Of a DNA stretch of 64,000 bases, positions 1 through 64,000 are shown piece after piece (position 1 is the stretch's first letter; each line of letters starts with the position of its first letter). A program made the position numbers and the translations under genes. Source of the DNA: Cyanobacteria bacterium SBLK (GTDB lineage Bacteria > Cyanobacteriota > Cyanobacteriia > Cyanobacteriales > Spirulinaceae); assembly GCA_017746715.1 (NCBI GenBank), contig JAGHZQ010000047.1, forward strand, positions 124,001 to 188,000, read 5' to 3'. Under the pieces are notes generated by a model that worked only from the letters and a program-made list of their open reading frames with translations, was not told where the DNA came from and ran no database searches.

Positions 1-1200
1 GCCGAGAATTGCCTCTCCAAACCGATCGATCGTTCGATGCTCTACGATACCCTCATCAAGACATTTTGTTCCGATACCCTCGTCCAATCCGTCAGGGATC
101 TCCCCCAAGCGATCGATACCCCCTCTCTGGCCGGCTATAAGTTATTGCTGGTGGAGGATAACGAAATCAACCAGCAGATTGCTCGCGAGCTATTAGCCGG
201 AGCCGGAGCCAATCTCGACACCGCCAGTAACGGTCTCGAGGCAGTGGAAGCCGTAGAGCGAGATCGTTACGATGCCGTGTTGATGGACATTCAAATGCCC
301 GAAATGGACGGCATCGAGGCCGCGCGGCGCATCCGCGCTCTTGCTGATTCGGAACGCCCCGATCGCCAGCGCTTTGCCGATTTAATCATCATTGCCATGA
401 CGGCTCATGCCTTGATTGGCGATCGCGATCTGAGCTTGCAAGCCGGCATGAACGATCATATTACCAAACCCATCGATCCGTCCCATGTTTTCCGAACCCT
501 GCTCCGTTGGCTCGAATCCAACAACGGCCAGAGCAACGGTCAAACCGACAGCCCCGAGACGGCATTCTCTACCCCATTGGCCACCGTCCCTCCTCCTGCT
601 AAAGCCCAATGGGAATTGGACGGAATCGACGCGAAGGCGGGCATTCGCCGTATTGGGGGAAATACCGATGCCTACCGCCGGGTGTTACGCCAGTTTTGCG
701 ACAAGAACCAAAATACCTTCGCTCGGATTCAAGGAGCGATCGCGGCGAAAGACTATGAATTGGCTAAGCAATACATCCATACCGTCAAAGGCACGGCAGG
801 CAATATCGGTGCAAAAGACTTGTTTGCGGCGGCGGCAGACCTCGAGCAAGCATTGCAGCAGGACTCTCCCGCCGAAACCCTGCCAGATTTAATGCCAGTC
901 TTAAAGGAGAGTTTGGCGATCGTGATGAATGCCATCGAAGGGTTACACTCATCTTCGCCATCCTCTGTCCCCCCTAAGTCCATTGACCTGCTTGTTCTGA
1001 AAAATCACCTCAAAGAACTCGAACGTCTTTTGCACGTCGATATCGCAGCCGCCCTCGAACAACTCAACGATCTCAGTGAATTGACCCAGGGGACGGCACA
1101 CGATGCTGAAATTCAACAACTTCAAGATTCACTCTTCAATTTTGAGACAGATGCAGCCCTAACGCAACTTCAAAATTTAAGGGCGCGAATCAATGCCTAA
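1..1200 (+). CDS. Hybrid sensor kinase, C-terminal part (REC-REC-HPt), 5' end outside window
   Basis: The reading frame is open from base 1, and the first codons (LSKPIDRS) are the end of a receiver domain, so this is the 3' part of a longer hybrid histidine kinase and the ATG at 37 is internal. Counting from that Met, a complete receiver spans about residues 35-155, with the acidic pocket VEDNE, the phospho-acceptor Asp84 in LMDIQMPEMDG and the lysine in TKPID. An HPt domain follows at about 205-300, with phosphorylatable His248 in HTVKGTAGNIG. The C-terminal 80 residues are predicted helical. Known for the family: multistep relays pass phosphate His-Asp-His-Asp. The kinase core must lie upstream. 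An 80-bp gap separates it from the next kinase gene on the same strand. Confidence 0.9.
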   Translation, partial: AENCLSKPIDRSMLYDTLIKTFCSDTLVQSVRDLPQAIDTPSLAGYKLLLVEDNEINQQIARELLAGAGANLDTASNGLEAVEAVERDRYDAVLMDIQMPEMDGIEAARRIRALADSERPDRQRFADLIIIAMTAHALIGDRDLSLQAGMNDHITKPIDPSHVFRTLLRWLESNNGQSNGQTDSPETAFSTPLATVPPPAKAQWELDGIDAKAGIRRIGGNTDAYRRVLRQFCDKNQNTFARIQGAIAAKDYELAKQYIHTVKGTAGNIGAKDLFAAAADLEQALQQDSPAETLPDLMPVLKESLAIVMNAIEGLHSSSPSSVPPKSIDLLVLKNHLKELERLLHVDIAAALEQLNDLSELTQGTAHDAEIQQLQDSLFNFETDAALTQLQNLRARINA

Positions 1201-1268
1201 TCCGCTCTTTCATTGAACTTGTCTCCTTTATTAGTTTATCGGAGTAGAATGACTCACCAATTCGTCGG

Positions 1269-1439
1269 AAGATCGAGCCTATGATGTCCCATACTCAAAC
1301 AAACCCAGCTAGATTTAAAGTATCGCTCGTTGATGGCGATCTCCTGCATGTCAACAATTATAGGAAGCTCGAGCCGATGAACATCCACGCTCAAACCAAT
1401 TCAGCCAAATCAAAGGTGTTGATTGTCGATGACGATCCC
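1269..1439 (+). repeat. In-frame tandem duplication at the 5' end of the REC-kinase gene
   Basis: Two diverged copies, about 1269-1343 and 1365-1439, are offset by 96 bp (32 codons). Each holds a GGAAG-type ribosome site, GAGCC, an ATG and codons for H(T/A)QTN(P/S)A(R/K)xKVxxVD(G/D)D. The second copy carries the functional acidic residues VDDDP of the receiver. The first reads VDGDL and continues into unrelated residues. Because the offset is a multiple of three, the gene has two in-frame starts with similar ribosome sites. Confidence 0.75.
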
Positions 1440-2714
1440 CAGAATATCTACATTCTGCTAGAAATCCTCAAAAATGATTATGCAATTGTAGCGGCAAAAA
1501 ATGGTACGAAGGCTTTGGAACTGGCGACTCAAGACCCTAAACCCGATGCGATCGTACTCGATGTGATGATGCCGGATATGGATGGTTATGCTCTTTGTCT
1601 GGCCCTGAAATCGCGAGAGGAAACCCGAGATATTCCCGTGATTTTTATCAGCGCTCTCGATGAAACTTTAGATAAAGTCAAAGCCTTTGATGTGGGAGGG
1701 ATTGACTATATTACCAAGCCATTCCAACGAGAAGAAATTCTGGTTCGCATCGCCACCCATATTGAAATGTATCGTCTCCGGCAAAGACTTTATCATCAGA
1801 CCGTGCAACTGGCGGAGAAGAATCAAAAATTGACTCGCATCAACCAAGATTTACAGGCTCAATACTGCCAGATGAAGGCCGCACAACTTCAATTAGTTCA
1901 AGCCGAAAAAATGGCATCTTTAGGGGAATTAATGGCCGGAATCGCCCATGAGATCAATAATCCCACCGGCTTTATCAAAGCGAATATCGAGCCGGCTCGG
2001 ACTCACGTACAAGATTTATTCAATCTCATTGATTTTCTGCTGCGAGAATGCCCCACAAACGCCCCTCATATACAAAATGAACTCGAAGAAGCCGACTGGG
2101 AGTTTATTCGCCAAGATCTCCCCAAACTGCTTGATTCGATGAGTTTGGGGATCGATCGCATCTGTGATGCCAGCAATAGTCTAAGAATCTTTTCCCGCGC
2201 CGATCGCGACGACAAAGTAGCTTTTGAACTGCATGATGGACTCGATAGTACCCTCCTGATTCTCAAGCATCGCACGAAAGGTAACTCAGAGCGTCCGGCT
2301 ATAGAAATTGTCAAAAATTATAGTAATATTCCTGAAATTTATTGTTTCCCTGGACAGATCAATCAGGTTTTCATGAATCTGCTGGCTAACGCCATCGATG
2401 CGATTGACGAAGCCAATCAAGGTAAAACTTTTAGTGAAATCCAAGCCAACCCGAGCCGCATTACCATTGAGACGAAAGTGCTCGAAGATAAACGGGTACG
2501 GGTTGGCATTCGAGATAGCGGCTGTGGAATCTCACCCGCAACCCGAGAGAGGATTTTCGAGCAGGGGTTTACTACTAAAGAAGTTGGGAAAGGAACCGGT
2601 TTAGGCATGGCGATCGCCAAACAAATTATTGAAGAAAAACACGGTGGCGAGATTGCTTGTTATTCGGAATTAGGGAAAGGTACGGAATTTGAAATTTCTC
2701 TGCCGATAAGCTAA
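1281..2714 (+). CDS. Response regulator-histidine kinase (REC-HisKA-HATPase)
   Basis: This is a soluble kinase with its receiver at the N-terminus. The receiver spans about residues 45-165 (VDDDP, phospho-acceptor Asp94 in VLDVMMPDMDG, TKPF). A coiled coil follows at about 175-210, then a HisKA domain with His223 in [12 protein letters not shown]. The HATPase has an N box (NLLANAIDAID) and G boxes (RDSGCGIS, GKGTGLGMAIAK). No membrane segment is seen. Known for the family: such REC-kinases are driven by an upstream kinase phosphorylating the receiver. The start is uncertain: ATG 1281 gives a 32-residue extension that is a degraded duplicate of the receiver start, and ATG 1377, with AGGAAG upstream, fits the family length better. 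It may receive signal from the neighbouring REC-REC-HPt protein (inference). Confidence 0.9.
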   Translation: MMSHTQTNPARFKVSLVDGDLLHVNNYRKLEPMNIHAQTNSAKSKVLIVDDDPQNIYILLEILKNDYAIVAAKNGTKALELATQDPKPDAIVLDVMMPDMDGYALCLALKSREETRDIPVIFISALDETLDKVKAFDVGGIDYITKPFQREEILVRIATHIEMYRLRQRLYHQTVQLAEKNQKLTRINQDLQAQYCQMKAAQLQLVQAEKMASLGELMAGIAHEINNPTGFIKANIEPARTHVQDLFNLIDFLLRECPTNAPHIQNELEEADWEFIRQDLPKLLDSMSLGIDRICDASNSLRIFSRADRDDKVAFELHDGLDSTLLILKHRTKGNSERPAIEIVKNYSNIPEIYCFPGQINQVFMNLLANAIDAIDEANQGKTFSEIQANPSRITIETKVLEDKRVRVGIRDSGCGISPATRERIFEQGFTTKEVGKGTGLGMAIAKQIIEEKHGGEIACYSELGKGTEFEISLPIS

Positions 2715-2750
2715 ATGTTTGGCTCGTGATGCTTTAAAAGGCTTTTAAAA

Positions 2751-3153
2751 TTTGTCGCTGAAGATTTCCCTAAACTGATTGCATCGATGCGATCGCATTC
2801 GCAATATCAGCACATCTCTGCGAACTTTTTCTCGCACGGATGATGAAAGCAATGAAGAAAAGACTTTTCAGGAGAGAGAAAGAGCGCCCAATCGCATTAC
2901 GATTGTAACAGAACTCAGTGAAGACAAAAAGAAGATTGCAATCCAAATTACCGACAATGGGATGGGAATATCAGAAGATATAAAAGCACGGATTTTCGAG
3001 CCAGGATTTCCCACGAAAGGAGTCGGAAAAGGGGCGGGATTGGGCATGGCGATCGCGAAATCTATCGTTACCGAAAAACACGGAGGACGAATATTTTGTC
3101 AATCGACATTCGAGCAAGGTACGGAATTTATGATTTCTTTGCCTGGGAGTTAG
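2751..3153 (+). pseudogene. Frameshifted, internally deleted histidine kinase relic
   Basis: The first frame, from about 2751, reads FVAEDFPKLIASMRS, matching the QDLPKLLDSM stretch of the upstream kinase. It then shifts frame so that RIRNISTSLRTFSRTDD continues in the frame that starts at ATG 2779. After DESNEEKTFQ (compare DEANQGKTFS upstream) the sequence jumps to the G boxes (TDNGMGIS, GKGAGLGMAIAK). The receiver, the HisKA histidine and the ATP-binding N box are all missing. The catalytic-tail codons remain open to TAG 3153. By resemblance it is a decayed tandem copy of the gene ending at 2714. A 124-residue protein could be made from 2779 but could not bind ATP normally. Confidence 0.8.
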
Positions 3154-3207
3154 AGAGGGAGAGCGATCGCTCTTCTTGTATTGAAAATTGTTAATGCAAA
3201 AGACACC

Positions 3208-3239
3208 TTCACGAGTTTTTCACAATCTTTACTTAAACT
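3208..3239 (+). promoter_or_regulatory. TTCAC-N6-TTCAC direct repeat with TAAACT -10-like box
   Basis: TTCAC occurs at 3208-3212 and again at 3219-3223, an 11-bp period, and TAAACT (3234-3239) begins 15 bp after the start of the second half-site. The same layout recurs at 23253-23284 and, inverted, at 63272-63303, always ahead of a kinase gene. Eleven-bp direct repeats are the usual binding geometry of OmpR/PhoB-family regulators. Placement beside the -35 position suggests activation (inference). This site would drive the unit that begins at 3266 and continues into the giant kinase. Confidence 0.6.
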
Positions 3240-3265
3240 AACGAATACATTACGAGGGTGGAAGG

Positions 3266-4315
3266 ATGGCAATACTCTCAACTAATTGGCCGAAGATTAA
3301 AAACTATCAGGTACTCGAACTCATCCATGACAGCGATCGCACCCTCGTTTATCCCACTCGAGAGGTCAATGACGGGCAATCTGTTGTTATCAAATTGATG
3401 CGAAATGAATATCCTTCTTTTCAGGAATTAGTCCAGTTGAGAAACCAATACGCGATAATGCTCTACATCGCTGACGCGAACGCCAAGAATTTAGAAATTG
3501 AAGGGATTGTCAGACTCTACACTCTAGAGCCATTGAGAGAAAGAGATATCGATCGCTCATTTGATTTTGCCAGTATCCTAAAAGCCCCGCAAGCGCTTGC
3601 AGAGATCGTTCGACGCGATGAGTTACTGCGTCGGCTGACTCAAATTATTTTGCAGAATAAGGATAGCGGGATTGGCATTGCCCTCGATAATATGGACAAA
3701 CTCTTCCAACCCCCCGTCCAAATCGACAGCGCCCTCAATCGCCGGTATGAAGAAACCGGGTTGGGTTTGGCATTGGTCAAACAACTCGTGGAACTTCACG
3801 GAGGGCAGGCGATCGCGACCGGCGAACCGGACATTGGCAGTTCCTTTATGGTAGATCTACCCCAAAACGCACCCAACCCATCCCCATCGCTACTGGCAAT
3901 GCCAACTATCATAGAGGAGGAACGCGAAACCCAACTCGATACGGCCCCATCCATTCTTCTCGTTGAGGACGATCTCGCTAACATTACCACCCTCTCGAGC
4001 TATTTAGAGCTCAAAGGCTACCGCCTGGCTCTCGCAGAAAATGGGCAAGAAGCGATCGAACTCGCGCGATCGCTGCGTCCCGATCTCATTCTCATGGATA
4101 TTCAAATGCCCGTGATGGACGGTCTCGAAGCGATAAAGCAAATTCGCCAAGAGATGAAGGAGATTCCCATTTTTGCCCTAACTGCATTAGTCATGAAGGG
4201 CGATCGGGAACGTTGCTTGGAAGTCGGAGCCGACGAATATCTGAGCAAGCCCTTAAAACTCAAGATGCTCAATGCGCTCATACAAAAGTATTTATCTAAA
4301 ATGCGAGAGTCTTGA
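3266..4315 (+). CDS. Collapsed in-frame miniature of the downstream giant kinase (kinase N-lobe remnant-HATPase tail-REC)
   Basis: The 349-residue frame stitches together four separate pieces of the 3247-residue protein encoded just downstream. Residues 1-80 match its Ser/Thr kinase N-lobe (VIKLMRNEYPSFQEL against VIKVLPREYPSFEEL). LEPLRERDIDR matches the end of its ATPase region. FDFASILKAPQALAEIV matches the start of its first GAF domain. Then comes the HATPase tail (FQPPVQIDSALNRRYEETG) and a complete receiver (about 225-345, Asp in LMDIQMPVMDG, SKPLK). Protein kinase catalytic residues, HisKA and the N box are absent, so only the receiver is likely functional. The whole frame stays open, which suggests selection or recent collapse. 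It starts at ATG 3266 after GGGTGGAAGG and lies 39 bp ahead of the giant gene, probably in the same transcript. Confidence 0.8.
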   Translation: MAILSTNWPKIKNYQVLELIHDSDRTLVYPTREVNDGQSVVIKLMRNEYPSFQELVQLRNQYAIMLYIADANAKNLEIEGIVRLYTLEPLRERDIDRSFDFASILKAPQALAEIVRRDELLRRLTQIILQNKDSGIGIALDNMDKLFQPPVQIDSALNRRYEETGLGLALVKQLVELHGGQAIATGEPDIGSSFMVDLPQNAPNPSPSLLAMPTIIEEERETQLDTAPSILLVEDDLANITTLSSYLELKGYRLALAENGQEAIELARSLRPDLILMDIQMPVMDGLEAIKQIRQEMKEIPIFALTALVMKGDRERCLEVGADEYLSKPLKLKMLNALIQKYLSKMRES

Positions 4316-4354
4316 ATTTGCAAATAGACTCTGCCTATTGTTCTCCTCAACATC

Positions 4355-7300
4355 ATGACCAGTCCTGCTAACCCGCCATCTCCCCTCTCACTACAACTTC
4401 CAGGCTATACCTTTGTCGAACTCATCTATCAAGGCAACCGGACAATGGTATTTCGCGCGCTGGAAACGGCAACCGGGCAATCCGCAGTCATTAAAGTCCT
4501 CCCTCGAGAGTATCCGAGTTTCGAGGAATTGGTGCGATTTCGCAACCAATACACGATCGCCAAAAATCTCCCGATCGCGGGGATCGTTCGCCCCCTGGGC
4601 CTAAAACCTTGGAAGAATAGTTACGGGTTGGTGATGGAAGATTTTGGAGGCATTTCTTTAGAAGAATACATAGATCGGCATCCCCTCGCCCTTGCCGAAA
4701 TTCTCGACATTGCCATCGAACTCGCCGCCATTTTGAGCGAACTCCACCGGCATCGGGTCGTCCACAAAGACATCAAACCAGCCAATATTCTCATTCGTCC
4801 CGACTCCAAACAAGTCAAGATGATTGACTTTAGTATTGCCTCGCTGCTGCCCAAAGAGACGCGAGAACTCCAGAGTCCCGGAAGTTTGGAAGGAACTTTG
4901 GCTTATCTGGCGCCAGAACAAACCGGACGCATGAATCGGGGAATCGACTATCGGACGGATTTTTACGCTTTGGGGGTAACCCTGTATCGATTGCTTGCCG
5001 GAGAACTGCCGTTCGCCAGCACAGATCCTTTAGAATTGCTTCATTGCCACATCGCCCGAGTGCCAACTGCTTTGGAACGGGTTAATCGAGAAGTACCGCC
5101 AGCAGTTGGGGCGATCGTTGCCAAATTGATGGCCAAGAATGCAGAAAACCGCTATCAAAGTGCTTCGGGTTTCAAGCACGATCTCGAACGGTGTCGGACT
5201 CAATGGCAGGATCGGGGCAAGGTTGCTGAATTTACGTTAGGAGAGCGAGATTGGTGCGATCGCTTTCTCATTCCCGAAAAACTCTACGGACGGGAAAAAG
5301 AAGTGCGATCGCTTCTCGATGCCTTTGAACGAGTTTCTGGTGGGGGAGCATCGGGAGAAAGTCGTTTACAAATTCTCCCATCTTCCCCTGCTTCTTCATC
5401 TTCCCACGTCGAACTCATGCTAGTAGCGGGTTATTCCGGCATTGGCAAAACAGCACTCATCAATGAAGTTCACAAACCCATCACCCGACAGCACGGTTAT
5501 TTCATCAAAGGCAAATTCGACCAATTCAATCGCAATATTCCTTTCTCAGCCTTCGTGCAAGCCTTTCGCAGCCTCATGGGGCAATTGTTGGGAGAATCCG
5601 ATCGTGCGTTGGTTCGCTGGCAAACTAGCCTCATCGAAGCGTTGGGAGAGAGCGGACAAGTTCTTATTGAGGTCATCCCGGAATTAGAGCGCATTATCGG
5701 AGCTCGGCCTCCCGTACCCAAACTTTCCGGCAGTGCGGCGCAAAATCGCTTCAATTTGCTCTTTGGTAAATTGATCCGGGCGATCGCTACTCGAGAGCAT
5801 CCTCTCGTCATTTTCCTCGACGATTTGCAATGGGTGGATTCCGCTTCGTTGAAACTCTTGCAGCACTTGATGGAGGATGAATTGGATTACCTGCTGGTGT
5901 TGGGAGCATATCGAGATAATGAGGTATGTCCCGCTCATCCCCTGATGCTGACCTTAAAGGAAATTCACCAACAGAAGGCCGTTATCAAGACTCTAACTCT
6001 AGAGCCGTTGAGAGAAAGAGATATCGATCGCCTCGTTGCCGATAGCCTGCACTGTTCGGTGGAGATCGCCCGGTCTCTCTCGCAATTGGTCTATCAAAAG
6101 ACCCGAGGAAACCCGTTTTTTGCCACCCAGTTTTTACAAGGATTGCAGGTCGATGGCTGGATTTCGTTTATTCCCCCTCAATCTCCCCTTATTAAGAGAG
6201 GAGGGCGTAAAGGGGGTTACTGGCAGTGCGATTTAACCCGAGTGCGACAACTGGCTCTGACGGATGATGTGGTGGCGTTTATGGTGGGACGACTGCGGAA
6301 ATTGCCAGAAAAGACGCAAAATGCGTTGACAATTGCCGCGTGCATGGGGAATCGGTTCGATCTCGAAACCTTGGCGATAGTTTGCGAACAAGATCGAGAA
6401 GAAGCAGCCGCCAATTTATGGCGATCGCTCCAAGTGGGTTTAGTCATTCCAGAAAACGAAACCTACAAGTTTTTTCAGGGAGAAGAGCGGGAGCTCGAAA
6501 CAATGGATGAGGTGCTCGTTCATTACCGTTTTTTGCACGATCGCGTCCAACAAGCCGCTTATACTCTGATTCCAGAAAACCGAAAATCTTTAACTCATTT
6601 GAATATCGGTCGGCTATTGCTCGAAAAAACAGCAAATTCACAGAGAGAAGAAAAAATATTTGAGATTGTCGGTCATCTCAATCTCGGACTGGAACTATTG
6701 ATGGAACGGTTCGAAAATACCGTTCTCGATCGTGCTTCTAGTCTGTTAGATAAAATTTCTGTCTCTGAAACCCAACTGCAAGCCTACGCCGTTAAAAACG
6801 AATTTATTGAGGGCATCCATGCTAGCTTGGCGTGCTTACAATTGCTGGGAGTCGATTTCCTTGACGATCCCAAATCTGAAGATTCTGAAGCTATTAATGC
6901 AGCTAAAGAAGGTGAGAAATACATCGATTCGATTGCCGGTTTTCCGATTTTATCAGAGTTTGCATTATTGACAAGCCTAACTCATTTAGCGGCAGCAGAG
7001 GTCACGACGAACGATCGCAAAAGGAAACATTTTGAGATGGCTCAATTCTGGAGCGATCGCCTCAAGATCTGGGCGGATAATGCTCCCATGAACTATCAGC
7101 ATCGGGCGGATCTAGTGGAGGCCGAACGGCAGCGAATTCTGGGCGATAAATTAGCAGCAATGGAACTTTACGATCGCGCCATCGCCGGAGCAAAAGACAA
7201 TGAGTACATCCAAGATGAGAGCCTGGCCAACGAACTCGCTGCCAAATTCTACCTCGACTGGGGTCTCGACTGCCCTCGGGGTTCGACTGAGGGAAGCCGA

Positions 7301-10300
7301 AGTCCGAACGGCAAAGAAAAAATTGCCGCAGTTTATATGCAAGAGGCTTACTATGGCTACCTTCGCTGGGGAGCCAAAGCCAAGGTCGCTCGCTTAGAAA
7401 CTCGCTATCCTCAACTCCTGCACCCCATTTTGCAGCCTCCCGCAGGAGCGGGAGAAGTGTTGGACGCTCTAACAGCCGTTACCGCGCCCGATATCTCGAC
7501 TCATTCGAGCAGTTCCAGCAGCAAAATCGAGCAAGCGTTCGATTTTGCCAGTATCCTGAAAGCCTCGCAAACACTGGCCGAGATCGTCGAACTCAGTGAA
7601 TTGCGACGTCAGTTGACTTGCATTCTTTGGCACAATTCGGGAAGCGATCGCTGCGCTCTCATTCTTCCCGACGAGAAAGGGGCATGGCGGGTGGAAGCGA
7701 TCGCCACTGCCGAGAATGTCGAACTCGATCGCGATCTCCTCGAGGGTCGCAACGATTTGCCCGTCAAGCTGATTCAGTATGTTAAAAACACCAAGGAAAT
7801 CTTGGCGATCGACAACGGCAAAACGGACTTGCTCCTTAGCGATCCCTACCTCCTCCAGCACCCGCCCCAAAGTCTTCTTTGCTTACCCTTACTGCATCAA
7901 GGGCAGTTGGCCGGTATTTTGTACGCCAGTAATAGCTCGATTCCGGGGGTGTTTACCCGCGATCGCATCCTCGTTCTCAACTTTCTTTGCACCCAAGCCG
8001 CCATCTCCCTCGAAAACGCAAGACTTTACCAGAACTTAGAACGACGAGTGGAGAAACGAACCTCAGCCCTGCGACAAAGCCAGCAAGAACTGACCGACTA
8101 TGTCGAGAATGCAGCCATCTCATTGCATTGGGTTGACAAAACTGGCACGATTATCTGGGCCAATCAAATGGAATTAGATTTCTTGGGGTACGATCGCGAG
8201 GAATATATCGGGCAGCCGATTGCCAAGTTTCACGCCGATCCCGAAGTCATTGCCGATATTCTCACCCGTCTCGCCAACGATGAAACCCTAGTAAATTACG
8301 AGGCGCGCTTGCGTTGCAAAGATGGCTCGATTCGCTACGTACAAATTAATTCTAATGTCTTTTATCGAGACGGAGAATTCATTCACACGCGCTGCTTTAC
8401 CACCGATGTAACCGAGCGCAAACTGGTGGAACGGGAATGGCGGGCGAGTCAACGGCGTTACGCCATGCTTGCCGATATGTTACCCACCGGAATTTTTCTC
8501 ACCGACCCCCAAGGCAACAGCCGCTATAACAATCCCAGTTGTTGCAAAATGCTGGGTCTCACCCCAGCAGAAGCCTCGGGAGAAGGATGGGCAAAAACGC
8601 TACATCCCGATGACCGAGAGCGGGTGTTCCAAGGATGGTATCGAGCCGCACAAAACCGACAGATGCCCTATCAAACCGACTGTCGCTTTCTGCATCGCAA
8701 CGGTAACGTCGTTTGGTTGAGCGTGCAAGCCGTTGAAGAATTCGACCTTGAAGGCAACTTGACCGGATATATCGGCAGCCTGACCGATATTACCGAACGC
8801 AAAGCTGCTGAAGCCGCTCTCAACAAACTGGTAGAAGGAACTGCCGCCACTACTGGCGAAGATTTTTTTCCCGCCCTCGTTCGTCACATCAGTACGGCGC
8901 TTGACGTTCCCATCGCCCTAATTACTCAATTTGTTGGCGAAGAATTACAAAGTATTGCTTTTATGGTTGATGGCGAACTGCAACCCAATTTTACCTACAA
9001 TTTACCGGAAACGCCTTGCGTCGAACTCGCGACCGAATACTCCTATTATTGTTCTCGCGGCCTGAGCGATCGCTTTCCCAACAATCCCCATCGAGAACGG
9101 GGAGTCGAGAGCTATCTGGGGGTAGCCCTGCGCGATCGCCAAGGGCAAGTCTTGGGAAGTTTGTGCATCTTCGATCGCCAACCCCTGCGAGACCCAGAAC
9201 GCGCCCGGCAAATTCTCGAAATCTTCGCCAGTCGCACCGCCGCAGAAATGCAGCGCCAGCGCGTCGAAACTGCCCTGCACAATCTAATTTCCGGGACTGC
9301 CGTGACCAATGGAGCGGATTTCTTTCCCCTCCTCGTCCGTCACCTGACAGAAGCCCTTGGCGTATCCCACGCCCTCATGGCGGAGCGAGTGGGAGATGAA
9401 GAAATCACCCTCGCCTATTATGGCGACGGCGAGCGCATTCCTTGCAAATCCCTATCCCTTCTCGCTACCCCCTGCGAGGAAGTATACGATCGCGGCGCTT
9501 ACTACTGTGAATTAGAACCCTGCCAGACCTGTTCGGAACTGGCGAAGATGGCGGCCAAGAGCTATCTGGGGGTGGCCCTGTACGATCGCCAAGGCAATAC
9601 AATAGGACTGCTTTGCATTTTCCACCGCCAGATTCTCTCCGATCCCCTGCATGCCGAGCAAATCTTGCGGGTGTTTGCCGCCCGTGCCGCAACCGAACTC
9701 GAGCGCCAGCGTGCGGAAATTGCCCTGCAAAACCTCATCGCCGGTACGGCCGCATTAATCGGTCCGGACTTTTTCCCCGGCCTCGTCCGTCACATCGCCG
9801 AAGCCCTCAACGCCTCCCAAGCCTCTGTGACCGAAGTCGTGGAGGGCGATCGCTTGCAGCTTTTGGCCGCGTGGAAAGATGGGAAATATCTTCCCACCGA
9901 TACCGTCGCTCTCAAAGGACGCATCTGCGAAATTGTCCTTCAGAGAGGCGCGTACTACTGCGATCGCGATGTGGCGGATCGCTTCCCTCACAATACCGGG
10001 CTGGCGGCGATGGGGGTCGAAAGTTACATGGGAGTGGCCCTGCAAGATCGCCAAGGCCGCAAAATCGGCACCCTTTGCATCCTTTCTCACCAGCCCCTCC
10101 CCGACCCGGAGCGATCGAAGCAAATCCTGCGAGTGTTTGCCGCCCGCGCTGCTGCCGAACTCGAGCGCCAGCGCGCGCAAACCGCCCTAGAACAATTGAA
10201 TCGGGATTTAGAACGACGCGTGGAAGAACGCACTCGAGAGATCGTGCGCTCCGAACGAGATTTACGCACCATCTTTAACAATGTTTACGACGGCATTTTT

Positions 10301-13300
10301 ATTCACGATTTGGATGGCAGCATTCTCGATGTCAATAATCGGGCCTTAGAACTCTTCGGCGCGACGCGGGGACAAATTCTGGCGACCCCGATCGCCGATC
10401 TATCCGCGCCAGATTCTCCCCCCGAAAATCTTCCAGAACTCCTCAAACCAGCGATCGCGGGAGCAAAACTGCAATTTGAATGGAAACATCGACGCTTTGA
10501 CAATTCCCTTTTTGATTCGGAAGTTTCCGCACGTAAGGTCACTTTAGGCAACCGCTCGGCGATCGTCGTCGGGGTGCGCGACATCAGCGATCGCAAACGC
10601 GCTGAAAACGCCCTGCAAGAAGAACGATTGCGTCTCGCCCTGGCCTTGGATGCTGCCAAAATGGGGACTTGGAGTTGCTCTGTGGCAACGGGCAAGCTCA
10701 TTTGGTCGGAACGGGCGCAAGAAATCTTTGGTTTTGAAGCCGGTACATTTCCGGGCGATCGCGACACTTTTATTGATATGATTCATCCTAACGATCGCGA
10801 TCGGGTACTGGCGGCAATTACCGCCACCTTTGAGACTGGAGCGCCCTATCAGATCGAATACCGCATTCGCCGCCTCGATGGAGAAATCCGTTGGCTTGCC
10901 GTCTGGGGACGCACGCGCCCCCATCTGTCTTCATTAGACTCGCAACTGGTGGGGGTCGTCGTCGATATTAGCGATCGCAAAGTCGCAGAAGAGAAACTCC
11001 GAGCGAGCAAACGCCGCTATGCCACCCTCACCGCCGCCGCACCGGTGGGAATTTTCCGCACCGATGCCCTTGGCAATTGTCTTTACGTTAACGAGCGCTG
11101 GTGTCGAATCGCGGGACTGACCCCAGAAGAGGCCGCCGGACAGGGATGGCGACAGGGATTGCACCCGGAGGATCGCGATCGCATTGCCGCCGAGTGGTAT
11201 CGCGCCGTACAAGAGAATTGCCTCATCCAGCTCGAGTGTCGATTTCAACGTCCCGACGGGACGGTGAGTTGGGTGTACGCTCAGTCCGTTGCCGAACGAG
11301 ATACGACCGGACGGGTCTTCGGTTATGTCGGGACGGTCGTTGACATTACCGAACGCAGGCAGGCAGAAGAACGGTTGAAAACCCTGTCAGAACGCCTCGA
11401 GCTTGCCCTTGAAGGCGCAAAAATCGGCATCTGGGAGTGGAATGCGGCGAGCGATCGCTTAATTTGGGACGATCGCATGTTTTCCCTGTACGGTATCGCC
11501 CCCGAGGATTTTTCCGGTCGAGGTGAAGATTGGCGCAAACGCGTTCATCCCGACGATCTGGCTCGCGCGGTACAGCAAGAAGCCACCTCACTCCGCAAAC
11601 GAGGAGTAGCCGCCACGGAGTATCGGATCGTTCGTCCCCATGGAGAGGTTCGCTTTATTTACGCCAATATCATCGGCCAAAAAAATGAGGCCGGCGAACT
11701 GGTGAAAATGATTGGCTTGAACGTGGATATTACCGAGCGCAAAAGTATAGAATTAGCCCTCCAAACCAGCGAACGCCGTTACGCCAGTTTAGCGGCCACC
11801 GTTCCCGTGGGAATTTTCCGCACCGATACTGACGGACATTGCATTTACGTCAACGATCGCTGGTGTCAGATGGCCGGTCTCGCTTCGGAAACAGCCGCTC
11901 GGGAAGGATGGCAACAAGGATTGCACCCCGACGATCGCGATCGCATTGTCGCCGAATGGTATCGCGCCGCCCGAGAAAATTGCCCCTTTCAGCTTGAATA
12001 TCGGTTTCAACATTCCGATGGGACGATCGTGTGGGTCTACGGACAGGCCGCGGCCGAGCGGGATGCGGAGGGGCAAATCATCGGCTACGTCGGCACCCTG
12101 ACAGATATCACCGATCGCAAAGAAGCAGAATTAGCCCTGCAAGACGCTCAGGCTCAATTCCGACGCATGACCGAAAATATACCGGGAACGATTTATCGCC
12201 ATGTCGTGCATGCCGACGGCCGCAACGAGTATACTTATGTTAGTTCTCGAATTCGCGAGATGTTTGAACTCGAACCCAAAGCCGTTCTCCAAAATGCCGC
12301 CTGTTTGCGAGAGAGAATTCACCCCGAGGATATTGCCCGAGTCGATGCGGCAGTGCGGGTGTTTGCCGAGACTTTGCAGCCTTTTACCAGCGAATACCGG
12401 CTGCTCTTACCGCAAAAGGGACTTCGCTGGGTCCAAGCGATGTCTCGCCCGGAACGGCTGGCTAATGGCGATACGATTTGGGATGGAGTCGTGCTGGATA
12501 TCAGCGATCGCAAAAGATCCGAACAACAATTGCGAGGGCTTTCAGAACGGTTGGAATTGGCGATTCTCTCGGCTTGCATCGGCATTTGGGAATATGACTA
12601 TCAAAATGATGTCCTCTCTTGGGATGAGGTCATGTTTGCCATCTATGGGGTGCGCTCGGAAGATTTTGGCGGGACTCTCAAAGATTGGGAACGATGCGTC
12701 CATCCCGAGGATTTAGCCGAGGCCAAGCATGTTGCAGAAAACGGCGAACATCGTTTGACTCATGAATATAGAATTAGACGACCCGACGGTACGATTCGGC
12801 ATATCTTTTCTACGGCATTAGTCGAGTGGGACGAACAGAAGCAATTAACCCGTGCCATCGGCACGAATATCGATATTAGCGATCGCAAGCAAGCAGAAGC
12901 GCAACTCCAGCGGAGCAATCAAGAACTCGCCCGCGCCACTCGTTTGAAAGACGAGTTCCTTGCAAATATGAGTCACGAACTGCGAACCCCCCTCACGGCG
13001 ATTCTGGGAATGGCCGAGGGGCTGCAAGAGGAGGTTTTCGGCCCGGCGAACGCAATGCAACAAAAAGCCCTTGAAACCATCGAACAAAGTGGGTCGCACC
13101 TACTCGAACTGATTGATGACATTCTCGACTTGTCCAAGATCGAGTCGGGGCGGGTCGAGCTAGAATATTCCTCCGTCGCCATAGAGCATCTGTGCCAATC
13201 CAGTTTGATTTTTATCAAGCAACAGTCTCAGAAAAAAAGCATTCAACTACATCTAAACGTTCCTGCAAACTTACCGGATATTACCGTTGACGAACGGCGG

Positions 13301-14098
13301 ATGCGTCAGGTTTTGATCAATTTACTGAACAATGCCGTGAAATTTACCCCCGAAGGCGGGCAGATTGCCCTTGAAGTCGTGCCGTTACCGTCTGGCGAAA
13401 CTCGCAGCCAAAACACCCTGCGTTTTGCCGTGACGGATACGGGGATTGGGATTGCCCCGGAGGATATCAAAAAACTGTTTCAGCCTTTTGTACAGATTGA
13501 CAGCGCCCTCAATCGACAATATGAAGGTACTGGCCTCGGTTTGGCCCTGGTCAAACAGATTGTCGATCTCCACGGCGGCCGGGCGACCGTCACGAGCGAG
13601 ATGGGGATTGGCAGCTGCTTTGCTATCGAGCTGCCCTATTCTACCTCCGTGAGTCTTTCTCCGGTATTAGAAGATGCGTCTGCGACGGATTTGACTGCTC
13701 CCGTCCGGTCTCCTGTCGCCCCCCTCATCCTCTTGGCCGAAGACAACGATGCGAATATCGGTACCCTCTCGAGCTATTTACAAGCCAAAGGGTATCGCCT
13801 TCAAGTTGCCAGAAACGGGCAAGCCGCGATCGACATGGCTCGGGATCGATCTCCCAATCTCATTCTCATGGACGTTCAAATGCCCGGCGTGGATGGGTTG
13901 AGCGCCATCGAACGCATTCGCCAAGATCCGGATCTGGCTCGCGTTCCCATCATTGCACTGACGGCACTCACCATGGAAGGCGATCGAGAGCGCTGTCTGG
14001 CAGCAGGGGCCAATATGTATCTCAGCAAACCCGTCAAACTCAAACAGTTAGTTTTATCTATTCAAAAATTGTTAACCAATGAGGTAGTAACGGCATGA
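4355..14098 (+). CDS. Giant Ser/Thr kinase-ATPase-GAF-PAS-histidine kinase-REC protein
   Basis: A 3247-residue soluble signalling protein. Domains in order: Ser/Thr kinase about 15-280 (Lys47, HKDIKPANILI near 135, DFS in place of DFG, APEQTG); AAA-type ATPase about 310-620 (Walker A GYSGIGKT 359-366, Walker B IFLDDLQW); helical repeat region to about 1010; GAF 1062-1225; PAS 1245-1360 and 1367-1485; three tandem GAF repeats 1489-1945; seven further PAS/PAC units about 1970-2850; HisKA with FLANMSHELRTPL near 2870; HATPase (N box NLLNNAVKF, GTGLGLALVK); C-terminal receiver about 3120-3240 (LAEDND, LMDVQMPGVDG, SKPVK). The front end matches the cyanobacterial dual Ser/Thr-His kinase family typified by Anabaena HstK. 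DFS-type variants occur in that family, so loss of Ser/Thr activity is not implied. Signals are unknown. The next kinase overlaps its stop by 4 bp. Confidence 0.93.
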   Translation: MTSPANPPSPLSLQLPGYTFVELIYQGNRTMVFRALETATGQSAVIKVLPREYPSFEELVRFRNQYTIAKNLPIAGIVRPLGLKPWKNSYGLVMEDFGGISLEEYIDRHPLALAEILDIAIELAAILSELHRHRVVHKDIKPANILIRPDSKQVKMIDFSIASLLPKETRELQSPGSLEGTLAYLAPEQTGRMNRGIDYRTDFYALGVTLYRLLAGELPFASTDPLELLHCHIARVPTALERVNREVPPAVGAIVAKLMAKNAENRYQSASGFKHDLERCRTQWQDRGKVAEFTLGERDWCDRFLIPEKLYGREKEVRSLLDAFERVSGGGASGESRLQILPSSPASSSSHVELMLVAGYSGIGKTALINEVHKPITRQHGYFIKGKFDQFNRNIPFSAFVQAFRSLMGQLLGESDRALVRWQTSLIEALGESGQVLIEVIPELERIIGARPPVPKLSGSAAQNRFNLLFGKLIRAIATREHPLVIFLDDLQWVDSASLKLLQHLMEDELDYLLVLGAYRDNEVCPAHPLMLTLKEIHQQKAVIKTLTLEPLRERDIDRLVADSLHCSVEIARSLSQLVYQKTRGNPFFATQFLQGLQVDGWISFIPPQSPLIKRGGRKGGYWQCDLTRVRQLALTDDVVAFMVGRLRKLPEKTQNALTIAACMGNRFDLETLAIVCEQDREEAAANLWRSLQVGLVIPENETYKFFQGEERELETMDEVLVHYRFLHDRVQQAAYTLIPENRKSLTHLNIGRLLLEKTANSQREEKIFEIVGHLNLGLELLMERFENTVLDRASSLLDKISVSETQLQAYAVKNEFIEGIHASLACLQLLGVDFLDDPKSEDSEAINAAKEGEKYIDSIAGFPILSEFALLTSLTHLAAAEVTTNDRKRKHFEMAQFWSDRLKIWADNAPMNYQHRADLVEAERQRILGDKLAAMELYDRAIAGAKDNEYIQDESLANELAAKFYLDWGLDCPRGSTEGSRSPNGKEKIAAVYMQEAYYGYLRWGAKAKVARLETRYPQLLHPILQPPAGAGEVLDALTAVTAPDISTHSSSSSSKIEQAFDFASILKASQTLAEIVELSELRRQLTCILWHNSGSDRCALILPDEKGAWRVEAIATAENVELDRDLLEGRNDLPVKLIQYVKNTKEILAIDNGKTDLLLSDPYLLQHPPQSLLCLPLLHQGQLAGILYASNSSIPGVFTRDRILVLNFLCTQAAISLENARLYQNLERRVEKRTSALRQSQQELTDYVENAAISLHWVDKTGTIIWANQMELDFLGYDREEYIGQPIAKFHADPEVIADILTRLANDETLVNYEARLRCKDGSIRYVQINSNVFYRDGEFIHTRCFTTDVTERKLVEREWRASQRRYAMLADMLPTGIFLTDPQGNSRYNNPSCCKMLGLTPAEASGEGWAKTLHPDDRERVFQGWYRAAQNRQMPYQTDCRFLHRNGNVVWLSVQAVEEFDLEGNLTGYIGSLTDITERKAAEAALNKLVEGTAATTGEDFFPALVRHISTALDVPIALITQFVGEELQSIAFMVDGELQPNFTYNLPETPCVELATEYSYYCSRGLSDRFPNNPHRERGVESYLGVALRDRQGQVLGSLCIFDRQPLRDPERARQILEIFASRTAAEMQRQRVETALHNLISGTAVTNGADFFPLLVRHLTEALGVSHALMAERVGDEEITLAYYGDGERIPCKSLSLLATPCEEVYDRGAYYCELEPCQTCSELAKMAAKSYLGVALYDRQGNTIGLLCIFHRQILSDPLHAEQILRVFAARAATELERQRAEIALQNLIAGTAALIGPDFFPGLVRHIAEALNASQASVTEVVEGDRLQLLAAWKDGKYLPTDTVALKGRICEIVLQRGAYYCDRDVADRFPHNTGLAAMGVESYMGVALQDRQGRKIGTLCILSHQPLPDPERSKQILRVFAARAAAELERQRAQTALEQLNRDLERRVEERTREIVRSERDLRTIFNNVYDGIFIHDLDGSILDVNNRALELFGATRGQILATPIADLSAPDSPPENLPELLKPAIAGAKLQFEWKHRRFDNSLFDSEVSARKVTLGNRSAIVVGVRDISDRKRAENALQEERLRLALALDAAKMGTWSCSVATGKLIWSERAQEIFGFEAGTFPGDRDTFIDMIHPNDRDRVLAAITATFETGAPYQIEYRIRRLDGEIRWLAVWGRTRPHLSSLDSQLVGVVVDISDRKVAEEKLRASKRRYATLTAAAPVGIFRTDALGNCLYVNERWCRIAGLTPEEAAGQGWRQGLHPEDRDRIAAEWYRAVQENCLIQLECRFQRPDGTVSWVYAQSVAERDTTGRVFGYVGTVVDITERRQAEERLKTLSERLELALEGAKIGIWEWNAASDRLIWDDRMFSLYGIAPEDFSGRGEDWRKRVHPDDLARAVQQEATSLRKRGVAATEYRIVRPHGEVRFIYANIIGQKNEAGELVKMIGLNVDITERKSIELALQTSERRYASLAATVPVGIFRTDTDGHCIYVNDRWCQMAGLASETAAREGWQQGLHPDDRDRIVAEWYRAARENCPFQLEYRFQHSDGTIVWVYGQAAAERDAEGQIIGYVGTLTDITDRKEAELALQDAQAQFRRMTENIPGTIYRHVVHADGRNEYTYVSSRIREMFELEPKAVLQNAACLRERIHPEDIARVDAAVRVFAETLQPFTSEYRLLLPQKGLRWVQAMSRPERLANGDTIWDGVVLDISDRKRSEQQLRGLSERLELAILSACIGIWEYDYQNDVLSWDEVMFAIYGVRSEDFGGTLKDWERCVHPEDLAEAKHVAENGEHRLTHEYRIRRPDGTIRHIFSTALVEWDEQKQLTRAIGTNIDISDRKQAEAQLQRSNQELARATRLKDEFLANMSHELRTPLTAILGMAEGLQEEVFGPANAMQQKALETIEQSGSHLLELIDDILDLSKIESGRVELEYSSVAIEHLCQSSLIFIKQQSQKKSIQLHLNVPANLPDITVDERRMRQVLINLLNNAVKFTPEGGQIALEVVPLPSGETRSQNTLRFAVTDTGIGIAPEDIKKLFQPFVQIDSALNRQYEGTGLGLALVKQIVDLHGGRATVTSEMGIGSCFAIELPYSTSVSLSPVLEDASATDLTAPVRSPVAPLILLAEDNDANIGTLSSYLQAKGYRLQVARNGQAAIDMARDRSPNLILMDVQMPGVDGLSAIERIRQDPDLARVPIIALTALTMEGDRERCLAAGANMYLSKPVKLKQLVLSIQKLLTNEVVTA

Positions 14099-15186
14099 AA
14101 ACACCTATTATTTTTGTGGTGGATGACGATCCCAATAACTTCGATGTCATTGAAACTTTACTCTCGGATCGGGACTATCTTCTGTTCTATGCTGCCAGTG
14201 GCGAGGAAGCACTTCGGACGATCGATAGCGTTCGACCGGATGTTATTTTGTTAGACGTGATGATGCCGGGGTTGGATGGAATCGAAACCTGTCAGCGCTT
14301 CAAGGCTAATCTTAAATGGCACAACCTTCCTATCATCATGGTCACCGCTCTCAATTCGAAAGCAGATTTGGCACGCTGTCTCGAGGCTGGAGCCGATGAT
14401 TTTATCGGTAAGCCCATCAACTCGGTCGAACTGCGATCGCGGGTTCAATCCATGTTGCGAATTAAACAACAGTACGATGAATTGCAAAACCTCCTCGAAC
14501 TGCGGAAGGATATGGTCGAGACGATCGTTCATGATTTGCGTAACCCCCTGCACGGTATTGTTTTAGGAATACACCTTTTGAATAACCCCAAATATCCTCA
14601 AGACAAACATCCACAGACCCTCGCTGGAATTAATACAGCCGTACAGAATTTACAAATGTTGGTCGACGATCTCTTGAAAATTTCTCTCATTGAATCGGGC
14701 AAACTGGCTTTGAACTATACAGAATTCGATCTTTGTGAATTGCTCCGGTCGGTTGCCTCCGGATTTAAAGCAATTGCCGCCCAAAAGAATCAGTCGATCG
14801 CAATTCAAGTGTCGTCGGAACAATCGAGTTGCGTTGTTTCTCTAGACAAGACAATGCTGCATCGAACCTTAGATAATCTTCTCTCCAATGCCATTAAGTT
14901 TTCCCCAAAAAACAGCCAAATTACTGCGAGTTTAGAAGTTCTTTCTCCGAGTCAGCTCAAGATTCGGGTGGCTGATTTCGGTCCGGGGGTTCCCGTTGAA
15001 TTACGACAGAAAATTTTTGAGAAATATGAGGTGGGTAATGCGATAGAAGATATCTCTCAGATTGGCTTGGGATTAGCATTTTGTAAGACAATTGTCGAGG
15101 CTCATCAGGGTCGAATCAATATTAAAGATAACTTTCCCAAGGGTTCAATTTTTGAGATCGATCTGCCTTGCGAAGCCTCCGCGTAA
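14095..15186 (+). CDS. Response regulator-histidine kinase coupled to the giant kinase
   Basis: A 363-residue soluble protein whose ATG overlaps the TGA of the giant kinase (ATGA, 14095-14098), so the two are translationally coupled. The receiver is residues 1-125 with VDDDP, phospho-acceptor Asp54 in LLDVMMPGLDG, and GKPIN. The HisKA domain has His146 in ETIVHDLRNPLHG. The HATPase has N box NLLSNAIKFSP and a G2-like box QIGLGLAFCK, and lacks the usual GTG of that box. The HDLRNPL form of the H box is common in cyanobacterial REC-kinases placed after large sensor proteins. It probably receives phosphate from the upstream receiver or kinase (inference from coupling). Confidence 0.9.
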   Translation: MKTPIIFVVDDDPNNFDVIETLLSDRDYLLFYAASGEEALRTIDSVRPDVILLDVMMPGLDGIETCQRFKANLKWHNLPIIMVTALNSKADLARCLEAGADDFIGKPINSVELRSRVQSMLRIKQQYDELQNLLELRKDMVETIVHDLRNPLHGIVLGIHLLNNPKYPQDKHPQTLAGINTAVQNLQMLVDDLLKISLIESGKLALNYTEFDLCELLRSVASGFKAIAAQKNQSIAIQVSSEQSSCVVSLDKTMLHRTLDNLLSNAIKFSPKNSQITASLEVLSPSQLKIRVADFGPGVPVELRQKIFEKYEVGNAIEDISQIGLGLAFCKTIVEAHQGRINIKDNFPKGSIFEIDLPCEASA

Positions 15187-15205
15187 AATTCTCCTCTTTT
15201 TAAGA

Positions 15206-15222
15206 GCGGGATATCGTCCCGC
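15206..15222. terminator. Hairpin after the giant-kinase operon
   Basis: GCGGGA and TCCCGC form a perfect 6-bp stem around the loop TATCG, 20 bp after the stop at 15186. It is preceded by CTCCTCTTTTT but has no T-run after it, so it may be a transcript-stabilising hairpin or repeat rather than a classic terminator. Confidence 0.45.
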
Positions 15223-15488
15223 ATCTTATCGCTATTCTAGCCAAACGAGATTGTTACATCAGATAGTGGAGAAATGCTCAAAAGTCAACAACACGATCGC
15301 CCATCCTACTTTTGTCACGATTCTAACGATCGCGTTACTACTTTCCTTTAAAGAGAGAATTGTGGGGGTTCGCAGCAAGGGAGAATTTAATACTTTCTAC
15401 CTATATCAACTTAGATAATTTACTGCAACAGCAAAGAATTACTCATGTTACAATTGCCGATACGATTACTTCAATTTTATAGGGTGCG

Positions 15489-15662
15489 ATGACCGGAAAC
15501 CGAGCGATCGAGTCTCGATTTTATCGGATTGTATCGCTTCTCGAAGGTGCTTTGAGCAAGAACTTTATTGCCAGCATATTTTTCCGAACTTATACTGAAG
15601 TTTTAACTCGTCGAGAATGCTTAAATTACTTTACTGTTGCTGCATGGATTCCTATAAACTGA
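15489..15662 (+). CDS. Possible small protein, 57 residues, unrecognised
   Basis: An ATG frame preceded by TAGGGTGCG encodes 57 residues (MTGNRAIESRFYRIVSLLEG at the start, no membrane segment). I recognise no domain. It ends inside another frame (15617-15820) whose residues also look protein-like, so a decayed longer gene is equally possible. Confidence 0.2.
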   Translation: MTGNRAIESRFYRIVSLLEGALSKNFIASIFFRTYTEVLTRRECLNYFTVAAWIPIN

Positions 15663-15812
15663 CTGAAAAAATTGTTGAAGCAATTATTGTTTTAGCGCAT
15701 AAATTGGGCATAGTAGAAACATCAGCACAATTACAACAATCTTCAACCCAGATCGTGCCGATGCTATCGGTGATGAATTGTTCATTTATCATTCATTTTG
15801 GCTCAATTGCAA

Positions 15813-18551
15813 ATGGTTAAACAGAGCGTTTCTTCCCAGTCCTCCCGAGGGAATCAATTCATCCGGCGCGTCCCTTTACGATGGGTATTAGTCGTTCCCT
15901 TCGTATTGCAAATTTTTACAGCAGTCGGATTAACGGGATATCTCTCCCTCCGGAATGGTCGAGAGGCTGTTAACGATCTTGCCAAGCGCTTGCAACGAGA
16001 AGCCGTATCCCGCGTCGATCGCCGTCTTGACAGCTACCTGGCATTGCCCCATCAAATCCTGCAACTGAATTTGGATGCGATCGAACGGGGATTGCTCGAT
16101 CTCGGGGACATTGAAAGCACCGGACGTTACTTTTGGAAACAGTCGCAAGTGTTCCCGCAATTTAGCTTTACGGGCTATTACCTGCAAGACAACACCGGAG
16201 CGGGAGCGGGGCGATGGTTTAAAGGTTACGATATTGTCATTACGCAACATCCTGGCGGAGATATTAAAGACTATACCTATCGGGCCGACGAGGAGGGCAA
16301 TAAAGTAGAGCTGCTCGACGTGACGGATTTCGATCCCAAAACCGCCGGCGTGTATATCGATGCAGCCAAGGCCGGCAAGACGGTTTGGAGCGATGTTTTT
16401 GTTTTGGAAGACTTTGAAGGCTATATCCCCATTTCTGTTGGCGTGCCATTGTTTGATGACAATCGCGAACTGCTCGGAGTTATGAATATCGACTTGCTTC
16501 TTGCCGATGTCAGCGAGTTCTTACAAGAAATCGAACTGAGTCCTTCGGCTCAACTCTTCGTTCTCGAACGAGATGGTCTTTTGATCGGCAGTTCTAACGA
16601 GCAGTCCATCGTCAATGAGAAATACGAGCGCTATAGCGTCTTCGATTATCCCGAGCCCGTGGTGGGGGCGATCGCCGAGGGGATGAAGCAGCATTTTGGA
16701 GAACTCTCATCGATTGCAACCGAACGAGACCTCGACCTTGCGATTGAGGGAGAACGCCATTATGTGACTGTCAAGCCTTGGCAGGACGAATATGGTTTGG
16801 ATTGGCTGGTGGTCGTCGCCATCCCGGAATCGGACTTTACTGCCCAAATTAACGCCAATACCCGCACCACCATTCTGCTTTGTCTGGCTGCTTTGGGTGT
16901 CGCGATCGCCTTGGGACTGTATACCTCGCGCTGGATTGCCCGCCCCATCCTCGCCCTGCAACAAGCCAGCGAAGCCATCGCGGGGGGAGAACTCGATCGC
17001 ATTATGGAAATTCGCGGCATCGACGAACTCGAAAGGTTGGGAAAAGCCTTCGATCGCATGGCCGCTCAACTTAAATCTTCCTTCGCCGAACTCGAAGATC
17101 GCGTCGCCGAACGCACGATGGAGTTACAGCAGGCCAAAGAAGTTGCCGAGGCAGCCGATCGCGCCAAGAGCGAATTCCTCGCCAGCATGAGCCACGAATT
17201 GCGCACTCCCCTCAACGGCATTCTCGGCTACGCTCAAATTTTAGCCCGCGCCAAGCTCCCCAGTCAAAAACAACGCGATGGGGTCAATATCATTCACCAA
17301 TGCGGCATGCACTTGCTCGGTCTGATTAATGACATTTTGGATCTCTCGAAAATTGAAGCGCGCAAATTGGAATTAGTGCCGAACCCCCTCTATCTCCCTT
17401 CCCTGTTGCAAAGCGTGGTAGAGATGTGTAAAGTCCGAGCCGAAGCCAAAGGGCTCGAGTTTGTCTATCACGCGAGTTCCCGTCTCCCGGGGGGCGTATC
17501 CGCTGATGAAAAGCGACTGCGACAAGTCTTGCTCAATCTGCTCGGGAATGCCATCAAATTTACCGATCGCGGTTCGGTGACGCTCTCGGTGGATGCGATC
17601 GATATCTCTGAGAGCCGAGCTACCCTACTCTTTCAAGCCAGCGATACGGGGGTGGGGATTGCCAAAGAAGATATTGCAAAACTGTTTGAAGCCTTCGAGC
17701 AGGTCGGCGATGTCCAAAAACAAGGGGAAGGAACCGGATTGGGACTTGCTATCTCTCAACGCATTGTCAGTCTGATGGGGGGAAAAATCGAGGTTAAAAG
17801 CGAACCGAGTCGAGGCAGCGACTTCTCTTTCTTCCTTGAATTCCCCCTGGTGGATGATTGGGCTCAATACCAGAGAGGGATTGAAGGCAGCGATCGCATT
17901 ATCGGCTATGCAGGAAAACGCCGAACCATTGCGATCGTTGACGACCGTTGGGAAAATCGAGCCGTCGTGTCCAATCTCCTCGAACCCCTTGGATTGAAAA
18001 CGATTGAGGCAGAAAATGGTGAAGAAGGGTTAAAAATCCTGCGGGAACAACAACCGGATTTAGTGATTACCGACTTGGTGATGCCCGTGATGGACGGTTT
18101 TGAGTTGATTCAACGCATTCGTACCGCCGAGGACTTGCAGCATTATACGATTGTGGTCTCCTCTGCATCCGTATCTCAAGCCGACCAACAAAAGGCCCTC
18201 GATGGCGGCGGCGATCGCTTTTTGGCCAAACCCGTCGATGCTAAAGCCCTCTTTGCCATACTTTCCAACTGTCTGGATTTAGAATGGCTTTACGAAGTGC
18301 AAGAGGAATCGGAACTTTTCCAAGGAAACGGACGATGCGAAGACGGGGATGGCATCCTCGTTCCCATGGTTGAGGAGCTCGAAGCCTTGCTGGCGATCGC
18401 CCACCAAGCCGATCCCGATGGAATCTGCGATCGAATTGAAACGTGGGATAGTTGCTATCAAGAGTTTGCCGCTCCCCTTCTCGAACTGGCCCGAGAGTTT
18501 AAAATTGAAGAAATTGAGGAATTATTGCAACAATATTTAAACCGAGAGTAA
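15813..18551 (+). CDS. Membrane hybrid histidine kinase (Cache-HAMP-HisKA-HATPase-REC)
   Basis: A 912-residue sensor. Transmembrane helix 1 is at about 22-44. An extracellular Cache-type domain of about 300 residues follows, then helix 2 at about 353-375 and HAMP to about 430. A coiled coil leads to HisKA (His461 in FLASMSHELRTPLNG). The HATPase has NLLGNAIKFTD, DTGVGIA and GTGLGLAISQ, and a C-terminal receiver (IVDDR, Asp754 in ITDLVMPVMDG, AKPVD) is followed by a short helical tail. I chose ATG 15813; a TTG at 15798 in the same frame would add five residues. The next REC-kinase starts 20 bp downstream and is a likely partner. The ligand is not predictable from sequence. Confidence 0.92.
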   Translation: MVKQSVSSQSSRGNQFIRRVPLRWVLVVPFVLQIFTAVGLTGYLSLRNGREAVNDLAKRLQREAVSRVDRRLDSYLALPHQILQLNLDAIERGLLDLGDIESTGRYFWKQSQVFPQFSFTGYYLQDNTGAGAGRWFKGYDIVITQHPGGDIKDYTYRADEEGNKVELLDVTDFDPKTAGVYIDAAKAGKTVWSDVFVLEDFEGYIPISVGVPLFDDNRELLGVMNIDLLLADVSEFLQEIELSPSAQLFVLERDGLLIGSSNEQSIVNEKYERYSVFDYPEPVVGAIAEGMKQHFGELSSIATERDLDLAIEGERHYVTVKPWQDEYGLDWLVVVAIPESDFTAQINANTRTTILLCLAALGVAIALGLYTSRWIARPILALQQASEAIAGGELDRIMEIRGIDELERLGKAFDRMAAQLKSSFAELEDRVAERTMELQQAKEVAEAADRAKSEFLASMSHELRTPLNGILGYAQILARAKLPSQKQRDGVNIIHQCGMHLLGLINDILDLSKIEARKLELVPNPLYLPSLLQSVVEMCKVRAEAKGLEFVYHASSRLPGGVSADEKRLRQVLLNLLGNAIKFTDRGSVTLSVDAIDISESRATLLFQASDTGVGIAKEDIAKLFEAFEQVGDVQKQGEGTGLGLAISQRIVSLMGGKIEVKSEPSRGSDFSFFLEFPLVDDWAQYQRGIEGSDRIIGYAGKRRTIAIVDDRWENRAVVSNLLEPLGLKTIEAENGEEGLKILREQQPDLVITDLVMPVMDGFELIQRIRTAEDLQHYTIVVSSASVSQADQQKALDGGGDRFLAKPVDAKALFAILSNCLDLEWLYEVQEESELFQGNGRCEDGDGILVPMVEELEALLAIAHQADPDGICDRIETWDSCYQEFAAPLLELAREFKIEEIEELLQQYLNRE

Positions 18552-18571
18552 CCTTATCCAAGGGAATAGTA

Positions 18572-19792
18572 ATGTCAAATAAGGGACATATTTTAGCCGT
18601 TGACGATACCCCCGCCAATTTACAAGTAATCGGCGAAACTTTACGCGGTGCGGGATACGCTGTCGCAACGGCCATCGATGGCGAACGCGCTCTCAAACGC
18701 TTACAACACTATCAGCCCGATTTAATTCTGCTCGATATCCAAATGCCCGGTATCGATGGTTTTGAAACCTGTCGCCGTCTCAAAGCCGCCCCCAATACCG
18801 AGCATATTCCCGTTATTTTCATCACTGCTCTCTCGGATACTCTCAATAAGGTTAAGGGCTTACAAATCGGAGGAGTCGATTATATTACCAAGCCTTTTGA
18901 TTGTGCCGAACTTTTAGCACGCATTCAAGTTCATATCAATCTTAAAAAAGCACAACTCCAATTAATTCAAGACTCAAAACTCTCGACTTTAGGAGAGTTG
19001 GTGGCGGGAATCGCTCATGAAGTGAACAATCCCATTAATTTTATCTATGGCAATCTCAATTATGCCGCTCAATATCATCAAGAGATCCTGCATCTTCTCG
19101 AATTATACGAACGTCAATATCCCGATCCCCCTGCCGCGATCGTGGATTGGCGAGAACAAATCGATTTATCTTTTCTCAAACAAGATTATTGCGATTTGTT
19201 GGAGTCGATGAGAACTGGAACCGAGCGGATTAAAGGCATTGTTGTTTCTTTGCGTTCGTTTTCCAAGCTCGATGAGGCTGAATGGAAACCCGCAGATCTT
19301 CACGAGGGTTTGAACGATACTCTAACATTATTGTCTTATCGCTTGCAGGCAAATTCCCATCGCGAACGCATCAAGATCGGCAAAAACTACGGAGACTTAC
19401 CGTTAATTTATTGCAATCCCGCTCAATTAAATCAAGTTTTCATGAATTTACTGATTAATGCCCTCGAAGCGATTGATAGTAAATATTGGCACGATCGCGA
19501 CAATATTAAAAACAATCTAGAACCGCCGCAATTAAATATTTCTACTCGGATGGAAGTGAATCATGGTGAAAAGTTAGTTTGCATTCAAATTCAAGATAAT
19601 GGAGTGGGCATCGAGACGGAAATTCAAGGACGAATATTCGAGCAATTTTTTACAACGAAATCAACTGGAAAAGGGACGGGATTGGGATTAGCGATCGCCC
19701 GTCAAATTGTGGAAAAACACGAGGGCATCTTAACGTGTCATTCTCAATTGGGTCAAGGAAGCGAATTTATCGTTTCGTTACCTGCGAGTTAA
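18572..19792 (+). CDS. Response regulator-histidine kinase (REC-HisKA-HATPase)
   Basis: A 406-residue soluble protein. The receiver is at 1-125 (VDDTPAN, phospho-acceptor Asp55 in LLDIQMPGIDG, TKPF). A short linker leads to HisKA with His149 in GIAHEVNNPINFIYGNL. The HATPase has N box NLLINALEAID, DNGVGIE and [12 protein letters not shown]. It starts 20 bp after the Cache hybrid kinase, with AAGGGAATAG upstream of the ATG, so the two are very likely one operon. The membrane kinase could phosphorylate this receiver and thereby tune its kinase activity (inference). Confidence 0.92.
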   Translation: MSNKGHILAVDDTPANLQVIGETLRGAGYAVATAIDGERALKRLQHYQPDLILLDIQMPGIDGFETCRRLKAAPNTEHIPVIFITALSDTLNKVKGLQIGGVDYITKPFDCAELLARIQVHINLKKAQLQLIQDSKLSTLGELVAGIAHEVNNPINFIYGNLNYAAQYHQEILHLLELYERQYPDPPAAIVDWREQIDLSFLKQDYCDLLESMRTGTERIKGIVVSLRSFSKLDEAEWKPADLHEGLNDTLTLLSYRLQANSHRERIKIGKNYGDLPLIYCNPAQLNQVFMNLLINALEAIDSKYWHDRDNIKNNLEPPQLNISTRMEVNHGEKLVCIQIQDNGVGIETEIQGRIFEQFFTTKSTGKGTGLGLAIARQIVEKHEGILTCHSQLGQGSEFIVSLPAS

Positions 19793-19871
19793 ACGCGATC
19801 GCGATCGTTTCTACTACAAATTTTTTGGGAGAGTTGAGCGCGATCGCCAAGCTATTTGCTTGAGCACGGGG

Positions 19872-19966
19872 CTATAGCAAAACTAATTGATTCGTGAATG
19901 CCTCGCAGGCTGAAACCCTTGCCACTGCTGACTTGCTTGTTTACAACTCAAATGGACTTGCTATAG
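19872..19966. mobile_element. MITE-like element, 95 bp, 9-bp terminal inverted repeats
   Basis: CTATAGCAA at 19872-19880 is exactly inverted as TTGCTATAG at 19958-19966. The interior has no coding frame. It sits in the gap between a kinase and a thaumatin-like gene. Size, terminal repeats and position suit a miniature transposable element, but no second copy lies in this window and no clear target duplication was seen. Confidence 0.45.
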
Positions 19967-20076
19967 GCAGAGAAACGTTCTAAACCTAAGTCAAAGGTTT
20001 GAAGCAAGGCTTGAGCCGTGTGATGGGAGACTGTCACGCAGGATTCTTAGGAGAGGGAAGAAAAACCTTTACCCGC

Positions 20077-20718
20077 TCAAGATGGTGGACGGCCTTCTTG
20101 GAGCGTAACAGTGAGGGTATCATCCGAGCCGGATTGTACGGGGCGTTCGATGTTGCAGATACGCTCGGTTTGTGCCGGTCCTATTGGCAGACTGGGACAT
20201 GGCGAAGCGCCAAGCAACCGTATGCAGTCAGTGCAGTTGACTGGGTAGACGCCAGGGTTTCCCTGATTATGCTGCAACGCTTTATTTTCAATCGAGTTGA
20301 TGGGTGTATTGTTCGAACCATAAGACCAACCCGTCCCGGTTACACTCATCTTCATCCAGCAGTTGACTCCATTTACGCAGCTGATATCGAAGGCCTCCTC
20401 ACCTTTAGTTACGTTCAAGGTAAACTCGCCAATATTTGTACCTTCCTTTCCCAGATGGAAGTCGGCTCCTGCTATAGGACATTGCGGTGCAATGAAAAAT
20501 CCAACATTGCCGGTGAAACATTTCCCCTTCGGATCGAACTCTTGGGTTGCGCCGGCAGCCAAAGAGAATTTCCCCTGCAGTGGGTTTCCCGGAATAGATG
20601 AGAGAATCGGAAAATCATCTACACTAGCTGGAGTCGGACAGACTGGTCCTGATACACCGAATGTCAGGAATACAGTGACTTCTTCCTTTGTTGCGTTTTG
20701 AACTGTCAATTTGCTCAC
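20077..20718 (-). CDS. Thaumatin-like (PR-5-like) protein, 213 residues
   Basis: The order GKFSLAAGATQEF, GNVGFFIAP, GEFTLNVTKGEEAFDISCVNGVN and WMKMSVTGTG follows the plant thaumatin pattern, in which an acidic strand is followed by a DxSxVDGxN segment. It contains about ten cysteines, including CTDC, consistent with a disulfide-bonded fold. No signal peptide is visible at the N-terminus (MSKLTVQNATKEEVTVFLTF), so export is unclear. The gene contains no HIP1 octamer although its surroundings are rich in them, which suggests a different origin. Thaumatin-like proteins in other organisms bind or cleave beta-glucans. The assignment rests on pattern reading, not on a search. Confidence 0.6.
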   Translation of the reverse strand: MSKLTVQNATKEEVTVFLTFGVSGPVCPTPASVDDFPILSSIPGNPLQGKFSLAAGATQEFDPKGKCFTGNVGFFIAPQCPIAGADFHLGKEGTNIGEFTLNVTKGEEAFDISCVNGVNCWMKMSVTGTGWSYGSNNTPINSIENKALQHNQGNPGVYPVNCTDCIRLLGASPCPSLPIGPAQTERICNIERPVQSGSDDTLTVTLQEGRPPS

Positions 20719-21162
20719 GATAACTACCTTAAATACTAGATAATCTGTTTATCGAAGACGTTCGCCTGTAAGCTGCTTCTGTAAACAAGACGATTTCCAA
20801 GAAGAATTTCTGAACTTTTTGATTTAAAATTCTTTTTCGAGGTGTAGTGGGTTGGCAAAGTTAAAACAGCTCAATCTCAACTCAAGCGAGATCGCGCCCA
20901 TTACTTAATCGGGAAATCTTGACTTATACTGACGCAGCGATCGCGCTACTCGAAGATCGGCAATCGCACTTATCGGTCTTTGATGGAAGTATAGAAAGCG
21001 ATCGCAAAACCCAATGTCTGCGATCGCATTCGGTAAACATCTTGTTGGTTATGGAACTGAAATTAGCGATCGCTCTCCCGTGTCGCTGTAAAAGAGTAGA
21101 AATTGTATCCTGAAATGGTATAGCATCTATCGTTGAACGCTTTTGCTTTTCTGGAGTAACGG
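20719..21162. other. 444-bp gap between thaumatin-like and GST genes
   Basis: It has several HIP1 octamers and one copy of a direct repeat (20977-21042) whose partner lies beyond the GST gene. No convincing coding frame, hairpin or promoter pair was seen. Confidence 0.5.
20977..21042 (+). repeat. Direct repeat flanking the GST gene, left copy
   Basis: About 65 bp, beginning TCTTTGATGGAAGTATAGAA, recur as an imperfect copy at 22648-22713, 1.67 kb away on the same strand. The shared blocks include GAAGTATAGAAAGC and CAATGTCTGC. The two copies bracket the glutathione S-transferase gene. Confidence 0.65.
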
Positions 21163-22380
21163 ATGAGATCGACCAAATCTTTGTCTTTGAGTTGGGAAGA
21201 ACTCCAACAACACGCCACATTTGAGCGAGATACGACGAACGGGCCGACCAATTCTCAAGCGAGATTGCGGCTGTTTGGACAAGCAGAATCAGATGTGCGA
21301 GTGACTCTCTATCGCGACCATCATGCTTGGTGTCCCTATTGCCAAAAAGTGTGGCTGTGGTTGGAAGAAAAGCAGATTCCGTATCGTATTGAGAAGGTTA
21401 CGATGTTCTGTTATGGAACGAAAGAAAAGTGGTATAAGCAAAAGGTGCGATCGGGAATGCTTCCTGCGCTAGAACTGGACGGTCGGTTAATGACAGAAAG
21501 CGATGATATCTTATTCGCATTAGAAAACGCATTTGGCCCGTTAAATCGGGTGGGAATGGGCGATCGCCAAGCGGTGCCCCTACGCCAGCTAGAACGCCTA
21601 CTCTTTCGCGGCTGGTGTAATTGGTTATGTTACCCCACGCGATCGCCAAGGGACGAACAACGCAATCGAGAGCAATTTACTGCGATCGTGGCTAAAGTTG
21701 AAGCCGCTTTAGCCAGTACTCCAGGACCTTATTTTCTGGAAGAATTTGGTACGGTTGATGTGGTTTTTACCCCCTATGTCGAACGGATGAATGCTAGCCT
21801 TTACTATTACAAAGGTTATTCATTGCGGGAGGAAAACCCCAAATTCTCTAGCTGGTTTGATGCGATGGAAACCCGTTCCACCTATCGAGGGACACAAAGC
21901 GATTTTCATACCCATGCTCACGATTTACCGCCACAAATGGGTGGATGCTATTCTAACCAAGACTCTCAAACTGAGATTAATCAAAAACGAGTCGATCGCG
22001 GTCCTTGGTTGGGATTACCCGATGTGACATATCCAGAACCCGAAACGTCTCGAAGGGAAGCGCTGCATCGGGTCATCAAGCATCGTCACAATATCATTCG
22101 CGTTAATCCAGCCGACGATCGCCTCTTTGATGAAGCCTTGCGTTGCGCTCTAACTTACATGATAACGGGAGAACCCTGTTCGCCTCCATCTGCTGCGGAT
22201 TCAGCTCTGCGCTATCTGCGCGATCGCATTAGCGTCCCGAGAGATATGTCCATCTATGCGGCCAAACGACTCAGAGAAGCCTTAGAAACTACGGCGGCTC
22301 TCTCTGGCGATCGTCAAGGCAGACCCATTCCAGTGCGCGATCGGCGCGATCAAAATCCCGTTAATTTTACCAAAATTTGA
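21163..22380 (+). CDS. Glutathione S-transferase family protein
   Basis: A 405-residue soluble protein. The thioredoxin-fold N-terminal domain begins near residue 44 ([30 protein letters not shown]), with a CPYC redox motif as in glutaredoxin-like and omega-class enzymes. The cis-Pro segment [10 protein letters not shown] and TESDDI follow. A long helical C-terminal domain includes [13 protein letters not shown]. It is much longer than a typical 200-residue GST, with roughly 150 extra C-terminal residues of unknown role. The likely role is thiol transfer or conjugation, with unknown substrate. The gene stands alone between two copies of a direct repeat, a sign of possible acquisition. It starts at ATG 21163. 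Confidence 0.8.
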
Positions 22381-22856
22381 GAGAAAAGTCCTTAAACAAT
22401 CTACTCCGCTAACCCAGCGATCGCCGCATTGGGTTTAAGCACATCAATTGCGGGTTAGCACTAATGAGCTGAAACCGTCCCCTATGCCTTTGGCGATCGC
22501 TTATCAATTCATACTGGGGGTGTTTGCTTCATCGGTATCGACTATCTTTTCGAGCGCGATCGCACCCATTACTCAATTGTTGCTTCAGGTCATCCTAACC
22601 CATGCCAACACGGCGATCGCGCCGATCTCATTTATTAGCATAGACTGTCTTTCGTAGAAGTATAGAAAGCAACCGCCAAACACAATGTCTGCAATCGCCC
22701 TAAGCAAACACCTCACACTCTGATAAATTGGGTAGGAGGTACGAATTGTTCGAGAGAACCAAGGCGATCGCGCTTGCCATTCGGTTCGGCACGGGGCTAG
22801 GTAAGAAAACGTTTGAGTTAATTCGGTGGTCCGTTATTCGCTACTGTTAACATCCC
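22381..22856. other. 476-bp gap after the GST gene
   Basis: It contains HIP1 octamers, the right-hand copy of the GST-flanking repeat (22648-22713) and a run of short frames with no recognisable protein. It leads into the decayed kinase that starts near 22857. Confidence 0.45.
22648..22713 (+). repeat. Direct repeat flanking the GST gene, right copy
   Basis: Imperfect copy of 20977-21042, begins TCTTTCGTAGAAGTATAGAA, same orientation. The two copies differ by scattered substitutions, so the duplication is not recent. Confidence 0.65.
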
Positions 22857-23235
22857 TTACTATTGACTCATGCGATCGACGCTTTAGAAGCAAATAATGC
22901 TGGAAAAACATTGATAGAGATAGAAAAGTATCCTAATTTCATGACAATTTAAATAGAATTTCGATGCAGATAAACAGAGTATTTTCGTGAGGATTTTTGC
23001 AAATGGGAACAGTAGGAGTCAGGAAGTACAAGCCAAAATCTTCGAGCAAGGGTTTGCTCCTAAAAGCAGGGGAAAAGGGATAGATTGGCAAATGGCAATC
23101 TCGTATCGCATTATAGCGGAAAAACGCGAAGGTTTCCTCGTTTGTTATTTGGAATTAGGTAAAGGGACAGAATTTATCATTTCTCTTCCTTGTCAAGGAA
23201 TGATAAGGAAAAACGATCGCAATATTCATCAGTAA
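22857..23235 (+). pseudogene. Decayed histidine kinase ATPase domain
   Basis: The frame at 22857 reads LLLTHAIDALEANNAGKTLI, the HATPase N-box region of the local REC-kinases (LLANAIDAIDEANQGKTFS), and ends at TAA near 22952. A second piece, from 22987, reads EVQAKIFEQGFAPKSRGKGIDWQMAIS and ends ELGKGTEFIISLP, the G2 box and C-terminus. The DxGxG box between the pieces is lost, and the G2 box GTGLG has become GIDWQ. No receiver or H box remains upstream. This is a second, more eroded kinase relic, lying directly upstream of the intact kinase at 23365. Confidence 0.8.
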
Positions 23236-23252
23236 AAATACAAAGTACGACT

Positions 23253-23284
23253 TTCACGAGTTTTTCACAATTTCCCCGTATACT
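23253..23284 (+). promoter_or_regulatory. TTCAC-N6-TTCAC direct repeat with TATACT -10 box
   Basis: TTCAC lies at 23253-23257 and 23264-23268 (11-bp period). TATACT at 23279-23284 begins 15 bp after the start of the second half-site, exactly as at 3208-3239. The shared block extends through GAGTTTTTCACAAT. The REC-kinase start is 80 bp downstream. Confidence 0.65.
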
Positions 23285-23364
23285 AAAGATGAAGATCGTT
23301 CTTCTCCTACACGAGATCGTCTCTTCTATCCATAAAATATCAATTGTTAAGAAACATAAATATC

Positions 23365-24771
23365 ATGATCGAATTAGCATCTAAACCTAACATAATTCAA
23401 AAACAGTCGCTCGCTTCAACACCCACACCCAGCAATTTTCCTCAAGGCAATATTTTAGCGATCGATGATACTCCTGCCAATCTACAACTTTTAGTAGGAT
23501 TGCTTTCCAAACAAGGTTACAAAGTTCGTCCCATGCCAAGCGGAACGTTGGCATTACAAGGGATTCATCTCGACTATCCCGATCTGATTTTACTCGATAT
23601 TCAAATGCCGGACATGAATGGCTATGAGGTTTGCAAACAATTAAAAGCCGACGATCGCACTCGGGACATTCCCGTGGTTTTTATCAGTTCTCTCGATGAT
23701 GTCTTCGATAAAGTAGAGGCGTTTAAAGCCGGAGGTATTGATTATATCACGAAACCATTTCACGCAGAGGAAGTATTCGCGCGAGTACAAACCCATATTA
23801 CCTTATATCGACTTCAGAAAAAATTACAAGAAAAAACAGAAGATCAAGATCGACAGCTTCAAGAACAAAATCTTATCTTAGAACAAACAATCGAACGTTT
23901 GGAAGAAGCCAATCAAGAACTTCAAGAACGCTTCCAACAACTGCAAAAGGCCCAATTACAATTAGTCCAAAGCGAAAAGATGGCGACATTAGGTCAACTG
24001 GTTGCCGGAGTCGCTCACGAAATCAATAATCCCGTTGGTTTTATTGAAGGGAATGTTGATTGTGCTTTGGGTTACATTCAAGATTTAATCGATCTCTTGC
24101 AACTCTATCAAAATAAATTGCCGGCTCCCGATGTAGAAATTCAAGAATATATTGAGGAGATCGATCTGGATTTTTTAATTGACGATCTGCCCAAAACGAT
24201 TGCTTCAATGAAAACGGGATCCGCTCGCATTCGCAATATTAGTAACTCCTTACGGACGTTTTCGCGAGGGGATAGCGATCGCAAGGTTGACTTTAATATT
24301 CACGAGGGAATTGATAGTACGTTGTTGATTTTGAAGCATCGCCTGAAGGATAATGGAGAACGTCCCGCGATCGAAGTGATTAAAGATTACGGAGAATTGC
24401 CGGAAATTGAATGTCTGCCGGGGAAACTCAATCAAGTTTTTATGAATCTCCTCTCCAATGCGATTGATGCTCTGGACGAAGCGAAAAACTATCCCAATCA
24501 TTTTCAACCGCAACAAATTACCATTAAAACTGAAATTGAAGCGGACAAAGAGCGAGCGATCGTTTGGATTAAAGATAATGGCATCGGCATGTCCGAGCAG
24601 AGTCAAAATAAAGTCTTCGATCATCTATTTACAACAAAAGAAGTCGGCAAGGGAACGGGATTAGGACTGTCCATCGCTCGGGAAATTATTGAGGAAAAAC
24701 ACGGCGGTAAAATTTGGTTTGAATCGGAGTTGGGGAAAGGGACGAAATTTGCGATCGCTTTACCGCTATAA
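23365..24771 (+). CDS. Response regulator-histidine kinase (REC-coiled coil-HisKA-HATPase)
   Basis: A 468-residue soluble protein. The receiver is at about 25-145 (IDDTPAN, Asp78 in LLDIQMPDMNG, TKPF). A long coiled coil rich in Glu and Gln follows at about 150-200. His218 lies in [12 protein letters not shown]. The HATPase has N box NLLSNAIDALDE, DNGIGMS and [14 protein letters not shown] chose ATG 23365; a TTG at 23344 would add seven residues. It is the intact relative of the relics at 2751 and 22857. A promoter-like site shared with two other kinases lies upstream, and the next hybrid kinase begins 92 bp downstream on the same strand. Confidence 0.92.
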   Translation: MIELASKPNIIQKQSLASTPTPSNFPQGNILAIDDTPANLQLLVGLLSKQGYKVRPMPSGTLALQGIHLDYPDLILLDIQMPDMNGYEVCKQLKADDRTRDIPVVFISSLDDVFDKVEAFKAGGIDYITKPFHAEEVFARVQTHITLYRLQKKLQEKTEDQDRQLQEQNLILEQTIERLEEANQELQERFQQLQKAQLQLVQSEKMATLGQLVAGVAHEINNPVGFIEGNVDCALGYIQDLIDLLQLYQNKLPAPDVEIQEYIEEIDLDFLIDDLPKTIASMKTGSARIRNISNSLRTFSRGDSDRKVDFNIHEGIDSTLLILKHRLKDNGERPAIEVIKDYGELPEIECLPGKLNQVFMNLLSNAIDALDEAKNYPNHFQPQQITIKTEIEADKERAIVWIKDNGIGMSEQSQNKVFDHLFTTKEVGKGTGLGLSIAREIIEEKHGGKIWFESELGKGTKFAIALPL

Positions 24772-24863
24772 CCCTTATTCGCAACCAAATTAGAAACCCA
24801 GAAGAATAGCCGGGTGCAAAAAAAGATTATCTCAAAAATTCTCTCTCTTGTTGATTTAGTATA

Positions 24864-27800
24864 ATGAAACAAATTGTCGCGCCATTCTTAAATATTCGTT
24901 CTCTGTCGTTCCTTATTCTGCTTATTATTGCAGGACTGATGGGTAATTATTTTTCACTCCCCTTTGCATTTACCATTCAGTTCCTCTTCGGAAGTATTGC
25001 AACTCTCGTTGTCTTGCAACTCTATGGTATTTTTTGGGGAGTCTTGGCCGCTGCCATTGCTGGTATTTATACGATTCTTACATGGTCTCACCCTTATGCT
25101 TTTATTATCTTGGTATTGGAAGCCGTTTTTGTGGGTTTGGGACTGCGCCGGAAAAGCAATAACATGCTCTTTTTAGATACCATTTACTGGCTATTAATTG
25201 GGATGCCTTTAGTTTGGATATTTTATAATTATATCCTTGGTGTCGGTATATCTTCCGCTATTATTATTACGATCAAACAAGCAATTAATGGGATTTTTAA
25301 TGCCTTAATTGCCAGTTTCATTGTTTCTTTATTACCCGTATATCGCTGGTCGGCTCGTCTGAGAGCGACTCAAAGTCAATCTTTTGAACAGACATTAATT
25401 AATCTTCTCGTTGCTTTTGTCCTATTTCCCGCCCTATTCTTAATTGCTCTCGATAATCGAGAAGCCATGCAATATTATCAAGAAACCCTCGTCGATTCTC
25501 AATTGGAAGTTGCCGCAGCGGACTTAGCGACCGAGTTTCAAATGTGGTACGACCAAAATGCGGTAGGATTGCAAAAGTTGGCCGATGCGGCAGCAAAAGT
25601 TGATGAGGAATCGGGCGATCGCTTGCAAGAACAGACGGCATTGACCAGAGCGTTATTTCCTGCTTTTGAAGCCGTTTACTTATTCGATCGCAACGGCAAC
25701 GCGATCGCAACGTCTCCTCCCCTCGACAACGCCAATCTCAGCCAGTTTAACCGCAAAACCGACGCAAAATCGGGATTGCACGAGATTCAACAAAATGGAA
25801 AAGCCCAAATCGCTTTAACGGCAACCGGCCGGGGAGGAATGGCGATCGCTCGCATCGAGCGGAATTTTTTCACGAAGTTGCTGCAAACCGCTAATTTACC
25901 CAGTACCTTAATGACTGGGGATGGCAGGGCGATCGCCACCGCGCGAGAGGATTTAGAATTCCAACAGGACTACGATCGCGTTAAGGGGGAAAATACCCGC
26001 GTCCTCCCTTCAGGAACCTATCACTGGCTGCCAGATTTGCCCGGTAAAGCCGCATTGGTAGTCTGGAAAAATTCTTTTTATATCCGCGAAATTCCCCTCA
26101 TGGAGGGAAGTCAGTGGAAATTAGCCGTCGAAGCCTCAACTAAACCGCAACTTGCCGTTTTGCAACAACGTTACCTGAAAAGCCTGACCATTTTATTCGC
26201 GATCGCCGTTCTGGCAATCTTTCTCGCTCGTCTTCTCAGCTATCGCTTAGTCAAACCCATTCTACAATTAGCCCGATTAACCCATAACTTACCCGATAAA
26301 CTGTTGGAATACGAAAATGTGCGCTGGCCGGATCGTTCGGTGATGGAGATCGAAGCCTTGGTTACCAATTTCCAAATCATGGCAGAAACCTTAATGCAGA
26401 AATTTCAAGAAATTCAGCAGACTAGCGAACAGTTACAAACCGCGAAAGAAAAAGCAGAAGTCGCCAACCAAGCCAAAAGTTCTTTTATTGCCAATATGAG
26501 CCACGAATTACGCAGTCCTCTCAATGCCATTCTCGGCTTCGCGCAAGTGATGACTCGCTCCCAAACCCTGCCCCAAGAGCATCAAGAAAATGTGGGAATT
26601 ATCAATCGCAGTGGCGAACACCTCCTCACCCTCATTAATAACGTTCTCGACCTCTCTAAAATTGAAGCCGGACGCGTTACCCTCAATCAGAAAAACTTTG
26701 ATTTTCACCGCCTCCTCGGGGATATCGAAGATATGCTCCATCTCAAAGCCGATGCCAAAGACTTGCAACTTTTGGTCGAGCAAACGAACGATATTCCTCA
26801 ATATATTCGCACCGATGAAGTAAAGTTGCGTCAGGTGTTAATCAATCTTATCAATAACGCCATTAAATTCACTTCAGAAGGAGGCGTATCGGTAAGAGTT
26901 GGCTCGTCAGTCACCCGTCACCCGTCACCCGTCACCCGTTCGACAAATAATCCACAACCAACCACTAAAATTATCTTTGAAGTGGAAGATACTGGAGCGG
27001 GAATTGCACCAGAAGAACTCGATCGACTCTTTGAAGCCTTTGCTCAAACTGAAACGGGAAAACAGGCACAAGAAGGAACGGGGTTGGGATTGCCCATTTC
27101 TCGCAAATTCGTGCAACTGATGGGAGGCGATATTCGCGTCAAATCGCAAGAGAACCGAGGGACGACCTTTACCTTTGAAATCGAAGCGACAATTGTTGGC
27201 GAAAACGATATTGAACGTCAAGTATCCAAACGCCGCATTATTGCTCTCGAACCCGGCCAGCCGAGCTATCGCATTCTGATCGTAGATGACAAACCTCTCA
27301 ATCGCAAATTATTAATTAAATTGCTTTCACCCCTTGGATTTGCCATCAAAGAGGCAGCTAACGGTCGAGAAGCTGTAGAACTTTGGGAGCAATGGGAACC
27401 GCAATTAATTTGGATGGATATGCGAATGCCGGTAATGGATGGTTATGAAGCCACGCAGAAAATCAAAGCAACAATTAAAGGACAAGCAACGGTCATTATT
27501 GCTTTAACTGCCAGTGTATTAGAAGAAGAAAAAGCGGTAGTCTTATCGGCAGGCTGCAATGATTTTATGCGAAAGCCCTTTCGGGAGGAAGATATCTTTA
27601 AAAAAATAGCAGAACATATTGGCGTGCGCTACATCTATGAAGAGATCGAGGAGCGGTCAAAAGTACAAGACGAAGAAACCCAAGCATCCATTGCAGAAAA
27701 AATAAGCGCATTCCCTCAGGCCCTCAAAGAAAAACTGGAAAAAGCAATGATGACCGGAGATTTAGAAGAAATTGCCAAGGCGATCGCGGCAATTGGCGAA

Positions 27801-27884
27801 TCCGATTCTTCTCTCGCCGAAGCCATTCAAAAACAATGCGATCGCTTTGAATACCAAAAAGTGCTCAACTGGCTGAATGCTTAA
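24864..27884 (+). CDS. Polytopic-membrane hybrid histidine kinase
   Basis: A 1006-residue protein. The N-terminus (about 10-165) has five or six hydrophobic helices in a MASE-like integral-membrane module. Another helix near 175-195 is followed by an extracellular region of about 230 residues (about 200-430), a helix (LTILFAIAVLAIFLARLLS) and a HAMP-like linker. HisKA has His547 in FIANMSHELRSPLNAILG. The HATPase has NLINNAIKFTSEGG, DTGAGIA and GTGLGLPIS. The receiver has VDDKP, Asp852 in WMDMRMPVMDG and RKPF, and is followed by a helical tail. Between the N box and the DTGAG box lies an extra loop, SSVTRHPSPVTRSTNNPQPT, encoded by a heptamer repeat. The membrane module may sense a hydrophobic or membrane state (inference). 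It converges with the DinG-like gene, 9 bp away. Confidence 0.9.
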   Translation: MKQIVAPFLNIRSLSFLILLIIAGLMGNYFSLPFAFTIQFLFGSIATLVVLQLYGIFWGVLAAAIAGIYTILTWSHPYAFIILVLEAVFVGLGLRRKSNNMLFLDTIYWLLIGMPLVWIFYNYILGVGISSAIIITIKQAINGIFNALIASFIVSLLPVYRWSARLRATQSQSFEQTLINLLVAFVLFPALFLIALDNREAMQYYQETLVDSQLEVAAADLATEFQMWYDQNAVGLQKLADAAAKVDEESGDRLQEQTALTRALFPAFEAVYLFDRNGNAIATSPPLDNANLSQFNRKTDAKSGLHEIQQNGKAQIALTATGRGGMAIARIERNFFTKLLQTANLPSTLMTGDGRAIATAREDLEFQQDYDRVKGENTRVLPSGTYHWLPDLPGKAALVVWKNSFYIREIPLMEGSQWKLAVEASTKPQLAVLQQRYLKSLTILFAIAVLAIFLARLLSYRLVKPILQLARLTHNLPDKLLEYENVRWPDRSVMEIEALVTNFQIMAETLMQKFQEIQQTSEQLQTAKEKAEVANQAKSSFIANMSHELRSPLNAILGFAQVMTRSQTLPQEHQENVGIINRSGEHLLTLINNVLDLSKIEAGRVTLNQKNFDFHRLLGDIEDMLHLKADAKDLQLLVEQTNDIPQYIRTDEVKLRQVLINLINNAIKFTSEGGVSVRVGSSVTRHPSPVTRSTNNPQPTTKIIFEVEDTGAGIAPEELDRLFEAFAQTETGKQAQEGTGLGLPISRKFVQLMGGDIRVKSQENRGTTFTFEIEATIVGENDIERQVSKRRIIALEPGQPSYRILIVDDKPLNRKLLIKLLSPLGFAIKEAANGREAVELWEQWEPQLIWMDMRMPVMDGYEATQKIKATIKGQATVIIALTASVLEEEKAVVLSAGCNDFMRKPFREEDIFKKIAEHIGVRYIYEEIEERSKVQDEETQASIAEKISAFPQALKEKLEKAMMTGDLEEIAKAIAAIGESDSSLAEAIQKQCDRFEYQKVLNWLNA
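26911..26938 (+). repeat. Four TCACCCG heptamers inside the HATPase domain
   Basis: TCACCCG is repeated four times without interruption within the hybrid kinase reading frame. It encodes part of an extra loop between the N box and the DTGAG box. Short tandem heptamers are a known class of cyanobacterial repeat (STRR). Gain or loss of one unit would shift the frame; three units would preserve it. Confidence 0.85.
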
Positions 27885-27893
27885 AATCCAAGT

Positions 27894-29447
27894 CTACCAA
27901 TCGATATAATTAATTCGCGCTAAAGGTTCTAAAGCCGCTAAAACGATCTGACCGTAACTGCGATGGTTAACGCGATTGTCTAAGAGAGCAACGACCCCGC
28001 GGGCATCTCGCAAAGGCAAGACCGCACGCTGTAATTCTCGCAGGGCAACGGGTAACATATAATTGCGAAACCAATCTTGACGGCGGCTTTTATAATTGTT
28101 AACCCGAGCGGCAACAAGGGGGTTTTCTGTGGAAGGGAAAGGTAAGGTGGCAATCACGAGGAGTTGAGGAGTCGGTAAAATATCCTGACGCGATCGCCAA
28201 AATTGCCAACCGCTGACTAATATGCCATCTTCGGGCAGATCCGTTTGTTCTACCCGCACTTTGGAACCGAATTCTGCTGCTAAGGCAGCCCCGACTTGCA
28301 TTCTTAAGGGGGTATCCTCCACCACAACGATCGCGGGGCGTTTTACTGTTGCGATCCACTCGGGTTGGTGGCGATGCTGATATCGCTGACCCAGCATTCC
28401 TCCGCAACACAAGCGGGTGACTTGTTGTAAGAGGGCGCTTTGAAATTCTTTCGTATTGGGGAGGGGCAGGCGATCGGGGATATACAGTTGAATGCACTCG
28501 CTTTGGCGATGGGGAGAAAACCGCACGCAGGTTAAATCCCCTAAACCCAATTGCTGCTGATAAATGGGGGCATTCCCATCCCAATCGAGAAAGCCGCCCA
28601 TCAGCACCACGGTCTGTTTTTGCCAAACTCCCTCGAGTTGGCGAGAGACTTCGATGGGGGCAATGTTGAGGGAAAATTGCCATCGCGTTTCCTCTTGTTT
28701 CGATAATGGCGTTTGCGTTGCCGATATCCACTTCAATTGTTCTTCTCTTTGCCAAGACTGAATAAATTTTTGCCATGTTGGGGGAAGGCGATCGCCGTCT
28801 ATCTCCACAAATAAGGTCTCCAGAAGTTCTGAATCTGCGGCAGAAATTTCGTAGCAATTGTGAGGATTTCGGGGGCGCTGGTAGAAATGTTCGGCGAGGC
28901 GATCGCGAGTTTGGACGATAAGAGATTGGCAATGGGGAAAATATTCTAGCAGTTCTTGCCAATCTTCAGAGCGAATTTGTACGGTTAATTCCTCTCTCGT
29001 CCAATTTTCCCAGTCGTCGGCAGGATCGATGAGGGTGGGAATGCCATCGGGAATGCGATTTTCTCTGTAGAGGCGATCTCGCAACCAAGATTGAGGAGAT
29101 ACGAGTAAAAGACCTTTGAAGGGAGAAGCGGGAAAGCGATCGCCAATTAAGATTTCTTTTTCGACAGCTAATCCTCGGGCAAGCTGGGGAATGCGGTCTC
29201 GCAGCAACTGCTGTTGCCAGATGGGAGGAGTGACGAGAATGGCTGCATTTTCCCACAATAATGCCGAACTGAGATAACTAAAACAATAGGTTTGCGAGGT
29301 GCATCCCGTTTGTAATAAGAGCGAATTTCCCAAACGCAGCGATCGCGCCACCAACCGCGCCATGGTTAAATGATGCTGCCAGTAAGGTTCGTTTTGACTG
29401 CGTAAAAAGGTTAGGAGGGAAGTGTGGACTCGGGCTTCTATGGTCAC
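27894..29447 (-). CDS. DinG/XPD-like helicase-family protein lacking Walker A lysine
   Basis: The C-terminal half is DinG-like: LLVIATLPFPSTENPLVAAR, a tract of helices, then LQRAVLPLRDARGVVALLDNRVNHRSYGQIVLAALEP, matching the family's motifs V-VI region where a DinG reads Q-G-x-GRLIR and D-x-R. At the N-terminus the P-loop position reads QTGCTSQT (near residues 46-53), with Gln52 where Lys is required. No DEAH box or iron-sulfur cysteine cluster is evident. At 517 residues it is shorter than typical DinG proteins. It is probably a conserved cyanobacterial DinG relative without normal ATP hydrolysis, perhaps structural or DNA-binding. The start is GTG 29447; the next in-frame Met is residue 29. 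It converges with the kinase at 27884. Confidence 0.65.
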   Translation of the reverse strand: MTIEARVHTSLLTFLRSQNEPYWQHHLTMARLVARSLRLGNSLLLQTGCTSQTYCFSYLSSALLWENAAILVTPPIWQQQLLRDRIPQLARGLAVEKEILIGDRFPASPFKGLLLVSPQSWLRDRLYRENRIPDGIPTLIDPADDWENWTREELTVQIRSEDWQELLEYFPHCQSLIVQTRDRLAEHFYQRPRNPHNCYEISAADSELLETLFVEIDGDRLPPTWQKFIQSWQREEQLKWISATQTPLSKQEETRWQFSLNIAPIEVSRQLEGVWQKQTVVLMGGFLDWDGNAPIYQQQLGLGDLTCVRFSPHRQSECIQLYIPDRLPLPNTKEFQSALLQQVTRLCCGGMLGQRYQHRHQPEWIATVKRPAIVVVEDTPLRMQVGAALAAEFGSKVRVEQTDLPEDGILVSGWQFWRSRQDILPTPQLLVIATLPFPSTENPLVAARVNNYKSRRQDWFRNYMLPVALRELQRAVLPLRDARGVVALLDNRVNHRSYGQIVLAALEPLARINYIDW

Positions 29448-29641
29448 ATCGGCAAGTGGGGAATAAAGAACAACGCAGGAAAAATCCCTTTCTCAAATCT
29501 TAGCGCTTTCTCAAAAATCTACATTATTATGGTTTTAATCCTCGAAAAACTTGACTTCTAAGTTGTAATCCGATCCTATTGACGAGCGAACTGTGATGAT
29601 AGAGTTTGCCATCTCCGATCGGCACCACATGGATTTTTGCG

Positions 29642-29695
29642 TTTTAGAACTTTAGTTTTAGAACTTTAGTTTTAGAACTTTGTTTTAGAACTTTT
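29642..29695. repeat. Tandem 14-bp repeat downstream of the SirB1-family gene
   Basis: TTTTAGAACTTTAG occurs at 29642-29655 and 29656-29669, followed by two slightly shortened units to about 29695. It lies just past the stop of the minus-strand SirB1-family gene (29730). Non-coding; no hairpin. Confidence 0.85.
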
Positions 29696-29729
29696 GCAAT
29701 CGTTTCTTCTCTAGATGCTCAAAAATTTG

Positions 29730-30569
29730 TTAATTTATGGAGTCGAGGCGATCCAATATTTCGCGAATTTGACGAGTATCCGTGCTTGGCGTTGCATTAT
29801 TAACATAGAATTGTAAATCGGATTTGGCTTGACTCCATAATTCTAACTGATAGTATAGCAAACCGCGATCGCGAATTTCCGAGAGATTATCGGGAAAAAG
29901 CAACAAAATTCGTTCGACAATCGCAACGGCTTGCTTCAATTTTTGACGATTGAGGTAAATTAATTTTAAATTGGTCAACATGCGAGCCAAAAATTGTTTT
30001 TTGGTGATGGGTTCTAAAAAACGAGGCTCGATTTTAACGGGTTGGTTATAAATTTGTTCGAGCAGTGCTTCACAATCTTGTTTGAAGAGAATTTCGCCAT
30101 TGTTGAAGGCATCGACAAAGATTCCCGCATCGGTAAAATCCGGACGGATGAGAAAATGCCCCGGCATGCCGATTCCCACCATAGGAAAATCAATGCGCTT
30201 GGCAATTTCTAGATAAACGAGAGATAAAGTAATGGGAATTCCCATGCGGCGATCGAGGACTTTATTCAAAAAACTATTGCGGGGATCGTAGTAGTTTTGG
30301 CGATCGCCTTGAAATTGTAAATCTTCATAAAGATAGCGATTTAAGATTTGAATAGTTTTTAACGGGTAGGAGGTGTCTTGCAATCGCTTTTTAACCTCTT
30401 CAGCCATGATATCTAATGCATTGAGATATTCATCGGGATCGAGATCTGCATATTCTTCGCAAGCAATATAGAGTGCCCCTTTTGCTAAATCGATCTGCGG
30501 CTCGGCTTGCTTGATTTCCCGATAAAATTGTTGTCTGAGGGCAAATTGTCTGGGAGAATAAAAATCCAT
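29730..30569 (-). CDS. SirB1-family transglutaminase-like/TPR protein
   Basis: A 279-residue soluble protein. The N-terminal part (IDLAKGALYIACEEYADLDPDEYLNALDIMA) and the core NSFLNKVLDRRMGIPITLSLVYLEIAKRIDFPMVGIGMPGHFLIRP are the SirB1 signature (transglutaminase-like fold, DUF1347-type). The catalytic Cys of true transglutaminases is absent at the expected site (GIPITLS), which is usual for the family. The C-terminal third (about 195-275) forms TPR-like helices (KLKQAVAIVERILLLFPDN). Biochemical role not established. It starts at ATG 30569. Confidence 0.85.
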   Translation of the reverse strand: MDFYSPRQFALRQQFYREIKQAEPQIDLAKGALYIACEEYADLDPDEYLNALDIMAEEVKKRLQDTSYPLKTIQILNRYLYEDLQFQGDRQNYYDPRNSFLNKVLDRRMGIPITLSLVYLEIAKRIDFPMVGIGMPGHFLIRPDFTDAGIFVDAFNNGEILFKQDCEALLEQIYNQPVKIEPRFLEPITKKQFLARMLTNLKLIYLNRQKLKQAVAIVERILLLFPDNLSEIRDRGLLYYQLELWSQAKSDLQFYVNNATPSTDTRQIREILDRLDSIN

Positions 30570-30758
30570 TGTGTGGGGGGAAAAATATTTTTCAGAAACA
30601 ATAATTTCGATTTTTTCTTAATGGTATCGAAAACACCTTCTAGTTTTAATTCATTCTGCGACTCGAAAATTTCTGCAAACAGCAAGATTAGCGAATGACA
30701 ATCTTATTACGCGTTCAAAAAATGTAATTTAAATGCGTGGCGATCGCTTTTCACTTTA

Positions 30759-30920
30759 CTAAAAATGACTGGATAAATATTCTGTACCCCCATCGTGAGA
30801 ACTGAGAAAGCAGTTATTTATATCGGAGGCAGGCATTGCCAAAAATTCAATACTCAAGCCAGCAATTCCCATTCCAAACAATAAGATGCCAAAGATTGAA
30901 AAAAATGGACGTTTCTTCAT
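30759..30920 (-). CDS. Small exported or membrane protein, 53 residues
   Basis: An ATG at 30920 is preceded by a strong purine-rich ribosome site (AAGGAAAAGGAAAG). The protein begins MKKRPFFSIFGILLFGMGIA, a positively charged start followed by a hydrophobic segment to about residue 29. After MPASD comes a short polar tail with one cysteine, ending at TAG. It could be a cleaved small secreted peptide or a single-pass membrane protein. I recognise no family. It sits alone between SirB1-family and exported-protein genes on the same strand. Confidence 0.5.
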   Translation of the reverse strand: MKKRPFFSIFGILLFGMGIAGLSIEFLAMPASDINNCFLSSHDGGTEYLSSHF

Positions 30921-31066
30921 CTTTCCTTTTCCTTGGAAAATCCTCTACTTCAACACCTTACCAATTAATTTCGAATGAAATAATAAAGATTTAATAAAAA
31001 GAATCGAGGCAACAGTAAAGATTTGATGAATCCATGGGACGATCGCGACTCCAAGCAATTTTCTAG

Positions 31067-31510
31067 CTATTTAATTTTTCCCCACGAACGCGATCGAAAC
31101 TGGAAGAAAAGAGACATCTCTTCGGGAAATATATCGCGATCGGGTAGTTCTTCTAAAGGAAAAGACGAACCATCGGGCAGGCGAACGATATTATCGGCTT
31201 CAATCGTTAAAAGTTGCTCTCCGAATAAACAACGAAAAGGAGCAAATCTCGCCCCACCCAACCCGCCATATCGTCCGGAAACTCTGCCACCAATACAAAC
31301 AATTTCTGTAATTTTACGGTTGGTTTCTATCAAAATATTCTCGATTTCTGCTTCGAGTTGTGAAGATTGTTGCAGGAGGGGAGCGAGATCGCTTAACATC
31401 AGAGAACCACCCGCTAGAACGGGAAGATGTGTTGAACCCGCAAAAAAAATAAAAGAAAAGGAGAGGATTTGCGTTAATTTCATAGAAAGAAGAGAGCGCA
31501 ATACCCCCAA
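31067..31510 (-). CDS. Exported hypothetical protein
   Basis: A 147-residue protein. A signal peptide (MKLTQILSFSFIFFAGSTHLPVLAGG) begins at Met10 (base 31483), which is the likelier start; from 31510 it carries nine extra residues. The mature part has a helix with paired Glu/Gln (LLQQSSQLEAEIENILIETN), then IVCIGGRVSGRYGGLGGARFAPFRCLFGEQLLTI with two cysteines likely forming a disulfide, and an acidic end. No domain recognised. It is divergent from the HAD gene, 27 bp away, so the two share a promoter region. Confidence 0.55.
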   Translation of the reverse strand: MGVLRSLLSMKLTQILSFSFIFFAGSTHLPVLAGGSLMLSDLAPLLQQSSQLEAEIENILIETNRKITEIVCIGGRVSGRYGGLGGARFAPFRCLFGEQLLTIEADNIVRLPDGSSFPLEELPDRDIFPEEMSLFFQFRSRSWGKIK

Positions 31511-31537
31511 ATTAAAATAAATTTCCCAGAATGGCTC

Positions 31538-32284
31538 ATGTTAAAAGCAATCATTTTTGATGTTGACGGCACAATAGCCGAAACAGAACGCGACGGACAT
31601 CGCGTTGCCTTTAACCGTGCTTTTACCGAGGCAGAATTGGACTGGCATTGGTCTCGGGAATTTTACGGTCGCTTGTTACCCGTTGCGGGAGGAAAAGAAC
31701 GCATTCGCTTCTATATCAAATATTTTTGCAAGGAATTTCAAGCACCCGATCGCTTTAATGAATTCATCGCGGCGTTGCATCGTAACAAAACGCAACATTA
31801 TCAAGATATATTGAGAAAGGGAGAATTGCCGTTGCGTTCGGGGGTCAAGCGTTTAATTGACGAAGTGCGCGATCGCGGCTTGCGCTTGGCGATCGCGACG
31901 ACCAGTTCTCATTCCACGACGATGGATCTCTTAAAAAGTACACTCGATCCGGTGTGGTTTGAAGTTATTGCTGCAGGGGATATCGTAACGCGGAAAAAGC
32001 CTGCCTCGGATATTTATTTATACGTCCTCGACAAGTTACATTTAGCGCCTTCAGAGTGTATTGTTTTTGAAGATTCGGAGGCAGGTTTGCAAGCGGCTGT
32101 GGGAGCAAATTTAAAAACCATTATTACGGCGAACAATTATACGAAAAGTCAGAATTTCTCTAAAGCTATTCTGATTGTCAATGGTTTGGGAGAACCCGAT
32201 CGCCCTTTTCTTTCCTTGCGCGGTAGCGTTGGGGATCGCAAGTATGTAGATGTCCCCTTGCTGGAGTCCTTATGTGGGAGTTGA
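31538..32284 (+). CDS. HAD-superfamily phosphatase (CbbY/Gph-like)
   Basis: A 248-residue soluble hydrolase. Motif I is FDVDGTIAETE (nucleophile Asp and general acid Asp near residues 8-10). A helical cap follows to about residue 85. Motif II is AIATTSS, motif III is the Lys in KKPASDIY, and motif IV is VFEDSEAGLQAA. This order is that of the CbbY/phosphoglycolate phosphatase-like branch. The substrate is probably a small phosphorylated sugar or glycolate derivative. It starts at ATG 31538. There is no operon partner with an obvious metabolic link. Confidence 0.85.
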   Translation: MLKAIIFDVDGTIAETERDGHRVAFNRAFTEAELDWHWSREFYGRLLPVAGGKERIRFYIKYFCKEFQAPDRFNEFIAALHRNKTQHYQDILRKGELPLRSGVKRLIDEVRDRGLRLAIATTSSHSTTMDLLKSTLDPVWFEVIAAGDIVTRKKPASDIYLYVLDKLHLAPSECIVFEDSEAGLQAAVGANLKTIITANNYTKSQNFSKAILIVNGLGEPDRPFLSLRGSVGDRKYVDVPLLESLCGS

Positions 32285-32389
32285 CGATTCCCAATGAAGA
32301 AATAAATTTTTAATTTTGAATTCATGCGAACTCGCGTTAGGATAGTAGTTCAAATCTTGTTATCTCGAGAGCGCGATCGCCAAAGTTTG

Positions 32390-33559
32390 ATGTTTAATTT
32401 TTTTCAATATAGAAAATCTTTACCGCTTATTGGTCTGAGTTTTTTATTGTCCCTGATGTTGGCAACCTGTAGCAACACGGCAACACGATCGTCGGAGATT
32501 CGCATTGGTTTAATTGCCCCTTTTAACGGTGCTGCGGCGAAAACAACGGGAAATCCCACCGAACGGGGGGCAAAATTAGCCATTCAACCCATCAACGATA
32601 ATGGAGGTTTAGAAATTGATGGCGAACGGTACAACGTATCTTTGATCGTTAAAGACGATCGCGACAATCCCGATGAAGCAGTTGCCGTTGCCAATGAGTT
32701 AATCAATCAAGAGAAAGTTATGGCCATTGTCGGACCGCCGCGCAGTCGCAGTGCTATTCCCGTTGCGGCTGTCGCCGAACGCGCTCGAATTCCAACCATT
32801 AGTACAAAGTCGACCAATCCGCAAACAACAGCCAATAAAAAATACGTTTTTCGTGCAATTTATACTGATGAATTGCAAGGAATCGCGATCGCTCGTTTTT
32901 CGGTGCAAGATTTAAAAATAGAAAAAGCTGCCGTTCTCTACGATGTTGCCACAGATTACAGTCGCTATTTAGCCAAAATTTTCCAACAAGAATTCGAACG
33001 TTTGGGAGGCAATATCGTTGCTTTTGAAGATTACACCACAGACGTTGAAAATTTCCAAGCTCCTTTAGAAAAAATTCGCGATAGCGAAGCCGAATTAATC
33101 TTTTTACCCAACTACGCCGAAGAAATTTCTCAACAGGCTCAAAAAATTCAAGAACTCGGTTTAAACGTAACGCTAATTGGCGGCGATTCTTGGGGATCTT
33201 TACTCGAGGAAAGTTATAAATATCTTGATGGTGCATTTTTTGCAGAAGTTTGGACGGCAGATCTGCCCAATCCGGAAAACAAACAATTTCTCGAACGGTA
33301 CAATCAAATGTATTCAGAACCGGCTAACAGTCATGCCGCTCTAACTTACGATGCAGTCAACTTGATTTTAGATATTATTAAACAACAAGGAAAGGCAGAC
33401 TCGGAATCGATTCGAGAAGGATTGGCCGATTTACAAGATTATCGCGGTGCAACGGGCAGCATTTCTTACCAAGGAAGCGGCGATCCCGTAAAAAGCTTGG
33501 CGATCGTACAAATTAAAAACAATCGGTTGGAGTTTTACAAACAAATCGATCCCGATTAG
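32390..33559 (+). CDS. Leu/Ile/Val-type solute-binding lipoprotein, no transporter nearby
   Basis: A 389-residue periplasmic-binding protein type I (Peripla_BP_6). A lipoprotein signal peptide (KSLPLIGLSFLLSLMLATCS) places the lipidated Cys near residue 26. The fold then runs IRIGLIAPFNGAAAKTTGNPTERGAKLAI, VGPPRSRSAIPVAAVAE, ATDYSRYLAK and HAALTYDAVNLI. I chose ATG 32390 because the extra residues from 32324 precede a complete signal peptide. No permease or ATPase gene is adjacent. Instead, an adenylate cyclase with an extracellular sensor follows on the same strand after 391 bp. It may feed that sensor rather than a transporter (inference). Confidence 0.85.
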   Translation: MFNFFQYRKSLPLIGLSFLLSLMLATCSNTATRSSEIRIGLIAPFNGAAAKTTGNPTERGAKLAIQPINDNGGLEIDGERYNVSLIVKDDRDNPDEAVAVANELINQEKVMAIVGPPRSRSAIPVAAVAERARIPTISTKSTNPQTTANKKYVFRAIYTDELQGIAIARFSVQDLKIEKAAVLYDVATDYSRYLAKIFQQEFERLGGNIVAFEDYTTDVENFQAPLEKIRDSEAELIFLPNYAEEISQQAQKIQELGLNVTLIGGDSWGSLLEESYKYLDGAFFAEVWTADLPNPENKQFLERYNQMYSEPANSHAALTYDAVNLILDIIKQQGKADSESIREGLADLQDYRGATGSISYQGSGDPVKSLAIVQIKNNRLEFYKQIDPD

Positions 33560-33950
33560 AAATTTATCAATTATCAAGAAACATCATCTACTTTCGCAAT
33601 CTTAACTGACAATACAATGGATTGACTTGTTCGGGCAATCGAGTTCCGAGAAAAAAGATTCTGAATTGATTCGTCAAGAATTGAAGTAAATTAAACCCGA
33701 TCGAAGGATTAGCGGCAAAAGATTTTATCCGGATAACGGCAATCCCGAGAGAAGTATTTTAATAATGTAGTTTCGAGGAGGTCGAGCCATTATTTACAAA
33801 AGCACAGACCCCGCAATTGTTCCTTAAATGTCCTTTATCAAGAATTGCTGCATTTTGGAGTCTTATTGCGAACGAGCGGACAATTCTCCCATCGCAAATT
33901 TTCAGGACTATAATTGGAACGTCTCGCGGAAAAGCACAAAGGCCAAATTT
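33560..33950. other. 391-bp gap upstream of the cyclase
   Basis: The cyclase frame is open from 33828, but the codons before ATG 33951 have no counterpart in the related sensor kinase at 61106-63178, which also begins with a short FWK start. The gap therefore appears to be a long leader or promoter region. GAGGAGGTCG occurs near 33777, but no start follows closely. No TTCAC repeat pair was found here. Confidence 0.45.
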
Positions 33951-35723
33951 ATGAATTTTTGGAAACAAAGCCTTATGTCAAGGCTGATCGGTGCCTTTTC
34001 TCTCCTGTCCTTGGTTACGGTTTCCAGTGCGGGAGCGATCGCTTTCTTTCGCGGGAGAGCCGAAATTGAAAAATTAGTTTTCGAGCGTTTGGAAGTGACT
34101 GCGACTTTAAAGGAAGAAGCCTTAAATCTTTGGGTCGATAACCAACGCAATGCAGTGGCTTCCCTCGCTCGCGTCCCGGAAATCCGCGATTTAGTAGAGG
34201 ACTTGCTAACCTCAGAAGAGAGGGAGACGAACTATAACACCCTACATGAATATTTAGACTCTGTTCTGGCCACCAAACCCGAATTTTTAGAATTGTTCAT
34301 CTTAAGCGATATCGGCGGTCGAATTTTAATTTCTACCGAGCGCGATCGCGAAGGACAATATCGCGTTAAAGACCGCTATTTTACCGAAGGTCGTCTGGAG
34401 ACCTTCGTGCAAAATGTTTACCCCTCCTCGGCAACGGGAAAACCCGCCATGACAATCGCGACTCCCCTTGCCGACAGTAAGGGGCGAAGGATGGGAGTTT
34501 TGGCAGCTCAGTTAAATCTCGAAAAAATGGATGGGATCGTGTTCGAGCGCACGGGATTGGGGGAAAGCGGCGAATCTTATTTAGTCGATCGCTTTAATTT
34601 ATTGGTTTCGGCGGATCGCTTCGGACGGGAAGAATATCCCAAAGGCGTTCACTCTCGCGGCATTGAGGCTGCTTTGCAAGAAGAGGACGGACGCGGCTTG
34701 TATCGCAACTATGCTGACATTCCTGCCATCGGCGTTTATCGCTGGATGGAAGAGCGAGAATTGGCGTTATTGGTGGAAGTGCAGCAATGGGAAGCCTTTG
34801 CTCCCGCGCGGCGGCTGGCATGGGCGATCGTCATTTCCGGTTCGATTTTAGCCCTCTTTTTGGCAGCGATCGTTTATATTTTAGCCAAACAAATCGCCAG
34901 ACCGATTTTAGCGATCGCCGATGTTGCCGTGAAGGTGTCCCAAGGAGATCTTTCCCTCGAAGCTCCGGTACTCACTCAAGATGAAGTCGGCAAACTTGCT
35001 TATTCTTTCAACCAAATGACGGCAAGAATGCAGCGCAAAATTTTGCAATTGCAAGACGAGCGCAAAAAATCGGAAGATTTGCTCCTCAATATTTTGCCCC
35101 AACGGGTAGCGGAACAGTTAAAAGCCGGACGGGAGACGATCGCGGAGAGTTTTTCCGAGGCAACGGTTCTGTTCGCTGACTTGGTAGGTTTTACCTCCCT
35201 CGCTTCCCGCATTCCTCCCGTGGAACTCGTGAGCCTCCTCAACAAGATTTTCTCGGCTTTTGATGCCCTAGCAGAACGGTACGGATTGGAAAAAATTAAA
35301 ACTATCGGCGATGCCTATATGGTAGTGGGAGGCATTCCCGTCCCCCAAGACAATCATATCGAAGCGATCGCGGATCTGGCTCTGGCCATGCAGCGAGAAA
35401 TTCGCCTGATCGGGTTGCAAAGTCAGCGATCGTTTGCTCTGCGGGTGGGCATTCATACGGGTCCCGTGGTGGGAGGCGTAATCGGTTTGAAGCGCTTTAG
35501 TTATGATTTGTGGGGAGATACGGTGAATATTGCCTCGCGCATGGAATCCCAAGGGGTACCGGGGTGCATTCAAGTGACAGAGGAAACTTACCATCGCTTG
35601 CACGATAAGTTTTTGTTTGCCGAACGGGGGACGATCGACGTGAAAGGTAAGGGAAAAATGCAGGTTTATTTGTTATTGGAAAAGAAGCTGGAGAAGGATC
35701 CGGAGTCTTTGTTGGTGAGATAA
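33951..35723 (+). CDS. Membrane adenylate cyclase (Cache-HAMP-class III cyclase)
   Basis: A 590-residue protein. Helix 1 is at about 10-32, followed by an extracellular Cache-type sensor of about 260 residues, helix 2 (WAIVISGSILALFLAAIVYILA), HAMP, and a class III cyclase domain at about 395-580. Metal-binding Asp410 (LFADLVGF) and Asp454 (TIGDAYM) are present. The adenine-specifying pair is Lys450 and Asp519 (YDLWGDTVNIASRM), which predicts cAMP rather than cGMP. The sensor half is clearly homologous to that of the kinase at 61106-63178 (both have [21 protein letters not shown] and RGLYxNYxxIPxIGxYRW). I chose ATG 33951 to match that relative. Confidence 0.9.
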   Translation: MNFWKQSLMSRLIGAFSLLSLVTVSSAGAIAFFRGRAEIEKLVFERLEVTATLKEEALNLWVDNQRNAVASLARVPEIRDLVEDLLTSEERETNYNTLHEYLDSVLATKPEFLELFILSDIGGRILISTERDREGQYRVKDRYFTEGRLETFVQNVYPSSATGKPAMTIATPLADSKGRRMGVLAAQLNLEKMDGIVFERTGLGESGESYLVDRFNLLVSADRFGREEYPKGVHSRGIEAALQEEDGRGLYRNYADIPAIGVYRWMEERELALLVEVQQWEAFAPARRLAWAIVISGSILALFLAAIVYILAKQIARPILAIADVAVKVSQGDLSLEAPVLTQDEVGKLAYSFNQMTARMQRKILQLQDERKKSEDLLLNILPQRVAEQLKAGRETIAESFSEATVLFADLVGFTSLASRIPPVELVSLLNKIFSAFDALAERYGLEKIKTIGDAYMVVGGIPVPQDNHIEAIADLALAMQREIRLIGLQSQRSFALRVGIHTGPVVGGVIGLKRFSYDLWGDTVNIASRMESQGVPGCIQVTEETYHRLHDKFLFAERGTIDVKGKGKMQVYLLLEKKLEKDPESLLVR

Positions 35724-35756
35724 AATCGCAATCGCGGAAAACTTATGTTCCGATCT

Positions 35757-37025
35757 TTAAGAGGTTATTGTTACAGATATCTTGAGGAGTTTGCGACGCA
35801 GGCGATCGAGGGCGTGACAGATGCTTAAATGACGGATGGTCGAGCGATCGCGTTCCGAGCCGAAACGATACTCAAAAATTTCGACCGAGCGATCGGGACC
35901 GGCTAAGCCAATATACACCAAGCCGACGGGTTTGAGAGAAGATCCCCCACCGGGTCCTGCAATACCGGTAACGCTCAAACTCCAGTCCGCGTTTAATTGC
36001 TGTTTTACCCCTAAAGCCATTTGTTTGGCGACGGGTTCGCTCACTGCTCCCAATTGCGAGAGGAGTTCTCGGCTCACGCCTAAGAGTTCTGTTTTGACGC
36101 GATTGGCATAGGAAATTACGCCTCCGGCAAAATAGTCAGAACTGCCGGGAATATCCGTCAGGATTGCCCCCAAACCCCCTCCCGTGCAAGATTCGGCAAC
36201 GGCAAGCATTTGCCCGCGATCGCGCAATAATTGACCGACGACAGAAGCGAGGGTATCTTCATCAAAGCCAAAATAATCATCCCCCGCAATCTGGCGAATT
36301 TCCGTGGCAATGGGATCGATGAGGCGATCGGCTTCCGATGCCGATTTCGCTTTGGCAGACACTCGCAAGCGAACTTCTCCTTTGCCAGCATAAGGGGCAA
36401 CGGTAGGATTGATTCCATCAAATAAATGAGCGACTTTAGTTGCTAATGCCGATTCTCCAATTCCCCAAAACTTTAACAGACGACTGTAAATAATTTCTTG
36501 CCCCCAACCCTGATTCTTGAGGTAAGGAATTGCGGTCTCTTCCCACATCCGGTGCATTTCCGAAGGAACCCCCGGAAACGTTAAAATTGTCAGTTCTTTT
36601 CGAGGTTGCCAAATGATGCCGGGTGCCGTTCCCGTCGGGTTGGGCAAAACCTCGGCACCAACGGGTAAAAGCGCTTGCTTGCGATTATTGGGGGTCATTT
36701 GCCTGCGCCGTCGGGCAAATTTGTCGGTAATATCCTGTAAAACGTCCGGACGTTCTTCTAGGGGAGTCTCAAAAAAATCGGCGAGGGTTTCTACGGTTAG
36801 ATCGTCGGGAGTCGGTCCGAGTCCCCCCGTAAAGATGAGAATCGAAGAACGCGCGATCGCTACTTCAATAACATTTTTGATTCGTGCTGGATTATCTCCC
36901 ACTACACATTGATAGTAATGAGGAATGCCTAATTTTGCCAATTCTCGGGCTAAATATCGGGAATTGCTGTTGAGGATATCTCCTAACAGCAATTCCGTTC
37001 CCACGCAAATAATTTCCGCACTCAT
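35757..37025 (-). CDS. cinA: CinA-like protein (competence/damage-inducible family)
   Basis: A 422-residue protein. The N-terminal MoaB/MogA-like domain (AEIICVGTELLLGDILNSNS, FTGGLGPTPDDLT, LTFPGVPSEM) is joined to the C-terminal amidase domain (AESCTGGGLGAILTDIPGSSDYFAGGVISYAN, SVTGIAGPGGG). Known for the family: nicotinamide-nucleotide amidohydrolase and ADP-ribose pyrophosphatase activities that recycle pyridine nucleotides. I chose the start at Met 37025 (MSAEIICVG) because the 22 residues before it are not family-like. It is last in the same-strand run glyA-glycosyltransferase-cinA. Confidence 0.92.
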   Translation of the reverse strand: MSAEIICVGTELLLGDILNSNSRYLARELAKLGIPHYYQCVVGDNPARIKNVIEVAIARSSILIFTGGLGPTPDDLTVETLADFFETPLEERPDVLQDITDKFARRRRQMTPNNRKQALLPVGAEVLPNPTGTAPGIIWQPRKELTILTFPGVPSEMHRMWEETAIPYLKNQGWGQEIIYSRLLKFWGIGESALATKVAHLFDGINPTVAPYAGKGEVRLRVSAKAKSASEADRLIDPIATEIRQIAGDDYFGFDEDTLASVVGQLLRDRGQMLAVAESCTGGGLGAILTDIPGSSDYFAGGVISYANRVKTELLGVSRELLSQLGAVSEPVAKQMALGVKQQLNADWSLSVTGIAGPGGGSSLKPVGLVYIGLAGPDRSVEIFEYRFGSERDRSTIRHLSICHALDRLRRKLLKISVTITS

Positions 37026-37105
37026 ACCACTTCTAACTACAACATTGCGAATTAAGGTTGAGGGATGGCGAGGTTTCCTCGCCTTATCCAATCGACCTGT
37101 TAAGA

Positions 37106-38158
37106 CTACCTTGGCACTCGGGTTTTACGCCAAACCTGCCAGCCGGCATAAGCTAACAACAGAGTTGCTCCTGTTGCATAAGCTGCCCCGCTCGGAATGC
37201 CCGAGAAGGCCAGAGCCAAACTTCCCACCCACAAGGTCAAAGCATAAATGAACAACACCGTTAAGCGTTGAGGGATTCCCGCTTCGAGCAGGCGATGGTG
37301 AAGGTGGCGTTTATCTGCCAAAAAGGGCGATTTGCCATGGCGCAGGCGCGCGATAATAACAGCAGACATATCGAGGATGGGAACGGCAAGAATCAAATAG
37401 GGCAAGAGAACGGCAGTTACGGCGGTACTTTTCACCAAACCGATCGTCCCCACCCCTGCAAGGGTAAATCCCATAAAATAAGCGCCTCCGTCCCCCATAA
37501 AAATCTGTGCCGGGTTAAAGTTATAGCGCAAAAATCCGAGGGCTCCCCCGGCTAAAGCAGCAGCAATTAACGCCGCAGCAGGCTGATCCATAAACAGGGT
37601 AACAATGAGCATGACAACGGCAGCAATGCCCGATACGCCTGCAGCCAAACCATCTAGACCGTCAATCCAGTTGATAGCATTGGGCATTCCCGTCAACCAC
37701 AAGACAGTAATGGGTAAACTCAGCCAACCCATATGCACCAAACCATTATCAAAGGGAATGGAAAGAAACTCAATCCGCACTCCCATGTACCAAACAAAGG
37801 CAGAAACGGCGACTTGCATAAACAGCCGCAAAATCGGACTGAGATTAAACAAATCGTCTGCCAAACCGATCGCAAAAAAGCCAATGCCGCCGAGAATAAC
37901 GCCCCAAAGGCTGCCTTGTTCTTGCAGGGGTAAGTTATTAAAACCGCCCAAAAAGTAAACAATAATTAAAGCCGAGACCGTACCGATAAAAATAGATACC
38001 CCTCCCAAACGAACCATGGGTTCTCGGTGAACTTTGCGTTCGTTGGGGCGATCGACGTGGCCGCTTTTGAGGCCGATCGTTTTAACGACGGGCGTACTCC
38101 AGAGGACGACGATCGCGGAAATGAGAAAGGCAATTAGGTGATACAGATGGAGAGGCAT
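37106..38158 (-). CDS. Undecaprenyl-phosphate sugar-phosphate transferase (WecA/TagO-type)
   Basis: A 350-residue integral membrane protein with about ten helices. Diagnostic motifs are GLADD in the first cytoplasmic loop, NAINWIDGLDGLAAG, FMGDGGAYFMG, and the metal-loop signature HLHHRL near the end. The family transfers GlcNAc-1-P or a related sugar phosphate from a UDP-sugar to undecaprenyl phosphate at the inner face of the cytoplasmic membrane, starting polysaccharide synthesis. The motifs fit WecA/TagO/RgpG better than MraY. It starts at ATG 38158, 88 bp downstream of glyA; a palindromic repeat lies in that gap. Confidence 0.9.
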   Translation of the reverse strand: MPLHLYHLIAFLISAIVVLWSTPVVKTIGLKSGHVDRPNERKVHREPMVRLGGVSIFIGTVSALIIVYFLGGFNNLPLQEQGSLWGVILGGIGFFAIGLADDLFNLSPILRLFMQVAVSAFVWYMGVRIEFLSIPFDNGLVHMGWLSLPITVLWLTGMPNAINWIDGLDGLAAGVSGIAAVVMLIVTLFMDQPAAALIAAALAGGALGFLRYNFNPAQIFMGDGGAYFMGFTLAGVGTIGLVKSTAVTAVLLPYLILAVPILDMSAVIIARLRHGKSPFLADKRHLHHRLLEAGIPQRLTVLFIYALTLWVGSLALAFSGIPSGAAYATGATLLLAYAGWQVWRKTRVPR

Positions 38159-38222
38159 CTGGCGGGTAAAAAAACCTAATGGGATCGCTCAAAGTCTACA
38201 CCAAAGTTTCCCCTCTAGCCAA

Positions 38223-38250
38223 GTAGGGATGTAGCATGCTGCGTCCCTAC
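38223..38250. repeat. GTAGGGA...TCCCTAC palindromic repeat at the glyA 3' end
   Basis: A near-perfect 28-bp palindrome whose arms GTAGGGA and TCCCTAC enclose the further palindrome AGCATGCT. It overlaps the end of glyA: on the minus strand its first CTAC-complement bases give the TAG stop codon. Related GTAG/CTAC palindromes occur at 53766-53793 and around 61057-61085. Confidence 0.75.
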
Positions 38251-39554
38251 ACCATTGCGGGGGCGGGAATTTTCAAATGAGGATAGAGGGGGAAGCGATC
38301 GCACAAACTGGCGACTCGATGGCGACAATCTTCGGCGAGGCTTTCATCTTCGGGGTTGAGGAGGCGATCGGCGATAATATCGGCAATTTCTGTAAATTCT
38401 GCTTTGCCCATACCTCGGCTGGTCATGGCAGGAGAACCCAAACGCACGCCACTGGTGACGAAGGGGGATTCGGGATCGAAGGGAACGGTATTTTTATTGG
38501 TGGTGACGTTGACTTCTTCAAGGAGGCGTTCGGCTTTTTTCCCAGTCATTTTTTCAGCTTCTTTCCCAGTCATTTTAACGGAGCGCAGATCCACGAGAAA
38601 AACGTGATTGTCCGTTCCTCCAGAAACAATCTTAAATCCTCGTTCTACGAGGCGAGAGGCAAGGGTTTGAGCGTTTTCGATAATTTGCCCGCAATAGGTT
38701 TTAAATTCGGGTTTGAGGGCTTCTCCGAAGGCGACGGCTTTGGCGGCGATAACGTGTTCTAACGGTCCGCCTTGAGTGCCTGGGAAAACGGCTTTATTTA
38801 ACTTCTTACCCAATTCTTTATTGCTGGTGAGAATTAATCCTCCTCTGGGTCCTCGCAGGGTTTTGTGGGTGGTGGTGGTGACGACGTGGCAGTGAGGGAT
38901 GGGGTTGGGGTGGTGTCCGGTAGCGACCAATCCGGCAATATGGGCGATATCTGCCATGAGGTAGGCTCCGACTTCATCGGCAATTTCCCGGAATTTGGCA
39001 AAGTCAATGATTCGAGAGTAGGCGGAGTAACCGCAAATAATCAGTTTGGGGCGTTCTTTAAGGGCTATTTCGCGAATTTGGTCGAAGTTGAGGCGTTCGG
39101 TTTCGCGCTCCACGCCGTATTGTGCGACTTGAAACCATTTTCCGGAAACGTTGACGGGGGAGCCGTGGGTGAGGTGTCCGCCGTGGGATAGGTCCATCCC
39201 GAGGATTTTATCGCCGGGTTCGAGGAGGGTGAGGAAGACGGCAAAATTAGCCTGTGCGCCGGAATGGGGTTGCACGTTGGCCATGACTGACCCAAAAAGT
39301 TGTTTGGCGCGGTCGATCGCCAGTTGTTCGGCGCGATCGACGACTTCGCAGCCCCCGTAATAGCGTTTTTTGGGCAATCCTTCGGCGTATTTATTGGTTA
39401 AAACGGAGCCTTGGGCGGCCATGACGGCAGCAGAGGTAAAGTTTTCGCTGGCGATGAGTTCGAGGCGATCGCGCTGCCGTTGCAGTTCCAGATTGAGAAT
39501 ATTGGCAATTTCGGGGTCGGTTTGCAGGAGCAAATCTGCGTTAGTTGCGTTCAT
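38247..39554 (-). CDS. glyA: Serine hydroxymethyltransferase
   Basis: A 435-residue PLP enzyme interconverting serine and glycine with tetrahydrofolate, central to one-carbon metabolism and photorespiration. The family sequence is easily followed: [58 protein letters not shown], and the PLP lysine, Lys231 in [15 protein letters not shown] chose the start at ATG 39554 (MNATNADLL) because the upstream 23 residues are not part of the family. Oddities: an 8-residue tandem duplication in the C-terminal domain, at 38529-38576, and a stop codon supplied by a palindromic repeat. First gene of a minus-strand run. Confidence 0.95.
38529..38576 (-). repeat. 24-bp tandem duplication inside glyA
   Basis: Two adjacent 24-bp units encode KMTGKEAE and KMTGKKAE, where family members carry a single LTGKEAE segment before [16 protein letters not shown]. 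The units differ at a few bases, so the enzyme has tolerated the 8-residue insertion for some time. Confidence 0.75.
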
Positions 39555-39727
39555 AATATTTACTTTAATGGGGGCAAGTTCTCTATGATACCCGATTGAG
39601 TCGGGGCGATCGCTCTCTCGCATTGGAAGATTTGGTTAAGCTATGTAGCAATCTTGGCGGTTCGTCCAAAAAATTAAATTACAATAAGGTTAAAACGTAT
39701 AGAAGAACACTTTCGGAGGGGAAATTA

Positions 39728-39994
39728 ATGTTAGTAATTCTCACAGACGAGCAAATGCTTTCCCCAAAACAGGTCTGTTGTAATTGTCTTTTGGCTGATA
39801 GCAAGGGTTTACCTCGTTGGCGCAAGGGACGATTGGGATGCGGTTTGGCGATTTCTTCCCAGCGATCGCGGGACTCTTCGGAAGCAGTTCGAGAAACAGT
39901 TCGGGGCGATCGCGAAAATTGTTCTCAAAGTCGCTCTCAGTTACCGGAATTATACGAGTGTCAGATGGGATTCCGCGTTGCTGCCATTGATTGA
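39728..39994 (+). CDS. Small conserved cysteine-rich protein, 88 residues
   Basis: ATG 39728 is preceded by CGGAGGGGAAATTA, a near-ideal ribosome site. The product begins MLVILTDEQMLSPKQVCCNC and later reads GLPRWRKGRLGCGLA and YECQMGFRVA. CxxC-like pairs (CCNC near residues 17-20, Cys31 and a late Cys) suggest metal binding or a small redox role. It resembles small cyanobacterial hypothetical proteins as I remember them, but I cannot name a family. The frame is open upstream to 39596, but without a ribosome site. It is divergent from glyA, and the 173 bp between them presumably hold both promoters. Confidence 0.7.
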   Translation: MLVILTDEQMLSPKQVCCNCLLADSKGLPRWRKGRLGCGLAISSQRSRDSSEAVRETVRGDRENCSQSRSQLPELYECQMGFRVAAID

Positions 39995-40154
39995 ACGCAA
40001 ACAATACGAAATTTACTGGGTTGAGTGAGAAGAAAGTTTTCTCTTGACAAGTTTTGAACATCGATCCCGAAAGTCTTCCTTAATTTGGCTCTGCGATCGC
40101 TTTTCTTCCTCCTTCTAATGCCTCTCATTAGTGTATACCAATGCACAAATCAAA

Positions 40155-40265
40155 CTATTTTAAATCTTCAGGAACTCGAAACATTCTATATTCAATTCCT
40201 TCCCACACTTCTTTTGAAATTTTTACAGATGCTTCTGAAGTTGATTGAGAGATTCTGCTAACCAT
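40155..40265 (-). CDS. Possible short frame overlapping the C39-like fragment
   Basis: An ATG at 40265 opens a 36-codon frame whose product includes SEASVKISKEVWEGIEYRMF, overlapping the preceding gene's end by 43 bp in another phase. The residues look protein-like (lysine/glutamate helix) but no family is recognised. It may instead be the frameshifted tail of the upstream gene. Confidence 0.25.
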   Translation of the reverse strand: MVSRISQSTSEASVKISKEVWEGIEYRMFRVPEDLK

Positions 40266-40459
40266 TGTACCCAAGTTGGTGCGCCTGCGATCGCTTCAAT
40301 TTCATCTTGAGTAATATCGATAATGCCATGACTTTTCAGAAGCATCTCACCACAAGCAGAACCGCAAGATAAATAACTTTTTTGTCGAATGACCGAGCGA
40401 TCGTACACTTCGTCAATTACCGGCCACGTTCCACCCACGCCCGAAAATCTAGGAGGCAT
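40223..40459 (-). CDS. Papain/C39-like cysteine peptidase fragment, 78 residues
   Basis: RQKSYLSCGSACGEMLLKSHG (Cys32) followed by ITQDEIEAIAGAPT resembles the N-terminal active-site helix of papain-like C39-type peptidases (Q-x-x-x-x-S-C-G-x-A). The family also needs a His and an Asp further on, but the frame stops at residue 78 after WLAESLNQLQ, so the product is a fragment or a stand-alone relic. It starts at ATG 40459. It could be part of a toxin or peptide-processing locus whose remainder is gone, but no partner is visible. Confidence 0.45.
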   Translation of the reverse strand: MPPRFSGVGGTWPVIDEVYDRSVIRQKSYLSCGSACGEMLLKSHGIIDITQDEIEAIAGAPTWVQWLAESLNQLQKHL

Positions 40460-40514
40460 ATAAAGTTATATCTCAATAAATTCAAATCCGTTTAAATTGT
40501 AAGCGATCGCCTTA

Positions 40515-40570
40515 TCCCCTATAAGAAAAAAGAGAGGAGAAACATTTAAATTTCTCTCTCCTTTTTTTCT
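40515..40570 (-). terminator. Probable terminator downstream of the first MscS gene
   Basis: Read on the minus strand, AGGAGAGAGAAA is followed by TTTAAATG, then TTTCTCCTCTC and a run of six T. This is an imperfect but long purine/pyrimidine hairpin ending in a U-tract, 70-120 bp past the MscS stop at 40640. Confidence 0.6.
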
Positions 40571-40639
40571 CAATTACCGGCAATTAGTAGTAAGCTAGAT
40601 CCTTCACTAATTGCAATTTTGAATTGATTTTACCTCTCC

Positions 40640-42268
40640 TTAAGTGTAGAGATAAGCCTGTCTCAATTGCCAGTTAACATCGCGATTGACTTCACTTTGA
40701 ATGCGATTACCTCGCAAACAATGCTCTAATTTAATATCGTCAACAAAGAACTTGATTTCGAGGGAACGTCCTCCCAAACCCACTTCATTGACCCAAACTT
40801 GGGGATCTTGCCACTCATTGCGAGAACTCTTAAAGTCTTCGCGCAACCAACTCCGCAGCACCTCGATCGCATCGTCGAGACGAGTTTCTTCCCCCGAAGG
40901 ATCGTTGAGTTTGCGGAATAACTTATTGAGTTTGAGTTTGAGCAAACCAATTTTTTGTTCCCATTCATCGGGTAACGTTGCTTTATCGTCGCGGATTAAA
41001 TCGGGATCCTCTAACCAAGCATTATACCAAGTCCGAATGAGACCGATTAATTTCTCCGAACCCATCTCATCGGCCACCTCTTCTAAGCGAGCCTGTCTCA
41101 TGCGTCGCTTACCGCGTTCGGCTTGAACTTCTAAGCCAACATTCGTACAAATATCGACAAAATCTCCTTGAATAGAGCGAATTTCATCTAAATCCAACCC
41201 TCCCCGTTCGAGAAGCTCGATTTTTTGCGCGAGGAGATTGAAAGATTCCTCAATTTTACCCAGTTGCACGTTGACGGCTTTTTCTGCCAGCAAGCGATCG
41301 CGACCCGCTTTGCGCTTGCGTTCTACATCATTTGTCGCTCCCGAAAAGCCGTAAAATTTATCAATGAATTCCAGTTTGCGATCGATCTCTCCCAAAGTAT
41401 CGGGATGGGCGAGCACGACCGATTCAATCAAACCGATCGCCCGAGCGGGATCGACGTCTGCTTTCAGGGGAATAGTGAGAGAGTAATAGTAGTGAGATGT
41501 GGGACGGCTGAGGTTAATGATTTGCTGGCTCTCGAATTTCCCATTGGGAAGATAGGTTTGACAGTGGGTATCGATGATATACATCTCCGTCACTCGCAAG
41601 CCAATTTTTTTGATGATGGCACGAGAACCATCCGGTAAAGCAATCACATCGCCAAAGCGGAACGGCGTATCGATGAGCAACACCAAACCACTGGTAAAGT
41701 TGGCCAGAATATCCTTGAGGGCAAAACCCAAAATAAAAGAAATCCCCCCGATCGCGACCCACAGCCCCGTTAAGTCAATCCCCAAACTTTGGATGACGAA
41801 CAAACCCCCCACCAAATAAATGATTACTGGAAGCATGGTTTCGAGGATGGGAACGAGAACGTCATCCCACATAGCCTCGCTTTGTTCGGCATACTTTTTC
41901 AGGGCGTAAACGATGACTTCCGTAAACAGTCGCGATACCCAAAAGGTCACGGCAAGGGCGATCGCCGCGCTCAAAATATTCTGAATCCAAGGATAGGTTT
42001 GCAGAACCTCCAACTGAGATAAGGCAATTTTCAAGCTGATGGAAATCGCAACGATCGTCGAGGGCAAGCGGGAAACATTCAAGGAAACCAACGGTAAATC
42101 ATTACGCAGGCGACGAAACCACAAGCGCAAAATGAAGAAAAAGAAAATATAGAGAACGAATATCACCCCCGCAGCGATCGCTAAGTCCTGGAAGAGAGCG
42201 TTGAGTTCTTCCGGCGAGACTTTCAGCGTATCTTGTAGAGCTTGAGGGAGAGTTAAGCGGAATACCAT
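40640..42268 (-). CDS. MscS-family mechanosensitive channel, copy 1
   Basis: A 542-residue inner-membrane channel. Four or five N-terminal helices (about 20-160) lead to the MscS core: IGGISFILGFALKDILANFTSGLVLLIDTPFRFGDVI, the pore helix and beta domain, then SRAIIKKIGLRVTEMYIIDTH. The cytoplasmic C-terminal part is extended by about 200 residues beyond E. coli MscS and ends with a highly charged region (IQSEVNRDVNWQLRQAYLYT). Its role is release of osmolytes on hypo-osmotic shock. It is a tandem paralogue of the gene ending at 42490. Confidence 0.9.
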   Translation of the reverse strand: MVFRLTLPQALQDTLKVSPEELNALFQDLAIAAGVIFVLYIFFFFILRLWFRRLRNDLPLVSLNVSRLPSTIVAISISLKIALSQLEVLQTYPWIQNILSAAIALAVTFWVSRLFTEVIVYALKKYAEQSEAMWDDVLVPILETMLPVIIYLVGGLFVIQSLGIDLTGLWVAIGGISFILGFALKDILANFTSGLVLLIDTPFRFGDVIALPDGSRAIIKKIGLRVTEMYIIDTHCQTYLPNGKFESQQIINLSRPTSHYYYSLTIPLKADVDPARAIGLIESVVLAHPDTLGEIDRKLEFIDKFYGFSGATNDVERKRKAGRDRLLAEKAVNVQLGKIEESFNLLAQKIELLERGGLDLDEIRSIQGDFVDICTNVGLEVQAERGKRRMRQARLEEVADEMGSEKLIGLIRTWYNAWLEDPDLIRDDKATLPDEWEQKIGLLKLKLNKLFRKLNDPSGEETRLDDAIEVLRSWLREDFKSSRNEWQDPQVWVNEVGLGGRSLEIKFFVDDIKLEHCLRGNRIQSEVNRDVNWQLRQAYLYT

Positions 42269-42489
42269 CTTCGGTGATTTTTTTGAGTATTACTTCCGCC
42301 ATTTTACCTAGTTTTTCCCTCTTTGAAAATCGCTGGAGGGTTTGGGTAAAGTATTTCAAGGTCTTGCAACAATTCTCAATACTAATTTCAGTAAATCTTT
42401 ATTTTTCCTCGCTCGGGCAATCCTGCCAAAAAAGTCAAAGAAACTTGCCATTTTGGGTTTGAAATGTCAAGTTTCTCGATCGTTGTTTC

Positions 42490-44106
42490 TTAAGTGTAGA
42501 GATAAGCCTGTCGCAATTGCCAATTCAAGTCGCGATTGATCTCGCTTTGGATGCGATTGCCTCGCAAACAATGTTCCAACTTGATATCGTCAACAAAGAA
42601 CTTCACCTTTAAGTTTCTTCCGCCTAAATCAACGTCATTGACCCAAACTTGGGGATCTTGCCATTCATTGCGAGAACTCTTAAAGTCTTCTCGCAGCCAA
42701 ACTCGCACGGTCTCGATCGCATCGTCGAGGCGAGTTTCTTCTCCCGTCGGATCGTTGAGTTTGCGGAAGAGCTTATTGAGTCGGCTTTTCAGTAAGGTTA
42801 GTTTTTGTTCCCACTCTCGGGGCAGTACTTCCTTGTCATCCCGCATCAAGTCCGGATCGTGCAACCAAGAATCATACCAGATGCGAACGAGGTTCAGGAG
42901 TTTTTTCTCTCCCATTTCCCCCTGCATCTCCTCGAGTCGGGCCTGTCGAGTGCGTCGTCCCACCCGTTCGGCTTGGACTTCCAAGCCCACATTATCGCAA
43001 ATTTCCAGAAAATCTCCCTGAATGGAGCGAATCTCGTCTACATCGAGTCCTCCTTGTTCGAGAAGGTCGATTTTTTGCGCCAGAAGCTCGAAAGATTCCT
43101 CAATTTTGTTGAGTTGGAGGTTAACGGCTTTTTCTGCCAGCAAGCGCTTTTTACCGGCTTCTCGCTTGCGATCTACATTTAAGGTCGTTCCCGAGCAACC
43201 GTAAAATTGGTCGATAAATTCGAGTTTGCGATCGATATCCCCCAACGTATCCGGGTGAGCAAACACGACGGATTCCATTAGCGCAATGGTTCTGGCGGGA
43301 TCGACATCAGCTTTAATGGGAATATTGAGGGTGTAGTAATAGTGGAGGGTCGGACGGCTGACATTGGTAATTTGTTGGTTTTGCAGGGTGCCGTTGGGGA
43401 TATAGATATCGCAATGGGTATCGATAATATACATTTGCGTGACTCGCAAGCCGACTTTTTTAATAATGGCGCGAGAACCGTTTGGTAAAGCCACGACATC
43501 CCCAAAACGGAAGGGCGTGTCGATCAAAAGCACCAAACCACTGGTAAAGTTGGCCAAGATATCTTGCAGGGCAAAACCCAAAATAAAGGAAATTCCGCCA
43601 ATTGCAACCCATAATCCCGTGAGGTCGATTCCTAAACTCTGTATCGCGATCAACCCCCCCACCAGATAGATGATCACTGGGAGCATGGTTTCGAGAATGG
43701 GCACGAGAACGTCGTCCCACATCGCCTCGCTTTGTTCGGCAAACTTTTTCAAGGCATAGGCAATCACTTCGGTAAACAGCCTGGCAGCCCAGAAGGTTGC
43801 AGCGAGGACGATCGCGGTGCTTAAAATATTTTGTATCCAAGCATAGGTTTTCAACATCTCCAGTTGGGAGAGGGCAATTTTCAGGCTAATCGCGATCGCA
43901 ACGACAACCGAAGGCAATCGCGAGACGTTCAAGGAAACTAGGGGTAAATCGTTTCGCAGGCGGCGAAACCACAAGCGCAGGATAAAGAAGAAGAAAATAT
44001 AGAGAACGAAGATAACTCCCGCAGCGATCGCCAAGTCTTGAAAGAGAGCGTTTAACTCTGTTGGGGTGACTTGGACGGCTTTCGGGATGTTTAGGCGAAA
44101 AACCAT
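42490..44106 (-). CDS. MscS-family mechanosensitive channel, copy 2
   Basis: A 538-residue paralogue of the downstream gene, closely similar along the whole length. It has the same helices, the core GFALQDILANFTSGLVLLIDTPFRFGDVVALPNG, and nearly the same C-terminus. Differences cluster in the N-terminal residues (PKAVQVTPTELNALFQDL) and in the cytoplasmic linker. A 221-bp gap separates the two copies, and that gap resembles the sequence upstream of this copy (44107-44230). The duplication therefore included the promoter region. It is divergent from clpS. Confidence 0.9.
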   Translation of the reverse strand: MVFRLNIPKAVQVTPTELNALFQDLAIAAGVIFVLYIFFFFILRLWFRRLRNDLPLVSLNVSRLPSVVVAIAISLKIALSQLEMLKTYAWIQNILSTAIVLAATFWAARLFTEVIAYALKKFAEQSEAMWDDVLVPILETMLPVIIYLVGGLIAIQSLGIDLTGLWVAIGGISFILGFALQDILANFTSGLVLLIDTPFRFGDVVALPNGSRAIIKKVGLRVTQMYIIDTHCDIYIPNGTLQNQQITNVSRPTLHYYYTLNIPIKADVDPARTIALMESVVFAHPDTLGDIDRKLEFIDQFYGCSGTTLNVDRKREAGKKRLLAEKAVNLQLNKIEESFELLAQKIDLLEQGGLDVDEIRSIQGDFLEICDNVGLEVQAERVGRRTRQARLEEMQGEMGEKKLLNLVRIWYDSWLHDPDLMRDDKEVLPREWEQKLTLLKSRLNKLFRKLNDPTGEETRLDDAIETVRVWLREDFKSSRNEWQDPQVWVNDVDLGGRNLKVKFFVDDIKLEHCLRGNRIQSEINRDLNWQLRQAYLYT

Positions 44107-44263
44107 CTCGGGTATTATTGTTGAGGATTACCACCGACATTCTACAAAATGATTTGCCATCTCTCGAATCTTTTGTAAAAATATCGAGTAAAATAATGCA
44201 AGGTATTGCAATCATTCTCAACATTTTCTTTACAAAAGATTCTCATTAGGAGGTATAGCGCTC

Positions 44264-44563
44264 GTGTCTACAGACGTACTGGAGAAACCTGCAATTGGTC
44301 AAAAAACATCTACCGTTCGCAAGACTGCTCCGCGCTATCGCGTTTTACTGCATAATGATGATTTTAATTCCATGGAATACGTCGTCCAAACCTTAATGAA
44401 GACAGTGGGAGGACTGACACAACCCCAAGCGGTCAGCATTATGATGGAAGCGCATAACAATGGCATTGCTTTAGTCATTACCTGTGCGTTGGAACCGGCA
44501 GAATTTTATTGCGAAACGTTGAAAAATCACGGTTTAACCAGCACGATCGAACCGGATGAATAA
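44264..44563 (+). CDS. clpS: ATP-dependent Clp protease adaptor ClpS
   Basis: A 99-residue adaptor that binds N-end-rule substrates and delivers them to ClpC/ClpA. Family core: RYRVLLHNDDFNSMEYVVQTLMKTVGG, with HNDDFN binding the substrate N-terminus, then AHNNGIALVITCALEPAEFYCETLKNHGL. The start is GTG 44264, 9 bp after a strong AGGAGG. Two more genes follow on the same strand with short gaps (38 and 23 bp). Confidence 0.95.
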   Translation: MSTDVLEKPAIGQKTSTVRKTAPRYRVLLHNDDFNSMEYVVQTLMKTVGGLTQPQAVSIMMEAHNNGIALVITCALEPAEFYCETLKNHGLTSTIEPDE

Positions 44564-44601
44564 ATTTTTTCTCCCGAATCTTTTTTTGCAGAGTTCGTCT
44601 A

Positions 44602-45459
44602 TTGAGGATAGCGGTATTGAAATCAATTTGTCTCTTGGTTAGCGATCGCCCAGCATATCAACGGCTGGGTATTTTTATAATTATTTTGGCGATCGCGTGG
44701 TTGCCTTTCTATATTCCTTTGCATTTTGTATTCCGGGATGATGCCAATTTACGCTCGATTATAACGATGGCGATTCTCTATTTCGAGTTTCTCTTCTTGT
44801 TACGTTGGTGGGGTCGAGAAATTTGGCAACTTCCGGCTGTTTTTTCCCATTATGGTTTAGTTTGGAGTCAGAAAAATGGGACGGAGTTTCTCAAGGGTTT
44901 GGCGATCGGTTTGTGGATGGTACTGGCTTTATTTATTTTAATGGTTGTTTTGGGATGGGCAAATTTTCAATCCCCTGCCAATCTGTTCGGAATTGTTTTA
45001 GAAGGATTTTTAACGTCTGTTGCGGTTGGCTTTGCAGAAGAGTTATTATTTCGCGGCTGGTTTTTAGATGAATTAGAACGCGATTATTCTCTCTCGGTTT
45101 CTCTTTGGACGAATGCGGTTATTTTTGCTGCGACGCATTTTATTAAACCCGTTTCTGAGATGATCCGAACTTTCCCTCAGTTTCCGGGATTATTGTTATT
45201 AGGATTGATTTTAGCAGTCAGCAAGCGCAAATTTAACAATCGTTTGGGGAGTGCGATCGGATTGCACGCGGGTTTGATTTGGGGGTATTATATTATTAAT
45301 GTGGGAGATTTGGTCGAATATAGCGATCGCGTTTCTCCGTGGATTACCGGGGTCGATCGCAATCCTTTGGCGGGATTGATGGGGTTGTGTTTTTTAGGAA
45401 TTCTGGCTTTTAGTTTGCAAATCATTCCCAAACAAACAGCCAGAAAAAGCAAGATTTAA
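44602..45459 (+). CDS. CPBP-family intramembrane metalloprotease
   Basis: A 285-residue membrane protein with about eight helices. Motif 1 is EELLFRGWF (catalytic Glu pair and Arg), motif 2 is FAATHFI and motif 3 is GLHAGLIWG. In the Rce1/CaaX-protease-like family these form the membrane-embedded metal site. Substrate unknown; bacterial members act in peptide maturation or self-immunity. The start appears to be TTG 44602, since the first in-frame ATG lies about 55 codons downstream, inside a helix. Second gene after clpS. Confidence 0.85.
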   Translation: MRIAVLKSICLLVSDRPAYQRLGIFIIILAIAWLPFYIPLHFVFRDDANLRSIITMAILYFEFLFLLRWWGREIWQLPAVFSHYGLVWSQKNGTEFLKGLAIGLWMVLALFILMVVLGWANFQSPANLFGIVLEGFLTSVAVGFAEELLFRGWFLDELERDYSLSVSLWTNAVIFAATHFIKPVSEMIRTFPQFPGLLLLGLILAVSKRKFNNRLGSAIGLHAGLIWGYYIINVGDLVEYSDRVSPWITGVDRNPLAGLMGLCFLGILAFSLQIIPKQTARKSKI

Positions 45460-45482
45460 AGACTTTTGGGGAGAAAATTAAG

Positions 45483-46175
45483 ATGACATCTGGAAGAGCG
45501 ATCGCGATCGGGGACATTCACGGCTGTTCGAGGGCTTTTGATTTATTGTTGGATGCGATCGCGCTACAACCCGAAGATACATTAATTACTTTAGGAGATT
45601 ATATCGATCGTGGCAATGATTCAAAAGGGATTATCGATCGCCTCATTTCCTTATCTCAACAAGGTCACTTGATTCCTTTAAAAGGCAACCACGAAATCAT
45701 GATGCTAGAAGCACGTCAGTCTCAATATGAAGAACAGCACTGGCTAAAATCTGGTGGAGAAGCAACATTACAATCTTACGTTACTGTGGGACAAACTGCA
45801 ACATTAGAACATATTCCCATAGAACATTGGTGGTTTATGGAGAAAACGTGTCATCATTTTTGGGAAACAGAAACGCATTTTTTCGTTCATGCCAATGTCG
45901 ATCCCAATATTCCTTTAAATGCTCAAACCGAGTCAATGCTATTTTGGGAAAAATTACGCGCATCGGTGTCCCATTATTCGGGTAAAATAATGGTATGCGG
46001 TCATACTTCTCAAAAAAATGGCAACCCGATTAATTTTGGTTCGGCAATTTGTATCGATACCCGAGTTTACGATACGGGTTGGCTAACGGGTTTTGATGTC
46101 AATAGCGGTAGAATTTGGCAAGCCAATCAAAACGGACAAAAGCGATCGGCTTGGATTGATGAATTTAGAGTTTAG
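45483..46175 (+). CDS. PPP-type metallophosphatase (Ser/Thr protein phosphatase-like)
   Basis: A 230-residue soluble enzyme. The PPP signature is complete: GDIHGC, GDYIDRGND, LKGNHEIM and CGHTSQKNG, with a His for each metal site (VHANVD). Such small enzymes hydrolyse phosphoprotein Ser/Thr/Tyr or dinucleotide substrates. It is a candidate antagonist of the Ser/Thr kinase domain in this window, but that link is inference only. It starts at ATG 45483, 23 bp after the CPBP gene, and converges with dnaG. Confidence 0.9.
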   Translation: MTSGRAIAIGDIHGCSRAFDLLLDAIALQPEDTLITLGDYIDRGNDSKGIIDRLISLSQQGHLIPLKGNHEIMMLEARQSQYEEQHWLKSGGEATLQSYVTVGQTATLEHIPIEHWWFMEKTCHHFWETETHFFVHANVDPNIPLNAQTESMLFWEKLRASVSHYSGKIMVCGHTSQKNGNPINFGSAICIDTRVYDTGWLTGFDVNSGRIWQANQNGQKRSAWIDEFRV

Positions 46176-46308
46176 GATTTGCTTGAATGGAGAGTTTGTG
46201 CGATCGCATCTCATGCAGAAGTCGCTAAATCCGTCGTTCCATTGTGCAAATAAAGTTAACAAAAAAATAGTTGAATATTTCGATCGTGCTTAAGCCATAT
46301 GCAAATTT

Positions 46309-48270
46309 TTATTCAACCAAATCGAAAATGGAAAAATAACGTTCTTTTTCGAGTTCGGCTATTTTTTGTTTGGCATCTTGTATCTCTTGAGAAAGATATT
46401 TCATTTCCTCAAAGTCAGCAGATAGATCCAGTTTTTTCCATTTTGTCAAGCAATAGTTAAGATTCTTCTCATAAGTTACTTTTTCTAAAGCCGCGATCGC
46501 AGCTCGAATCAATAAAGGAACTCTCAAAACCAGATCGCTTGCTTGAGTTTCGGTTAAATGAAATAAATGCCCAATTTTTGCCAATTGTTCGGGAAATTCC
46601 GTGCTTAAATCCTGTAAATTTGCAATGAGATTCTGTTCTTGTTGCGAATACAATCCAAGAATCTTTTGCCAAACAAATCGATGTTGTGGTAAACTAAAAA
46701 TCAAATCTTTTTCTTCCAAAGCATTGATAATAATTGTCCGATAAGACGAACAATGTAAATAGATTTTCAACAATAGCTCTTCGGCTTGTTTGAGGAGATT
46801 TTGCTCGGCTTTCTTTTGAAGAGAGATTGCCTCAGCTTCAGGTTCGAGATTGCTTTTATTATCCCGAACAATATCGTTATTTTTCTTCCTCTTATTTCGC
46901 TTAAGACTCTTTCTTAATCTTCCCAAACTTGTCAAAATATTTTTATTGTAAACTGGCATTAATCGACCATCCCCTTGACTCAAAATTTCCGCACATTTTT
47001 GTACGTAATGAGTGCACTGATTGCCATCTTCAATCTTAGCCAGCAATCTAACCATTGCTTTCGAAACTTTTTCAAAGCGATCGCCCTGTTTTAAATCTTC
47101 TCCTTGTATCAATTGCTGAATTTGCCAATCCAACCATAAAGGTGCATTATCGAGTTGTTGTTGATAAAATTCTCGAGCATCATCGCGAGATTTGAGAAAT
47201 TCATCTGCATCTTTTCCATCGGGTAGATTGAGAATTCTCAATTGGACCTGTCTCGAATAAACTAATCTTTCAATCTCTCCGATCGCTCTTTGCGTTGCCT
47301 TCAATCCTGCCGCATCCGCATCAAAATTAAAAATAACTTGTTTTGACTCTGTATAGCGGGAAAGAGTGCGAACCTGCTCCTGTGAAAATGCCGTTCCCAA
47401 AGCTGCGACGGCATACTTGAATCCAGAAGCATGAAGGGCGATCGCATCGAAATATCCCTCTACAACGATCGCGCGATCTTGTTTGGCGATCGCTCCTTTT
47501 GCCTTATCGAGAGCAAATAAAGTTTTCCCCTTAACAAATACTTCTGTCTCCGGAGAATTGAGATATTTTGGCTCATCCTTTCCTAAAGTGCGACTGCCAA
47601 AACCGATAATTCTCCCTTGAATATCGTGAATGGGAATCATCAGGCGATCGCGAAAGTAATCGTAATAACCATCCCCAGTTTTGCGCTTGCGAATTAACCC
47701 CGCTTGTTCCACCAATAACGCCGAATAACGTTTTGCCTCTACTAAATAACGATAGAGGGTTTCCCACCCTGCCGGGGCATACCCCAACTCAAAAAATTGA
47801 ATGGTTTCTGGTGCAAACCGACGCTTTTCTTGCAGATAAATTAACGCTTCTTCTCCTTGGGGCTGTCGCAACGCGTGTTGATAAAAACTCCCCGCCACCG
47901 CCAAAATTTCATATAACTGCTCTTTCAGCGTTAACTGGCGCTGAAACTCGCGATAATCTTCCGGTGCTTGGGTTTTGACTGGGATTTGGTAGCGTTGCGC
48001 CAGCCCTAACACCACATCGGCAAAAGATTGCTTGCCCACTTCCATCAAGAACTTAATCGCATTTCCCCCCGCCCCGCAACCAAAGCAATAGTACATTTGC
48101 TTAGAAGGACTGACGCTAAAACTGGGGGTTTTTTCTTCGTGAAACGGACATAATCCTAAATAATCTTTTCCCCGCTTTCGCAATACCACCCGTTCCGAAA
48201 CAATATCGACAATATCGGCCCGTTCTTTAACCGATTCGATGGTATCTTCGTGCAAGCGAGGAGCATTCAT
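46309..48270 (-). CDS. dnaG: DNA primase
   Basis: A 653-residue primase for lagging-strand and origin priming. Zinc-binding residues Cys41, His44, Cys62 and Cys65 (CPFHEEKTPSF to CFGC) form the N-terminal finger. The catalytic core has the Toprim motifs VVEGYFDAIAL and FNFDADAAGLKATQRA. The C-terminal 200 residues form a helicase-interacting region rich in Lys/Glu helices. It starts at ATG 48270 (MNAPRLHEDTIESVKE). It is divergent from the amidase, and the 137-bp gap must hold both promoters. Confidence 0.95.
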   Translation of the reverse strand: MNAPRLHEDTIESVKERADIVDIVSERVVLRKRGKDYLGLCPFHEEKTPSFSVSPSKQMYYCFGCGAGGNAIKFLMEVGKQSFADVVLGLAQRYQIPVKTQAPEDYREFQRQLTLKEQLYEILAVAGSFYQHALRQPQGEEALIYLQEKRRFAPETIQFFELGYAPAGWETLYRYLVEAKRYSALLVEQAGLIRKRKTGDGYYDYFRDRLMIPIHDIQGRIIGFGSRTLGKDEPKYLNSPETEVFVKGKTLFALDKAKGAIAKQDRAIVVEGYFDAIALHASGFKYAVAALGTAFSQEQVRTLSRYTESKQVIFNFDADAAGLKATQRAIGEIERLVYSRQVQLRILNLPDGKDADEFLKSRDDAREFYQQQLDNAPLWLDWQIQQLIQGEDLKQGDRFEKVSKAMVRLLAKIEDGNQCTHYVQKCAEILSQGDGRLMPVYNKNILTSLGRLRKSLKRNKRKKNNDIVRDNKSNLEPEAEAISLQKKAEQNLLKQAEELLLKIYLHCSSYRTIIINALEEKDLIFSLPQHRFVWQKILGLYSQQEQNLIANLQDLSTEFPEQLAKIGHLFHLTETQASDLVLRVPLLIRAAIAALEKVTYEKNLNYCLTKWKKLDLSADFEEMKYLSQEIQDAKQKIAELEKERYFSIFDLVE

Positions 48271-48407
48271 AGGAGAAAACGGAATAAAAAGCGAAAAAAG
48301 ACTTAAATTGCGACAAAAATTATCGTAAAGTAACTAGAGCAACTTTATTTTTATTATCATCTAGTTGCCGCTATCATTCAGTCGAGATCGTTAGGAACAG
48401 AGCAATT

Positions 48408-49751
48408 ATGGGTAGGATATTCGTTTCCGCAGGTCATGGTGGGAAAGAGGGAGGACGCAACGACCCCGGAGCGATCGCGGGGGGAACGACCGAAGCTCAA
48501 CAGATGATCCTGCTGCGGGATGTCATCGTTCCCGAGTTGAGATCGCGGAGCTTAGAAGTCTTTTCCGTTCCCGATACCCTAAGTTTGCGCCAATCCATCG
48601 CTTGGATTAACGCCCGGGCCAAACCCGGAGATGTAGCGATCGAAATTCATGCCGATGCCGCCCCCAACCCCGATGTTCGGGGTGCCACGGCATTTTATAT
48701 CTCCGGCAACAGCGAACGCAAAAAACACGGCGATCTCGTCCTTCTCTCCCTCATTCGCCGCTTGCCCCAGCTTCCCAGTCGCGGTTCTCGTCCCGATACG
48801 GCAACGGGAGTCGGACGTTTGGGTTTCTGTCGCGATATTGCCATTCCTTCTTTGTTGCTGGAAGTCGGCTTCCTCACCAGTCCCGAGGATCGGGGATTGA
48901 TTGTCAATCGCCGCCGGGATATGGCTCTGGGAATTGTCGACGGGATCGAAGATTGGAGCAAGGAAGTATCGGGGGTGAAAACCCCCACCAATCGCTATCC
49001 TTCCATCGGCATTCGCATCAACGGCCAAGCCTACGGCGAACAGGGCATCTTAATCAATAATAACGCTTTTATTCCCATCGATCTCGTCGATCGCCTCGGC
49101 ATCGAACTGAGCAAGGTCAATCAATTGCGCTTGGTCGATTACCAAGGAGTAGTTTACGTCAAAGCCGCCGAACTACGGGAATTTACCATTACTGTCGGCT
49201 GGGACAACGATACTCGTAGCGTGGTTCTGAGTTCCATTACCCAAATTTGTCCCGGTACCATCGATCGCATTATGGGGCGAGGACATACCTCCGAAGTCCA
49301 ACTGATCATGTTCCTCAAAGCCAACAACGAAAACGCGATCGACCAATTCCCCGATCTGCCCAAACTCTATCGAGAAGAAGCCTCGATTGAAGGCATAAAC
49401 TACGATATTGCTTTCGCACAAATGTGCCTGACCACCAACTTCTTGCGTTTTGGCAACGATGTGAAGTCCTCTCAAAATAATTTTGCCAATTTAGGTGCAG
49501 TTGGCGGTAGCGGCACGGCAACGTTCCCCAGCGCCCAAATCGGCGTGCGCGCGCACATTCAGCATCTGAAAGCCTATGCGAGTTTGGAACCTCTCGTTCA
49601 GGAGATGGTCGATCCGCGTTTTCGTTTCGTGACCCGAGGCGTTGCCCCTTTAGTCCAGCAACTATCGGGGCGTTGGTCTTCCGATTCTGAATACGGTGCA
49701 AAAATCTTGGCTATTTTACGCCGTCTTTACGAATCGGCAGGGTTGGCATAA
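48408..49751 (+). CDS. Bifunctional N-acetylmuramoyl-L-alanine amidase/glucosaminidase
   Basis: A 447-residue peptidoglycan hydrolase. The N-terminal amidase_3 domain runs to about 185: SAGHGG (zinc His), EIHADA and LLEVGFLTSPED (catalytic Glu). A stalk-like domain at about 205-280 (IGIRINGQAYGEQGILINN) resembles the copper-amine-oxidase N-terminal repeat. The C-terminal glucosaminidase-type domain is at about 285-445 (INYDIAFAQMCLTTNFLRF, NFANLGAVGG). The two hydrolases would cut the peptide stem and the glycan of the same wall. No signal peptide is visible, so the export route is unclear. It starts at ATG 48408, after GGAACAGAGC. Confidence 0.88.
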   Translation: MGRIFVSAGHGGKEGGRNDPGAIAGGTTEAQQMILLRDVIVPELRSRSLEVFSVPDTLSLRQSIAWINARAKPGDVAIEIHADAAPNPDVRGATAFYISGNSERKKHGDLVLLSLIRRLPQLPSRGSRPDTATGVGRLGFCRDIAIPSLLLEVGFLTSPEDRGLIVNRRRDMALGIVDGIEDWSKEVSGVKTPTNRYPSIGIRINGQAYGEQGILINNNAFIPIDLVDRLGIELSKVNQLRLVDYQGVVYVKAAELREFTITVGWDNDTRSVVLSSITQICPGTIDRIMGRGHTSEVQLIMFLKANNENAIDQFPDLPKLYREEASIEGINYDIAFAQMCLTTNFLRFGNDVKSSQNNFANLGAVGGSGTATFPSAQIGVRAHIQHLKAYASLEPLVQEMVDPRFRFVTRGVAPLVQQLSGRWSSDSEYGAKILAILRRLYESAGLA

Positions 49752-49827
49752 TTCAAGGAACAACGAACAATGACCCATGACTCATGACCCAAATCAATGC
49801 GGTCGGTCATTGTTCGTCGAGCGTCGA

Positions 49828-50157
49828 TTACCCTTCATCTTTCATCTTTTCAAAATTCCTTTTGTTTTTTTCTTTCATTCTTTGATTGACTCCAATAGGA
49901 AAAAGGGCAATTTGAGTATTTTCGACAGATATTTTGATTTCTCGAGCAATGCGAAGTTTGGCGATCGGTTCCTCAATGAGAGAACGGGCAGCAATAACAG
50001 CATCGGCGATTTCTCGATTCCAACAGCGAACGTGCAAAACGCCCCATCGTCTAAAAACCTTACATTTGGCCAGCAATTTGAGATTTTGCAGTTCCATGGG
50101 GTTCTCTCGATAAAAATCCCAGATTAAGCGCGTGAGTTGTGAAGGTTGCTTCCTCAT
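49828..50157 (-). CDS. Hypothetical protein, 109 residues
   Basis: ATG 50157 is preceded by GGTAGGAAATTGCA. The first 80 residues (LTRLIWDFYRENPMELQNLK, then RWGVLHVRCWNREIADAVIAARSLIEE) look like a compact soluble alpha/beta domain. The C-terminus is Lys/Glu-rich. No family recognised. Strand use and composition match the surroundings, and it converges with the amidase gene. Confidence 0.55.
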   Translation of the reverse strand: MRKQPSQLTRLIWDFYRENPMELQNLKLLAKCKVFRRWGVLHVRCWNREIADAVIAARSLIEEPIAKLRIAREIKISVENTQIALFPIGVNQRMKEKNKRNFEKMKDEG

Positions 50158-50736
50158 TGCAATTTCCTACCGAATCTATCTCTATTCCCCATTCAATCGC
50201 AATTTATCGAGATATCCGACAAGTCCGCAAAAAGATTTAACGCGCGGCAAACCTCGTTAAAATTCACGGCTACAGCAGTTAAAACCAGATACGGCAACGC
50301 ATTGCCAGACTTTATTTTTTGTTCGGAAAGGTATTTTTTGTAACATTTTTGTTATATTTTTTGATATAATGATATAGACATTAAAAAAAATACAATTCGA
50401 TAGCATTATAGAACTAATGTCATCGGTTCAAAATAAAAATTAATTTAAGTAACTAATTATACAGATTGGTGGCGGGACGCTTATCTATAAGGAGAAAGTT
50501 TCAAGCCACGCATTCCGAGTAATAAGGGATGAAACAATCGAGAGAAGTATTTCCCACAATCGAATTCGTTCTGTCTGCTCGAACCGATTGACTGCTGAAT
50601 CGCGATCGCTTTCATATAAAGAGAAGGTCGTTTCATGGCAAAAGATTAAATCTCACGAGAACATACTATTGACAGGGTACAAATCGCAATATCAACATGA
50701 CTGCTGTTTCTCCGGGAGTTTCCCGAACTTATTTGA
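50158..50736. other. 579-bp gap upstream of the GGDEF-EAL gene
   Basis: It contains an AT-rich stretch (50340-50460, e.g. TTATATTTTTTGATATAATG), a 38-bp GTTTCA...TGAAAC segment at 50498-50535, and several short frames with no support. The last 100 bp before ATG 50737 hold no strong ribosome site, so the true leader may be long. Confidence 0.45.
50498..50535. repeat. Orphan CRISPR-repeat-like segment
   Basis: A 38-bp segment with inverted ends GTTTCA and TGAAAC, ending AATAAGGGATGAAAC, like cyanobacterial CRISPR repeats. No second copy, spacer series or cas gene is present in the window, so it is at best a relic. Confidence 0.2.
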
Positions 50737-53655
50737 ATGTTGCAAATTAGTGCAAATCTACAAGACAATACTAATGTTTGGGAGCACCATTGGACGCAAT
50801 CGGAATTGAAGGCGTTAAATTTAGCACGATCGCCAATTTGGATCGTCGATGCAGACAAGCGCCAAATCTGTTGGGGAAATGATGCCGCACTCAAACTCTG
50901 GAACATTCCCAGCATAAGTTCGTTGAAAAACTGCGATTTTGCCAGTAAGCTCCCGGCTCAATTACGCTCTAAACTGCGCTCTCGCTCTAAATCCAGACAA
51001 AAGGGGCGCGGTTTATCGGATACATTTGTGAATTGGACATTTGAACGCGAACAAAAACATTTTTCCTTGAGATGCCATTGTTCGCGCATGAGCACAACCT
51101 CGATCGAGCGAGCAATCTTAGTACAAGGTACATCTCCGATTTCCGAAATCAATTCCCCTAATAAAACGAACCCAGATCTTCCCAAAAATCAAACCGCATC
51201 TAACTCTCTCGGACATCTCGTTGAATTTCGGCAAGAGAGCGAACCCCCGCAAGACCCTTTTCCCCCGTCAATCCCGGAACTGGTTTCTCGCCATGCCCCC
51301 GATGGCAAAATCCTTGCGGTTTCTGCTGCCTGCAAGCAACTTTTGGGATACGAGCCCGAAGAGTTAGTCGGACTCTCCCCCCATACCTTTATTCATCCGC
51401 GAGATATTGCCCTCCTCAAAGCCTCTTACCAAAAGATCGCCGCGCAACCGACCGCCACCATGACCTATCAGATGCGGCATAAAGCCGGACATTACCTCCC
51501 CATGGAAACAATCGGTCAAATGGTGGGGAATGCCGGAAAATCTCAAGAAATTCTTGCGATTTCCCGACCGCTTGGGGATGGAGGCGAGATCGCCAATCTC
51601 CTGAGCCAGCAAAACCAAATCCTCGAGGCCATTGCTACCGATCGCGATCTCGAAGAAATCTTGCGGCTCCTGTTACAAGTTGTAGAAAGTCAATTGGCCG
51701 GCCGAGCGATCGCGATCGTACTCCTCGACGATCGGGGCAAGCCAATCTTAGAGATTGCCAATCGAGAGCAAGGAAAGTGCGGGACTCCCCGGTGGCGATC
51801 GACCCCCATTTTTGACTCGTGCAACGCGATTTTGGGACTTTTGCTGGTGGACGATTCATCTTTTCGGATTTTGTCGCCAGAAGAAGAACATATCCTGCGT
51901 TCGAGTACCCATCTCGCCGCGATCGCGATCGAACGTCAAGGAACGGCAAAAGAATTAGAACGGGCGGAAGCTCAATATCGCAGTATTTTTGAGAACAGTC
52001 CCGTCGGTATTTTTCAAACTTCTCCCGAGGGGCATTATCTCAACGCCAATCTCGCCCTCGCCCAAATTTACGGCCACGACTCTCCCGGAGATCTGATGAT
52101 GGCACTCACCGATGTCGCCCACCAGCTTTACGTCGATCCTCAACGTCGCCGCCAATTCATCCAGCTTTTACAAGAAAAGAATACGATCGTCAATTTTGAA
52201 TCTCGAGTGTATCGTCGGGATGGAAGTACGATTTGGATTTCCGAAAATACTCGTGCCGTTCGAGACAACAACGGCGTTCTTCTCTATTATGAAGGAACCG
52301 TCCAAGAGATTACCGCCCGCCGTCAAGCCGAAGAACGGTTGCGCCATCTCGCCCTTCACGACGATCTCACCCAGCTCCCCAATCGCTCGTTCTTTCTCAA
52401 GTACCTCGAAGCCGCGATCGCGAGTCACAATTCCGATAATGCGGCCTTGAGCTATGCCGTTCTTTTTATCGATCTCGATCGCTTTAAAGACATTAATGAT
52501 AGCTTGGGACATCGCATTGGCGACGAACTTCTCAAAGCCGTGGCCAAACGCTTGCGGGGTTGTTTGGCCTCTCGACACGCGATCGCTCGCTTTGGGGGAG
52601 ATGAGTTTGCCGTTTTGCTGCAAGCGATCGCGGGGGTTGACGAAGCGATTGAAACGGCAGAGAATCTCTTAGCACAACTCGATGATCCTTTTCAAATCAA
52701 CGCCCACGAACTCTTTATTCGAGGCAGTATCGGCATTGTTACCGGTAACCCCGATTATACCCATCCTGAAAGTCTCCTGCGAGATGCCGATATTGCCATG
52801 TATCGCGCCAAACAACACGGTAAAGGGCGATACAAGCTATTCGACCCGCAAATGCAAATTCAAACCCACCAGAATTTACAGTTAGAAAACGACCTCAGAC
52901 GAGGACTCGACCGGGAAGAATTTGGCTTGTACTATCAACCCATTATGAATTTGTCTTCGGGAAAATTGCAGGGATTTGAAGCCCTCGTACGCTGGAATCA
53001 TCCCCAACGAGGTCTCGTACTGCCCGATGAATTTATCCCTCTCGCCGAAGAAAACGGCGCGATCGAGCAATTGGGACAATTTATCCTCGCGATAGCCTGT
53101 CGTCAGTTGCATCAATGGCAGGAAAACATAGGAATTGCCGATCGCGATTTTCAGTTAAATGTCAATCTGTCTCCCCGACAGCTCGATCGCGCCGATTTTT
53201 GCGAACAACTGGCGCAAATTTGCGCGAAATATCCCATTGCCTGCCAGCACTTAAAATTAGAAATTACCGAAAGTTGCCTGTTAGAAACCGATGCCTTGAG
53301 CGATCGCTGCCGACAACTGAAAGCAGACGGCATGAGCCTGTGTATTGATGATTTTGGCATGGGATACTCTTCCTTAAGTCGCCTCCATGAATTTCCCATC
53401 GATACCATTAAAATCGATCGTTCTTTTGTGAAAGATTTACAAACAGATTCTCATTCTCTTGCTATTGTTAAAACCATTGTGACCCTCGCTCGCGGTTTGG
53501 GGATGGATCTAGTGGCAGAAGGGGTAGAAAACTTGGCACAAATTGATATTCTCAAATCCTTGGGTTGCGAATTGGCACAAGGTTATTTTTTCTCTCCTCC
53601 TATTCCAGCAGAAATAGCAACTCAATGGGTTGAGAAAAATTTGCAGAAAGTTTAG
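50737..53655 (+). CDS. PAS-GAF-PAS-GGDEF-EAL c-di-GMP turnover protein
   Basis: A 972-residue soluble protein. An N-terminal PAS-like region is at about 20-130. A second PAS is at about 180-285 (PDGKILAVSAACKQLLGYEPEELVG). A GAF-like domain is at about 290-405, and a PAS-PAC at about 408-530 (FENSPVGIFQTSPEGHYLNANL). The GGDEF is at about 540-700 with the intact catalytic motif GGDEF at 620-624. The EAL is at about 715-965, intact at Glu748 (FEALVRWNHP), with ESCLLE, DDFG and KIDRSFV present. The inhibitory RxxD site upstream of GGDEF is not present (ASRH at that position). Both synthesis and hydrolysis of c-di-GMP look possible; the balance would be set by the sensor domains. It starts at ATG 50737. 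Confidence 0.92.
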   Translation: MLQISANLQDNTNVWEHHWTQSELKALNLARSPIWIVDADKRQICWGNDAALKLWNIPSISSLKNCDFASKLPAQLRSKLRSRSKSRQKGRGLSDTFVNWTFEREQKHFSLRCHCSRMSTTSIERAILVQGTSPISEINSPNKTNPDLPKNQTASNSLGHLVEFRQESEPPQDPFPPSIPELVSRHAPDGKILAVSAACKQLLGYEPEELVGLSPHTFIHPRDIALLKASYQKIAAQPTATMTYQMRHKAGHYLPMETIGQMVGNAGKSQEILAISRPLGDGGEIANLLSQQNQILEAIATDRDLEEILRLLLQVVESQLAGRAIAIVLLDDRGKPILEIANREQGKCGTPRWRSTPIFDSCNAILGLLLVDDSSFRILSPEEEHILRSSTHLAAIAIERQGTAKELERAEAQYRSIFENSPVGIFQTSPEGHYLNANLALAQIYGHDSPGDLMMALTDVAHQLYVDPQRRRQFIQLLQEKNTIVNFESRVYRRDGSTIWISENTRAVRDNNGVLLYYEGTVQEITARRQAEERLRHLALHDDLTQLPNRSFFLKYLEAAIASHNSDNAALSYAVLFIDLDRFKDINDSLGHRIGDELLKAVAKRLRGCLASRHAIARFGGDEFAVLLQAIAGVDEAIETAENLLAQLDDPFQINAHELFIRGSIGIVTGNPDYTHPESLLRDADIAMYRAKQHGKGRYKLFDPQMQIQTHQNLQLENDLRRGLDREEFGLYYQPIMNLSSGKLQGFEALVRWNHPQRGLVLPDEFIPLAEENGAIEQLGQFILAIACRQLHQWQENIGIADRDFQLNVNLSPRQLDRADFCEQLAQICAKYPIACQHLKLEITESCLLETDALSDRCRQLKADGMSLCIDDFGMGYSSLSRLHEFPIDTIKIDRSFVKDLQTDSHSLAIVKTIVTLARGLGMDLVAEGVENLAQIDILKSLGCELAQGYFFSPPIPAEIATQWVEKNLQKV

Positions 53656-53715
53656 AAGCATGAAGAATAAAACATCGATCCCGCGCCAATTCAGTTATTG
53701 TAGAACTAACTAATC

Positions 53716-53835
53716 ATACCAAATCTAGTTACTACAGACTGTATTCATGAATCGCCTGTAATCCTGTAGGGGCGTTGCCTGCAACGCCCCTACGGAAGGG
53801 CTGGGAATACCTCCTCAGCAGTGCGGATTTGGTAT
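53716..53835. mobile_element. MITE-like element, 120 bp, with internal GTAGGGG palindrome
   Basis: ATACCAAATC (53716-53725) is exactly inverted as GATTTGGTAT (53826-53835). Between them lies the palindrome GTAGGGGCGTTG...CAACGCCCCTAC (53766-53793). It has no coding frame and lies in the gap between two convergent genes. The architecture fits a miniature inverted-repeat element; the transposase family is unknown. Confidence 0.6.
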
Positions 53836-53845
53836 CAGCAAAAGC

Positions 53846-53874
53846 AACGGCAAGTTACCTTGCAACTTGCCGTT
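53846..53874. terminator. Bidirectional hairpin between convergent genes
   Basis: AACGGCAAGTT and AACTTGCCGTT form a perfect 11-bp stem with a 7-base loop, 59 bp before the stop of the GH18 gene and 190 bp after the c-di-GMP gene. The flanks are AT-rich but lack a long T-run, so termination efficiency is uncertain. Confidence 0.6.
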
Positions 53875-53932
53875 AATAAATATAGAACTAGCAAAAGTCT
53901 ACGATCTCATGCTTTTTAAGCAGTCCTAGTCT

Positions 53933-55423
53933 TTAAGGTGACGAGGCATCAATAACCTCCTTCACTGCGATCGAGATAGCATAATTTTCATTTGCATCCG
54001 CATGGGATTCCCACACCATTCCGTTCTGGACGTTTTCGTCTTTTATGATATCGCTAGAGATATCTTCTGGAGATAGATAACCTTGATTCGGTCCGTCAGC
54101 AGCTATTACTCCCATAACAATTTTACTGGGATCTATACCGTCAAACTGATTCCACTGTGCATCATTCGTGCCACTCTCGACACAATCACTCCCGGAACAA
54201 TTCTCAGTCACCCAGTCTTGAAAACTGAATTCATGAGGATGGGTGTATTCATAAATTGTTTGAGCTCGATACTCTACGCTGTCTCTATCACACGATAGAT
54301 TACTGACATGATAAGTACGATCTGGATCGCCATCCATATCGTACATCATGATTTGAATCAGGTCGAAATTCGCATCAAACGTTGGCTGTTGGCTCATTGG
54401 TACCAGTGTATTATAAGCTGCACTGCCCGGTACCCATTTTGTACCAATGTAAGGGACTTCGCTCGAAACGATGACACTTTGAGCGGGTACAGTCAAAGCG
54501 ACGATCTTGTCTGACAATACATCCCTGACTGCTGCCGCAAAATCGTTGTTAAAGGCAATTGCATCTGTTGAATTTACTAAAGTTTTGCCTTCAACGTCCA
54601 AATCCAGTCCATCAAACTCCCAATCCGCCAAAAGATCTGGGAGAGAATTAACAAAGTTTTCTAGGTGACCATCACTGGGATTGTCAAAAAAGAAGCCCCA
54701 ATCTTGCGGATTCACGGCATCATCAGGAGCATTTAATAATGTCCCTCCCATAGAGAGCAATACCGTTTTGTCTTGAATCTTCCAATCATTAATGAGCTCG
54801 TGCATACTGGAATCGCCGACCATGGGCGCAAATTTTGCGGTGCCGTCAGTCGAGAAATATCCCAAATTAACCATCACCACATTAGCATCATCATAAACAT
54901 CATTGGCTGCTGTTGAACCATCCACCCAATAGGAAATCAGATTCTTATCGGAGAGTTGTCGAGATAATTGACTGTGAGTTACAGGTGTGATGCCACGACG
55001 TACAGTGTGAGGACATTGAACAATCAGATGAAAGGGTTCATCCTTTTGAGTGCCGAGGGAAAAACCTGATGTAGCAACATATACACCATTAACATTGTTA
55101 TATCGACCTACGACGGAGACGGCTGCTGGTTCTGTTGCTCCAGACGAGCCAGCCAATCCCACGGTAGCAACATAAGCACAGTTCCTGACATTGCGATTAA
55201 AGATAACTTCATACGCTCCCGTGCTAAGCCTTTGAGAAGAAACTGCTCCAAAACCTCGAGCTAATGTTCCGTCCAAGTTCACAACGGCAAATAATTCGGT
55301 CTCTGCATTTCCATTTGCTGCCATTACTGGATTTATGGGTAAACCCAGTAACAATACTATGGCCAGTAAGACTCCTAAGAGCCCAGACAGTTTTGTTTTC
55401 ACGATCTTCATGTTTCTATTCAA
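53933..55423 (-). CDS. Secreted GH18-type (chitinase-like) protein
   Basis: A 496-residue protein. A signal peptide (LLGVLLAIVLLLGLPINPVMAANG) precedes an N-terminal beta-rich domain of about 130 residues (VNLDGTLARGFGAVSSQRLSTG). A GH18 barrel starts near 175 (NLISYWVDG) and carries the catalytic signature DGLDLDVE with general acid Glu278. MMYDMDGDP further on corresponds to the family's MxYD segment. The substrate would be chitin or another beta-1,4-GlcNAc polymer, acting outside the cell. The gene contains no full HIP1 octamer in 1.5 kb and is richer in A+T than its neighbours, which suggests acquisition. It starts at ATG 55423; Met5 is an alternative. Confidence 0.85.
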   Translation of the reverse strand: MNRNMKIVKTKLSGLLGVLLAIVLLLGLPINPVMAANGNAETELFAVVNLDGTLARGFGAVSSQRLSTGAYEVIFNRNVRNCAYVATVGLAGSSGATEPAAVSVVGRYNNVNGVYVATSGFSLGTQKDEPFHLIVQCPHTVRRGITPVTHSQLSRQLSDKNLISYWVDGSTAANDVYDDANVVMVNLGYFSTDGTAKFAPMVGDSSMHELINDWKIQDKTVLLSMGGTLLNAPDDAVNPQDWGFFFDNPSDGHLENFVNSLPDLLADWEFDGLDLDVEGKTLVNSTDAIAFNNDFAAAVRDVLSDKIVALTVPAQSVIVSSEVPYIGTKWVPGSAAYNTLVPMSQQPTFDANFDLIQIMMYDMDGDPDRTYHVSNLSCDRDSVEYRAQTIYEYTHPHEFSFQDWVTENCSGSDCVESGTNDAQWNQFDGIDPSKIVMGVIAADGPNQGYLSPEDISSDIIKDENVQNGMVWESHADANENYAISIAVKEVIDASSP

Positions 55424-56072
55424 GTTCCAATTGATTTTTTTTGCACCCTTGTTCTATTTGCTTAGATTTAAGCATCGCCTGACTTAGAGCTTCTTCTGCA
55501 TCGGCCCGGTTAAAATTCATCAACCTTGACATAGATGATTTTTAATGAATCCGAATACATTAGTTATAAAGTTACAATACCAGTTTTAGTAGCAATCACT
55601 TTTTACATTCTTTTTTAGAAATCTTAACAATACCCCTTTCAGGAGTTTTAGAAAAAAATATAACTTTTATAACCTACATCAAAATAGATATGCGTCCGAT
55701 CCCTCCTATCTGTCTTATTTTAGGTAAGCCTTCTTTAAAAAAAGCGATCGCCGAATTCTCCAATCCATTGACATGGATTTTTCGCAGGAGAAACAGCTTA
55801 TGCGATCTTCTCGATCGATCTCGTTTCGTTTTTGAGTTCCCTCCTTCCTAACTTCTTGTTGCGATCGCCAGTTTGAAGAGAGTCAATTTTAAGTAATGTT
55901 GTCGCCTTCCGGTTGCAACGACATTGCAGATCGTTTTTCTCCGACCGATGAAACAACCTTCTTAAGGGAAGTTAAGGGGAATACATTGAGCCCGTGTTTT
56001 TCTGGTATACAATTAATGGCAACTGAAATTCTGCCGATTCCCCACTTGTCCAGTTTTTCCCAGTTAAGCGTT
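55424..56072. other. Gap upstream of the RND adaptor
   Basis: It is AT-rich with few HIP1 sites. It carries CTTTTATAACC near 55667 as a possible -10 region, but no clear paired hexamers, hairpin or gene. The adaptor frame is open from 55896, and codons between there and 56073 look like ordinary leader sequence rather than protein. Confidence 0.4.
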
Positions 56073-57734
56073 ATGAAAACCGAAAAGCCCGATCGCTCCA
56101 ACGATAAAGCGGATAATCTCGAAAACCGAGAAAAAGCGATCGTGCCATCCCCTAAATTCCTTCGTAAAAAGATAGTTAACCCCAAAAGCGTTAACACGAA
56201 TATTAATGACTTTCGCTATCTTTCGCGATCGAAGAATACCCTTTGGTTTTTTATTTTGGGAGTTGCCCTGCTGGTCGGAGGCATTGGTTTGTGGGCCCTG
56301 TCTCGCTTGCAAGAGCCCGCACCGCAGACGGCAGACGAGGCCGCGCCGCCTCGCGCGGAAGCCGCTTTGCCCGTTAGAGCCGTACAAGCCGTACAAGCCC
56401 CCATTCAAGCCTGGGTTTTTGGGGAAGGACTCGGCCGCGCCGTTCGCTTCAAACACCTCACCTTTAATTCTCGCGGGACGATAACGTTTGTCAAAAAGGT
56501 GAACGGTCGGGATTTGCGCGAAGGAGATTTTGTCAGGCAAGGCGAACTGTTAGCCTTGGTCGATCGCCGCTCTTCCGATGCAGATTTGCGGGTGCAGCGA
56601 GCGAGCTTGATCGAATCCCAAACCCAAGTTTCCCAGGCTCAAGCCAGCTTACAACAAGCCATCGATGATAAAATCGGAGCCGACGCCTCCTTGGAACAAG
56701 CAAAAGCGTCTCTGGTGGAAGCGCAAGCCAATTTCCGCACCACCGTCAACGATCGCGAATTCGCCGAACGGGAATATTTGCGCCGCAAAGAGTTATACGA
56801 TTCGGGGGTAATTACCCGCAGCGAATTAGACAGCTACGAAACCCAGTATAAGAATGCGATCGCGGCCATCGACGGGGCGCAAAGTCAAGTGAATTCGGCC
56901 CGAAAACAAGTCCAATCCGCCATTGCCCAAGTAAGTTCGGCTCAAAAACAAGTGGAATCCAATGCAGCAGGCGTGAGATCGGCAGTATTTGGGGTCGATC
57001 GCGCCAATGCACAATTGCAGAAAGTGCAAGTCGATCGCGAAGATACCGCTCTCGTCGCTCCCTTTGACGGCGCGATCGCCCATTTGAACATTCGCCAAGG
57101 AGACTACTGGACTCCGGAAATCGTGCAAGCTGGCTCGACTTACGACACCCTCATCGAACGCATTCCCATTATCGTCATCGACCCCCGCAGTTTTGAAGTA
57201 GAAATCGAATTGCCAGTCTTCCAAGGAAGTCAGGTGAGACCGGGACAGAGAGCTTTTATTATGGGGGATTCCGAACGCAGCAATAATAACGGTAAAACTC
57301 TAACCAACGAGGAATTGATGAAGCAAGCCAAAGCTTCCGGGCGGGTCTTTTCCGTTAGTCCTTCGGTTTCCCCGGGGGCGCGATCGGTCAGCGCCATCGT
57401 GCGGATCGAGCGGGGCAATGCCAATATTTTTAACAACGAGCGAGTGGGGGTGTGGATTGCGGTAGAAGAAAAGAACAATGCGGTGGTCGTCCCGTGGAAT
57501 ACTTTGGTGTATCGCGATCGCATTCCCTATATTTTTGCGGTCAAGGCAGGGGCAAATGGAGAGCGAATTGCCGAACAGAGAGAAGTTCAGCGCGGGATCG
57601 TCGGCCTGACCCTGCAAGAAATTCAAACCAATCTCAAACCGGGCGAATGGGTCGTCACCGATGGGAAAGAAAATTTGGTAGACGGTGCCCCAGTTGACGT
57701 GACCATCAAAGAACGGGGGGTCTTTGAGGAATGA
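56073..57734 (+). CDS. RND efflux periplasmic adaptor (HlyD/MFP family)
   Basis: A membrane-fusion protein of about 553 residues. One N-terminal helix (TLWFFILGVALLVGGIGLWAL) is followed by a lipoyl half, a long coiled coil (QTQVSQAQASLQQAIDDK to QVESNAAGVRSAVFGVDRA), the second lipoyl half (TALVAPFDGAIAHLNIRQGDYW), and beta-barrel and membrane-proximal domains (NNAVVVPWNTLVYRDRIPY). The start is uncertain: ATG 56073 lies just before a charged cytoplasmic tail; ATG 55896 or 56016 are alternatives. Its TGA overlaps the pump's ATG. No outer-membrane channel gene is next to the pair, so a TolC-like partner encoded elsewhere is expected. Confidence 0.88.
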   Translation: MKTEKPDRSNDKADNLENREKAIVPSPKFLRKKIVNPKSVNTNINDFRYLSRSKNTLWFFILGVALLVGGIGLWALSRLQEPAPQTADEAAPPRAEAALPVRAVQAVQAPIQAWVFGEGLGRAVRFKHLTFNSRGTITFVKKVNGRDLREGDFVRQGELLALVDRRSSDADLRVQRASLIESQTQVSQAQASLQQAIDDKIGADASLEQAKASLVEAQANFRTTVNDREFAEREYLRRKELYDSGVITRSELDSYETQYKNAIAAIDGAQSQVNSARKQVQSAIAQVSSAQKQVESNAAGVRSAVFGVDRANAQLQKVQVDREDTALVAPFDGAIAHLNIRQGDYWTPEIVQAGSTYDTLIERIPIIVIDPRSFEVEIELPVFQGSQVRPGQRAFIMGDSERSNNNGKTLTNEELMKQAKASGRVFSVSPSVSPGARSVSAIVRIERGNANIFNNERVGVWIAVEEKNNAVVVPWNTLVYRDRIPYIFAVKAGANGERIAEQREVQRGIVGLTLQEIQTNLKPGEWVVTDGKENLVDGAPVDVTIKERGVFEE

Positions 57735-60700
57735 AGAAAGAAGTGGAGGGAGAGTTGACAACCTCAACCCATCCCAACCCCCCCAAACCCCATAACGCAG
57801 CCCATGAGGTCAAAAAAGCCTCCCCCTTTGAGGATTTCTTTTTCCTCAAACAAATCTTTGCCCTCTTGCTGGCCCTGCTCTTGCTGGTGGGAGGCGCGAT
57901 CGCCTGGGGCGGGATGGTCAAAGAAGGAGATCCCGAAATCAAACAGGCGATCGCGGACATTACCACGGTCTGGGCTGGAGCCGACCCGGAAACCATCGAA
58001 AATCAAATCACCGACAAACTGGAAACAGAACTCAAATCCCTGCGAGGGCTGGACGAACTCAGCAGCGCCTCTTTTAACGGTCTCTCGAGAATCCAAGTCA
58101 CCTTTCGGGTCGAAGCCGATGTTAGCGACTCCATCGCCCGCGTCCGAGCCGCCGTCAACAAAGCCGAAGCCGATCTCAACGATCGCGCCGAGCCTCCCCA
58201 AATTACCGAAATTTCCTCCCAAGATGCCCCCATTCTTACCCTCGGCCTCTACGGTATCAATCAAACCGTCTTGAGCCGGGTGTCCGAGGATATTCAAGAT
58301 CTGCTAGAAAAAGTCCCCGGAGTGCGGGAAGTAGACTTAATCGGCCAGCGCAAAGAAGCGATCGTCGTGCAACTGCTCCCCGATCGCCTCTTAGAGATGG
58401 GTATTGCCCCGACCCAAGTCGCCAATGCCATTCAACAGAGCAACCTCGACGTGCCTTGGGATAGCATCGAAAGCGACGAAATTGGCGCGCGCGTGGGCTT
58501 TTTCGGGCGCTTTCGCAAGCTCGAAGACTTGCTCGCCCTGCCCGTGGCTCGCATTGGGGATCTGGGTTATGCCGACAACGACGGGCGAGTCGTCACCCTC
58601 GAAGAAGTTGCAGAAGTACGGCGAGATTTAGAGCGGGAAACCACCCGAGCCTTTTTAAGCAGCGAAGGGGAATCCTTCGAACCCCTGATTACCCTCGAGG
58701 TCGTGAAAGTGCCGGGCTCCGATGCCATCCGCATCATCGATCGCTGTCTTGTCGCCCTCGAAGAGGCCAAAAATAACCCGGATCTCTGGCCGAGTGGCAT
58801 GGATTATCGGGTTGTCGTCTCCCAAGCCGATGAGATCGAAGAAGATTTGAACAATTTGACCGGCAATGTCATTCAAGGGGTCGTCGGGGTTTTTGTGGTG
58901 TTGCTTTTCGCCCTGACTTGGCGAGAAGCCATTATTGCCGGCTTATCAATTCCTCTCACGTTTCTAGGTGCTTTAGCGATTCTATTTGCCTTTGGCAATA
59001 CCCTCAATAATTTGGTACAAGCGGGGATGATTCTCTCCTTGGGATTATTGGTGGATGTGTTTATCCTGATGATGGAAGGAATGCACGATGGCATCTACGT
59101 CGAGGGTTTATCTTGGCAAAAGTCCGCCCTCAAAACCGTGAGAACTTACGCCCTGCCTGCCTTTACCGGCCAGCTCACCACCATTTTTGCCCTTGCTCCC
59201 CTGCTGGCCATTAGCGGCACCATGGGACAATTCATTAGCTTTATTCCTCTCACGGCCATCGTTTGCTTGCTGACCAGTTACGTTTTGGCCCTCGTTATCG
59301 ATATTCCCCTGTCTTACTATCTTTTGGGCAATGTATCGGGAGAGTATAAAGCCACGTGGATCGACCGGTTAACCGAAGTGGCATCGAAACGTTTTGCCAA
59401 CTGGACTTTAAGAACAACAGTCCGCTCGAAAGCGATCGCCAACTTGTGGATTTTTGCCGCGATCGCTTTATTTGTCTTTTCTCTCGTCCTCGTATCCACC
59501 ATACCGGGAGAGTTATTTCCCAAATCCGACGGACGCAGGCTGAGCATTAATTTGCGCTTGCCCCCCACCACAACCCTCGATAGTTCGCAGGTGGCAGCCG
59601 ATGAGATCGGGGAAATTCTCCGAGCCAAACCCTATTTTGAAAGCGTTATCAAACAAGTCGGCCTCAAAAGCAACCTCGTGCAAGAAAGCGGCATTCAGCC
59701 CAATGAGGCGGATTATTACGTGGGCTTTTCGGCAGTATTTCTCCCTCAAGACGAACGCAGAAAACTGTCAGAGGAAGAGGGCAATCAGCTGTCCTATGAA
59801 TTGGCTGGAGATTTGAAGTTAGAACTCGACGAGGTGGTTCGCAACTATCCCGGAACAACCCTCACGGTCAATTATCAAAGCACTGGGGAAGGGGGCGATC
59901 CCTTCCAATTGCAGATTAGCGGTTCCGATATGGATGTCTTGCGCCAACTCTCCCGAGAAACGCAATTGGCCTTGCGCCAGATTCCGGGAGCGACAGACGT
60001 GCGAGACGATCTCGGTCCGAAAAACCCGGAAATTCGCGCCCTACCTCGGCGAGAGGCGATGGATTTTTACGGTTTCTCTTCGAGCGATTTGGCAGATCAA
60101 GGCCGTTACTTGATTGCCGATACGGACATTGGCGATTTTCCCATTGGTGGCGGCGAAGAAGATTTAACGATTTATTTAAGTACCAAATGGCCCTCTCGGG
60201 CGGGAGCCATCGGCGGTCCGACCAACTGGCAGGAAATCATGCGGATGCGCTTTGTTAAGTCCGATGGCGAAACCATCGTCGGTTCGCAAATTTTGGAAAC
60301 CCAGCGAGGAGAAGCGCCAATTTCGATTACCCATCAAGAAGCCCAGCGCACGGTGACAGTTCTGGCGAAAACCGAAGGCGGTCGCACTTTAGGGGAGATT
60401 TGGGGGGAATTACAACCGGAACTCGATCGCCTCAAAGAAAATTGGCCCTCGGGATACGAATATAAGTTAGCAGGAGAAGCGGAAACCCAGGCGGAAACTT
60501 TTGGCTCGGCGGGGCAAATGTTAATTGTGTCGCTGTTTTTGATCTTCTCGGTTTTAGTGATTCAATTCGGCTCGTTTTTGCAACCGTTTATTATCATGAT
60601 GTCGATTCCCCTTGCGGCGATCGGGACGTTTTTGGGTTTCTTTCTCACCCGCACGGCGATTTCTTTCCCGGCAGTGATCGGTATGATTTCTTTGACGGGA

Positions 60701-60997
60701 ATTGTGGTGAATGACGCGATCGTGATGGTGGAAATGATGAATAAGTTTCGCGATCGCGGCATGCCCATTCGGGAGGCAGCGGCGCGAGGGGCAGCGGCTC
60801 GCTTGCGTCCGATTTTAACGACCAGCATTACCACCATTGTCGGGGTGATTCCTTTAGCGTTGAGCGATCCCGTTTGGTTTCCCCTCGCCAGCGCGATCGG
60901 CTTTGGTTTGGTCGCGGCGACCTTGAATGCGCTGATTATTATTCCTTGTTTGTATTTGTTGCTGACCGGATCGAAAAAAGAGATTCCCACTCATTGA
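57731..60997 (+). CDS. RND-family efflux pump, inner-membrane transporter
   Basis: A 1088-residue pump with a 12-helix RND layout and two large periplasmic loops. The N-terminal cytoplasmic tail is about 35 residues longer than in AcrB. In the helix 4 proton-relay segment the sequence is LGLLVDVFILMMEGM: the first Asp of the usual Asp-Asp pair is kept and the second is Val. In helix 10, LTGIVVNDAIVMVEMMNKFRDRG carries Asn-Asp where AcrB has the relay Lys. Related alternative relays occur in the wider HAE-1 family, so it can still be a working transporter. It overlaps the adaptor by 4 bp (ATGA). Confidence 0.9.
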   Translation: MKKEVEGELTTSTHPNPPKPHNAAHEVKKASPFEDFFFLKQIFALLLALLLLVGGAIAWGGMVKEGDPEIKQAIADITTVWAGADPETIENQITDKLETELKSLRGLDELSSASFNGLSRIQVTFRVEADVSDSIARVRAAVNKAEADLNDRAEPPQITEISSQDAPILTLGLYGINQTVLSRVSEDIQDLLEKVPGVREVDLIGQRKEAIVVQLLPDRLLEMGIAPTQVANAIQQSNLDVPWDSIESDEIGARVGFFGRFRKLEDLLALPVARIGDLGYADNDGRVVTLEEVAEVRRDLERETTRAFLSSEGESFEPLITLEVVKVPGSDAIRIIDRCLVALEEAKNNPDLWPSGMDYRVVVSQADEIEEDLNNLTGNVIQGVVGVFVVLLFALTWREAIIAGLSIPLTFLGALAILFAFGNTLNNLVQAGMILSLGLLVDVFILMMEGMHDGIYVEGLSWQKSALKTVRTYALPAFTGQLTTIFALAPLLAISGTMGQFISFIPLTAIVCLLTSYVLALVIDIPLSYYLLGNVSGEYKATWIDRLTEVASKRFANWTLRTTVRSKAIANLWIFAAIALFVFSLVLVSTIPGELFPKSDGRRLSINLRLPPTTTLDSSQVAADEIGEILRAKPYFESVIKQVGLKSNLVQESGIQPNEADYYVGFSAVFLPQDERRKLSEEEGNQLSYELAGDLKLELDEVVRNYPGTTLTVNYQSTGEGGDPFQLQISGSDMDVLRQLSRETQLALRQIPGATDVRDDLGPKNPEIRALPRREAMDFYGFSSSDLADQGRYLIADTDIGDFPIGGGEEDLTIYLSTKWPSRAGAIGGPTNWQEIMRMRFVKSDGETIVGSQILETQRGEAPISITHQEAQRTVTVLAKTEGGRTLGEIWGELQPELDRLKENWPSGYEYKLAGEAETQAETFGSAGQMLIVSLFLIFSVLVIQFGSFLQPFIIMMSIPLAAIGTFLGFFLTRTAISFPAVIGMISLTGIVVNDAIVMVEMMNKFRDRGMPIREAAARGAAARLRPILTTSITTIVGVIPLALSDPVWFPLASAIGFGLVAATLNALIIIPCLYLLLTGSKKEIPTH

Positions 60998-61056
60998 GCT
61001 GCATGATGGCGATTTGCACGGTTGAATTTGTTGAGGGAGTTTTCCCGATTTGAACG

Positions 61057-61080
61057 AGAGACAAGGGAGGCCTTGTCTCT
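61057..61080. terminator. Hairpin between convergent pump and kinase genes
   Basis: AGAGACAAGG and CCTTGTCTCT form a perfect 10-bp stem with loop GAGG. The right arm continues ACC, so the site also looks like a member of the GTAG/CTAC palindrome class found near glyA and at 53766. Confidence 0.65.
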
Positions 61081-61105
61081 ACCGTTGGCGTTAATAGGTT
61101 TTGCG

Positions 61106-63178
61106 TTAAATCGGAATGGAAACAATAAATTCTGCCCCATTTCCGAGAGAAGAAATACAACTTAATTCTCCACCGTGACGCTCCACCGCAATCGAATAAC
61201 TAATCGATAATCCCAAACCCGTACCTTTGCCAATTTCTTTGGTGGTAAAAAACGGATCGAATATTTTTCGACGGGTTTCTTCCGACATGCCAGGACCATT
61301 ATCGACAATACAAACCATCGCAAATTTCTCCTTTAACATTGTATGAATGCGGATTGTTGGTTTTTCTATCTCTCCCGCGATCGCTCCTAGTTCTAAAGCA
61401 TCGATCGCATTGCTAATTAAGTTCAGAAAAACCTGATTCAGCTGTCCCGGATAGCATTCAATTTTCGGAAGTTGTCCGTATTCTTTCGCGATTTGAATTT
61501 CCGGACGGTTGGATTTAGCTTTGAGACGATTTTGTAAAATTAATAGCGTGCTCTCTATACCTTCATGTAAGTCTGCCTGTTTGCGATCGGCCTCATCCAA
61601 GCGGGAAAAATTCCGCAAGCTGACAACAATTTCTCGGATGCGTTGAGTGCCGATTTGAATTGAATTGAGAACTTTAGGCAAATCCTCCTGTAAAAACTCG
61701 ATATCGATTTCTTCTTTTTCTTCGGCAATTGCTGGTGTTTCTTGAGGATATTCTTTGTCGTACAGTTGCAGCAAATCGAGTAAGTTGGTCGCATAAGCCT
61801 CTAAATGTCTCAAATTGCCATAAATAAAATTTACGGGATTATTAATTTCGTGGGCAATTCCCGCGACCATCTGCCCTAAACTCGCCATTTTTTCATTTTG
61901 AATTAATTGGGTTTGGGTTTTTTGTAGTTTTATGAGGGTCGCTTGCAAATCCTCATTTTTATCTTTTAATTCTCGAGTCCTCGTCGTTACTTTTTCTTCT
62001 AAAGTAGAACTATAGTCCTGCAATTGTTCGTAGGATTTTTGCAATTGTTCTGTCAGTTGGTTAAACGTACGAGCGAGAATGCCAATTTCGTTATCCGTTA
62101 AAACTGGAGCGGTTTGCAGTTCGGCAAACTGCCCCTCTCTAACTTTTTCTCTCAGCGATCGCGCGGTTTGGGCGATCGCTAAAATCGGTTTGACGATGCG
62201 ACGGCTCATGAAGAGAATGCCCGCCGCTAAAATTGCAGACAGTGCCGAACCCACAAACAGAATAGCATAAGCCAAGCGGCGAGCGGGAGCAAAGGCTTCG
62301 GCTTGTTCCATCTCCACCAACAAGGCCACATCCCGCGCATCCAGCCAGCGATAAGAACCAATCACGGGAATGCCTCGATAATTCCCATACAGCCCGCGAT
62401 CGCTTTTTCCCATCATTGCCTGCTCGATTCCCTCACTTGCTATCCCGTCGGGAAACTCCTCCGAGCCAAATCCTGCCGCCGAAACAAAAGCATTGCGATG
62501 GGTAAAATTAGTCCCCAAATTGGCCACTAAATAGGTTTCTCCCGTCTCCCCCAAACCGCGATCGTCTCGGATAATTTCGTCGAGGCGATCGAGATTGAGA
62601 TGTACCGCCAAAACCCCCAAACGCTTTCCTTCTGCGTTGAAAATAGGAGTTGCGAGGGTGACGGCAGGGCGATCGCCATCGGAAGCGCGATAAAAGTTCG
62701 CAGCAAAAAATTCATGAACATTCCCCATCACTTCGATGCTTTGATCGAGGGGTTCGTAACGACCGATTTTTTCGGAATGGGTAGACGCAACGATCCGATT
62801 TCCCCGAGACAGGAGAAAAATTTCCCGATAGTCAGCGCGATCGCCAATAAAGCCCCCCAAAGAGGCTTGCAAATTCTTTAACGCCGTTTGATATTCGAGG
62901 GTCGATTTTTTCGAGCCGAGCAAAACCCGCGCCTGTTCGCCGATTTCGGGCAAGCGACTGAGGGAAACAAAGGTATTGCGACGATCGCGCAACCAGCGAT
63001 TTAATTCCCCTTCCTTGAGGGAAGCGATCGCCGTCAAGCGGTCGAAAATAGATTCTTTGAGAGATTCCCTCGCCTCGCGAAAAGCAACGTACCCCACCAA
63101 TGCCACGATCGCCAAGGACAGCAGCGAAAAAGAACCGACAATTTGCACCAGCAGGCTTTTTTTCCAGAATTTCAGCAT
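61106..63178 (-). CDS. Membrane histidine kinase (Cache-HAMP-HisKA-HATPase)
   Basis: A 690-residue sensor. Helix 1 is at about 9-31, followed by an extracellular Cache-type domain of about 270 residues, helix 2 ([21 protein letters not shown]), HAMP, and a coiled coil at about 375-430. HisKA has His443 in [19 protein letters not shown]. The HATPase has [18 protein letters not shown] and [11 protein letters not shown]. There is no receiver. The sensor half matches the adenylate cyclase at 33951-35723 along its whole length, giving two outputs for one sensor type. It starts at ATG 63178. A solute-binding protein gene ends 154 bp upstream on the same strand, and the TTCAC repeat lies in that gap. 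Confidence 0.92.
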
Positions 63179-63271
63179 TTTGATGTGGGTGCGATCGCTC
63201 TAACATTCCATTCGACAAAAATTTATTCAATGCGAACAAATGCTTTGTCTACGGCCTCAGTTTTATTTCTC

Positions 63272-63303
63272 AGCCTAATTAAAGATTGTGAAAAACTCGT
63301 GAA
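63272..63303 (-). promoter_or_regulatory. TTCAC-N6-TTCAC direct repeat with TAGGCT -10-like box
   Basis: On the minus strand TTCAC lies at 63303-63299 and 63292-63288 (11-bp period), and TAGGCT (63277-63272) begins 15 bp after the start of the second half-site, as at the other two sites. The flanks GAGTTTTTCACAATCTTT match the site at 3208 exactly. It would drive the kinase gene starting at 63178. Confidence 0.6.
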
Positions 63304-63332
63304 ACCGTTTTGTTTTAACCCATACGATCGCT

Positions 63333-64000
63333 CTAGCGATTCCACGCAGCAAAAATTTCTTCAATACGAGCGATCGCCTCATCGACGGCTTCTTCAGGGG
63401 AGCGTCCCGCGATCGCTTGCTCGATCGCTTGTCCCCAAATGTTTTCCGCTTGCACGTCAGTATAAGCGGGATTCAAAGATTGATAGCTCGGGCGGGTCTT
63501 TTCGGTTTGAAATTGTCGGACGGCTACGGAGATGTGGGGATCGGCGGGATCGTTCCAAAAGGGTTCTGCCGCCAGTTGCGGCATCACTGGGAAATAGCGT
63601 CCCAATGCTCCTTCAATATAAGGGCCGAGATGTTCGGGTTGGATGAAATATTGCAGAAAATCCTTGGCCATTTCTTGACGGGGAGATGCGGCAAAAAGGG
63701 CGATTTGCTTAACGGCAACCCTATATTTTGGCACTTCTCCATCGGGTTCGTTGGGAAATTCGATGGTTGCAATGCGATCGCGATAGATTTCTTCTTCTTC
63801 TTCTCGTTGAGAACTCGGAATGGACAGGGTGGGATTGATCGTCATGACGACTTTTTGATTGAGAAATGCCGTATTATTCGAGCCATCCGTCCAAATTTTC
63901 GCATCTGGTGGCACGTAACCTTGTCGATAAAAATCGACATACCACGTTAAGGCAGCAATAATCTTTTTGCGAACCTCCGCATTTTGAATGAGAAGATTGC
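63333..64000 (-). CDS. ABC-type solute-binding protein, C-terminal part (gene continues past window)
   Basis: The frame is open to the window edge (KKIIAALTWYVDFYRQGYVPPDAKIWTDG near it), so only the C-terminal two-fifths of an SBP_bac_1-type (sugar-like) binding protein is seen. It includes FLNQKVVMTINPTLSIPSS, KQIALFAASPRQEMAKDFLQYF, GRYFPVMPQL and an end helix that closes the second lobe. An acidic run (QREEEEEIYRDR) is an unusual surface loop. No transporter gene follows; the next same-strand gene is the Cache kinase. Confidence 0.85.
   Translation of the reverse strand, partial: NLLIQNAEVRKKIIAALTWYVDFYRQGYVPPDAKIWTDGSNNTAFLNQKVVMTINPTLSIPSSQREEEEEIYRDRIATIEFPNEPDGEVPKYRVAVKQIALFAASPRQEMAKDFLQYFIQPEHLGPYIEGALGRYFPVMPQLAAEPFWNDPADPHISVAVRQFQTEKTRPSYQSLNPAYTDVQAENIWGQAIEQAIAGRSPEEAVDEAIARIEEIFAAWNR

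Follow-up and report, generated by a model that had tools for sequence, protein, structure and literature searches.

A probable young chimeric relic of giant kinase genes behind a TTCAC-box leader in a cyanobacterium

Results

The window analysed here, a 64,000-nucleotide stretch of the genome of Cyanobacteria bacterium SBLK (C61:124001-188000), carries on its + strand an open reading frame of 349 codons without a stop (3266-4315; hereafter the miniature). It is followed, 39 nt downstream, by a giant kinase gene of 3247 residues with the Pfam architecture STK-AAA-GAF-PAS-HK-REC (4355-14098, + strand). Two further large kinases, A (1802 residues; C61:110311-115719) and B (1843 residues), are adjacent to each other, and their junction lies 12 kb upstream of the miniature. 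A single BLASTP comparison of the miniature, made against the adjacent giant only, gave four colinear segments (E 3e-72 to 4e-4) matching giant residues 14-~80, 541-559, 1058-1097 and 3028-3241, with 57% identity in the C-terminal part. A first-pass annotation of this DNA had described four non-adjacent segments of the giant, joined in frame into 349 codons and ending in a complete receiver. The open frame and the BLASTP matches bear out the first part of this description and Pfam the second (receiver at residues 230-339, E 9.5e-30). The annotation overlooked the differing origins of the segments, an in-frame insertion of 24 nt and the leftward continuation of the locus as the tail of a kinase gene (2749-3153).

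The miniature is composed of several pieces, all on the + strand. The start codon and the first 64 codons belong to a Ser/Thr kinase N-lobe of the B type (3266-3457) and are followed by the 24-nt insertion (MLYIADAN; 3458-3481), which is absent from the paralogs in the protein alignment and has no second copy in the genome at up to 3 mismatches. The end of the N-lobe piece (AKNLEIEGIVRLY; 3482-3520), which aligns with kinases A, B and those of C119, leads into a 36-bp patch (TLEPLRERDIDR; 3521-3556) that is a near-copy of the AAA region of the giant. Then come a piece from the start of a GAF region (SFDFASILKA...; 3557-3661), 75% identical in DNA to positions 7538-7636 of the giant, the C-terminal part of an HATPase_c domain (3662-3865) and the complete receiver (3950-4303). 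According to Pfam, BLASTP and the model, the miniature has lost the majority of the functional domains that its parent genes encode. Pkinase was not detected by Pfam in the miniature, where only N-lobe residues remain and no complete Ser/Thr kinase domain. HisKA and the N-box half of HATPase_c are missing, and of the histidine kinase core (HisKA plus a full HATPase_c) only HATPase_c from profile position 36 on (36-109) is left. The receiver occupies residues 229-346 of 349 with 228 residues of debris in front, and so is not essentially the whole protein.

The receiver pocket is complete, with the acidic pair E234/D235, the phospho-Asp D278, T306 and K328 all recognised by Pfam, the model and conserved columns. 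Of the 28 receiver columns that 90% or more of the homologues conserve, 2 are changed in the miniature, which is ordinary. The ATPase piece, lacking HisKA and the N-box, is catalytically dead. It departs at 4 of 26 such columns, and F150P, G163E and S186G are without precedent among 66 homologues. Relative to the median, the branch of the miniature is 5.2 times as long in the ATPase piece and 2.4 times in the receiver. This contrast in conservation appears mild, and the numbers are too small to prove that the receiver has been retained. In an AlphaFold2 model built from 14 sequences, pLDDT exceeded 90 only in the receiver (about 229-348) and was below 50 almost throughout residues 1-112; the receiver is the sole part of the miniature predicted to fold.

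Over 615 bp, positions 2842-3456 of the window share 89% identity with C61:115408-116022, a region that runs from the 3' end of kinase A across the A-B intergenic sequence into the 5' end of kinase B. The identity is unequal along this stretch. It amounts to 94.9% between the kinase tail (2842-3153) and the end of kinase A (dS 0.095, dN/dS 0.45), 89.3% between the leader (3154-3265, +), which is common to kinase B, and the A-B intergenic region of the same length, and 79% between the first 64 codons and kinase B (dS 0.72, dN/dS 0.22), so that exchange or conversion probably took place at different times. The value for the tail suggests recent duplication or gene conversion. This tail, an HATPase_c end with its stop codon found by Pfam, forms the right part of ORF 2779-3153 (+). 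To its left lies a relic of an HstK-type C-terminal kinase region (2749-2841, +), 78% identical to C61:120747-120851 in kinase B, on the upstream side of an internal deletion, where the alignment passes straight from A 10207 to A 10408, about 200 bp being lost relative to kinase A. ORF 2779-3153 is therefore the relic of a kinase-A-type tail with an internal deletion of its own. Directly upstream of kinase A lies a second decayed HATPase tail, interrupted by a stop and by frameshifts (L041:5087-5202), and collapse has thus probably occurred more than once in the kinase array. The 7.4-Mb genome contains about 20 large STK-bearing kinases, with at least two adjacent groups (C61 and C119), and the ATPase/receiver query has over 150 matches in it. 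A scan of the genome contigs was dominated by the common receiver motif, its matches being ordinary hybrid kinases, and plasmid records gave only short receiver matches to the miniature.

The first-pass annotation had taken the miniature for a copy of the adjacent giant, and this stands for the 36-bp patch but not for the other pieces. A single mismatch separates the patch from positions 5996-6031 of the giant (35/36), the two agreeing without interruption over at most 24 bp, whereas the remaining pieces match at 63% (N-lobe), 75%, 70% and 66%; at a background of 75%, the probability of such a patch arising by chance is about 4e-4. The leader, the N-lobe and the preceding tail are closest to the two upstream HstK-type kinases. 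Segment 3 has its nearer amino-acid matches in paralogs of other species (79% for L133, then 73% and 69%), its identity with the giant being 63%. A tree of the ATPase-receiver piece, built on 67 homologues, pairs the giant with a sister gene on contig C41 (support 99/95). The miniature lies apart from the giant in this tree, in a position of its own that is weakly supported (86/68). The GAF-side and ATPase/receiver pieces thus appear to derive from a paralog other than the adjacent giant, and the ORF reads as a recently stitched patchwork to which two or more giant kinase genes have contributed.

One junction had been placed beside a GATCGC core after DIDR. The site exists (3545-3556), but its adjacency is unremarkable: GATCGC/GCGATC occurs 438 times in the 64-kb window, the hexamer being 14 times over-represented, and 8.7% of window bases lie within 6 bp of a copy, so that one junction in three beside it is not surprising. 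A link of HIP1 to recombination has been reported as tentative (PMC4390886); as a specific junction signal here, HIP1/GATCGC was rejected. If lengths were random, the odds of a single frame over three joints, the insertion and the receiver would be about 1/27 to 1/81 by our own estimate.

The leader harbours a TTCAC direct-repeat box (TTCACGAGTTTTTCACAAT; 3208-3226, +) that is likely regulatory and follows the form TTCACRAGTTTTTCACAAT, with an 11-bp spacing. The earlier observation that the miniature lies between a TTCAC sequence and the giant gene is confirmed, as exact copies of the box number 13 genome-wide, against none in the reversed control. Within the window it is found at 3208-3226 (+), 23253-23271 (+) and 63285-63303 (-), and it stands upstream of kinases A and B, the hybrid kinase after B, the miniature and the kinase genes at 23344 and 61106-63178; the copies looked at are located just 5' of Ser/Thr-His or histidine kinase genes. 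Among relatives, the box occurs twice in the congener and once each in two other members of the family, and in none of the other 35 searched. It is plausible that the box is the operator of one OmpR/PhoB-type regulator controlling a set of sensor kinases. The start codon, the ribosome-binding sequence and the box are all preserved at the miniature. The 39-nt gap between the miniature and the giant contains neither a TTCAC box nor a sigma-70-type promoter match, and no terminator-like site on the + strand.

Selection was tested with a purpose-written branch codon model, which evaluates omega on the terminal branch of the miniature piece by piece. Omega was about 0.12 in the N-lobe (background 0.22), about 0.15 in the ATPase piece (background 0.11) and 0.08 in the receiver (background 0.11). 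Although omega = 1 over the whole branch was rejected for all three pieces, none of them differs significantly from its background. The synonymous/non-synonymous comparison that the first-pass annotation had proposed for the receiver gives the lowest value of the three, but one not significantly below background. The N-lobe and ATPase pieces are unable to fold as enzymes, so their low omega most likely stems from the period in which they belonged to full-length genes. Given that no excess of amino-acid change is seen even in these pieces, the collapse is probably young and has left little neutral time. The miniature has no stops and omega is not raised on its branch, the time since collapse being probably too short for relaxed selection to show. 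Dating by the 36-bp patch is a loose inference from one mismatch (1/36; 95% interval 0.07-14.5%). If it holds, a neutral frame of the size of the miniature would still be open with a probability of 0.33-0.70 at 1-3% divergence and 0.03 at 10%, and the open frame is therefore poor evidence for retention.

The search covered 293 genomes of the order; besides the present one, 12 belong to the family, and one of those 12 to the genus. A joint-spanning peptide found a full-length match in none of the 292 other genomes. Seven shorter HATPase-REC frames in relatives were discarded as candidates for the same miniature, five of them having HisKA and an ATPase domain and two being cut by a contig end. 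The first-pass annotation had held that absence from relatives would indicate ongoing decay; absence from all 292 other genomes agrees with this in part only. Its description of the miniature as a kept gene is not upheld, since the miniature is present in no relative searched and the codon models leave too little time since the collapse to test retention.

Discussion

The ORF is probably a young relic, a chimera of giant kinase genes that sits behind a captured TTCAC-box leader. Recombination inside the local giant-kinase array would have fused a tail-leader-start junction of the A/B type with what was left of a second giant gene that carried a receiver. At least three joints would have deleted almost the whole of the kinase, AAA, GAF/PAS and HisKA regions. 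One of these joints would carry about 36 bp from the neighbouring giant, copied in as filling or over older sequence, and short shared sequence borders this patch on both sides (ACTCTAGAGCC and GATCGC). Transcription from the inherited leader probably continues; the product can form a receiver, with neither a phosphodonor of its own nor an effector, and would be devoid of selected function, the frame being open mainly because the relic is recent. This reading is favoured by the differing best source of each segment and the patch standing out from its 63-75% background, by the adjoining kinase-A tail relic with its deletion and the second decayed tail, and by the absence of the miniature from other genomes together with an omega that is not raised and three unprecedented changes in the ATPase piece. 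Against it speak the one frame kept over three joints, insertion and receiver, the lowest omega in a receiver whose pocket is intact, and the preserved start codon, ribosome-binding sequence and TTCAC box.

The relic explanation is compatible with promoter capture, a plausible but rather unlikely reading in which the protein itself would be of no account and the effect of the fusion would be to put the giant under an HstK-type TTCAC-box leader, the relic now being part of an operon leader. The preserved box and leader (3154-3265) and the composition of the 39-nt gap are consistent with this proposal, although a promoter of the giant could lie within the relic and the regulatory role of the box is presumed.

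It is rather improbable that the miniature is a retained stand-alone receiver, which would be phosphorylated at D278 by the giant or another histidine kinase and would act as a phosphate sink or as a competitor of the receiver of the giant. Single-domain regulators are described as hubs or sinks (for example PMC5964349). The complete pocket, the fold predicted for this part alone, the lowest omega, the common frame across all joints and the similarity to the C-terminal part of the giant would all suit such a role. However, the miniature is not conserved in the 292 other genomes, the low omega over the whole branch is explained by time in a full-length gene, the receiver branch is longer than the median, and about 228 extra residues lie ahead of the domain, over 100 of which have a pLDDT under 50. 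There is also a slim chance that the ORF is a newborn receiver gene, generated by recombination in the giant-kinase array through a single step or a few, which would intercept the phosphate of the downstream giant while being co-expressed with it, the giant too having come under a new regulatory box.

An assembly artefact is very unlikely: short reads of similar kinase genes might have been misjoined in a draft genome of 123 contigs with many kinase paralogs, but the reading frame is intact, and there is no long repeat to mislead an assembler, since all pieces except the patch diverge by 5-37% from the closest genomic copy and the patch has no exact run above 24 bp. Collapse of a copy of the adjacent giant itself by internal deletions is scarcely credible, for despite the colinear segment order and the nearly identical patch, the N-lobe is nearer to kinase B, segment 3 to genes of other species and the C-terminal piece is not sister to that of the giant, which contradicts such an origin unless conversion from another paralog had replaced the greater part of the giant.

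Duplication, shuffling and deletion have been reported for the HstK-type dual Ser/Thr-His kinases of cyanobacteria (PMC2176072). The leader and N-lobe of the miniature resemble these kinases (cbSTKIII; HstK, Alr2258, of Anabaena), which are their source, and kinases A and B are adjacent and have the order STK-AAA-GAF-HK, as does the pair Alr0709/Alr0710 (PMC2176072). Unlike HstK-type kinases, the miniature has no C-lobe, AAA, GAF core or HisKA and only half of HATPase_c, so that no kinase function is left. It shares with single-domain response regulators one complete receiver and no output domain, but differs from them in the kinase debris ahead of the receiver and in its lack of conservation in the relatives searched. 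As in the chimeric or truncated pseudogenes of tandem arrays, it is a mosaic of paralogs beside a second relic (2749-3153) and is restricted to one species as sampled, yet its frame is open across all joints.

If the ORF is a relic, it offers a clean and recent snapshot of the reshuffling of a cyanobacterial giant-kinase array, in which the joints, the patch and the captured leader can still be read. If its receiver is active, it would represent a new signalling component born of gene collapse beside its likely phosphodonor.
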